A stretch of 35,350 nt of DNA from a virus. Under the pieces are notes generated by a model, which made no database searches, had not been told where the DNA came from, and saw only the letters and a list, made by a program, of their open reading frames with translations. Each line of letters begins with the position of its first letter. Position 1 is the stretch's first letter. A program made the position numbers and the translations under genes. Positions 1 to 35,350 of the stretch are shown in pieces. The stretch is from the IMG/VR virus record IMGVR_UViG_3300010370_000110, positions 1 through 35,350 of that record, one strand, 5' to 3'.

Positions 1-74
1 CCGCTTGCGCCGTACACGAGCATTTTTACACCGTTGGCAGACAAGCCGTCGGTGCGTTTCAGTTGAATAGCCAT
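1..74 (-). CDS. Sak4-like RecA-type ATPase, N-terminal part (cut by window edge)
   Basis: Start and first 24 codons of a recombination ATPase read leftward off the window. The ATG at 74-72 is preceded by a strong AGGAG at good spacing, which fixes the start. The peptide begins MAIQLKRTDGL and ends at the edge in LVYGASG, the opening of a Walker A loop (GxxGxGKT). The rest of the gene is at the right edge (34772-35350), where the reading resumes in ATLPSPVILSAEGG, a pattern typical of the phage Sak4 family. Sak4 proteins are single-domain RecA/Rad51-like ATPases that work with phage SSB in single-strand annealing and recombination. The GKT of the P-loop falls in the missing piece. First gene of the leftward operon. 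Confidence 0.85.
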   Translation of the reverse strand, partial: MAIQLKRTDGLSANGVKMLVYGAS

Positions 75-244
75 AAGGCTCCTATGTGTTATTGCTACGG
101 TCAGCACAATGCTGGTTGTAGCGTTAGTTGGCGGCACTTACCCGACCGCCTTAGGTTTTGGGACACACCGCGCAATCTGGATAAAATTCTTGGCGGAATT
201 CCAGACCACGCGGGCCTTTGCATTTGCATGGCCCCGAATAAGTT

Positions 245-293
245 GCTAACACCGGCGACACTTCCAGATTAGTTTTCCGGCACCAGTGTTAGC
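245..293. promoter_or_regulatory. Inverted repeat in the divergent control region
   Basis: GCTAACAC (245-252) and GTGTTAGC (286-293) are perfect 8-base inverted copies 33 bases apart. They lie between the leftward Sak4 gene and the rightward primase-helicase gene. Just downstream CCCCG (300-304) and CGGGG (316-320) can pair around an 11-base loop. The 75-384 stretch holds no convincing gene. A reading frame across 63-272 runs antisense over the Sak4 start and has no family resemblance. The placement suits an operator or attenuator for the two divergent operons. This role is inference. Confidence 0.35.
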
Positions 294-324
294 GTTTAGC
301 CCCGCCCATTGATTTCGGGGATGG

Positions 325-352
325 TTGTATTGTGGGGTTAGTCGCGTATCAT
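325..352 (+). promoter_or_regulatory. Candidate sigma70 promoter for the rightward operon
   Basis: TTGTAT (325-330) and TATCAT (347-352) are separated by 16 bases and lie 32 bases upstream of the primase-helicase ATG at 385. That gene also has a good AGAGGAG ribosome site at about 371-377. The hexamers match four of six and four to five of six consensus positions. This is a plausible but unproven promoter for the whole rightward early block. Confidence 0.35.
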
Positions 353-384
353 GTCAACACTTTTTCACCAGAGGAGTACACAAA

Positions 385-2388
385 ATGGCGGACTTGACGA
401 ATATTTTTGATGGGCCATGGTCACCACCGACACAAGTCTTTGATACACCTGAGAATCAATTGCGCGATGCGATCATCCGCGCAGGGCTTGAGCCTCCGGA
501 TTACATACAGATTGACGGTGCGTTGCATCGTTTCAAAAGCGGTACAAAAGGAACGCCAGGGCAGGGCGATAAGAGCGGCTGGTACATTGCTTTCAATGAC
601 GGTGTACCCGCTGGCCGTTTCGGGTGCTGGCGCGCAGGCCACGAGCAATCTTGGGTAGCTAATGTCGGACGCCAACTTACCGTTGCTGAACAAATGGCGC
701 AAACCAGACGTATGGCAGAAGCCAAAAGGATCAGAGATGAAGAACGCAAAAAACAACAGGAAACCGTAGCCGAAACCGTTGAAACGATATGGTCAAACGG
801 TCTCGGTGCGTCACCCGATCATCCATACTTACAAACCAAGGGAATCCAGCCACACGGCGCAAGAGTAGACAGCGCAGGGCGTCTTATGACGCCACTATAT
901 AGCGATGATGGCGCACTTTCATCACTCCAATACATAAACGATGTGGGGCGCAAGTTATTCCATACCGGTGGCGCTACTTCCGGTAAATTTTGGATCATTG
1001 GTGAGGTGGGGCACTCTTTATATATAGCTGAAGGTTACGCTACAGCGGCGACTATTTATGAGTGTACAGGTCAAGCGTGTGCAATCGCTTACAGCGCGTC
1101 GAATGTGGTTCACGTGGCGCGTTTTATGCGCGAACGGTACGGCATAGCGCAGAACATCATTATAGTCGGTGACAACGACGAATCAGGAACAGGTCAGAAA
1201 TACGCAGAACAAGCCGCTACAGAAATAGGTGCGCGGCTAGTGATCCCACCAATAATCGGTGATGCAAACGATTACGCGCAAGCTGGTCATGATTTGGCTG
1301 GTTTACTTAATCCACCATCCGATGATGATGAGTGGCTGATTCACGCGGATGAATTTAGCAATCAACCGGCCCCGATCAAATGGTTAGTGAAGGATTGGAT
1401 TCAGGATCAGGCTTTTATAATGGTTCATGGCCCTAGCGGAGGCGGTAAGACGTTTTTTGTGCTGGATATAGCTAACACCGTAGCGTCTGGATTAAGCGAA
1501 TGGAAAGGCCACAAAGTAACGCCAGGGACGGTTGTATACCTGGCAGGTGAAGGTCATCACGGTTTGCGTAGTCGTATCGCGGCGTGGAAACAATATAACC
1601 AAGTCAATCAGATGAATATGTATGTTAGTCGTCATGGGTGCGACTTAAATACATCAGAAGGGTATCACAAAGTATTAGAGTCTGTTAGAAAACTACCTGA
1701 AACTCCACGTTTAATAGTAATTGATACCTTGCACCGATTCCTAAAAGGCGATGAAAATTCGTCGGAAATTGCTAAAACCATGATTGATGCGTGTGGTTTG
1801 TTGATGCGTGAATTTAATACGTCAGTACTATTAGTACACCATACCGGAAAGGATGAAACCGCACAAAAAGATGGGCGCGGTTCATCGGCCTATCGTGGTG
1901 CTTTGGAAATAGCGATTAGCGTTGTACCCGCTACAGAGTCAACACCAATACAGATTATACAGCGCAAAGCCAAGGACTCAGAATTGGCACCCGACAAGCA
2001 TATGAGACTTGAGAAGGTGACTATTAACGGATGGTTTGATGAAGATAATGAACCAGTAACTAGCGTGGTTATGGTTGAGGATGATGCGCCGGTGAACAGC
2101 ACCAAAAAAAGCGCAAAACATACTAAAAACCTTAAAGTAATGGAACGCGCATGGTGGGCGAGTGGAACGGAAATCAGAATGGATTTACCTTATGTAACCC
2201 GTTCGGCTTTGCGTGACTTGTTGCGCCAGGATGGCAAGGCAGAACAAACTATTAAGAACGCTATGAACGCGAACAATGAAGGCAAAATGATAGCCTCAAT
2301 GTTGGCGGATGGCGTCATTGAATGCTACGAAAATGGCTTCATAGTCACAGATGAAGTTGAGGCATCCGCATGGCTTTTGGCAGTCTGA
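385..2388 (+). CDS. Toprim primase-helicase (bifunctional replication protein)
   Basis: A 667-residue replication protein. An N-terminal segment (residues about 40-90, rich in Gly/Trp/Phe) resembles the lead domain of phage Toprim primases. A charged linker follows at 100-135. The Toprim core has AEG near 215-217 and GDNDESG near 262-268. A RepA/DnaB-like ATPase follows, with Walker A GPSGGGKT at 349-356, a Walker B-like LIVIDTLHRF, and LLVHHTGK further on. The protein would prime and unwind phage DNA. No CHC2 zinc finger is visible. I chose the ATG at 385 over upstream non-ATG starts because AGAGGAG sits in front of it. A repeat cluster that may be the origin follows directly. Confidence 0.88.
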   Translation: MADLTNIFDGPWSPPTQVFDTPENQLRDAIIRAGLEPPDYIQIDGALHRFKSGTKGTPGQGDKSGWYIAFNDGVPAGRFGCWRAGHEQSWVANVGRQLTVAEQMAQTRRMAEAKRIRDEERKKQQETVAETVETIWSNGLGASPDHPYLQTKGIQPHGARVDSAGRLMTPLYSDDGALSSLQYINDVGRKLFHTGGATSGKFWIIGEVGHSLYIAEGYATAATIYECTGQACAIAYSASNVVHVARFMRERYGIAQNIIIVGDNDESGTGQKYAEQAATEIGARLVIPPIIGDANDYAQAGHDLAGLLNPPSDDDEWLIHADEFSNQPAPIKWLVKDWIQDQAFIMVHGPSGGGKTFFVLDIANTVASGLSEWKGHKVTPGTVVYLAGEGHHGLRSRIAAWKQYNQVNQMNMYVSRHGCDLNTSEGYHKVLESVRKLPETPRLIVIDTLHRFLKGDENSSEIAKTMIDACGLLMREFNTSVLLVHHTGKDETAQKDGRGSSAYRGALEIAISVVPATESTPIQIIQRKAKDSELAPDKHMRLEKVTINGWFDEDNEPVTSVVMVEDDAPVNSTKKSAKHTKNLKVMERAWWASGTEIRMDLPYVTRSALRDLLRQDGKAEQTIKNAMNANNEGKMIASMLADGVIECYENGFIVTDEVEASAWLLAV

Positions 2389-2393
2389 TACAA

Positions 2394-2503
2394 GTACCCA
2401 AAGTACCCTTTCGGTACCCTGGGTACCTGGGTACCAAAAAGGATCAAATCAACGACTTACGAGGTACCCAAAGTACCCCTACCCCCCTTTAGGGGTAGGG
2501 TAC
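2394..2503. repeat. GTACCC/GGGTAC repeat cluster, candidate origin or operator array
   Basis: Eight copies of the hexamer GTACCC or its complement lie within 110 bases, in the non-coding gap between primase-helicase and rusA. Forward copies: 2394, 2403, 2414, 2464, 2473. Reverse copies: 2421, 2429, 2498. GTACCCAAAGTACCC occurs exactly twice (2394-2408 and 2464-2478). GGTACCCTGGGTACC (2413-2427) is a perfect 15-base palindrome around one T. Dense iteron-like repeats beside a replication gene are what phage replication origins or auto-regulatory operators look like. Which of the two this is cannot be told from sequence. The gap 2389-2555 has no gene. Confidence 0.7.
2473..2503. other. Strong hairpin at the end of the repeat cluster
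   Basis: GTACCC(C)TACCCC (2473-2485) pairs with GGGGTAGGGTAC (2492-2503). This gives a 12-base-pair stem with one bulged C and a six-base loop. No T-run follows on either strand, so an intrinsic terminator is unlikely. The stem reuses two of the GTACCC repeat units, which ties the hairpin to the repeat array. It could be an origin structure or a protein-binding element. Confidence 0.6.
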
Positions 2504-2555
2504 TGGGTCGCCTGTCGGTGATCGGCGTGTTTAGAGTACAAAAAGTGAGCAAAAA

Positions 2556-2936
2556 ATGAGCATCATCTTAAGACTAGACTATCCGCCCTCGGCGAACCGC
2601 TACTGGCGTTGTTTTCGCAATCGCATGGTTCCGAGTGCAGCGGCGACGGCGTACAAAAATCACGTAAAAACCGTAGCGCACACAGACGGGCTTGTATTGC
2701 ACAATGATTCTATTTGTGTCAATATAAAACTACTTCCAAAATTCACGGCAAAAGGCAAGGCCAGCAAAGTAATCCTTGATCTTGATAATTGCCTCAAAGT
2801 GGCGCTCGACGCACTTCAGGGTGTGATTATCGAAAACGATAATCAGGTTAAGGAAATACACGCTAGTTATGGCGTAGCAACACACAACGGCGGATTGATA
2901 GTCGAAGTAACAAAAATAGACAATGCAAAAGTATAA
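2556..2936 (+). CDS. rusA: RusA-like Holliday junction resolvase
   Basis: A 126-residue protein of the RusA family, which cleaves four-way DNA junctions as a metal-dependent dimer. The family's acidic cluster is visible as DLDNCLKVALDAL (residues 75-87), with D75, D77 and N78, followed by ENDNQV (93-98) supplying the third acidic position. The N-terminus (LDYPPSANRYWR) is the usual RusA opening. Length is normal (E. coli RusA is about 120). It probably resolves branched or concatemeric replication intermediates before packaging. It is the first gene after the repeat cluster. Its ribosome site is weak (GTGAG). It overlaps the next gene by 14 bases. Confidence 0.9.
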   Translation: MSIILRLDYPPSANRYWRCFRNRMVPSAAATAYKNHVKTVAHTDGLVLHNDSICVNIKLLPKFTAKGKASKVILDLDNCLKVALDALQGVIIENDNQVKEIHASYGVATHNGGLIVEVTKIDNAKV

Positions 2937-3120
2937 ATCAGAACATCAACCAACTTGGAAACTTATTTCTAAGACACCACCACCATCGGGAACCAAGATA
3001 TTATTAAGAATGAAATACGGAACGGCGGTTATAGGTCAGTATTATCAAGAAGGCGGCTTTACCCATTGGTGCGGTTTACCTAAACTCAGCGGCGACGACA
3101 AGCATGAAATGGTGGGGTGA
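2923..3120 (+). CDS. Small hypothetical protein, DUF551-like pattern
   Basis: A 65-residue protein with the pattern W-x-LISKTPPPSGTKILL ... THWCGLPKL. This resembles the short DUF551-type phage proteins (a W.P...P..G...L stretch followed by THWMPLP). The function of that family is unknown to me. It overlaps rusA by 14 bases and ends one base before the next start, so it is translated as part of the same early operon. The resemblance is by eye only. Confidence 0.6.
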   Translation: MQKYKSEHQPTWKLISKTPPPSGTKILLRMKYGTAVIGQYYQEGGFTHWCGLPKLSGDDKHEMVG

Positions 3121-3121
3121 A

Positions 3122-3355
3122 ATGGGTATCAAGCGAGAAGTCACAGGTAAAGTATTCGGTAGCTGGAGAATACTTCATGATGTTGAGTCTAAGCACAACA
3201 CCAGATGCGTGTCGGCTCAATGTGAGTGCGGCACGATTCGAACATCGTACTTGCACAACATCACGTCAGGACGTTCAACGTCATGCGGCTGTCAGCAAAA
3301 GGTCAAGTGTAGTAGATTTATGAAGCAATACTGGCAAAATAAAAGGGGTGAATAA
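3122..3355 (+). CDS. Small zinc-binding protein
   Basis: A 77-residue basic protein with cysteines arranged as C-x5-C-x-C ... C-x-C (RCVSAQCECG and STSCGCQQK). This is a treble-clef or zinc-ribbon-like layout seen near HNH/AP2-type mobile endonucleases and in stand-alone phage proteins. No catalytic HNH residues are visible. I chose the ATG at 3122 over the in-frame ATG at 3104. GGTGGGG lies at good spacing before it, and the upstream gene ends at 3120. Role unknown; nucleic-acid binding is inferred from the zinc motif and basic charge. Confidence 0.6.
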   Translation: MGIKREVTGKVFGSWRILHDVESKHNTRCVSAQCECGTIRTSYLHNITSGRSTSCGCQQKVKCSRFMKQYWQNKRGE

Positions 3356-3357
3356 GT

Positions 3358-3684
3358 ATGGAATTGCGTGACTATCAATTTTTGGCAAATCGTACTGCAA
3401 AGGACTTAGGCTTTAAGGATGGCTTGATACATGCCGCACTTGGCTTAACGGGTGAGGCCGGTGAGTTCGCAGACGCAGTAAAGCGCGTCGCAATCTACGA
3501 AGGCGCTCCAAACCGCCAACACATGATTGAGGAACTCGGGGATATTTTGTGGTATGTTGCGTACGCGTGTGAGGTCTTAGGGGAGCCGTTAGAAATTGTG
3601 GCAAGGGATAACATCGAGAAGCTGAAAAAACGCTACCCTGAGGCTTACAGTGACTTTAACGCGCATGCGAGGTTAGACAAATGA
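3358..3684 (+). CDS. mazG: MazG-like nucleotide pyrophosphohydrolase
   Basis: A 108-residue all-alpha NTP-PPase of the MazG type. The metal-binding signature is present as GEAGEFAD (residues 32-39, ExxE) followed by EELGDILWY (58-66, ExxD). These enzymes hydrolyse (d)NTPs to NMP and pyrophosphate. In phages they have been linked to lowering (p)ppGpp or clearing non-canonical nucleotides. Single-domain length is typical of phage MazG. It sits in a tight early cluster with DUF3310, with which it overlaps by four bases (ATGA). Confidence 0.85.
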   Translation: MELRDYQFLANRTAKDLGFKDGLIHAALGLTGEAGEFADAVKRVAIYEGAPNRQHMIEELGDILWYVAYACEVLGEPLEIVARDNIEKLKKRYPEAYSDFNAHARLDK

Positions 3685-3917
3685 TGAAGGCAGATGCAAA
3701 CCAAGTTGGCGGATTGCATTACAACAAGATGGAAATTCAGCCTTGGACGGCGATGGAGTCATGGTTTACGCCCGAACAGTTCGCTGGCTTCCTGCGCGGC
3801 AACGCAATTAAGTACTTGGCTCGCGCTGGAAAAAAAGGCGACGCGCTGGAAGATATAAAAAAAGCGCAACACTATTTGGAAAAGCTAATCGAAGTCATGG
3901 AATCAGGCAATGGCTGA
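3681..3917 (+). CDS. DUF3310 family protein (annotated elsewhere as nucleotide kinase)
   Basis: A 78-residue protein with the DUF3310 pattern: GGLHYNKMEIQPWTAM, then FLRGNAIKYLARAGKKG, then a DIKKAQHYLEKL helix. The family is very common in phages and is often labelled nucleotide kinase, but no P-loop is visible here, so I would not assume that reaction. It is fused into the operon by a four-base overlap with mazG. Eight bases overlap with the next small gene. Confidence 0.8.
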   Translation: MMKADANQVGGLHYNKMEIQPWTAMESWFTPEQFAGFLRGNAIKYLARAGKKGDALEDIKKAQHYLEKLIEVMESGNG

Positions 3918-4080
3918 AAAAATATGCGCAACTTGTGAGTTTTATGATGTCATTCGATGTATTGGTAATGCTGGTATTTGCACTCTTGATCCTGGCGCAA
4001 CTACGCAGTCAATAGTGGAACCTACAGACTCTTGTGAGCAATGGTTAGCAATTCAGAATGTTCAGAGTGAAAAATTATGA
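3910..4080 (+). CDS. Cys-rich small protein (56 aa)
   Basis: A short reading frame beginning MAEKICATCEFYDV with five more or less regularly placed cysteines: C-x2-C, then single Cys at about 17, 24 and 42. This suggests a small metal-binding fold. The start overlaps the DUF3310 stop by eight bases, and the end overlaps the small terminase start as ATGA. Both are coupling arrangements seen throughout this operon, which is why I accept it despite its size. Function unknown. Small Cys-rich phage proteins with an ICATCxxY opening occur upstream of terminase genes. Confidence 0.65.
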   Translation: MAEKICATCEFYDVIRCIGNAGICTLDPGATTQSIVEPTDSCEQWLAIQNVQSEKL

Positions 4081-4361
4081 AAAAAGGAAAAGGCAACCCA
4101 AATCCTGTTTCAAGGGCTGGAAAGCCTAACAAAGCAACTTCAGCGGCTCGCGAGGCTATCGCCATGTTTGTTGATAACAACGCGCATCGGCTTGAAGGCT
4201 GGTTAGATGAAGTGGCGCAACAAAATCCAGAAAAGGCTTTCCAGCTATTCCAGTCTGTCGTCGAGTACCACGTCCCTAAGCTGGCGCGAACAGAACAAAC
4301 GCTGACCGGAGCGGACGGTGGGCCTGTGGAACACTCAATCAAAGTGAGTTTTGATGAGTGA
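4077..4361 (+). CDS. terS: Probable small terminase subunit
   Basis: A 94-residue protein starting with a basic NPNPVSRAGKPNKATSAARE tract, then helices rich in Ala/Gln, ending in an acidic tail. This matches the short proteins (GxPNKxTxxxREA pattern) commonly found just before terS/terL junctions. The small subunit recognises viral DNA and regulates the large subunit. The assignment rests on position and this N-terminal pattern; no HTH can be confirmed by eye. It overlaps the neighbours on both sides. Confidence 0.6.
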   Translation: MKKGKGNPNPVSRAGKPNKATSAAREAIAMFVDNNAHRLEGWLDEVAQQNPEKAFQLFQSVVEYHVPKLARTEQTLTGADGGPVEHSIKVSFDE

Positions 4362-4536
4362 ATTGAGTGCAAAATTGCACCGATGGCTTGCAAGCAAATG
4401 TTGCTTTTGCAATCAACCAAAAGCTTTAAACAATCCGTGGCCTTTGCGTAACGTTGGCGATTGTTGCGATGAATGTAATCAAAATTTAGTTAAACCGGCA
4501 AGAATTCAAAAATTGCATGAGTCAGACAGTCGCTAA
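4354..4536 (+). CDS. Two-CxxC zinc-ribbon protein between the terminase genes
   Basis: A 60-residue protein with CCFCNQ (near residue 17) and CCDEC (near 38), two CxxC knuckles about 20 residues apart. That is a classical zinc ribbon. The start ATG at 4354 overlaps the terS stop, and its last 20 bases overlap the terL start in another frame. Being wedged between the two terminase subunits suggests a packaging or nuclease-cofactor role, but that is inference only. No HNH catalytic residues are present. Confidence 0.6.
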   Translation: MSELSAKLHRWLASKCCFCNQPKALNNPWPLRNVGDCCDECNQNLVKPARIQKLHESDSR

Positions 4537-5785
4537 ATTCCCGCCGAAACTAAAGGGACTGTTTAATCCAGCGCGCTACAAAGTTCTGTACGGTGGGCGC
4601 GGCTCCGGCAAATCCTACGCAGCAGCCTCGGCGCTCTTGATCGAAGCCGCACAGAAACCGTTGCGCGTGCTATGCGCTCGTGAGGTGCAAAAGTCACTTA
4701 AGCAGTCTGTTCACACGCTGTTAGTTGATCAGATTCAAACGCTAAACCTTGGCTACTTCTACACTGTCACGGAATCCGAAATCAGAGGAATTAACGGCTC
4801 AGTGTTTACGTTTAGCGGATTAGCCAGTCATACCGTTGAATCCATTAAGTCAATGGCGAACATAGACCGATGCTGGATTGAAGAAGCGCAAACTGTTAGC
4901 AAAAAGTCATGGGAAATATTGATCCCCACCATTCGCGCAAACAATAGCGAAATCTGGATTACAATGAATCCGGATCTGGACACAGATGAGACCTACGTCC
5001 GGTTTGTGTTGAATCCACCGCCTGACACGTTTATTGTAAACATCAACTGGTCAGATAATCCTTGGTTTCCGTTAGTGCTGGAAAAAGAGCGCCAGCATTG
5101 CTTAAAGTCTGACCCGAAAAGTTACGCCAACATCTGGGAAGGAAAACCCAAAACAGTTGTGGACGGCGCAATCTACGCTGACGAGTTTCAAGAAATGGTG
5201 GATCAACATAGAATCAATCTTGTTACTCATGATCCTATGCTCAAAGCCCATTGCATCTTTGACCTGGGCTGGAACGATGCAATGACCATCATCGTGGCGC
5301 AACGCGCAGGCTCAGAAGTGCGCATTATTGATTACATTCAAGAGTCCTTTCATACGCTGGATTGGTACTCAAACGAACTTAAAAAACGTCCGTACAACTG
5401 GGGCAAAGTCTGGCTTCCTCATGACGGCGTGACTAAAGACTACAAGACCGGCAAAAGCGCATTAGACATCATGACTGCACTTGGCTGGAATGTTGAGATT
5501 ATCCCAGTTGGAGACGTTGAACACGGCATACGGATTGCTCGCATGTTGTTCCCGCGTCTTTGGATGGACAAAGAGAAAACAACGCTATTGCAAGAGTGCC
5601 TAAAGCGTTACAGGCGCGCAATCAATTTAACGACAGGCCAGCCCACCGGCCCGCTTCATGATGAGTATTCACACGGCGCTGATGCTTTCCGCTACTTAGC
5701 AACGTGTGTGGATATGTTAAAAAATGATAATATAACCAAAAGACGACGCGTTGACGATTATCGCACTGGCGACTGGATGAGTTAA
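4517..5785 (+). CDS. terL: Terminase large subunit (PBSX/P22-type, Terminase_3)
   Basis: A 422-residue packaging motor ATPase-nuclease. Walker A is GGRGSGKS (residues 26-33), with the preceding KVLYGG typical of Terminase_3. Walker B with catalytic Glu is RCWIEEA (118-124), and the coupling motif lies near ITMNPD (148-153). The nuclease domain shows FDLGWND (248-254, first Asp D249), HDG (302-304, D303) and a C-terminal HDEYSHGADAFRY. All key residues are present and length is normal. It docks on the portal, pumps DNA and cuts it. The family fits headful packaging, consistent with a permuted genome. Confidence 0.93.
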   Translation: MSQTVAKFPPKLKGLFNPARYKVLYGGRGSGKSYAAASALLIEAAQKPLRVLCAREVQKSLKQSVHTLLVDQIQTLNLGYFYTVTESEIRGINGSVFTFSGLASHTVESIKSMANIDRCWIEEAQTVSKKSWEILIPTIRANNSEIWITMNPDLDTDETYVRFVLNPPPDTFIVNINWSDNPWFPLVLEKERQHCLKSDPKSYANIWEGKPKTVVDGAIYADEFQEMVDQHRINLVTHDPMLKAHCIFDLGWNDAMTIIVAQRAGSEVRIIDYIQESFHTLDWYSNELKKRPYNWGKVWLPHDGVTKDYKTGKSALDIMTALGWNVEIIPVGDVEHGIRIARMLFPRLWMDKEKTTLLQECLKRYRRAINLTTGQPTGPLHDEYSHGADAFRYLATCVDMLKNDNITKRRRVDDYRTGDWMS

Positions 5786-5799
5786 TAACAGGAATCCCA

Positions 5800-7968
5800 A
5801 TGGCAAATTTAGATACCGACAGCATTTACAACTCACTCGGCGTTGGCTCTGATACCGACGTAGACGACACTGACCAAGAGACACTTCGAGAAATCCGCCA
5901 GCGGTTCAGTGATGCGGTGGAGTTTAGTGCGAGTGTCAGGCAGGAAATGCTTGATGATATTAGGTTCGCAAGGCTTGGCGATCAATGGTCAGAATCGGCT
6001 CGGTACGACAGGAATCGGCCAGGCAAAGAGAGGCCCATGCTGGTTGTCAATCGGCTTTTGCAGTTCAGGGATAGAGTCGTCAACGAAATTCGACAAAATA
6101 CGCCAAGCATTAGAATTAGGCCGGTAAACGATGGCGCAGATCAAGAAACCGCTGAAGTGCTGATGGGACTGGTTCACCACATTCAAGACAACTCAAACGC
6201 ATCTATCGCGTACGATACCGCCGTCGAGTGGCAAGTGGATGCTGGTTTAGGTTATTTCAGAGTGCGCAATGATTACATTGATGACACTTCATTTGACCAA
6301 GATATATTTATAGATCGCATACCCGATCCGATGAAGGTTTACTTTGACCCTCACAGCAAACAGCCCGATGGCTCAGACGCTGAATGGTGCATCATAGCCG
6401 AGGAAATTAGCAAAGAAGAATTTAGGCGCATGTATCCCGATGTTGACGAAACCTCATTTGAGGCCGCTGGAAATGGGGACATGCAGGGATGGTATACCAA
6501 GGATTCAGTGCGGATTGCAGAGTATTATTATCTTGAATACGACGAAGCACAGGAAATATACGACGAGGAAACAGGGCGATCTCGCACAATACAGCCTAAA
6601 CGTTGCATGTGGTGCAAGGTCATTGGTGACAAAGTACTTGAGCGTACCGAACTACCGACTAAATACATTCCCGTTATCCCAGTCATTGGCCATGAAATAT
6701 GGGTTCAGGGTAAACGTTATTTATCCGGCTTGATTAGGAACGCAAAGGACGCGCAGCGACTGTATAACTATTACTTAAGCGCCAACGCGGAAAACGTAGC
6801 ACTTGCACCTAAGGCGCCCTTCATCGGCGTAGCTGGTCAGTTTGAAACTGACCCCAACTGGGGTAGAGCAAACAAAGAGTCAGTGGCATATCTTGAATAT
6901 GATCCTGTCAGCATCGCAGGCACTCCGGTCGGCGCACCTCAACGCGCTATGCCTCCGCAAGCGTCCAGCGCAATCATGGACGCAATCCGATTGGCTGAAA
7001 ATGACATTATGCAGTCAATGGGTATCTATCAACCGTCACTTGGCGCTCAGTCAAATGAGACCTCCGGACGCGCATTGCTGTTAAGGCAAAAGCAATCAGA
7101 GACCGGTAACTTCCATTATCAAGATAACCTTAATCGCTCAATTCGGCATTGCGGTCGAATCATTGTTGACATGATTCCAAAAGTATACGATCGGCCCCGA
7201 GTCGCCAGAATACTTGGCGAAGATGGTACACCGCGCACTGTAAATCTTGATCCCAATTTACCGCAAGCTTCAGTCGGCACTGATAACCCTGCAATTGATT
7301 CAATCTATAATCCAACAATTGGACAGTATGACGTAGTGTGCGACAGCGGTCCGAGTTATGCCACTAAGCGCGATGAAGCGGCTAACATGATGTTGGCGTT
7401 AACGCAAGCCAATCCCGCCCTGTTCCAGTCTATTGGCGATTTGATGATGAAAAACATGGATTGGCCTGGGGCAGAGGAAATTAGCAAAAGGCTTCAGATG
7501 CTACTGCCTCCGCAGTTACAGCAGATGGCTGGCGGAGACAAGGTAGACCCGCAAGTTATGCAGGCTCAACAGATGATTGAGCAGATGGCCGATCAGATGG
7601 AACAGATGAGCGCCGAAATGCAACAGCTACGCGATCAGCGAGCAATTCTGTTGCAAGAAAAAGAGCGCGAATGGTTCGACTCTGAAACCAAAAGGATGGA
7701 AGTGGAAGGCAAGATTATGATGACGGACAGCCAGCTACAAGCGGCGGTGCGTGAAAACATCATGCTCATGATGGGCATTGGTACGCAACAATCACTTGAG
7801 CAGCAGCCCGAATTTGAGCGCATGGAGGCGCAGTTAGAACAGCCGATACAAAAACCACAGCCGCAAGGTGGTGGCGCACCGGTTCCCGCTCGTGGCGCTG
7901 GAAGCATGACGCGCGAAGCAGATACAGAAGCATTGACCGGCGAAGCAAAGCCTGGTGAGTCTGAATAA
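5800..7968 (+). CDS. Portal protein, P22-like
   Basis: A 722-residue portal of the P22 gp1 type (usual size about 700-770). The N-terminal helical region (MLDDIRFARLGDQWSES) and the central RNAKDAQRLYNYYLS are characteristic. The C-terminal third is a long Met/Gln-rich coiled coil (about 575-670), the counterpart of the P22 portal barrel, followed by a low-complexity Gln/Pro/Gly tail. Twelve copies should form the DNA channel at one capsid vertex and bind terminase during packaging. An AGGA ribosome site lies before the ATG. It follows terL by 14 bases. Confidence 0.92.
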   Translation: MANLDTDSIYNSLGVGSDTDVDDTDQETLREIRQRFSDAVEFSASVRQEMLDDIRFARLGDQWSESARYDRNRPGKERPMLVVNRLLQFRDRVVNEIRQNTPSIRIRPVNDGADQETAEVLMGLVHHIQDNSNASIAYDTAVEWQVDAGLGYFRVRNDYIDDTSFDQDIFIDRIPDPMKVYFDPHSKQPDGSDAEWCIIAEEISKEEFRRMYPDVDETSFEAAGNGDMQGWYTKDSVRIAEYYYLEYDEAQEIYDEETGRSRTIQPKRCMWCKVIGDKVLERTELPTKYIPVIPVIGHEIWVQGKRYLSGLIRNAKDAQRLYNYYLSANAENVALAPKAPFIGVAGQFETDPNWGRANKESVAYLEYDPVSIAGTPVGAPQRAMPPQASSAIMDAIRLAENDIMQSMGIYQPSLGAQSNETSGRALLLRQKQSETGNFHYQDNLNRSIRHCGRIIVDMIPKVYDRPRVARILGEDGTPRTVNLDPNLPQASVGTDNPAIDSIYNPTIGQYDVVCDSGPSYATKRDEAANMMLALTQANPALFQSIGDLMMKNMDWPGAEEISKRLQMLLPPQLQQMAGGDKVDPQVMQAQQMIEQMADQMEQMSAEMQQLRDQRAILLQEKEREWFDSETKRMEVEGKIMMTDSQLQAAVRENIMLMMGIGTQQSLEQQPEFERMEAQLEQPIQKPQPQGGGAPVPARGAGSMTREADTEALTGEAKPGESE

Positions 7969-7992
7969 TTTCACAACAAAGGGGATAACAAC

Positions 7993-8874
7993 ATGAGCGA
8001 AGTTAATGAAGTATTTGAAACCATTGACGACAACATACAAACCGAAACTGTTGAGGATGCGGCAAGTGATTCGTCTGAAATTGAATCGGAATCGCTTGAA
8101 CAGGATCAAGCTAACGAAGAAGCCTCAACGGATTCTGACGATCCAAAAAAAGACCCATGGTATAAACGGCGCATTGATGAGTTGACGCGAGACAAGCACG
8201 AAGCCAGACGTCAGGCCGAGCGTCTTGAAAAGATTCTAGAACAGCAAGAAGCAATGATGCGGCAATACATGCCGCAAAACGCCGCAGCGGAACCTCAAGG
8301 ATTGACGCCGCCTGACCCGTCGCAGTTTGCTGGCGGTCAATATGATCCGCGTTACATTGACGCCATGATGCAATATACTCGTGAGTCAGCGATACATGAA
8401 GCGCGGCAAGCGGTAGCGGCAGAATATCAACAGCGTGAGCAGGCTCAGGCCGCTGCACAAGCGCAAGCGCGACTAATGGAGGCAGAAGCGGCAACCAGAG
8501 CAAAACACGCTGATTATGACGCTGTGATTGAGCAGATTACATCTGACCCGCGTCTAGCCAATAATCCGACCATCCGTCAAGCATTGCTTGGCATGGAAAA
8601 CGGCCCTGAGATTGCGTATACCCTCGGACGCAATCTTGATGTGGCTTATCAAATTGCCAGCATGAACCCGATTCAGGCGGGTATGAAATTGGCTGAGATA
8701 ATCGGTACGTCTACAAAGTCAGCAAGCCGAGCGCCACAACCGATAAGGCCAATCAATGCTACTGGCAAACCTCCGCGCAATGAAAAATCATACGCTGAGA
8801 TGAGTACAGAAGAATATATCGCGGCGCGTAACGCTGAAGATTTAGCGCGGCGCCAAGCGATGATGAAACGGTAA
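7993..8874 (+). CDS. Scaffolding protein
   Basis: A 293-residue, strongly charged protein. It has an acidic Ser/Glu/Asp-rich N-terminus (residues 1-50), a coiled-coil stretch starting near KKDPWYKRRIDEL and continuing through Gln/Ala-rich helices (60-165), and a basic C-terminal end (ARRQAMMKR). Size, composition and the position between portal and coat match P22-class scaffolding proteins, which direct procapsid assembly with a basic C-terminal coat-binding helix and then leave. AAAGGGGA precedes the ATG. An intrinsic terminator follows the stop by about 25 bases. Confidence 0.85.
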   Translation: MSEVNEVFETIDDNIQTETVEDAASDSSEIESESLEQDQANEEASTDSDDPKKDPWYKRRIDELTRDKHEARRQAERLEKILEQQEAMMRQYMPQNAAAEPQGLTPPDPSQFAGGQYDPRYIDAMMQYTRESAIHEARQAVAAEYQQREQAQAAAQAQARLMEAEAATRAKHADYDAVIEQITSDPRLANNPTIRQALLGMENGPEIAYTLGRNLDVAYQIASMNPIQAGMKLAEIIGTSTKSASRAPQPIRPINATGKPPRNEKSYAEMSTEEYIAARNAEDLARRQAMMKR

Positions 8875-8897
8875 TAAGTTCGTTCCCACCCCTCTTA

Positions 8898-8924
8898 CCC
8901 CGTCGCCATGACGGGGTTTTTTTT
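8898..8924 (+). terminator. Intrinsic terminator after the scaffold gene
   Basis: CCCCGTC (8898-8904) and GACGGGG (8910-8916) form a perfect seven-pair GC-rich stem with loop GCCAT, followed by eight Ts (8917-8924). It splits the packaging genes from the coat gene. Partial read-through or a coat promoter downstream would let coat reach a different level. Confidence 0.92.
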
Positions 8925-9084
8925 ATTTGCATTTTGTGATATAAAGACTTCACGTCTTTCTATCTTTTTGCCGAGATAGATTGTCAGGCAGTACCCTGGT
9001 CATTCGAAGGATAGGCTCCTACCGGCGGGAAAAAACATAAGGCTTATCACTTTATTTTTTTTCGCTATCACAGGAGTTTATCTT
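8925..9084 (+). promoter_or_regulatory. Non-coding leader of the coat gene
   Basis: About 160 bases between the terminator and coat with no gene. AAAGAC (8943-8948) and GTCTTT (8954-8959) form a small stem followed by a T-rich stretch. TATAAA at 8940-8945 could be a -10 box, but there is no good -35. A clear AGGAG precedes the coat ATG. A leader of this length upstream of the most abundant virion protein suggests an independent transcript start or mRNA-stabilising structure. I cannot identify a definite promoter. Confidence 0.4.
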
Positions 9085-10326
9085 ATGGCGAGCAATAATC
9101 TGCTGACTATCAGCATGATCACAAATGAAGCACTGCGAGTGCTTACCAACCAGTTGGTATTCACCAAAGCTGTAAACCGTCAGTACGACAATAAGTTCGC
9201 AATTGAAGGCGCGAAGATCGGCACCACGATCAATCTTAGGAAGCCTCCGCGCTACGTTGGTCGCTCTGGCCCCGCGCTTCAAATTGAATCCGCAGTTGAA
9301 ACCTATGTACCGCTGACGCTTGACACTCAGTTTGGTGTTGATATGGCGTTCACTACTCAGGATTTGAGCCTCAACATTTCTGATTTTAGTGATCGGTTCA
9401 TTAAACCCGCTGTTGCCGCTATTGCAAACAAAATCGACTATGATGGTTTGCAGCAGTTCAAAAACGTGTATAACCTTGTCGGCACTGTCGGTCAGCTAAC
9501 CGGCACTCCGACACTGGCCCAGGCTACCAAAGCTATTCTTGACGCACGCGCAAGACTGAATCAGGAAGCCGCTCCGGTCGATGAAGATAGAATGTTTATC
9601 GTTGATCCGACTATCGAAGTTGGCATCGTCAGCGGTTTGACCAACCTGTTTAATCCTGCTGGCACCATTTCGCGCATCTTTAACAAGGGCGCGTTGGGCG
9701 ATTCTACCCTTGGCTTCAACTTCGCCATGGATCAGAATACCGGCAATTTCACTTCCGGTACTGCAACCGCGTTCACCGTGTCTGCACAGGCTGGCGGAAG
9801 CGTACAGAACAACGCACAGTCTACTTTCACTTTGGCTGTATCGTCTACCTCTGGCACTTTGACTAAAGGCACCGTATTCACCATCCCGGGCGTTTACGCT
9901 GTCAACCCGCAGAATCGTCAGTCCACCGGCGCGTTGCGTAATTTCGTTGTTACCGCTGACGCACCTGGTTCTAGCACTTCACTGAGCATCTTCCCTGTTC
10001 CAGTGTTCAGCGGTCAGTTCCAGAACGTGACTTCAAGCACTGGCTCAATCGGATCAGGCACTGCAACGATTCTGTCAGGGTCTACCGGCGCGGCTGTATC
10101 TGTTCCCAATGCTCTGGCGTTCCACAAAGACGCATTTGCACTCGGAACCGCTGATCTTCTGCTTCCACAGGGCGTTGACATGGCTGGACGCGCCTCCGCT
10201 GATGGTCTGTCTATTCGTCTGGTACGTCAGTACGACATTAACAGCGATCAGTTGCCGACCCGTCTTGATGTGCTGTATGGGTGGTCAACGATCTATCCCG
10301 AACTGGCAACCCGCGTAACCGGTTAA
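9085..10326 (+). CDS. Major capsid (coat) protein, P22 gp5-like
   Basis: A 413-residue HK97-fold coat protein of the P22 family. The N-terminal arm and core (LTISMITNEALRVL, GTTINLRKPPRYVGR, TPTLAQATKA) match gp5-type coats. Residues about 215-340 form a Ser/Thr/Gly-rich beta segment at the place of the P22 insertion (I) domain. The C-terminus returns to the core (LLLPQGVDMAGRAS ... VLYGW). Length equals that of P22 coat (430). It assembles the icosahedral shell on the scaffold. The strong ribosome site fits high expression. Confidence 0.93.
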   Translation: MASNNLLTISMITNEALRVLTNQLVFTKAVNRQYDNKFAIEGAKIGTTINLRKPPRYVGRSGPALQIESAVETYVPLTLDTQFGVDMAFTTQDLSLNISDFSDRFIKPAVAAIANKIDYDGLQQFKNVYNLVGTVGQLTGTPTLAQATKAILDARARLNQEAAPVDEDRMFIVDPTIEVGIVSGLTNLFNPAGTISRIFNKGALGDSTLGFNFAMDQNTGNFTSGTATAFTVSAQAGGSVQNNAQSTFTLAVSSTSGTLTKGTVFTIPGVYAVNPQNRQSTGALRNFVVTADAPGSSTSLSIFPVPVFSGQFQNVTSSTGSIGSGTATILSGSTGAAVSVPNALAFHKDAFALGTADLLLPQGVDMAGRASADGLSIRLVRQYDINSDQLPTRLDVLYGWSTIYPELATRVTG

Positions 10327-10342
10327 TTAGGAGTATCTTAAA

Positions 10343-10717
10343 ATGGCAAATCCAGGCCCAAATATCGTAGCGGAAAGCGGCATACGCGCTCAATCCGTTG
10401 TTGGTTTTAGCATCACTGGCACTAGCATTACCGCTGGCTTGTCTGCTGAGTACACCGTAACAATTAACGGTTTGGCAGTTGGTGATTTTGTATCCGCTCA
10501 GGGTGCAACCGGTAACGCAACCATTATGATGGGAGCATATGTTTCGGCTGCAAACACTCTCAAAGTGCGGGTACTTAATCCCACCGCTGGCGCATTAACC
10601 CCAGGGAATACCGGCTACGCTGTACTTGTTGTACGTCCGTATCCGTCAGCCGCTAATACGACTGACTTCTTGGTTAACTCACCGGCTAACTCTGGCGCTA
10701 TTCCCCTTAGCGCATAA
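10343..10717 (+). CDS. Putative capsid decoration or head-associated protein
   Basis: A 124-residue Gly/Ala/Thr-rich, probably all-beta protein (repeated short strands such as SITGTSITAGLSAEYTVTINGL). It lies 16 bases after coat and just before a strong terminator, so it shares the coat transcript and likely its abundance. Virion-surface or head-stabilising proteins often sit here. The family is not one I recognise, so the role is inferred from position and composition. Confidence 0.6.
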   Translation: MANPGPNIVAESGIRAQSVVGFSITGTSITAGLSAEYTVTINGLAVGDFVSAQGATGNATIMMGAYVSAANTLKVRVLNPTAGALTPGNTGYAVLVVRPYPSAANTTDFLVNSPANSGAIPLSA

Positions 10718-10730
10718 CAGGGACTGATTA

Positions 10731-10756
10731 GGGAGGGTTCGCCCTCCCTTTTCTTT
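10731..10756 (+). terminator. Intrinsic terminator after the coat block
   Basis: GGGAGGG (10731-10737), loop TTCG, CCCTCCC (10742-10748), then TTTTCTTT. The seven-pair stem with a stable tetraloop and T-run makes a clear factor-independent terminator. Together with the one at 8898 it brackets a two-gene coat unit. Confidence 0.92.
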
Positions 10757-10773
10757 ATATTATTGAGGAACGT

Positions 10774-10965
10774 ATGGATTTTCCTACTGTGATGCATCAT
10801 CCACACCGATATGATTGGTCTGTTGTTGTAGAGGAAATGGCTGAATACTCACGATTAGCTGCTATTGGATGGATTTCTAACGCTGATTGGCATAAAACAA
10901 CCGATGACGTTGTAGAAGATGAACCTAAAAAACGCGGCAGACCGCGCAAAACGGATGACGAATGA
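10774..10965 (+). CDS. Small hypothetical protein with basic GRPRK tail
   Basis: A 63-residue protein. The N-terminal part is aromatic (MDFPTVMHHPHRYDW), and the C-terminus DEPKKRGRPRKTDDE carries an AT-hook-like RGRPRK. Such tails occur in many small phage proteins and may contact DNA or only be a charged tail. TGAGGAA precedes the ATG. It overlaps the next gene by four bases. No known function. Confidence 0.6.
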   Translation: MDFPTVMHHPHRYDWSVVVEEMAEYSRLAAIGWISNADWHKTTDDVVEDEPKKRGRPRKTDDE

Positions 10966-11318
10966 AAGAGTTAATCGCTCTACTGTTTTTAGCGCGTGAC
11001 ATTGCTCACAGAGAGCATCTTAAAACGCGATCATTTGCTGCCCATATGGCGTTAAATGAGTTTTATATCGGCATTATTGAAAATGCCGACGCAATCGCAG
11101 AAGCGTATCAGGGTCAATACGGAAAATTGCTGTCGATTCCGTACATGAAAAACCCTAGCAAAGCGTCTATTGAGTCAATTTTTCGCAATCATTTAGACTG
11201 GATTGAGAAAAACCGATACAACGACGTGCCGGTTACGCAAACCGCTATACAGAATCAAATTGATGAAGCCGTTGCAACTTATCAAACGGCTTTGTATAAA
11301 CTGAAATTCCTTTCCTGA
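10962..11318 (+). CDS. DUF5856-like helical protein
   Basis: A 118-residue, mainly helical protein: LFLARDIAHREHLKTRSFAAHMALNEFY, then ENADAIAEAYQGQYGKL, then two further helices. This pattern (His/Glu-containing antiparallel helices, AEAYQG) recalls DUF5856 phage proteins, which look ferritin- or Dps-like in fold. The function in phages is not established to my knowledge. It sits between two structural blocks. The family call is by eye and moderately sure. Confidence 0.55.
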   Translation: MKELIALLFLARDIAHREHLKTRSFAAHMALNEFYIGIIENADAIAEAYQGQYGKLLSIPYMKNPSKASIESIFRNHLDWIEKNRYNDVPVTQTAIQNQIDEAVATYQTALYKLKFLS

Positions 11319-11325
11319 GATCATC

Positions 11326-11679
11326 ATGCCTGAACAATACACTGTACCCGTTCAAACCCCCGCGATTGATTCAAAAAATGTCAGCGCATCGTTCGCCGGT
11401 ACTGTCACAAGTGCGACGGCGGTGGTTTTAGACACGTCAGACATGGCGTATCCGTTGACCGTCACGGTCAAATGTCCGTCAGCTACAACTGCAACGCTAG
11501 AGTTCTCAACAACTCCAGGCGCATACGGCGCACCAGGAAGCGCAAACTGGCAGTTTTGGCCTAGCGGTACAATAGCCGCGTCAACGGCTGTGACAGACGT
11601 TTTCAATGGCCGTCTGATGGCATTGCGTATAAGTCAGGCTTCTGGCTCTGGTGCCGTTGTGTACGAGGTGACAGCATGA
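11326..11679 (+). CDS. Small beta-rich structural protein
   Basis: A 117-residue protein dominated by Ala, Thr, Ser and Val with alternating polar/hydrophobic strands (ATAVVLDTSDMAYPLTVTV). It reads like a small virion or fibre-associated beta-sandwich. It overlaps the next, fibre-like gene by four bases, so the two are translationally coupled. No family recognised. Confidence 0.5.
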   Translation: MPEQYTVPVQTPAIDSKNVSASFAGTVTSATAVVLDTSDMAYPLTVTVKCPSATTATLEFSTTPGAYGAPGSANWQFWPSGTIAASTAVTDVFNGRLMALRISQASGSGAVVYEVTA

Positions 11680-12431
11680 GCGGGTGGATAGGCGCATGGG
11701 GTAATGCTGCAACCGTCACCAATCTGACCGTTACCGGCAGTCAAGTTATTTCTGTTAACACGTCAACAAACGCTCTCCGCATCACTCAAACGGGTACGGG
11801 CAATGCCTTGGTGGTTGAAGATAGCGCAAATCCTGATAGTACGCCGTTTGTGATAACAACTGATGGGCGTCAACTTCTTGGGCATACAACTTCGCTGACC
11901 GCGCAAGGTGTAACCGCTCAAATTCAAAATAACGGCACAAGCGCTGGTCAAGGTGGAGGCGCTATATCCAATACTTATTGGCAAGCAAATGCAACGGCTT
12001 CCGCTTTTTTCTTAAATAAAAGCAGATCAGCAACACCAGGCAGCTATTCAATTTTAAGTAATGGAGATGGTCTAGGCATTATTGCGTTTGGCGGTGATGA
12101 TGGTACTGCAATAATCCGCGCTGCGGCGATTGACGCTGCGGTAGACGGCACTCCTGGTACTAACGATATGCCCGGTCGGTTGGTGTTCAGCACTACGACT
12201 GATGGCGCGTCTAGTCCGACCGAAAGAATGAGAATTGATAATGGCGGAAACGTTTACGGCACCGCCGGAACAACAGCCATGACAAGCGGGTTTTTTTATA
12301 TCCCCGCTGCCGCTGGCGCACCATCTGGCGTACCGACCGCTGTATCTGGCAGAGTGCCGATGTATTACGATACGACAAACAATAACTTTTACGTTTACAA
12401 CGGCGCTTGGAAAAAAGTTTTATTAGGATAA
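11676..12431 (+). CDS. Tail fibre-like protein
   Basis: A 251-residue Gly/Thr/Asn/Ala-rich protein. Residues about 30-60 contain NALRITQTGTGNALVVEDS, a repeat-type motif seen in many phage fibre and host-interaction proteins, followed by a beta-helix-like middle with ERMRIDNGGNV. The C-terminus has VPMYYDTTNNNFYVYNGAWKK, a small beta motif common at fibre ends. It would belong to the adsorption apparatus with the tailspike just downstream. The fibre class is clear; its exact position in the virion is inferred. Confidence 0.65.
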   Translation: MSGWIGAWGNAATVTNLTVTGSQVISVNTSTNALRITQTGTGNALVVEDSANPDSTPFVITTDGRQLLGHTTSLTAQGVTAQIQNNGTSAGQGGGAISNTYWQANATASAFFLNKSRSATPGSYSILSNGDGLGIIAFGGDDGTAIIRAAAIDAAVDGTPGTNDMPGRLVFSTTTDGASSPTERMRIDNGGNVYGTAGTTAMTSGFFYIPAAAGAPSGVPTAVSGRVPMYYDTTNNNFYVYNGAWKKVLLG

Positions 12432-12435
12432 ATAA

Positions 12436-14064
12436 ATGAGCAATCTTTCTAATCAGCAAATTAACCAATCGTTTCAAGGTTTATTGCAAGTTCCAGGCGG
12501 AATTACGTCAACGTTGCAAACGGTGCAAGATGGTTCTGGAAATCCTACTGGATTGCAATTAAGCAGCGCAGGGGCAAGCGTCGCTACTTCAAGTACGTTT
12601 GTTGCATCAAAAGATGGTACTCAAATAACAGGTTCACAACCTAGACTAATTTCTGATGGATTTGGAGACTTTCTTTCTGTTAAAGATTTTGGCGCAGTTG
12701 GTAATGGGGTTACAGATGATTTGGCAGCAATACAAGCGGCCATCAATGCTTGTCCTAGCGGCGGCGCAGTCTATTTGCCTAGAGGAACGTATTCAGTTTC
12801 TTCGCATATAACGTTAACCGATGGCGTAGCATTGATTGGCGATTCGTCATTTGCTTCTGTTTTAATGTGGAAATCGGCAACATGGGATGGAAATGGAATT
12901 ATTGCTGAAAATGCGACAATCATACAAAACATAAAATTGCTATCAGATAATTATCTTGCTAACGGCAATCTTATATCAGTATCAGCAAAAAATAACGTAT
13001 ATGTAAATAAATGTGATTTTCTAAAATACTACAACGCAGTATTTGTCGGTTCTTCTCCGGTTTCAGTAAATTTCAAAGTTGCTGATTGTGCATTCTACGA
13101 TCCTAGTGTAATTGCTGGTGGTTCTGCTATTTTGTTAGATAATTTTTCTAATGCTACAATTGATAGTTGTTTAATTTCAGGGCCATCTTTTCCGGCGGCA
13201 CAACCAGATTCCGGTATCAAAATAAACAATGGAGATACTTGTTTTATTTCTAATACCAACATTACATTGCATGGTTCAGCGTTGTATGTAACTACTCTAG
13301 CTTCTGCAAATTGTTACGCCTTGACAATCAATAATTGTTTGTTCGACAGTGCTGGTCAGGTCAGTTCAGGAAGCTACAAGTCTTCCGCAGAATTTTCTCC
13401 TGCCGGAAATGTTTATAATACTACAATCAGTAACTCATGGTTTGGTCTTTCTAGCAACAAAAGCGGGTGTTCTATTACGCCCAGTGGCGCCGGTGTCGTG
13501 GATGGCATTTCATTTACAGGCTGTCAATTTGTAGCAAATGCCGATGCTGGATTTGTTGCAGTTGGGTCAAATGTAAAAAACTGGACTATCACAGGTGGAT
13601 TTTCTTGTGGAAACACAGTTTACGGTTATCGAGCGGCTTCTGGAACTTCTAACTTTTCAATTATTGGAACTGTGGCTGGAAACATTGCTGGGCGTGGCGC
13701 TAATGGCAGAGGCATTGTTGTTGATGCCGCAGCAAGCAATAATTATTTGATAGCAGATAATAACGTTGTTGGTAACACGGTTGCTAATCTTATAGACAAC
13801 GGCACAGGCGCTAATGCCAGAGTGACAAATAATATCGGTTACAATGGAGACTCTGCACTAACCGGTTTAACTGTAGGGGCTTCTCCTTGGACGTATACAG
13901 CAGGTCACACGCCAGAAACTATATACATTGGCGGCGGAACAATAAGTTCTATTCTTGTTGACGGTCAAAACGTATTGACACAAACAAATATATCTTTAGC
14001 GCCTAACGAGTCGCTTGTATTGACATATACCGTAACGCCAACCGTGTTACGCAAAAAAATGTAA
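12436..14064 (+). CDS. Tailspike, right-handed beta-helix (pectate lyase-like) depolymerase candidate
   Basis: A 542-residue protein. The N-terminal 70 residues are an adaptor-like segment. Then comes DFGAVGNGVTDDLAAIQAAI (residues about 83-102), the start signature of phage pectate-lyase-3 tailspikes, followed by GGAVYLPRGTYSVSS and a long run of beta-helix coils rich in Asn/Ser (70-440). The C-terminal ~80 residues differ in composition and probably form a trimer cap. Such spikes bind and often cleave capsular or O-antigen sugar. The gene is visibly AT-richer than its neighbours (12961-13020 is only 25% GC), suggesting exchange. Confidence 0.85.
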   Translation: MSNLSNQQINQSFQGLLQVPGGITSTLQTVQDGSGNPTGLQLSSAGASVATSSTFVASKDGTQITGSQPRLISDGFGDFLSVKDFGAVGNGVTDDLAAIQAAINACPSGGAVYLPRGTYSVSSHITLTDGVALIGDSSFASVLMWKSATWDGNGIIAENATIIQNIKLLSDNYLANGNLISVSAKNNVYVNKCDFLKYYNAVFVGSSPVSVNFKVADCAFYDPSVIAGGSAILLDNFSNATIDSCLISGPSFPAAQPDSGIKINNGDTCFISNTNITLHGSALYVTTLASANCYALTINNCLFDSAGQVSSGSYKSSAEFSPAGNVYNTTISNSWFGLSSNKSGCSITPSGAGVVDGISFTGCQFVANADAGFVAVGSNVKNWTITGGFSCGNTVYGYRAASGTSNFSIIGTVAGNIAGRGANGRGIVVDAAASNNYLIADNNVVGNTVANLIDNGTGANARVTNNIGYNGDSALTGLTVGASPWTYTAGHTPETIYIGGGTISSILVDGQNVLTQTNISLAPNESLVLTYTVTPTVLRKKM

Positions 14065-14082
14065 ATAGTTAAAAACATTATA

Positions 14083-15183
14083 ATGTCTACATACTTTACC
14101 CTTGATCTTGTTCCACAATTAGGCGGTCAATTAGGATCAATATCTGTTCGCGTGGTGCATCATGGCACCACGTCAGCAGTGTCATTGTATGCCGATAGCG
14201 CATTGACTAACCCGATTGCCAATCCGATTGTTATGGATTCCTATAACATATCCTTTTGGGTGGCTGATGGAACGGTTGAGTATGATTTGATATTGACTGG
14301 CGGAAATTTGCGCCGCGCCGTTACTGTTGAAAATATCTGGTCATTACCTGGCCCTGTATGGGCTGATATTTCTACGTTTTGGGCTGATGCTGAAACGGTT
14401 TGGGCGTGGATTTCACCTTATCACGTCACTGTTAAGACGATTCAAAACGTAGGGCAACTTTATACCGGCAATGATTTGATTCGTGCCGCTATGCGGCTTA
14501 TACAAGTTGCAGCGGTTGATACCGACCTGACAGCATCGGAATTGCGTGATGGACTTGAATCACTGAATCGCATGATTGACGCATGGGCAATGGAAGAACT
14601 CATGCTTTATCAGGTGACTCGTGAAACTTTCCCGTTAGCGGCAAGCCAGTTATCTTACAGCGTCGGACTTGGCGGTGATTTTGATACCGTACGGCCTACA
14701 AAACTGGTTGGCGCGTATCTGACTATCAGCACAGGCGCAATTCCAGTTGATTATCCCATGCAAGTCATTGGCTATGATGATTACAATGACATTCGACTGA
14801 AAACATTACAAACCAACTTCCCAAGCTATTGCTATTATGAGCCAGCATTTCCGTTAGCCAATTTGTACGTTTATCCGGTTTGTGCGGTCAATAACGAAAG
14901 CATTACGTTGACAAGCTGGAAACCGCTCGCAATGATTGCTGATCCAACGGCAGCCATTAGCTTGCCGCCTGGTTATTGGGAAGCATTGGTATTCAATCTG
15001 GCGGTCAGGATTGCCGAAGAATATCAGTTTGACATGAGGCCAACAACTATTGCAATTGCTGAATCATCGTTAAAAAAAATCAAGCGCATGAATCAGCGCA
15101 CGTTGACTTTGCAAACTGATGTTGCGCTGATGAGTACCAGTCAAATGCGTTACAACATTTATGCAGATGGCTACGGTCGCTAA
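14083..15183 (+). CDS. P22 gp4-like tail accessory protein with added N-terminal domain
   Basis: A 366-residue protein. The C-terminal part (about 125-366) matches the P22 gp4/head-completion family: YTGNDLIRAAMRLIQ, DGLESLNRMIDAWAMEELM, FPSYCYYEPAFPLANLYVYP, and PPGYWEALVFNLAVRIAEEY. gp4 rings sit under the portal and hold packaged DNA. P22 gp4 is about 166 residues, so this protein has some 120 extra N-terminal residues. They form a beta domain (NPIANPIVMDSYNISFW...) resembling the N-terminus of the tail fibre at 22197. A Trp/Ala linker (WADISTFWADAETVWAW) joins the two parts. Confidence 0.82.
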   Translation: MSTYFTLDLVPQLGGQLGSISVRVVHHGTTSAVSLYADSALTNPIANPIVMDSYNISFWVADGTVEYDLILTGGNLRRAVTVENIWSLPGPVWADISTFWADAETVWAWISPYHVTVKTIQNVGQLYTGNDLIRAAMRLIQVAAVDTDLTASELRDGLESLNRMIDAWAMEELMLYQVTRETFPLAASQLSYSVGLGGDFDTVRPTKLVGAYLTISTGAIPVDYPMQVIGYDDYNDIRLKTLQTNFPSYCYYEPAFPLANLYVYPVCAVNNESITLTSWKPLAMIADPTAAISLPPGYWEALVFNLAVRIAEEYQFDMRPTTIAIAESSLKKIKRMNQRTLTLQTDVALMSTSQMRYNIYADGYGR

Positions 15184-16826
15184 TGCCTAGTACGATCAAA
15201 CTTCCCATTCTTGGTCCTGGCGTCGATGGCAGATCACGCGCTATCACAGCACAGGTGCGTCAAAACATATTCCTTGAAGTCAAAAAGGAACAAGACAAAA
15301 GCGCGTTAGTGGCATACGGAACACCAGGATTGCGACTGTTCACCGATCTCGGCACTAATCCAGCGCGTGGCATGTGGTGGTTTCAGGCGCGTAATGTGCT
15401 GTATGTGGTAGTCAATAATCAGTTGATTGAAATTCGTGGCGATGGCGTCAGCACAGGTCGCGGCACGTTGTTAACCAACAGCGGAACCGTGTCGATGTCC
15501 GACAACGGGCAACAGCTTATGATCGTGGATGGCCCCAACGGTTATATTTTTCAGCCTGAAACAGCCGCATTAACATATAGCCGAACCGGAACGCTTGTCA
15601 CCGTTACTGAAACTCTCACAGACCGCGTGAACGGCGATGTAGTAACAATTGATGGCGACGCCAATATCCTTGCAGGAAACTACACCATCACCGTCACAGG
15701 CGCTAATTCGTGGACGTTTAACACGGTCGCCAGCGGTAGCGCGTCCGGCACTATCAAGGTAGTCAATAACTTCAGGAATATCACGGCGGCCAGCACTGGC
15801 GTAGATTTTCCAGGCGCTAACACGGTTGTGTTTCTTGATTCATATTTCATAATCAATAACCCTGGCACCAAGCAATTTTGGCTATCAGGGCAATACAACG
15901 GCCTATATTGGGATCCTTTGCAGTACGCCAGCAAAGAAGCATACACGGACGACCTGCAAGCCGTCACGGTGGACAACGGCAACCTTGTTTTGCTTGGCGC
16001 AATCTCACAAGAGTATTGGCAGAACGATGGCAGTTTCCCTTTTCCGTTATCCCGCATTGCTGGATCACCTACCGATATTGGCTTGGCGGCTCGATGGTCA
16101 ACGGCTCGATGTGGCGGTCAATTGTTCTACCTTGCGCGCACTCGGCGCGGTGGCTTGTCTGTAGTCAAAATACAAAACTATCAGCCTGTTGTCGTCTCTA
16201 CGACTGACCTTGACTATTTGTTTAGCCAGTACAGCAACCCAGGCGATGCTATAGCGTTTAGCTACCGTCAAAATGGGCATGAGTTTTATCAGATTTCATT
16301 CCAACAGGAAGGCGTAACGTGGCTTTATGACGACACAACCGAAGTGTGGTCAAAACTGCAATCGGGCCATGACACGCGGCATTACAGCAATAGATGCACT
16401 CAATTTATAAATCAGGAAATTGCAGCCGATTACCGCAACGGCAAACTGTACTATCTTGATCCTGAACACTACACGGACAACGGCGAAGAAATAGCGCGGG
16501 AACTAATAACACCGCATTTCTTTGCAGCCGATTCGTTCAACAAACTGCACATATACCGGCTAAGGCTTGATATGGAACAAGGTATCGGATTGGTTGATGG
16601 TCAGGGGTCTAATCCGCAAATTATGCTACAAGTAAGCCGTGATGGTGGTTTTACTTATGGTAATGAAATGTGGACGTCATTTGGGCGCATGGGTGAATAC
16701 AACAAACGTGCGGAATGGCGCAGACTTGGCGTATCTCGTAATTTCGTGTTTAAGTTTAGAATTACCGATCCCGTGAAAGTGATTTTCATTGCGGCGGCAG
16801 CAATGGCAACTCAGGCGGATAAATGA
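15183..16826 (+). CDS. P22 gp10-like packaged-DNA stabilisation protein
   Basis: A 547-residue beta-propeller-type hub protein. The opening IKLPILGPGVDGRSRAITAQ, followed by ARGMWWFQARNVLYVVVNNQL and CGGQLFYLARTRRGG, is typical of the gp10 family (P22 gp10 is about 470). gp10 hexamers bind below gp4 to close the portal channel and carry tailspikes. Its order after gp4 is the same as in P22-type tails. Start codon overlaps the gp4 stop by one base (TAATG). The extra length includes an insert near residues 120-200 with a repeat-rich TYSRTGTLVTVTETLTD segment. Confidence 0.85.
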   Translation: MPSTIKLPILGPGVDGRSRAITAQVRQNIFLEVKKEQDKSALVAYGTPGLRLFTDLGTNPARGMWWFQARNVLYVVVNNQLIEIRGDGVSTGRGTLLTNSGTVSMSDNGQQLMIVDGPNGYIFQPETAALTYSRTGTLVTVTETLTDRVNGDVVTIDGDANILAGNYTITVTGANSWTFNTVASGSASGTIKVVNNFRNITAASTGVDFPGANTVVFLDSYFIINNPGTKQFWLSGQYNGLYWDPLQYASKEAYTDDLQAVTVDNGNLVLLGAISQEYWQNDGSFPFPLSRIAGSPTDIGLAARWSTARCGGQLFYLARTRRGGLSVVKIQNYQPVVVSTTDLDYLFSQYSNPGDAIAFSYRQNGHEFYQISFQQEGVTWLYDDTTEVWSKLQSGHDTRHYSNRCTQFINQEIAADYRNGKLYYLDPEHYTDNGEEIARELITPHFFAADSFNKLHIYRLRLDMEQGIGLVDGQGSNPQIMLQVSRDGGFTYGNEMWTSFGRMGEYNKRAEWRRLGVSRNFVFKFRITDPVKVIFIAAAAMATQADK

Positions 16827-17527
16827 CATTCCCTCAACCGCCATTCCAATCTGTTGCTACCGACGCCAACGGAATTATGAAGCCGGTTTGGAAGCAATGG
16901 TTTGACCGTGTGCAAACGATTCTGGCGGCAATTACAGGAAACGGAACGACCGCTAACAGGCCAAGCACTTATGCGTTCACCGGCCAGCCATACTTTGATA
17001 CCGATGTCGGTCAACCGGTATTCTGGAATGGCTCAACATGGGTAACATGGTCAGGCCCTAAAGCGTATGGGCAATTCTACGATAACACCAATCAATTTGC
17101 GGCTAACACAACAACGGCTTATCCTGTTCAATTAGATACCATTGACGGGCATTATAACGTCACCGTGGTGGCGCTTACTAAGGTCACATTTGCAGTTGCA
17201 GGCGTGTATAATTGCCAATTTAGTATTCAGTTTGTCAGCACTGAAAATAATGCAACGCAACCGTCAGAAGTTAACATTTGGTTTCGACTTAACGGCGTTG
17301 ATATTATTGAAAGCAATAGCCAATACACAATCCCGAATAAACACGGCGGCCATGACGGTAAACTGATTGCGGCGTTAAATTTTATTCAAACGGTCAACGC
17401 TGGCGATTACATTGAACTTATCTGGCAAACTGAAAACACTAACATCTCAATTCAAACTTTACCGGCAGGCACAACACCAACAACACCGGTTACACCTAGC
17501 GTCATATTTACAGCGATTCAAATTTGA
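16823..17527 (+). CDS. Tail/neck structural protein (fibre-like)
   Basis: A 234-residue protein starting MTFPQPPFQSVATDANGIM and KQWFDRVQTI, then TGQPYFDTDVGQPVFWNGSTW, a small beta motif typical of phage neck and fibre proteins. The rest is a beta-sandwich resembling a TNF/C1q-like jelly roll (NQFAANTTTAYPV, YNCQFSIQFVS, GDYIEL). It overlaps gp10 by four bases. The C1q-like impression is by eye. Likely a virion appendage, perhaps the functional counterpart of the needle or spike in P22. Confidence 0.65.
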   Translation: MTFPQPPFQSVATDANGIMKPVWKQWFDRVQTILAAITGNGTTANRPSTYAFTGQPYFDTDVGQPVFWNGSTWVTWSGPKAYGQFYDNTNQFAANTTTAYPVQLDTIDGHYNVTVVALTKVTFAVAGVYNCQFSIQFVSTENNATQPSEVNIWFRLNGVDIIESNSQYTIPNKHGGHDGKLIAALNFIQTVNAGDYIELIWQTENTNISIQTLPAGTTPTTPVTPSVIFTAIQI

Positions 17528-17535
17528 GGTCAGAC

Positions 17536-17673
17536 ATGTTGAAAAAAGGATGCAGCAAGGAAACCATAGCCAAAAATATCAAGACTGAGGTTAAAGCCGG
17601 AAAGCCGGTAAAGCAAGCCGCTGCGATTGCTTATAGCATGGCCGGTAAGTCTAAGCCTAGCAAGAAGAAATGA
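17536..17673 (+). CDS. Small basic phage peptide (45 aa)
   Basis: A 45-residue Lys/Ala-rich peptide: MLKKGCSKETIAKNIKTEV, then AGKPVKQAAAIAYSMAGK and a KPSKKK tail. The pattern S-x-x-T-I-x-x-N-I ... GKPxKQAxAIA is recurrent in podovirus structural regions. Its role is unknown; DNA binding in the virion is possible given its charge. It starts eight bases after the previous stop and overlaps the next gene as ATGA. Confidence 0.7.
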   Translation: MLKKGCSKETIAKNIKTEVKAGKPVKQAAAIAYSMAGKSKPSKKK

Positions 17674-18125
17674 GCAACGCGCTTCAGTTAACACCTAAAC
17701 AAAAAATTGCATCTTTGTTGGCGATGATGCAATCCAGTTATGAAAATAACTCGCTGGTAGAAACTGACGTACCTATTGAACATTATCACGCTGAAGGATT
17801 ATACGGGCGCAGAATGTATTCTCCCGCTAATACGCTAATCATTAGCAAGGTGCATTGTTCACAACAATTTACTATTGCACTTAAAGGTAAATGTCGCGTC
17901 TTGGATCAAGACGGCAACAAGTATGATATTGAAGCGCCATCCGTGTTTGTGACCGAAAAAGGCACGCAACGCGCAATCTATTGCTATGATGAAGTGGAAT
18001 GGATAACGGTTCATTCTAGCGATTCGACTGATATAGATGAGATTGAATCCAAGATATTTTGCGATAGTTTTGAGGAATTTGACTCTAAGATGAGTATTCA
18101 CGAATTGATTACGGCGGAGCATTGA
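17670..18125 (+). CDS. Cupin-like phage protein
   Basis: A 151-residue protein with a single beta-barrel pattern: HYHAEGLYGRRMYSPANT, then SQQFTIALKGKCRVLDQDGN, then APSVFVTEKGTQRAIYC and WITVHSSDSTDIDEIES. It matches a phage-specific cupin group found near tail genes of podoviruses. The usual metal-binding HxH is reduced to HYH near residue 33, so enzymatic activity is uncertain. An acidic tail follows the barrel. Confidence 0.6.
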   Translation: MSNALQLTPKQKIASLLAMMQSSYENNSLVETDVPIEHYHAEGLYGRRMYSPANTLIISKVHCSQQFTIALKGKCRVLDQDGNKYDIEAPSVFVTEKGTQRAIYCYDEVEWITVHSSDSTDIDEIESKIFCDSFEEFDSKMSIHELITAEH

Positions 18126-18126
18126 C

Positions 18127-19071
18127 ATGGCAGGAATAATCACAGCGGCTGGTATTGCTGCGGCGGGATCATTAGCTGGCGCTGGCATTAGCGCCGCTGG
18201 TGCATCCGCTGGTGCGGCGCAACAAGAAAAGATTGCAAAGCAGCAAATGGCATATCTTCGTGATATGTACAACAAAAGCGCCAGCAATCTCAATCCATAC
18301 CTTAGAACAGGAAGGCAAGCTACAAAAGCATACCGCGAACAAATGAAGGGTTGGGCCAATCCTGAGCAATATGCACAGTATCAAACTGATCTGAGTCAGT
18401 ACCGCACGCCGTACACCATGGAGCAATATCAGCAGTCTCCTCTGTATACGCCAATGGTGCGCAATTTGGCGGAACTGCAAGCAACTCCAGGCTATCAGTT
18501 TGAATTGGAGCAAGGATTGCAGGCCCTAGGACAGGGTGCGGCGGCACGCGGTGGATTGCTTTCAGGCGCTCAACAAAAGGCAGCGATGAAATATGGGCAA
18601 GGCGTTGCATCTACTGGTTTTCAAAATGCGTGGCAAAGAGCGCAACAGGCATATGGCAAAGCATTTGAGCAAAACATTAATCAGCAGCAACAGTATGGCA
18701 CATCGCAACTTCAGCAGAATCAACAAAATTACGCGCAGCGGTTAGGTTCACGCGCTCAAGCGGCTGATATTTACGGCAACGCGGCTAATCTTGGCGCTCA
18801 ATCAGCGGCTAATTTGGGACGCATAGGAACCGGCACAGCGGCTGAAATGGCAGCGCCGTATAAATCACTTACAGAAGCGAGTGGCGTTGGCGCAATGGCC
18901 CCGTATGCGGCCATAGGCGGCATTTTATCTAATGCTGGATCAATTTATAACGAGGGTCGCCGCATTTACGACGCCACTCAGGATACTGGTTCAATAAGCG
19001 GAAGCACTCCCAACAGTCAGCTACCATGGGGAATGCGCGGCGATAATTGGAAATATGGCATTGGCAAATAA
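18127..19071 (+). CDS. Ejection (internal virion) protein A
   Basis: A 314-residue protein. The N-terminal 40 residues are a Gly/Ala-rich hydrophobic helix (MAGIITAAGIAAAGSLAGAG). A long Gln/Ala/Tyr-rich helical region follows, including LEQGLQALGQGAAARGGLLSG and QQQYGTSQLQQN. This composition and place match the DNA-transfer or ejection proteins of P22-like phages (gp7/gp16/gp20 type) and similar proteins labelled DNA transfer protein. These leave the capsid first and form a conduit across the cell envelope. A GGAG ribosome site lies before the ATG. Confidence 0.75.
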   Translation: MAGIITAAGIAAAGSLAGAGISAAGASAGAAQQEKIAKQQMAYLRDMYNKSASNLNPYLRTGRQATKAYREQMKGWANPEQYAQYQTDLSQYRTPYTMEQYQQSPLYTPMVRNLAELQATPGYQFELEQGLQALGQGAAARGGLLSGAQQKAAMKYGQGVASTGFQNAWQRAQQAYGKAFEQNINQQQQYGTSQLQQNQQNYAQRLGSRAQAADIYGNAANLGAQSAANLGRIGTGTAAEMAAPYKSLTEASGVGAMAPYAAIGGILSNAGSIYNEGRRIYDATQDTGSISGSTPNSQLPWGMRGDNWKYGIGK

Positions 19072-19085
19072 CTTAGAGTAAAAAC

Positions 19086-20507
19086 ATGGGCGATTTAACT
19101 GAATTGTATAGTAACCTGTTAAGCCAAGCCGCTGATCCGATGCGCGGTTATCGAGCAATGCAAGAGCAGGAAGTTCGCAACATGGAATTGCTAGACAAGC
19201 GCAGACAGTTTGAAGCAGAGCAACAATTGCGCGAATTGTTCCAGCGAAATGCTAACCCGAATGCGTCTGAAATCGGCGCAATTAGCCCGCAGTTTGCCCA
19301 GCAGTACAGTAGAAGTCAGTTTGATATGATGAGGCAACAAGTTGACATGCAAAACATTGCAAGCCAAATGGAAGAGCGGCAGCGCAAGCAATTATATGAA
19401 GAATCTAAAATAAGAGCGCATGCCTTTGCGCCGATTGCAGAGCAATATAAGCGCAATGTGACAACCATGGGCGAACAACAAGCGCGTGCAAAATATAATG
19501 CTGATATGGGTTTTGCTATTGCTTCTTTAGAAGACTCTGGCATTAAAATGCCGCAGAACTTTAATCCTAAAAAAGCAACGCCAGAAGCAATTCTGAATAC
19601 AGCTATTGGCTTTGATTATAAATCACCATACATGGAACAAAAGGCGGCTATTGAAAAGGAAGCCGGTATACGTCAGTTGCCACAAAGTGTCATGACTCCG
19701 CAAGGCCCGATGCTACAGCCTGGTATTCCAAAACAAGACGAACAGACATTGGAACCCGCTGACGTCGTGCCAGGCTCACTCTCTGAGGCGCTTACGGATG
19801 CAGATATTCAGATGATGCAACAACAGTTTCAATCATTGCCGAATGGTAGCCCTGAAAAAGTCAGGATCGGCGCTATGTTGGCTGATGCGGTTAAACAAAG
19901 GCTACCCTCCGGCCAGTTTATAACGCCGGAACAGCGTCAGCAACGCGAAGCTGAAGGTAAAGCTAGAGAAGTAACTGCGGCTGAAGAAGCTAAAGGCGAA
20001 GTAGAAAAAAAGGCAGAAGCAAAAGATAAGTTTGCTCTGATTGCGGCATTACCTAATGATTCAGAAGTGCTGGATTTATTGCAAAAATCAATCACTGGCG
20101 CACCTGAAGCATTGCTGAAAGGCCCAGTTGCATCAGCATTGCATATTGAAAACCAAGCGCAAACAGCAACTACGGTGCTAAAATCACTGGCGCAAACGGT
20201 GAAAAACTTAGCTACAAAAGCTAAAGGCGATCTTAATTTGCAAGAAGTAAAGGATTATGATGCGGCTATGGGTGCTTTGGCTAATGAAGATTTAACGCCC
20301 ATGGCGCGATACGCGGCCTATACAACGGCTGTCGGTATTGTGAAACGCAAATTATCAGCACAACATCCAGACCTTGCCGCACAATATCAAGGCAATGCTC
20401 CCAAGGATGCTATACCAACACCAAAGACAATAGAAGAAGCTAAAGCGTTGCCAAAAGGTACAGTTTTTAGAGTGCCGGAAACTGGCGAATTGAGGATCAA
20501 CCAATGA
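19086..20507 (+). CDS. Ejection (internal virion) protein B
   Basis: A 473-residue, mostly helical protein rich in Gln, Ala, Glu and Met (QQEVRNMELLDKRRQFEAEQQ, EEAKGEVEKKAEAKDKF). A Pro-rich low-complexity patch lies around residues 200-225. Second of three consecutive ejection-type genes, it overlaps the next by four bases. The C-terminal end (PKGTVFRVPETGELRINQ) looks like a small capping domain. The role in DNA delivery is inferred from composition and neighbours; no direct family motif is recognised. Confidence 0.7.
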   Translation: MGDLTELYSNLLSQAADPMRGYRAMQEQEVRNMELLDKRRQFEAEQQLRELFQRNANPNASEIGAISPQFAQQYSRSQFDMMRQQVDMQNIASQMEERQRKQLYEESKIRAHAFAPIAEQYKRNVTTMGEQQARAKYNADMGFAIASLEDSGIKMPQNFNPKKATPEAILNTAIGFDYKSPYMEQKAAIEKEAGIRQLPQSVMTPQGPMLQPGIPKQDEQTLEPADVVPGSLSEALTDADIQMMQQQFQSLPNGSPEKVRIGAMLADAVKQRLPSGQFITPEQRQQREAEGKAREVTAAEEAKGEVEKKAEAKDKFALIAALPNDSEVLDLLQKSITGAPEALLKGPVASALHIENQAQTATTVLKSLAQTVKNLATKAKGDLNLQEVKDYDAAMGALANEDLTPMARYAAYTTAVGIVKRKLSAQHPDLAAQYQGNAPKDAIPTPKTIEEAKALPKGTVFRVPETGELRINQ

Positions 20508-22192
20508 GCGAATGGGATCAATTTCCGAAAGCAAACGATTGGAATTCTTTTCCATTGGCTTCAACGCCAATGCCACCCGCCAAAGCGTTTGGCGCTGGAT
20601 TAGGTTATGAACTGAAGCGTGGTGCTGCGGGCATTGCAAGACCATTTGAGCGTTATTTGCCTGAGTCATTGCGTCCGGCATCGCCAGAAGAATTAAACGC
20701 AGCAGAGCAAGAATTGGCTATGCGTGGCGGCGGATATGGAACCGCCGGGCGAATTGCTGGGGAAATTGCAAAGTCAGCGCCAGTTATGATGATTCCTGGC
20801 GTTGGGTTGCCGAGTGCAATCGGTCGCGTTGCTACCAGTGCTGGATTGGCGGCATTGCTTGAACCAGAAAAGCGCGGACAAGCGGCTTTATATGGCGCTG
20901 GCGGTGCGTTAGGCGGTGAGGCAGTGCCTTATATTGGCGGCACCATTAAACGCGCTAATGAGCCATTATATGAAGGCGGTCAGCAAAACATTATAGCGCG
21001 GGCGTTACGTCGTTTTGTTGGTGGACGATCAGAAGATATTGCTCAAGAATTGACTGCTGCAAAATCAATGACGCCAGGCGTTGAATATACAGCATCAGAA
21101 GCAGCACCCAGCAGCGGCGGATTAGCGGCCATGCAAAGATGGGCTGAACAAGCGGCCCCAGAAGATTACGCATTTAGGCGCAAACAAAATGTTGAGGCAA
21201 GAAGGGCAGCTTTAGAAGGTATTGCTGGATCAGAGCCTGAAAGGTTAGCGGCATTAGCTGAACGTGAAAGCGTTACAAAGCCATTGTACGAACAAGCCAT
21301 GTCTGAAATGGTGCCGGTGGATGAGTCTTTACGTATTTTGTTAAAGCGTCCCAGCATGCAAAGTGCATTTAATCAGGCAAAAGCCATATCAGCCGAACAA
21401 GGAAAACCAATCCCAGCAGATTTACAGAAAGCTATTTTGTCCGGTGAAATTCCCGCCGAAATATCGGGCGAAGCGTTGCATTGGATTAAGTTGGGATTAG
21501 ATGAGTTGCGTAGTTTGCCAACAGAATCAATCGGCAAAGTACAACAACGCGCAATCAAAGACACAGTAAACGCTTTTGAAGATTGGCGTGGTCAGAACAT
21601 TCCGATTTATGGACAAGCACAATCAGAATTTGCGCGTTTGTCAAAACCAATTACCCGCATGGATGTTGGGCAAGCTTTATATGAAAAGGTGGCCCCAGCA
21701 TTGTCTGATTACGGCGTGTTGACTCGTGAAACACCTGAACGTTTTGCGGCGGCCTTACGTGCTGGCGATGTGACAGCACAAAAAGCAACTGGTTTTGGTG
21801 GCGCAAGATTGGCAGACATTATGACGCCAGACGATTTGCGCATGTATTCATCAGTTGCTAATGATCTGACTAGACAAGCGCAATCTGGGACTGCCGGTAG
21901 AGGTATTGGTTCTAATACTTTCCAAAATTTAGCCATGCAAAACTTGGCTGAACGCGCTGGGTTTCCTGGGAAAATGTTAGGCAAAGCCACTCGATTACCG
22001 CTAATTGATTACGCTTACACAAGAGCAGAGCAGGAAATGCAAAAACAGTTAGCTGAAACTCTGTTAAATCCAGAAGTTACAGCGCAATTATTACGGCGTA
22101 ATGCAGGCCCATTAGAGCAATTATTCTCTAGGAATATGCCTCGTGGATTTAGTGCAGTTGGCTCCGCTGCCGGTTCATTCCAAAACAGGTAA
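20504..22192 (+). CDS. Ejection (internal virion) protein C with GxxxG hydrophobic segments
   Basis: A 562-residue protein opening with Trp-rich MSEWDQFPKANDWNSFPL, an aromatic N-terminal motif found in many large phage internal proteins. Residues about 30-150 hold several Gly/Ala hydrophobic stretches (GYGTAGRIAGEIAK, LYGAGGALGGEAVPYIGG) able to insert in membranes. The remainder is long helices. As the largest of the three ejection proteins it may be the pore-forming member. The function is inferred. Confidence 0.72.
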   Translation: MSEWDQFPKANDWNSFPLASTPMPPAKAFGAGLGYELKRGAAGIARPFERYLPESLRPASPEELNAAEQELAMRGGGYGTAGRIAGEIAKSAPVMMIPGVGLPSAIGRVATSAGLAALLEPEKRGQAALYGAGGALGGEAVPYIGGTIKRANEPLYEGGQQNIIARALRRFVGGRSEDIAQELTAAKSMTPGVEYTASEAAPSSGGLAAMQRWAEQAAPEDYAFRRKQNVEARRAALEGIAGSEPERLAALAERESVTKPLYEQAMSEMVPVDESLRILLKRPSMQSAFNQAKAISAEQGKPIPADLQKAILSGEIPAEISGEALHWIKLGLDELRSLPTESIGKVQQRAIKDTVNAFEDWRGQNIPIYGQAQSEFARLSKPITRMDVGQALYEKVAPALSDYGVLTRETPERFAAALRAGDVTAQKATGFGGARLADIMTPDDLRMYSSVANDLTRQAQSGTAGRGIGSNTFQNLAMQNLAERAGFPGKMLGKATRLPLIDYAYTRAEQEMQKQLAETLLNPEVTAQLLRRNAGPLEQLFSRNMPRGFSAVGSAAGSFQNR

Positions 22193-22196
22193 ACCA

Positions 22197-23237
22197 ATGA
22201 CAACCTACCTTTGCCCAATTCTCCAGGATTCCCAGTTCACCGATAACGGTAACTTCCTTGCATCTGGTTTAATCTGGTTCTATGAAGCCGGTTCGACTAC
22301 ACCGTTAGCGGCTTACACAACGCAGTCAGGCGTATCGACGTGGCCCAATCCAATAGTCTTAAACGCACGCGGTGAAACTGGCGGCACCATATGGCTGGCG
22401 GCTGGTCAGGCTTATAAGATAGTGCTAGAAGGGCCACCGGAATACGGTGACACGCACGGCGTTGTGATTAGCACGTTTGATAATGTGCAAGGCGTTAACG
22501 ATCCTGCTTCACCGACCGGCGGAACGGCTCAGAATTGGTATACCTTTGCAGGTTCTCCGGTTTTTGTATCCGGCACACAATTTACTCTTGCGGGCGATCA
22601 AACTAGCACGTTTCAAGTCAATCGCAGAATCCGCACGCAGAATAGCGGCGGCGTGCGTTACAGCACAATCACTGCGTCAGTTTATACTACGCTGACAACT
22701 GTCACTGTAGCAAATGACTCCGGCTCACTTGATACGGGCCTGAATAGCGTTGATTATGGTTTGATTGAAATAGGCACACGTCCAAGCATACCGCTCAATC
22801 AACGTTTGTTTACAACTAGTTCACCAACATTTGCAAGTGCAACTATTCCCACGCTGAACGGCGCTATAGCGGCCCCTGGTGGCATCACTGGCACATGTTC
22901 AGCGACAAGTCAGACCAACTTTGCATCCCTCACATTAGGCGGCAGTCAGGTATGGGCCAATAGCAACAATCCCGTTAGTTTGAGCGGGCCAGGCTATGCT
23001 AATTTTGCTAACGGATTGCAAGTTAGATGGGGTACTAATGTCACTGTGCCAGGCAGTGGAGACATTACATATTCTTTGGCATTTAGCACCAATACTTTAT
23101 CAGCAACGGCGGTCAGCCATCAGCCATCAATCAATACTAATGGCGCTGTCACCCTAACTACCGCAGGATTTGTAGCTTCTAAATTTGTTGTTTTTTCAGC
23201 AGGCGCTACAATTTCATACATTGCTATAGGATACTAA
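22197..23237 (+). CDS. Tail fibre / host-adsorption protein
   Basis: A 346-residue protein. The N-terminal domain (residues 1-100: GLIWFYEAGSTTPLAAYT, PNPIVLNARGETGGTIWL) is a known fibre-base beta domain. The middle and end are Ser/Thr/Gly/Asn-rich beta repeats finishing in a small hydrophobic cap. I took the ATG at 22197 rather than an in-frame GTG at 22143, which would overlap the previous gene by 50 bases. A tail-fibre assembly protein follows, as is usual. Confidence 0.78.
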   Translation: MTTYLCPILQDSQFTDNGNFLASGLIWFYEAGSTTPLAAYTTQSGVSTWPNPIVLNARGETGGTIWLAAGQAYKIVLEGPPEYGDTHGVVISTFDNVQGVNDPASPTGGTAQNWYTFAGSPVFVSGTQFTLAGDQTSTFQVNRRIRTQNSGGVRYSTITASVYTTLTTVTVANDSGSLDTGLNSVDYGLIEIGTRPSIPLNQRLFTTSSPTFASATIPTLNGAIAAPGGITGTCSATSQTNFASLTLGGSQVWANSNNPVSLSGPGYANFANGLQVRWGTNVTVPGSGDITYSLAFSTNTLSATAVSHQPSINTNGAVTLTTAGFVASKFVVFSAGATISYIAIGY

Positions 23238-23238
23238 T

Positions 23239-23706
23239 ATGTCCACCTATTATTACGCACCATCTACCCAAGGATTCTACCTTGACGGACTGAATCAAAA
23301 CATTCCTGACGATGCCATTATTCTTACTGAACAGCAATGGATGGATTTGGTAAACGGCAAAGCCGAAGGCAAATTGATTGACGTGGTTGACGGCGTACCG
23401 ACGCTTGTTGACCCGCCAGCGCCAACACCAAGCCAGATTGTCACGGCTCAAGAATCTGTGGTACGCGCATATCTGAACGCTGGCGCGGCTCAACGTCACT
23501 ATGACAGCATCACGACCGTTTGCAGTTACGCAACCAGCACAAATGTACAATTTAAGGCTGATGCTGATGCGTGTATCCCATGGCGCGATGCCTGTTGGGA
23601 ACACTATTTGATATATGTGCAGTCTGTTGCGTCTGGCGCACCGCCATGGACTGATGCTGAATTGATAACCGATCTACCTGTATTAGTGTGGCCTGATGTT
23701 GTCTAA
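23239..23706 (+). CDS. Tail fibre assembly-like protein
   Basis: A 155-residue protein starting MSTYYYAPSTQGFYLDGLN, then ILTEQQWMDLVNGKAEGK and a DGVPTLVDPPAPT segment. This is the layout of phage tail-fibre assembly chaperones (N-terminal xxFY...G, central Trp motif, Pro-rich linker). The C-terminal half has Cys and Trp residues (CIPWRDACWEHY) instead of the usual helix. It would help fold or attach the fibre encoded just upstream. It overlaps the next small gene by 11 bases. Confidence 0.7.
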   Translation: MSTYYYAPSTQGFYLDGLNQNIPDDAIILTEQQWMDLVNGKAEGKLIDVVDGVPTLVDPPAPTPSQIVTAQESVVRAYLNAGAAQRHYDSITTVCSYATSTNVQFKADADACIPWRDACWEHYLIYVQSVASGAPPWTDAELITDLPVLVWPDVV

Positions 23707-23863
23707 GTTTGGCGTTGCATTTTCTGAACCGTCAACTTGGCGCGGCATCGTGTGGCTTTTGACAGCAGCAGGTGTCGCGTTAGATGAGCAACAATCTCAT
23801 GCTATTGAGATAGCTGGCGCTGGATTGGCCGGTTTGATTTCAGTGTTCTGGAAAGACAAATGA
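23696..23863 (+). CDS. Putative holin (55 aa membrane protein)
   Basis: A 55-residue protein starting MLSKFGVAFSEPSTWRG, with hydrophobic segments IVWLLTAAGVAL and IEIAGAGLAGLISVFW and a charged KDK end. Many phages carry this small two-segment protein just before their lysozyme. The gene overlaps the fibre-assembly gene (11 bases) and the lysozyme start (ATGA). A holin is needed here because the lysozyme has no signal. Position and topology support the call; direct proof is absent. Confidence 0.7.
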   Translation: MLSKFGVAFSEPSTWRGIVWLLTAAGVALDEQQSHAIEIAGAGLAGLISVFWKDK

Positions 23864-24291
23864 AAATCAACGACGCAGGGCTGGCGCTAATACGCCAGTT
23901 TGAAGGTTGTCGGCTGAAAGCATACAAGTGTCCCGCAGGCGTGTGGACTATTGGCTATGGATGGACACATGGCGTTAAACCTGGCGACCATTGGACGCAA
24001 GCACACGCTGAAGAAATGCTAATTAAAGGACTGGATCAATACGAAAATGCGGTTCAGTCGGCAATCGGTATGCACAAAACCACTGCCAATCAGTTCTCTG
24101 CTTTTGTTAGCATTTGTTACAACATCGGCGTGGGAAACTTTGTAAAATCATCTATGTTGCGTCATCACAAGGCCGGTGATTATGCAAAAGCCGCAGATGC
24201 GTTTCTTTTGTGGAACAAAGCTGGCGGCAAAGTTTTGAATGGTCTTATTAAACGGCGACAAGCCGAACGTTTGTTATATCTGGAGGACTAG
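23860..24291 (+). CDS. GH24 lysozyme (endolysin)
   Basis: A 143-residue phage lysozyme. The catalytic pattern is E15-x8-C24-x5-T30 (FEGCRLKAYKCPAGVWTIGYG region), the GH24 E-D/C-T triad in its Cys variant. TANQFSAFVSICYNIG and GLIKRRQAERLLYL are family hallmarks. There is no N-terminal signal or SAR anchor, so the protein should stay in the cytoplasm until the holin opens the membrane. It cuts the glycosidic bonds of peptidoglycan. Confidence 0.93.
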   Translation: MKINDAGLALIRQFEGCRLKAYKCPAGVWTIGYGWTHGVKPGDHWTQAHAEEMLIKGLDQYENAVQSAIGMHKTTANQFSAFVSICYNIGVGNFVKSSMLRHHKAGDYAKAADAFLLWNKAGGKVLNGLIKRRQAERLLYLED

Positions 24292-24294
24292 CTA

Positions 24295-24483
24295 GTGACT
24301 GATGAAAATTTGAAAATCATAGACACTAGCGAATCGCTTACAAAAGAAGAATTACAAGAATTGAAAAAACTAGCAGCTTTGTCAAAGTCTGCTAGAGTTT
24401 TCATGAGCATTATTTTTGCTATTGTTGTCTTTGTTGGTTTTGATAAATTATTTGAATGGTTTAAAAGTTCGCATAGTATCTAG
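24295..24483 (+). CDS. Small single-TM protein of the lysis cassette
   Basis: A 62-residue protein beginning with GTG three bases after the lysozyme stop. A charged helical N-terminus (ESLTKEELQELKKLAALSK) is followed by one membrane span (VFMSIIFAIVVFVGF) and a short amphipathic end. It could be a second holin, an antiholin or a spanin-like accessory. No lipobox is present. Its last 36 bases overlap the convergent gene on the other strand. Confidence 0.65.
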   Translation: MTDENLKIIDTSESLTKEELQELKKLAALSKSARVFMSIIFAIVVFVGFDKLFEWFKSSHSI

Positions 24484-24699
24484 CGTTGATGGCGGGACTG
24501 TTGGTGTTTCTTTAATGATCCATTGGTTGCCGTACTGATACGCTTTGATGTTTTGTTGGCCTGGCACATGTATGCTCGTCATGTTGCCGTATTGAGTTGC
24601 TTTCACACCGTTGTTGCAATTTGTTACATTAAATGTTGTGTAGCAATTGACTTGTGCTGTTGCGGTTATTGGTAATAGCAACATTAGTAGGTATTTCAT
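24448..24699 (-). CDS. Small exported protein with signal peptide
   Basis: An 83-residue protein with a clean signal peptide (MKYLLMLLLPITATAQ) and a likely cleavage after the AxA-type ATAQ. The mature part has two Cys (NCYTTFNVTNC) and repeated short motifs around QYGN. GAGGAATAACC lies before the ATG. It is the last gene of the leftward cluster. It would act in the periplasm or on the surface, perhaps in exclusion or lysis, but no family is recognised. It overlaps the lysis gene tail to tail. Confidence 0.65.
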   Translation of the reverse strand: MKYLLMLLLPITATAQVNCYTTFNVTNCNNGVKATQYGNMTSIHVPGQQNIKAYQYGNQWIIKETPTVPPSTLDTMRTFKPFK

Positions 24700-24701
24700 G
24701 G

Positions 24702-25040
24702 TTATTCCTCGTATGTGATTTCATGATAATCATCCGCATCTGGATGCGCTTCTTTGCACTCCCATTTTGTGGGGTGAGCGCCAATTCTTATGCCATCGCC
24801 AACCCGCGCAACCCAAATGGATTTGCCATTAGAGGCCATGAAAAGATCTAGTTCGTTTGGCTGGGCATCCGCGTAGACTTTGCCATCAATAGTCCATGAA
24901 TAAACTTTTTTTTCGGCAATTACTCCATACAAAACAAAATCATGGTCAACACTGAAATGAGTAAGTTGCTGAACAATATAACCTTCCCTTGTTACAACCT
25001 TCGCTCCGGCCAGAGCCGCTTCTAAGTTAAACGGTTTCAT
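24702..25040 (-). CDS. Conserved phage hypothetical protein (112 aa)
   Basis: A 112-residue protein opening MKPFNLEAALAGAKVVTREG, a start seen in many phage accessory proteins (a [FD]LExAxxGxxVxTRdG pattern), followed by beta strands with SWTIDGKVYA. A strong GGAGG four bases before the ATG fixes the start, which overlaps the upstream stop by one base (TAATG). Function unknown. Confidence 0.75.
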   Translation of the reverse strand: MKPFNLEAALAGAKVVTREGYIVQQLTHFSVDHDFVLYGVIAEKKVYSWTIDGKVYADAQPNELDLFMASNGKSIWVARVGDGIRIGAHPTKWECKEAHPDADDYHEITYEE

Positions 25041-25267
25041 TATTCCTCCCGATATTTTGCTATCGCGTTTCTGGCCACTGTTGCCGTTTCGCCCTGCGAT
25101 TCACGCAAATCAGCCGTGTATTCCAAGGCGCTAACTAATTCCTCAACAATGTCACTCCTGACGTATGTAAGTACGTCGGGCTTTTCCCCATCTTTGTTAT
25201 AGATAAATACCCTGTTTTTAGGTTTGTTTATTCTGTTACCTACTAGCTTACTTTGTTTTATTTTCAT
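25040..25267 (-). CDS. Small early protein, Ea22-like tail pattern
   Basis: A 75-residue basic protein (MKIKQSKLVGNRINKPKNRV), with a C-terminal helix ELVSALEYTADLRESQGETATVARNAIAKY. That last part recalls phage Ead/Ea22-like small proteins, with Leu-Ala helices and a YTADL-type motif. Start overlaps the upstream gene by four bases. No function can be assigned. Confidence 0.6.
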   Translation of the reverse strand: MKIKQSKLVGNRINKPKNRVFIYNKDGEKPDVLTYVRSDIVEELVSALEYTADLRESQGETATVARNAIAKYREE

Positions 25268-25422
25268 TGCGTTTCTGCCTTCTGAATGTGTTCAAGTTTT
25301 TCGTTGACTTGGGCTTCCATGTTTTCGATGTGCTTCCTGACGTTTTCCAGGGCAGAGAGCATTTCCGTCAGGGCCGAAATCTCCACCACGACTTTTTGCT
25401 CTAATCCGTATTCCGTTTGCAT
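25264..25422 (-). CDS. Small coiled-coil protein (52 aa)
   Basis: A 52-residue reading frame from ATG at 25422 to TGA at 25264: MQTEYGLEQKVVVEISALTE, then MLSALENVRKHIENMEAQV with heptad-like Leu/Ile/Met spacing, suggesting a short coiled coil. The stop overlaps the next start as ATGA, the coupling used across this operon. The reading frame on the opposite strand (25286-25507) is its shadow. Function unknown. Confidence 0.6.
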   Translation of the reverse strand: MQTEYGLEQKVVVEISALTEMLSALENVRKHIENMEAQVNEKLEHIQKAETQ

Positions 25423-25532
25423 AGGTCAATCACTCTCGGTTAAGGCCAGCACTAACGCGGCTGGCTTGCGATTCGTAGACAGCACTTTGTCTTTCAATAC
25501 CACTTAAAAAATAAGGCTGCCTACTAAATGGG

Positions 25533-25583
25533 TGCCGCCCCAGTGTTCGAAGCTCCCGTTAATAAAAATGGGTAAGGGCGGCA
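25533..25583. other. Inverted repeat in the gap after thyX
   Basis: TGCCGCCC (25533-25540) and GGGCGGCA (25576-25583) can pair across a 35-base loop just downstream of thyX on the minus strand. No U-run follows. The gap 25423-25591 otherwise holds only a possible 25-codon GTG frame (25426-25503, minus) without a ribosome site, which I do not accept as a gene. Confidence 0.35.
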
Positions 25584-25591
25584 TTGAAAAC

Positions 25592-26254
25592 TTAAGCCAT
25601 CAGCGCTTTCCAGCTAACAGGAAAAAGCTCTGCCATGTGTTTAGAGATTTCCTCTGCTACATCACGAGTTTCTTTCTGAGCATGTGGGTCTAGCCGCAAT
25701 TTGCAAACCCTAGCGAAGAAAACCAAACTACCTGTCCATATCCACGTTGTTTCAGAGCATATCGGTATGACTCCTCTGGCTTGCTCAGGACACACGCCTT
25801 TCAAGAGCAAGTCATCGTAGAGCGCCAAGCAAGCATCCATAGCCTTGTCTATCTGCTCTTGCATTGCAGAGTCAATCTGCACAATCTCATCAGCCGAGCC
25901 TTGCTTTACGTTTACAGCCGCTTTACGCCATGCTGACGGCACATCTAGCACTGACTGATCAGAAACGTATCGGCGGCTTACTTCGTTCACGACCCCGCCA
26001 ACCTGGTGCTTTGCAAGCTGTCTAGCCACATAAATTGGCATGGTGACTCTGAACTTGATCGCTGTGTGAGCAAACGGCGACCAATGTTTATGTCTTGCTA
26101 AATACTCAATCAGAATTTCATCCTTGTCATGCAATTTAGAACCATGCTCCCAATCATTCTCCCATTTCCAAGTAGACTCTTTGTCAAAGGAGACTCGTGC
26201 CGCGTTTACTACAGCCAAGTCATCGCCCATGTGATCTAATAATTCAACGTGCAT
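25592..26254 (-). CDS. thyX: Flavin-dependent thymidylate synthase ThyX
   Basis: A 220-residue ThyX, which makes dTMP from dUMP using FAD and methylene-tetrahydrofolate. Visible family parts: VVNAARVSFDKES near residues 15-27, YLARHKHWSPFAH (51-63), and the signature region KHQVGGVVNEVSRRY (82-96) in place of the usual RHRxxSxNExSxRY. The first Arg is Lys, the third residue is Gln, and one residue is inserted, a variant I associate with phage ThyX. I chose the ATG at 26254, preceded by GGAGG, instead of upstream starts that overlap the previous gene. It supplies thymidine for phage DNA. Confidence 0.88.
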   Translation of the reverse strand: MHVELLDHMGDDLAVVNAARVSFDKESTWKWENDWEHGSKLHDKDEILIEYLARHKHWSPFAHTAIKFRVTMPIYVARQLAKHQVGGVVNEVSRRYVSDQSVLDVPSAWRKAAVNVKQGSADEIVQIDSAMQEQIDKAMDACLALYDDLLLKGVCPEQARGVIPICSETTWIWTGSLVFFARVCKLRLDPHAQKETRDVAEEISKHMAELFPVSWKALMA

Positions 26255-26507
26255 TGCTATCAGCCTCCGTAAGCGCCTGTGAAACCGCGTAACGCATGAC
26301 AAAATGCCATGCTTTGATTGGTATGCTGCATTGATTTTCTTCCCATAATCGCCGGTATGATGGATATTTGATCCATCCGCTAGGTATTACACATCGCACA
26401 TAAAAATCATCTTTTGAAACGCAAATCAAATTTTTGCGAATGGTGACATCAACGCCATGAATTTTATTTAATTCGTACAGAACAATAGCTGTGGCTTTAT
26501 TTGTCAT
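26244..26507 (-). CDS. Hypothetical protein (87 aa)
   Basis: An 87-residue protein: ATAIVLYELNKIHGVDVTIRK, a beta segment with Tyr/Trp (WIKYPSYRRLWEEN), and a helical C-terminus. It overlaps both neighbours by 11 bases and carries thyX's GGAGG site in its last codons. I do not recognise a family. Confidence 0.6.
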   Translation of the reverse strand: MTNKATAIVLYELNKIHGVDVTIRKNLICVSKDDFYVRCVIPSGWIKYPSYRRLWEENQCSIPIKAWHFVMRYAVSQALTEADSNAR

Positions 26508-26898
26508 TGCTTATTAGCCCATGAGCAGCCTTAGCAAAAGCGGCTGAAATATCACTAAATAACACATGCAATACATATGTATTGTCTGGCGGTTTTTTGG
26601 TTGTTGATTGCGCCACAATATCAACAGCTTTTTTTGCTGGCTGAACCATTGCACCAGAGTTTGCCGACTTAAAATCCCACACCATACGACCATCGTCGCC
26701 AGTGCGACTTATCAACTGATTCTTGTGATCGCGCATATAACAAAGCCGTGAACTTATCAACCGACGCGCTGCATTTGGTAGCATGTGGGCGTATGCTTTC
26801 TGTTTCACCAGTCGCATATAAATTTCATTTGTGCTGGCCGGTCGCGGCATGTTTTCCAGCGTAGCAGTCAAAAGGTCATATATTGTTGTTTGAGCCAT
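26497..26898 (-). CDS. Putative winged-helix protein (133 aa)
   Basis: A 133-residue protein. Residues 1-75 (TTIYDLLTATLENMPRPAST, NEIYMRLVKQKAY, RRLISSRLCYMRD, GRMVWDFK) have the helix-helix-helix-wing spacing of small DNA-binding domains. A Lys-rich linker and a C-terminal helix follow. AGGA precedes the ATG. It could be an early-gene regulator. The wHTH reading is by eye. Confidence 0.55.
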   Translation of the reverse strand: MAQTTIYDLLTATLENMPRPASTNEIYMRLVKQKAYAHMLPNAARRLISSRLCYMRDHKNQLISRTGDDGRMVWDFKSANSGAMVQPAKKAVDIVAQSTTKKPPDNTYVLHVLFSDISAAFAKAAHGLISNDK

Positions 26899-27026
26899 TT
26901 TTTTTCCTGTTGGTTAAATAAAGTGCCAAGCCCACACATTCCGTGACTCACACGGCGCTCTGTCTTGGCTCCGGCGATTGTGCAAACTCCACCGGCTGAT
27001 TCATTCCATGCGGTTGAGACAGTCAA
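26868..27026 (-). CDS. Possible small protein with TTG start
   Basis: A 52-codon frame from TTG at 27026-27024, overlapping the stop of the upstream gene by three bases: MTVSTAWNESAGG, CTIAGAKTERRVSHGMCGLG, then NQQEKKWLKQQY. The residue mix looks protein-like, and the overlap arrangement suits coupling. The start codon is weak, though, and the last 31 bases overlap the next gene. An antisense frame (26965-27153) competes on the other strand. I give it as likely but unproven. Confidence 0.4.
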   Translation of the reverse strand: MTVSTAWNESAGGVCTIAGAKTERRVSHGMCGLGTLFNQQEKKWLKQQYMTF

Positions 27027-27202
27027 GGCTCCATCTGCCGAGACTTTTGTAACAAACAATCAAGTCTGTTCAATGTGCGCTCAATCTGCCACCAAAGAAC
27101 TCGGCGGCGAATGGCGCGGAATAAAGGTGCGGGTTTTATGGCCTTGGGTATGACAAGGCCATAAGTGTCCAGAATGTCGCCTTTCATCGGCAGGCGACTC
27201 AT
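27023..27202 (-). CDS. Small basic protein (59 aa)
   Basis: A 59-residue protein from ATG at 27202 (overlapping the upstream stop as ATGA): MSRLPMKGDILDTYGLVIP, then a basic amphipathic helix LFRAIRRRVLWWQIERTLNRL. The helix could bind membrane or nucleic acid. An in-frame GTG at 27214 is the alternative start. Function unknown. Confidence 0.55.
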   Translation of the reverse strand: MSRLPMKGDILDTYGLVIPKAIKPAPLFRAIRRRVLWWQIERTLNRLDCLLQKSRQMEP

Positions 27203-27285
27203 TGCGTCGCCCACAAAACTAGAATTACCCCAAACGATCCACCTACAATTAGGTGGACGGCGGCTGTAAGTAAAATGTCTTTCAT
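27199..27285 (-). CDS. Tiny membrane peptide (28 aa)
   Basis: A 28-residue frame, MKDILLTAAVHLIVGGSFGV then ILVLWATQ: one nearly complete membrane span. AGGGG lies nine bases before the ATG, which is four bases after the previous stop, and the end couples to the next gene by ATGA. An 8-pair hairpin (TCCACCTA-CAAT-TAGGTGGA, 27238-27257) lies inside the frame. It may be a toxin-like or accessory membrane peptide; this is inference. Confidence 0.5.
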   Translation of the reverse strand: MKDILLTAAVHLIVGGSFGVILVLWATQ

Positions 27286-27289
27286 TGTC

Positions 27290-27460
27290 TTAACCCCTCA
27301 GTGTTTTTATGATTGCCAAATCCTTATGGATTCGGTCAACGTCATGCACTCTAGCGTTCATGATATAGCCAGCCATGGCGAAGCCAAAGCATCCTACAAA
27401 AATGGATGCGGCGATTGCCGCAATTAGAATTATGATAACCATATCAATCACGGTTATCAT
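27290..27460 (-). CDS. Small single-TM protein
   Basis: A 56-residue membrane protein: MITVIDMVIIILIAAIAASI, then FVGCFGFAMAGYIMNARV and a charged cytoplasmic-type end (HDVDRIHKDLAIIKTLRG). I use ATG 27460; ATG 27442 (50 aa), which starts one base after the upstream stop, is equally possible. It is one of two small membrane proteins in a row. Function unknown. Confidence 0.55.
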   Translation of the reverse strand: MITVIDMVIIILIAAIAASIFVGCFGFAMAGYIMNARVHDVDRIHKDLAIIKTLRG

Positions 27461-27743
27461 AAATGTGGAATGATACAGCCTCAAACGAAGGCTTTTCGCC
27501 TTCTGGCGCTCTGTTGGCGTTCTCAAAAACGCCAATCAAAAACGTGCCGCACAACCGCATGGCGGCGGCGGGATGGACTATTACAACCCCGTCAAATGGG
27601 CCGTCATCGTGGCCCATGACGTCGGTGACGTTGACGCTAAAAGCGTCACGGTCTCCAATTTGAACCAAAGTAATGTTCTTTTCAGCTGCCAATTGCATTT
27701 GGCCTTGGGTGGGAAGGTGGCGGCTGATGAATGCAAATCTCAT
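27444..27743 (-). CDS. Conserved phage hypothetical protein (99 aa)
   Basis: A 99-residue alpha/beta protein: FAFISRHLPTQGQMQLAAEK, then LVQIGDRDAFSV, GVVIVHPAAAMRL, and FENANRAPEGEKPSFEAV. The alternating strands and helices suggest a Rossmann-like fold, and the GVVxVHPAAAMRL and FENANRAPEG parts look strongly conserved. I know similar phage proteins but no function. GGAGAAT precedes the ATG. Confidence 0.7.
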   Translation of the reverse strand: MRFAFISRHLPTQGQMQLAAEKNITLVQIGDRDAFSVNVTDVMGHDDGPFDGVVIVHPAAAMRLCGTFLIGVFENANRAPEGEKPSFEAVSFHIYDNRD

Positions 27744-27783
27744 GTTATTCTCCGGTTAGTGCGCCGTCCTTGGCGCAAATTAT

Positions 27784-27972
27784 TTAATTTATTTCTAATG
27801 GCAGGTTTACAGACTGGGAAAAATCCCAGTCAGCGAATTCCCGAGTGCCTTGCCACTCGGCATTAACGATGCCATCCCATAACACCTCTTCGCCACTGGC
27901 GAGTCGAATGGTAGCGCAATTGTCGACTACAACTGCGCCCTTTAACAGCGCGAAATCGTTAATTTTTCTCAT
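27784..27972 (-). CDS. Small hypothetical protein (62 aa)
   Basis: A 62-residue acidic protein (MRKINDFALLKGAVVVDNCA, SGEEVLWDGIVNAEWQG). The ATG at 27972 has GGGAG about ten bases before it and is preferred to an upstream non-ATG start at 28029. It is the first gene behind the candidate promoter at 28026-28054. Function unknown. Confidence 0.6.
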   Translation of the reverse strand: MRKINDFALLKGAVVVDNCATIRLASGEEVLWDGIVNAEWQGTREFADWDFSQSVNLPLEIN

Positions 27973-28025
27973 TTGAGTCAGTCTCCCTGTATTTGCTTCA
28001 GCGGTATTGCCTCGGCTTGGTGAGT

Positions 28026-28054
28026 ACAATACAACTACACCAAAGTGTCGTCAA
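28026..28054 (-). promoter_or_regulatory. Candidate sigma70 promoter with embedded palindrome
   Basis: On the minus strand TTGACG (28054-28049) and TATTGT (28031-28026) are 17 bases apart, a good sigma70 match. The spacer contains the inverted repeat ACAC-CAAA-GTGT (28037-28048), a possible operator. It lies in the 93-base gap between the zinc-ribbon/HTH gene and the small early cluster and would drive 27972 to 24448. The HTH protein encoded just upstream could bind it; that link is inference. Confidence 0.55.
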
Positions 28055-28065
28055 CAACTTTCTTG

Positions 28066-28407
28066 CTAATTTCTCCACCAGGAACGAAAATTCTTTATCG
28101 CGCTGATCGTTGTGCGCGAAACCTCAAATTTACGCCCTACTTCGGCGCAGCTTATGCCGTCATCTAACAAACCGCGAATCAAATCCACGTCATGCGCGGT
28201 TAACTTGGCGTGATGATGTGTTTCGCCGTATGTCGGCATCAACCGTTGTTCACGCTCAAACGGTAGTTGGCGTTGCGCTTTAATTTGACGTACTTGGATC
28301 AACTTGCATTGCTTGCACCAGGATTGTAAATATCTTCCCTGTTTTTGTGTATAAAAGTCTGTAACCGGCTTAACTGTCCGGCATTTGGTGCATTGTTTTG
28401 AGTCCAT
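28066..28407 (-). CDS. Zinc-ribbon plus HTH protein
   Basis: A 113-residue protein. The N-terminal part has two CxxC knuckles (CTKC at 6-9 and CKQC near 31-34) in the VKPVTDFY...GRYLQSWCKQCK layout. The C-terminal part (about 68-110) is a helix-turn-helix: LTAHDVDLIRGLLDDGISCA, EVGRKFEVSRTTISAIKNF. Related domains occur with HNH-type endonucleases, but no nuclease residues appear here. AAGGTGG precedes the ATG at 28407. The first 109 bases overlap the DEAD helicase in another frame. Confidence 0.75.
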   Translation of the reverse strand: MDSKQCTKCRTVKPVTDFYTQKQGRYLQSWCKQCKLIQVRQIKAQRQLPFEREQRLMPTYGETHHHAKLTAHDVDLIRGLLDDGISCAEVGRKFEVSRTTISAIKNFRSWWRN

Positions 28408-29975
28408 GTTCTGTTCACCACCTTGTTATATTTTCCGTCCCGCTTGTACTTAATTGTTGTTGGCGGAATTCCTTTATTCAAGTTGCCAGCTTGGCGAATC
28501 AGGTCATCATCTAAACTCGCGTCAGCCTGTTGTGCGATCGTGACTATTTCTAAGCGTGACTTATGGCCAGCATAGCCATCATGAAGCACAGGAAAAAATT
28601 CAGTTATTGGCTGAACGTCCATCCGGTCACTGTAGTAACGCACTGATAGCATGTGCTTACCACTCGCTTTACTAATGTACTTCTGCCAGTGCCAGTCAAT
28701 GACGGTCATCTCAGTGGCTTCTAGCCCCATAATGTCGGCATCACTTAACCTCAGTTCTTTCTTTTCCTTAATCGGAAAAACCGCATCGCATGACGGGCAT
28801 TTGCTCGTTGAAATGGCGACAATCTCACCGCATTGTTCGCACGTTTTAGTTGGCGCTTGCCCGTCGCCTTGCTTTGCCTTATTTGGCGGTTCTACGGCGG
28901 TTATAGGCCCGTGTTGCTTCACTACACCGGCAAAATCCAGCACTAAACAATGATTCGTGTGTGACTTAGGACGCAAACCACGGCCTGCCATTTGCACATA
29001 TAAGCCTGGTGACATGGTGGGACGCAGCATCGCTATTAGGTCAATGTCGGGATAGTCAAACCCAGTCGTCAGAACATTAGCGTTAGTTAACGCTTGAATC
29101 TTGCCAGCCTTGAAATCTAACAAAATGCGTTCGCGCTCGGCTTTTGGAGTGGCTCCTGTCACGCATTCGGCAATTATCCCTTGCGCCTTAAGTTCGCTGG
29201 CGATGTGTTTCGCGTGTTGCACGCCAGCGCAAAATAATAGCCATGCTTTGCGATCACCCGCCAGTGTTTTGATTTCATTCACTACGCGCTGGTTAATTGC
29301 GTCAACGTCGACGGCCTGTTGTAACTCGCGCTCGATGTACTCACCGCCGCGTTTATGTACGCCTGTAATGTCCAATAGAATTTGGGTAACTTTTGATCGT
29401 AGCGGCATCAAATAACCCTTGTTTATCAACTCTTCAATTGTCACAGGTTCAATCAATTCGTCAAAAATAGCAGGTTTTTCAATAATATAGCCATGTCCCA
29501 ATCTGTATGGGCTAGCGGTCAATCCTATCACCCTCACATTAGGATTTGTCCGATAGATGTCCGATAGAAATGTCCGATAGCCGCCTTCATCGTTGTGATT
29601 GACAAGGTGACATTCATCTATAATCACTAAATCGACATGCCCGACTTGATCCGCGTGCTTTCTGATTGACTGAATCCCTGCAAAAGTAATGGGTTCTCCC
29701 AATATCTTCTGCCCCATACCGGCTGAATATATGCCCATAGGCGCATTAGGCCAGTGCTGACGCATCTTTTGCGCGTTCTGTTCTATCAATTCCTTAACAT
29801 GCGTCAGCATCAAAATGCGGGTTTCAGGCCACGATTGCAGCGCATCTTTACATAAAGCGGCTATAACGTGACTCTTACCGGCTCCTGTTGGTAAAACAAG
29901 GCAGGGATTACCTGCATTATGGCTTAACCATGCGTACAGTTGGTTTATGGATCGTTGTTGGTAATCCCTTAACAT
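28299..29975 (-). CDS. DEAD/DEAH-box superfamily 2 helicase with zinc ribbon
   Basis: A 558-residue SF2 helicase. The Q-like LRDYQQ opening is followed by Walker A PTGAGKS (29-35), DECH (120-123), TAS (153-155) and motif VI QMAGRGLRP (329-337). A four-Cys zinc ribbon C380-x2-C383...C394-x2-C397 follows the core. Such phage helicases remodel DNA or RNA during replication and recombination. The ATG at 29975 is preferred over 29987; it follows a GGGGTGG stretch. The end overlaps the next gene by 109 bases. Confidence 0.9.
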   Translation of the reverse strand: MLRDYQQRSINQLYAWLSHNAGNPCLVLPTGAGKSHVIAALCKDALQSWPETRILMLTHVKELIEQNAQKMRQHWPNAPMGIYSAGMGQKILGEPITFAGIQSIRKHADQVGHVDLVIIDECHLVNHNDEGGYRTFLSDIYRTNPNVRVIGLTASPYRLGHGYIIEKPAIFDELIEPVTIEELINKGYLMPLRSKVTQILLDITGVHKRGGEYIERELQQAVDVDAINQRVVNEIKTLAGDRKAWLLFCAGVQHAKHIASELKAQGIIAECVTGATPKAERERILLDFKAGKIQALTNANVLTTGFDYPDIDLIAMLRPTMSPGLYVQMAGRGLRPKSHTNHCLVLDFAGVVKQHGPITAVEPPNKAKQGDGQAPTKTCEQCGEIVAISTSKCPSCDAVFPIKEKKELRLSDADIMGLEATEMTVIDWHWQKYISKASGKHMLSVRYYSDRMDVQPITEFFPVLHDGYAGHKSRLEIVTIAQQADASLDDDLIRQAGNLNKGIPPTTIKYKRDGKYNKVVNRTWTQNNAPNAGQLSRLQTFIHKNREDIYNPGASNAS

Positions 29976-30562
29976 ATACCACCCCATTGTGCGGCCATTG
30001 CGTTCGCTATACCTTGATACGTTTCACTACGCTTTTTCCATCTATCTTTTGACGGCGCTAATTTGTTTTGCCCACTCGCTGTTTGATTGGCTCGACGTGT
30101 TTTGTTGTCACCATGCAGCATATTAGTTGGTTGTAACGGTGGAAGATTTTTCAACCATAGACAGGTTTTTTTGCTTGCGTCATCCCCAAACCACCAAGGC
30201 TGAATGATTTGATCCGGTTTGCGAATACGGCTTGATATAACAGAAACAGGATTTTCTAAAGCAATCTTAGGTATAGGTGCATTTAACAAGGTTTGCACAA
30301 AAATCAGTGCATCTTCTGTCAGCTGCGGGTCACGCAATCCTCGTGTAGTCCAGTGCATGCCTGACACGGACAAGTAAGTGCAAGGCGGATGAAATACAGC
30401 CAAATCCCACCCGTCATCAAGAAGTGACACAACATCCCCCTGAATGTGATAATTAGAACCATCATCCGGAGTCAATAAATCACAAGACCAAGCGTCGTGT
30501 CCAATATCCCTAAACGCTTGCCTCAATTTGCCTGAATACTCACAGCCAACTAACACCTTCAT
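29969..30562 (-). CDS. Small cytosine-5 DNA methyltransferase-like protein
   Basis: A 197-residue protein with the core of C5-cytosine methylases: a GCEYSGKLRQAFRD motif I-like start (6-19), the catalytic PPC (59-61) and ENP (103-105). It is short (full C5 methylases exceed 300) because the target recognition domain is reduced, as in a family common in phage genomes. The family name says DNA cytosine methylation; activity is not proven. It lies between the Cas4-like nuclease (ATGA overlap) and the helicase. Confidence 0.75.
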   Translation of the reverse strand: MKVLVGCEYSGKLRQAFRDIGHDAWSCDLLTPDDGSNYHIQGDVVSLLDDGWDLAVFHPPCTYLSVSGMHWTTRGLRDPQLTEDALIFVQTLLNAPIPKIALENPVSVISSRIRKPDQIIQPWWFGDDASKKTCLWLKNLPPLQPTNMLHGDNKTRRANQTASGQNKLAPSKDRWKKRSETYQGIANAMAAQWGGIC

Positions 30563-31575
30563 CCAACTACCCTCCCGCTCATTACGTCACGAATTGCCTC
30601 GCTAGTATTATCAGGATTAGCGCATGCGCTAGGATTTGCAAGTATTTCACGGCTTGAAAACACAAACGCATCAGGTTCACCGTTACGCACTGGTTTTCCG
30701 TCAATTTCAAACGTCAATTCATTCTCGTTGTGATCTATCATTTTCCATGGCACAAGGTCAGGATGCAGTAAATGAGACTCGCAACCTGTGCGCTGAAACT
30801 CGACAGGAATATCAGCATCATCATGTTTTGCACATGTCCATGTGCTTTTGTCTGTTGCGGTTGAATGGCAGCACGTCTTGCAATTGACTTCCTTTGTTAT
30901 GTGGCTTTTATGGCAAAACTCATGCGCCGCGCACATTTTGCAAATATACCAACTAGGATCAACGCTCATTGGTTCCGGCATACGGTCAGATTGCACCAAA
31001 CGTTTGCCGCGATCTACATACTTTTGTGCTATTTCCTTATCAAGTCTGACTCGTTCTGTATAGATTTCGTCATTATCTTTGCATATCGCATAATACAACG
31101 CTCTGTCAATCTTTAAGCCAAGCATATAAAGTTGCATCTGTATGTAATGTTGCGGCTTAGATTTTTCAACGCCATTCTTTTGCAAATCATCAAATGACTT
31201 TTTGCTGTGCGTCTTGCACTCTAACACGTGATACTTCAATGGCGCTTCCGGTACGCCAGCGGTAATAATGCCGTCAACGCTTCCTGAGATGTGCCAGCCG
31301 AAGTCAACAGATGATTGGCGATCACTGACTTTTACGCCAACGGCACGCAAGTCTTGCAGGATGGTTGATTCCTCTACCTGACCGCGCCTAAACAGTCTCA
31401 AAATACGTCCGTCGAATTTTTCAATCACGGCCCACCGGAATGACAGCCACAGATAGCGGTCGCATGGATGTCCCAGTATCGAACAGCCCATGTGCTGGCG
31501 CGGCGGTTCTTGCGTATCGGCATGATGCTGGTCAATCAAACCGGCCAGCGTGATTTCTGGTTCAGGTATTTTCAT
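30559..31575 (-). CDS. Cas4/RecB-like PD-(D/E)XK nuclease with Fe-S cysteines
   Basis: A 338-residue nuclease. The active site is visible as GSVDG (D101), LECKT (E119-x-K121) and QMQLY (Q146...Y150), the RecB motifs. Cysteines C38, C212, C215 and C221 fit the four-Cys Fe-S layout of Cas4 and AddB (one N-terminal, three C-terminal). A further Cys cluster (C232, C235, C236, C248, C265) may bind zinc. With Sak4 and the SSB-like protein it would provide the exonuclease for single-strand recombination. GAGGA precedes the ATG. Confidence 0.82.
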   Translation of the reverse strand: MKIPEPEITLAGLIDQHHADTQEPPRQHMGCSILGHPCDRYLWLSFRWAVIEKFDGRILRLFRRGQVEESTILQDLRAVGVKVSDRQSSVDFGWHISGSVDGIITAGVPEAPLKYHVLECKTHSKKSFDDLQKNGVEKSKPQHYIQMQLYMLGLKIDRALYYAICKDNDEIYTERVRLDKEIAQKYVDRGKRLVQSDRMPEPMSVDPSWYICKMCAAHEFCHKSHITKEVNCKTCCHSTATDKSTWTCAKHDDADIPVEFQRTGCESHLLHPDLVPWKMIDHNENELTFEIDGKPVRNGEPDAFVFSSREILANPSACANPDNTSEAIRDVMSGRVVG

Positions 31576-33860
31576 TAGAATAAATCCTCTTGTTTTTCTT
31601 TTAACTTCACTGAATCAAGATTCTTGCACGCTATGTCAAAATAGGATTTTTTCAATTCAGCCCCAACAAACTTGCGCCCCATGTTTAATGCAACATAGCC
31701 CTCGCTACCAATTCCGGTAAAAGGCGAAAATATCAAATCGCTAGGGTTAGACCACAACTCAATACAACGCTCAATCACGTCCAACTGCAATGGGCAAATA
31801 TGGCGTTCTTCGTGTTTTTCTTTTGCTAATTTGTAATTCAGCACATTGGTTTGATCTATGTCAAACCACACCGGCGAAGCGTAACGCTGCCAAACAGCAA
31901 TCGAATACAATCTTTGTCTTTCGGTTTCACTTCTAGCACGCCCCCAATCTTTTGTTTGTGGCGCGTTATAGCTTGATCCAATGTAATCAAAAAACCGTTC
32001 TTTGCCTCGCGTCACTGCTTCCCAATCTTCTTCGTCTGCCCATTTCCTCATGACGATTATGTAGTCAGCCATGCCCTGACGCGATGCGCTGGAGTCTTTG
32101 CACAACTGCTTGTACAAAAGCCCATGGTTTTTAGTGCGCTGCATTTCAATAACAGGGTCCTTCCAAATGGTCACACGGCTATGATATTGCCAGCCCTTGG
32201 ATTCATACATTTTTATAATTTCACCTGGAAAGTCTCGCAAACCGGCGGCACCATCGCGGCCCTTGTACATCGGCAAGTCTTTGCAATGTATGGCCGTCAA
32301 TCGTCCTGGTTTTGTAATCCTGTGCAATTCTTCGGCAAGGTAGCTATAATGCTTCATAAATTGACCGTCATCGGTACTGTTGCCCATATCGTATTCTGAA
32401 TCTGAATAGATATATAGATTAGAAAACGGCGGCGAATACACGCTAAACCCAATCGAATTGCTGTCAATCATTTTGGCAACATGAACGCAATCGCCATGAT
32501 GCAAAGTCCAATTGTCTGATTGAACAGTTTCAAAGTATGCAATGTCGTTCATTTGAGTTTCCCTTTTGTGATAATTGGCAATAGCTTCAACCATCGCTTC
32601 TTTCATTTCGTTATGCTTTTGTTCTTTTGCTTTTATAATCGCAAGAATTGAACTTTCAGAATCAGCGGCCATGACGTAACTGTTAACTTCTTTAGTTTGC
32701 CCAAACCTGTAACATCTACGAATTGCTTGGTAATAGTTTTCGTAAGAGTACGATAAACCAACAAAAGCCATATTCCTACAATGCTGGAAATTCAAACCCA
32801 TGCCAGCGATTGACGGTTTAGTAATCAATACTCTTGTTTTTCCGTCAATAAACGCCTGTAATGATTGTTCTTTTTTGTCAATCGTATCCGATCCGCGCAC
32901 GTCAACGGCATCAATAATCAAACCTTTCAACGCATCGGCTTCATAATTTGTATTGCACCACACTAGCCACGATTCATCTGAATTGTTGACCAATTCAGCC
33001 ACCTTAACGGCGCGTTTATCAACCGTTAAACGTCCTTCTTTGTGTACGCTAGTCGCGTTTATCGTTACGTTCCTGAACAATTCCCCTTCGGCTGGCGGCA
33101 AGTCATCTGTGTTAATTCTAATAAATTCTTGATTCAATGGCGGCAAATTGTAGGCGCTTCCGTCATAGCCTAAATCAGCCGGATTGCTAATGCACATTGC
33201 CCATGACGCCAGCCATTCCCAAAACTTAGTAGCCGCGTGTGGTTTTAACACATACGCTCCGGCTTCCATCGTGTCGTTTTGAAAAAAACGCATAATCATT
33301 TCATTGCTTGGCATGATCCCCAAAAATTCCGCATGATTGCCAAGTTCTAAGTAATCATTGGGCGATGGTGTAGCAGTGCAAGCTAATCGGTACGGCACTG
33401 GCTGGCACAACTCAATTAATGCCCGCTTGGTTTTGCCCATGTAGCTTTTCAAGATGCTGGATTCATCAAGCACTATTCCGCCAAAAGTAGAAATGTCAAA
33501 GTTATCAAGCATTTCATAATTGGTAATTATTATGTTTTTTTGTATTTGTTGTTGGTTTCGACAGTATTGAATGTCAATGCCAAATTTATGCGCTTCGTTG
33601 ACTGTTTGTAACGAGATGCACAACGGCGCAACAATTAACACACGTTGCCCAGTATGTCGCACAACCTCATCGGCCCACGACGTTTGCATGATTGTTTTGC
33701 CTAGCCCAGTGTCTGCAAAAATAGCAGCGCGGCCCTTTTTGACGGCCCACTCAGTAACATATTTTTGAAAATCAAACAGGTTGTTATTTAACGCAATTGG
33801 CGCGTGTCCAATTGTGATTTCATGTTGTCTTTTTTGTTGTATAAAATCATCGTACTGCAT
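31575..33860 (-). CDS. SNF2-type helicase fused to N4/N6 DNA methyltransferase
   Basis: A 761-residue fusion. The helicase half has Walker A ADTGLGKT (49-56), DESS (132-135) as motif II, TATPSPND (162-169) and RRCYRFGQ (381-388), the SNF2-like motif VI. The methylase half (about 450-761) has SPPF (476-479) and the SAM site FSPFTGIGSEG (711-721), catalytic motif first, so the beta-class order. It should modify adenine-N6 or cytosine-N4. No recognition domain or restriction nuclease is fused. Length and intact motifs argue against an assembly artefact. A candidate promoter lies just upstream. Confidence 0.88.
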   Translation of the reverse strand: MQYDDFIQQKRQHEITIGHAPIALNNNLFDFQKYVTEWAVKKGRAAIFADTGLGKTIMQTSWADEVVRHTGQRVLIVAPLCISLQTVNEAHKFGIDIQYCRNQQQIQKNIIITNYEMLDNFDISTFGGIVLDESSILKSYMGKTKRALIELCQPVPYRLACTATPSPNDYLELGNHAEFLGIMPSNEMIMRFFQNDTMEAGAYVLKPHAATKFWEWLASWAMCISNPADLGYDGSAYNLPPLNQEFIRINTDDLPPAEGELFRNVTINATSVHKEGRLTVDKRAVKVAELVNNSDESWLVWCNTNYEADALKGLIIDAVDVRGSDTIDKKEQSLQAFIDGKTRVLITKPSIAGMGLNFQHCRNMAFVGLSYSYENYYQAIRRCYRFGQTKEVNSYVMAADSESSILAIIKAKEQKHNEMKEAMVEAIANYHKRETQMNDIAYFETVQSDNWTLHHGDCVHVAKMIDSNSIGFSVYSPPFSNLYIYSDSEYDMGNSTDDGQFMKHYSYLAEELHRITKPGRLTAIHCKDLPMYKGRDGAAGLRDFPGEIIKMYESKGWQYHSRVTIWKDPVIEMQRTKNHGLLYKQLCKDSSASRQGMADYIIVMRKWADEEDWEAVTRGKERFFDYIGSSYNAPQTKDWGRARSETERQRLYSIAVWQRYASPVWFDIDQTNVLNYKLAKEKHEERHICPLQLDVIERCIELWSNPSDLIFSPFTGIGSEGYVALNMGRKFVGAELKKSYFDIACKNLDSVKLKEKQEDLF

Positions 33861-33870
33861 GTTCTCACCC

Positions 33871-33899
33871 TATATAAAAGCCGTCCTTGGCTATGTTGA
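33871..33899 (-). promoter_or_regulatory. Candidate internal promoter before the helicase-methylase gene
   Basis: On the minus strand TCAACA (33899-33894) and TATATA (33876-33871) are 17 bases apart in the 44-base gap before the fusion gene. The ATG at 33860 has GGGTGAG in front. It would allow the modification genes to be expressed apart from Sak4. Confidence 0.4.
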
Positions 33900-33904
33900 T
33901 TATG

Positions 33905-34384
33905 TTACTTCTTAGCCCAAGGCGGTGCTGATGTGCTGGCGGCTTGTGATGGCGGACTGGTCGGCATCGCAGGACGCGGTATAGCGCTACCTTCTATCGC
34001 TTTCCATGCCCGAATGTCGTTCCCTGGCCCGTATTGCTCAGATTGCGTAACCTGAACCTTAATGCTCAGTTTACCGCCGATAAAGTCATCAGTGTCACTG
34101 AGTCGTGACAGGCCAATGGCTCTCATAATGTCACCCAGTTGCTGGCGTCCTATTTCTTCGGCCTTCGGATTGGCGTTCCGGATGTTTATGTTGCCAAACA
34201 CGTAACGGCCCGCATGGGTCGGCCCAAGCACTTCGTACTTGAGCGCAATCATCTTGCCGCCGCTTTTAGTCGGCCTGATTTCAGCCGAATTTATTGAAAC
34301 CATGTACCAACCCGCCGGAAGAGGATCAAATGATGGTTGGCTCGTTGGTAAACTGTCAAGGTCAAAAGATTCATCAAGTAACAT
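33905..34384 (-). CDS. DUF669 SSB-like protein
   Basis: A 159-residue protein of the DUF669 family: PLPAGWYMVSINSAEIRPTK, GGKMIALKYEVLGPTHAGR, NINIRNANPKAEEIGRQQLG. An OB-like core is followed by a Pro/Ser-rich tail ending PPWAKK. DUF669 proteins accompany phage Sak4-type ATPases and act like single-strand DNA-binding proteins. The ATG has AGGAG in front. Confidence 0.85.
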   Translation of the reverse strand: MLLDESFDLDSLPTSQPSFDPLPAGWYMVSINSAEIRPTKSGGKMIALKYEVLGPTHAGRYVFGNINIRNANPKAEEIGRQQLGDIMRAIGLSRLSDTDDFIGGKLSIKVQVTQSEQYGPGNDIRAWKAIEGSAIPRPAMPTSPPSQAASTSAPPWAKK

Positions 34385-34388
34385 GGTT

Positions 34389-34772
34389 CTACTCCTTAAT
34401 TGTAATGGTGAAAGACGGACGCCCTGGTGTTGTTGTAATAGCGTCTAGCAGGGGATCAGTGATGGAATGGTCAGCGGCTTTCCATGCTGACATTGAGAGT
34501 TCAGGTTTCCACCTAAACAGTGTGGCGAGATGATCCGCCAAGCCATGCTCTGCGGCTATCTCAAGAAGCCGCTCGTCATCTATTTTGCGGTTCATCCTGC
34601 AAACCGCCTTAATAACGATGATTCCTTCCTTGTGCGTTACGGTTCCTTCCTCATCTTCTTGAATCCGCATGGCCTTAGCAAGATCATCTTCTATAGCACG
34701 TCTTTTCTGAGTTGCGGCCTTTTCGCTGGCCTTAGCGATAAGCCATTCCTGGCTCAATTTTTCTATACTCAT
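34389..34772 (-). CDS. Conserved protein of the Sak4 operon (127 aa)
   Basis: A 127-residue protein: coiled-coil-like N-terminus (LSQEWLIAKASEKAATQKRR), then IIVIKAVCRMNRKIDDERL and FRWKPELSMSAWKAAD. This recurring phage family sits between Sak4 and DUF669 genes; its role is unknown. I chose ATG 34772, which overlaps the Sak4 stop (TAATG) with GGTGGG before it, over a longer upstream start. Confidence 0.75.
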   Translation of the reverse strand: MSIEKLSQEWLIAKASEKAATQKRRAIEDDLAKAMRIQEDEEGTVTHKEGIIVIKAVCRMNRKIDDERLLEIAAEHGLADHLATLFRWKPELSMSAWKAADHSITDPLLDAITTTPGRPSFTITIKE

Positions 34773-35350
34773 TATTTCCCACCTATCTTGGTTATAATGT
34801 CGTTCAAATTTGGCGCTTCCCAAGCTTCTAAACGGCCCGATCTATCCTTAGCCGTCCACATTCCATCGCTGTCACACATGAACGCCCGCTGTGTATTCCC
34901 GTCAGCGTCGCGCTCAACACGCAGCGCCAGCACTTCATCAAAGAAATAAGGCAGTTGCTGCCCTAACTTCTGACCAGGCATAGACGGAGCATAAAGCATG
35001 CGCCCCATCTCATCTTGGCTTTTCTCAACTTTAGCCGTCATAAGCACATGCTTACCAGGCAGGTCCCTGAAAGCCCTAATCAGGTCCGTCATTTGCTCTT
35101 GCATCGCGCCATAAGCTTGGCGCGGGTCCTTCGTGGCCTTCTTTTCGGTATTCAGGCACACCTCGGCAATTTCAGAAATGCTGTCGAGCGCCACCGATTC
35201 AAAACTAGTGGCCTCAGATGATGATGTAAGCCATGTGTAGGCTTCCATCAGGTCGCTCATTGAAGTGATTTCAATAAACGGAATGTCGGCCCCAGCCAGT
35301 GAGAGCAAGCCGCCCTCGGCAGAGAGAATGACAGGACTCGGCAGAGTGGC
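34772..35350 (-). CDS. Sak4-like RecA-type ATPase, body (cut by window edge)
   Basis: 192 residues of the protein that starts at 74-1. The reading is open from the edge: ATLPSPVILSAEGGLLSL, then a Walker B-like SVALDSISE, a KHVLMTAKV strand with downstream GR, and ends NDIITKIGGK. The part directly after the edge continues the P-loop helix. The full protein would be about 224 residues, normal for Sak4. A TTG near 35308 gives an artificial start and should not be used. It heads the leftward recombination operon. Confidence 0.85.
   Translation of the reverse strand, partial: ATLPSPVILSAEGGLLSLAGADIPFIEITSMSDLMEAYTWLTSSSEATSFESVALDSISEIAEVCLNTEKKATKDPRQAYGAMQEQMTDLIRAFRDLPGKHVLMTAKVEKSQDEMGRMLYAPSMPGQKLGQQLPYFFDEVLALRVERDADGNTQRAFMCDSDGMWTAKDRSGRLEAWEAPNLNDIITKIGGK

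Follow-up and report, generated by a model that had tools for sequence, protein, structure and literature searches.

The window analysed here is the full 35,350-base viral record IMGVR_UViG_3300010370_000110 of IMG/VR (positions 1 to 35,350). Its left part carries, on the plus strand, primase-helicase, terminase, portal, head and tail genes, and its right end is formed by a minus-strand operon (Table 1). Read along the minus strand, the gene order is Sak4, DUF7173, a DUF669-type SSB, a SNF2-methylase fusion, a Cas4-domain exonuclease, a 197-aa protein with a C5-methylase fold and a RadD-like helicase.

Table 1. Coordinates of the operon features in the window and evidence for their assignment
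Feature	Position	Strand	Evidence
Sak4-like RecA-fold single-strand annealing protein, truncated at its N-terminus by the end of the record	34772..35350	-	PHROG 124 3.6e-48, AAA_24 9.3e-19
DUF7173 / PHROG 2480 protein, constant backbone member	34389..34823	-	Pfam 4.1e-19; equivalent position in related loci
DUF669-type phage single-strand DNA-binding protein (SSB)	33905..34384	-	PF05037 1.8e-13, PHROG 6015 SSB 9e-22
SNF2/SWI2 ATPase half of the fusion, residues 1-440	32541..33860	-	Matches in Pfam and PHROG, sequence motifs, Foldseek similarity to SNF2 remodellers
Beta-class N4/N6 DNA methylase half of the fusion, residues 441-761	31575..32540	-	PF01555 3.2e-19; motif IV SPPF
Cas4-domain (Fe-S PD-(D/E)XK) recombination exonuclease, 338 aa, backbone gene	30559..31575	-	PHROG 1990 1.6e-93; conserved catalytic and Cys residues
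Small C5-methylase-fold orphan methyltransferase, 197 aa	29969..30562	-	PHROG 757 6.7e-64; model matches M.HaeIII/DNMT3 folds
RadD-like SF2 helicase, last backbone gene	28299..29975	-	NCBIfam RadD 4.5e-92 (below its cut-off), ResIII 1.5e-21

Adjacent ORFs overlap or are separated by at most 4 bases, the sole exception being the 44-base gap between the SSB and the fusion. The ORFs of the fusion and of Cas4 have one base in common (TAATG), and the Cas4 and C5-like ORFs overlap by 4 nt. The overlap between the C5-like and RadD ORFs is 7 nt if RadD starts at the ATG at 29975, which agrees with the start in relatives, or 19 nt with the mechanical ORF start at 29987. This spacing bears out the coupled operon with Sak4 and SSB upstream that was proposed in a preliminary description of this DNA; the RadD-like helicase downstream was absent from its gene list. 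A promoter scan gave about the number of sites expected by chance (17 found, 16.0 expected), while terminator-like sites exceeded those of shuffled sequences (19 versus 10.0, sd 3.4). A megablast search of positions 24000-35350 against phage records returned no match.

Domains of the fusion, the small methyltransferase and the exonuclease

The fusion ORF (31575-33860, minus strand) encodes 761 aa. Its helicase half belongs to the SNF2/SF2 group (Helicase_C 4.6e-11 and SNF2-rel_dom 4e-6 Pfam profiles) and retains intact SNF2 motifs: GLGKT at residue 52, DESS at 132, TATP at 162, AGMGLN, and RRCYRFGQ at 381. The C-terminal half matches the N6_N4_Mtase profile (PF01555), and SPPF at residue 476 (motif IV) precedes FSPFTGIGS at 711 (motif I), the order typical of the beta class. 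The AlphaFold2 model (mean pLDDT 84) resembles SNF2 remodellers in Foldseek searches, with E values down to 5e-19, and the sequence profile matches the beta-class methylases 2zie, MboIIA and CcrM together with a DNA cytosine-N4 methyltransferase. An SF2 ATPase with intact SNF2 motifs is thus carried in the same polypeptide as a beta-class amino-methyltransferase, as the preliminary description had recognised from the sequence. Domain searches for a nuclease in the fusion found none.

The SPPF motif is present in 189 of 192 relatives of the fusion; the remaining three yielded no motif. A serine at the motif IV position is usual for N4-cytosine methylases. N4-cytosine is therefore a reasonable guess for the target suggested by this motif, N6-adenine being also possible.

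The 197-aa protein belongs to PHROG 757, annotated 'DNA methyltransferase', and has no match in Pfam, PF00145 included. Its model (pLDDT 85) matches the C5 methylases M.HaeIII and DNMT3 (Foldseek, best E 8e-6, the top match being M.HaeIII), and the cysteine of its PPC motif (C61) and the pair E103-N104 are invariant in 34 sequences of the family. The fold, the catalytic cysteine and the EN motif agree with the C5 methylase-like protein noted initially. However, motif VI reads ENP instead of ENV, the protein is shorter than known C5 methylases and it has no recognisable target-recognition domain, which makes its activity uncertain; it may be inactive or work differently. A PDB sequence-profile search with the family alignment gave no match. 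The family is common in phages, with 476 matching records. Burkholderia phage Bcep1 gp12 and cyanophage P-SSP7 gp12 are homologous to it over the full length, but these relatives sit in unrelated neighbourhoods, Bcep1 gp12 lying among head genes.

The exonuclease carries the residues D101, E119xK121 and QxQxY (146-150), and a CxxCx5C motif of iron-sulphur type at 212-221, in agreement with the Fe-S PD-(D/E)XK, Cas4-like nuclease described previously. It is assigned far more strongly to the PHROG 1990 'Cas4-domain exonuclease' family than to the Cas4 profile of PADLOC, to which it has only a weak match (6.5e-4). The Cas4 alignment retrieved no match in a PDB sequence-profile search.

A recombination backbone with two variable slots

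Eighty IMG/VR loci were collected via the Cas4 exonuclease. Wherever contigs allow, they keep the order Sak4-DUF7173-SSB-Cas4-RadD, which is complete in 56, the remainder being explained by contig ends or, once, by an ORF-start artefact. The window contains Sak4, SSB, Cas4 and RadD in this same order, which defines the phage recombination module. SSB adjoins Cas4 directly in 62 of 71 loci, and Cas4 adjoins RadD directly in 30 of 73. The nuclease is therefore a member of a widespread recombination backbone, usually without a gene between SSB and Cas4. Sak4 and its cognate SSB have been studied in phage HK620 (PMC5928155). The Sak4-SSB-Cas4-helicase order of the window also occurs in Idiomarinaceae phage 1N2-2, Salicola phage CGphi29 and Alteromonas phage XX1924. 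These phages differ from the window between SSB and Cas4 (slot 1), where CGphi29 has a solo N6_N4 methylase, 1N2-2 has other genes, and XX1924 lacks the fusion but carries, downstream of its backbone, a methylase and an SNF2 gene as a split pair.

Variation at slot 1 and between Cas4 and RadD (slot 2) is best seen in the close relatives of the window, whose Cas4 DNA is 89-91% identical to its own. The fusion occupies slot 1 in relatives of the window and in loci L073 and L116, and L077 begins inside it. It is absent from the close relatives L040 and L095. In L040, SSB is followed directly by Cas4; the leader ACATAGCCAAGGACGGCTTTTA is retained ahead of the start codon and the change falls at the start codon itself. 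Slot 2 holds the small C5-type gene in the window, in L003-L007 and in L040. In L002 its place is taken by an unrelated C5 methylase of the full type, which matches PF00145, and in L008-L010, L022 and L026 the slot is empty. In more distant loci, it contains C5 methylases (PF00145), N6_N4 methylases, and HNH or endonuclease VII genes, among others. The preliminary description had suggested that the helicase-methylase, the nuclease and the second methylase could act in a coordinated way; this does not hold, since the backbone is usually devoid of the fusion and the fusion and C5-like gene vary independently. It had also stated that its reading would fail if the gene order proved to be that of an ordinary replication module. 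This is largely the case.

The fusions of L073 and L116 share no more than 47-49% identity with that of the window and group with fusions from loci that lack the backbone module, indicating that slot 1 has been filled more than once. Synonymous divergence is low in the fusion (dS 0.19-0.38) compared with Sak4 (0.95-2.14) and SSB (0.49-1.06), and closer to that of Cas4 and RadD (0.37-0.82). This suggests that the fusion spread later than its Sak4 and SSB flanks, although the low value could partly reflect constraint on synonymous sites and the difference from Cas4 and RadD is small. Both halves of the fusion are under strong purifying selection (dN/dS 0.02-0.03 for the SNF2 half and 0.01-0.05 for the methylase half). 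Together with the gains and losses among relatives and the low dS, this indicates a gene that is mobile yet kept functional.

The SNF2-methylase pair outside the module

Across many bacterial phyla, phages and prophages commonly carry the SNF2-methylase pair. The fusion matches 380 phage records; in 304 the alignment spans 80% or more of the query. At least 594 relatives were confirmed in IMG/VR and at least 208 in GTDB genomes, the GTDB contigs belonging to many phyla. In some phage records its homologues already bear the label 'DNA helicase/methylase'. Those of Mycobacterium and Arthrobacter phages (e.g. BodEinwohner17 gp70), of Synechococcus phage S-CBS3 (gp40) and of Flavobacterium phage FCV-3 are homologous over nearly the full length with the same domain order, but they lie in other neighbourhoods and share roughly 28-55% identity with the fusion. 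The literature searched contained no experimental study of the pair and no functional study of these annotated genes; since the pair is so common, biochemical work on it would bear on hundreds of annotated genes.

In the collected set, 141 pairs are fused and 51 are split but adjacent. On a FastTree phylogeny of 178 sequences, about 22 changes between the two states can be counted, at least 16 of them forced by supported branches, although inteins or sequencing errors may account for some of the splits. Neighbours that have joined and separated this often provide good evidence for a joint function of the two halves. By contrast, among 121 dereplicated loci even the commonest neighbours, RadD-type helicases, are found near the pair in only 11; two clusters of C5 methylases are near it in 9 and 7, and the Cas4 family in 4. 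Other loci lack the backbone module altogether, the pair lying between primosomal and terminase genes in L019 and next to RecE and Erf genes in L015. The only constant unit is thus the SNF2-methylase pair, fused or adjacent.

That phages couple SNF2 ATPases to methylases is already known in general terms. Such 'DNA methylase-helicase dyads' are widespread, as one polypeptide or as neighbouring genes, and they were proposed to counter restriction by a type III-like mechanism (PMC5512222). The fusion resembles the dyads of phages and mobile elements in this coupling. It differs from those detailed in that work, which involve gamma-class adenine methylases within polyvalent proteins, in having a beta-class SPPF methylase C-terminal to the helicase.

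Several other assignments were considered and rejected. The fusion does not belong to the P1 DarB/polyvalent subtype, lacking both an N-terminal gamma-class methylase and LPD36. Type I, III and ISP restriction-modification systems were discarded on the missing nuclease domain and the rarity of Cas4 as a neighbour. For DISARM, drmA, drmB and drmC were unmatched among the best 25 PADLOC matches of each of six operon proteins, the only related signal being a weak DrmD match to the SNF2 half. Finally, frequent gain and loss explained by restriction evasion has been described for another methylase family of actinophages (PMC9957025). This family is not that of the fusion, the similarity of ShiLan gp65 to the fusion being confined to a short piece of the methylase (E 1e-5).

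Possible functions of the methyltransferases

The region is probably a phage recombination and replication backbone that has received two independent methyltransferase genes, each at a gene boundary, with the methylases serving in anti-restriction. The backbone would resect, anneal and recombine replicating phage DNA, and the two methylases would mark this DNA and thereby shield it from host restriction enzymes, being exchanged as the restriction repertoire of the host shifts. Judged from sequence, both most likely serve self-modification that counters host restriction. The SNF2 half may act as a DNA translocase for the methylase, moving on double-stranded DNA while carrying or delivering it. 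More tentatively, the fusion could represent a widespread type of motor-driven orphan methylase without a nuclease. Translocation of the SNF2 half along phage DNA would then allow the beta-class SPPF methylase, possibly N4-cytosine specific, to act processively or only on replicating or recombining DNA, and such genes would have undergone repeated fusion and fission and repeated insertion into recombination modules.

The preliminary description named the parts correctly, and the self-modification that it considered agrees with the role favoured here, but its combination of these parts into one system does not stand. In one such reading, a coordinated restriction-like or superinfection-exclusion system would mark self DNA with the fusion and cut unmarked DNA with the Cas4-like nuclease, aided by the SNF2 motor and the second methylase. 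A translocase, a methylase and a nuclease are indeed neighbours with overlapping ORFs, they are similar to parts of restriction-modification and DISARM-type systems, and weak PADLOC matches to methylases and SNF2 helicases were obtained. However, most relatives keep the nuclease without the fusion, its family is that of a phage recombination exonuclease next to Sak4 and SSB, and it accompanies the pair in very few loci. The independent gain and loss of the fusion and the C5-like gene in close relatives largely refutes such a system, which we consider highly improbable. A role like that of phage P1 DarB, in which the fusion would be packaged in the virion, injected and act on incoming DNA, is very unlikely. 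DarB has a similar SNF2-methylase coupling and protects in cis (PMC5512222), but its methylase is of the gamma class (NPPY/F) and lies ahead of the helicase, with an LPD36 domain also present, whereas the two domains of the fusion fill its 761 aa, leaving no room for an additional one, and its gene sits with replication genes rather than virion genes.

The SNF2-methylase could also be mainly a replication or recombination factor, its motor clearing or remodelling DNA at forks and its methylation marking phage DNA for replication timing, mismatch repair or packaging rather than conferring protection. Its position within a recombination module and the selection acting on both halves are consistent with this. 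Moreover, slot 1 has been filled at least twice and DnaB, SSB, RecT, NinG and RadD genes are recurrent neighbours of the pair elsewhere, so that a functional link between fusion and backbone is possible. This role is nevertheless unlikely: L040 and L095 dispense with the fusion on the same backbone, its distribution is patchy and horizontally mobile, and orphan phage methylases so distributed are usually attributed to restriction evasion, as in the different methylase family of PMC9957025.

The SNF2 ATPase and its methylase form the true unit, and the nuclease and C5-type methylase are mere neighbours. Drawing this line helps to avoid reading a gene neighbourhood as a novel defence system. The close relatives of the window amount to a natural experiment, with differing methylases in the same slots of a nearly identical backbone, which makes the swapping of phage methylases to follow host restriction testable.

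A repeated hairpin and the downstream thymidylate synthase

The 12-base hairpin-forming sequence GCCAAGGACGGC, found upstream of two start codons, has two exact copies, against 0.21 expected for matches with at most one mismatch. Another copy lies ahead of the Cas4-domain exonuclease gene in L040, a close relative of the window lacking the helicase-methylase fusion, and the element is possibly a 5' leader. The ThyX gene 3' of the operon shows a DNA identity of about 69-73% among close relatives and is far more divergent than the operon.

Features and their coordinates
Feature	Sequence	Positions	Strand	Position relative to genes
ThyX-type thymidylate synthase	window	25592-26302		3' of operon
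GCCAAGGACGGC	window	33880-33891	-	19 bases ahead of fusion start codon
GCCAAGGACGGC	window	27763-27774	-	19 bases ahead of start codon, ORF starting at 27743
Window ends	window	1-2388; 34772-35350		between primase-helicase and Sak4
Interrupted Cas4 gene	L095	6956-8838		
ParB-like + PAPS-reductase-like	L083	4062-6393		slot 1 (SSB/Cas4)
ParB-like + PAPS-reductase-like	L108	1326-3664		slot 2 (Cas4/RadD)

Variation in related loci

The putative ParB-like and PAPS-reductase-like proteins, assigned by eye, are another gene pair occurring in both cargo slots. In L095, ~760-900 bases split the Cas4 exonuclease gene, both flanking parts of which retain similarity to the window Cas4; the interruption could be an intron, an intein or another insertion.

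Record ends

Primase-helicase and Sak4 are divergent neighbours in the related phages L032, L035, L036 and L038. The contig is probably a circularly permuted, nearly complete genome cut within sak4.
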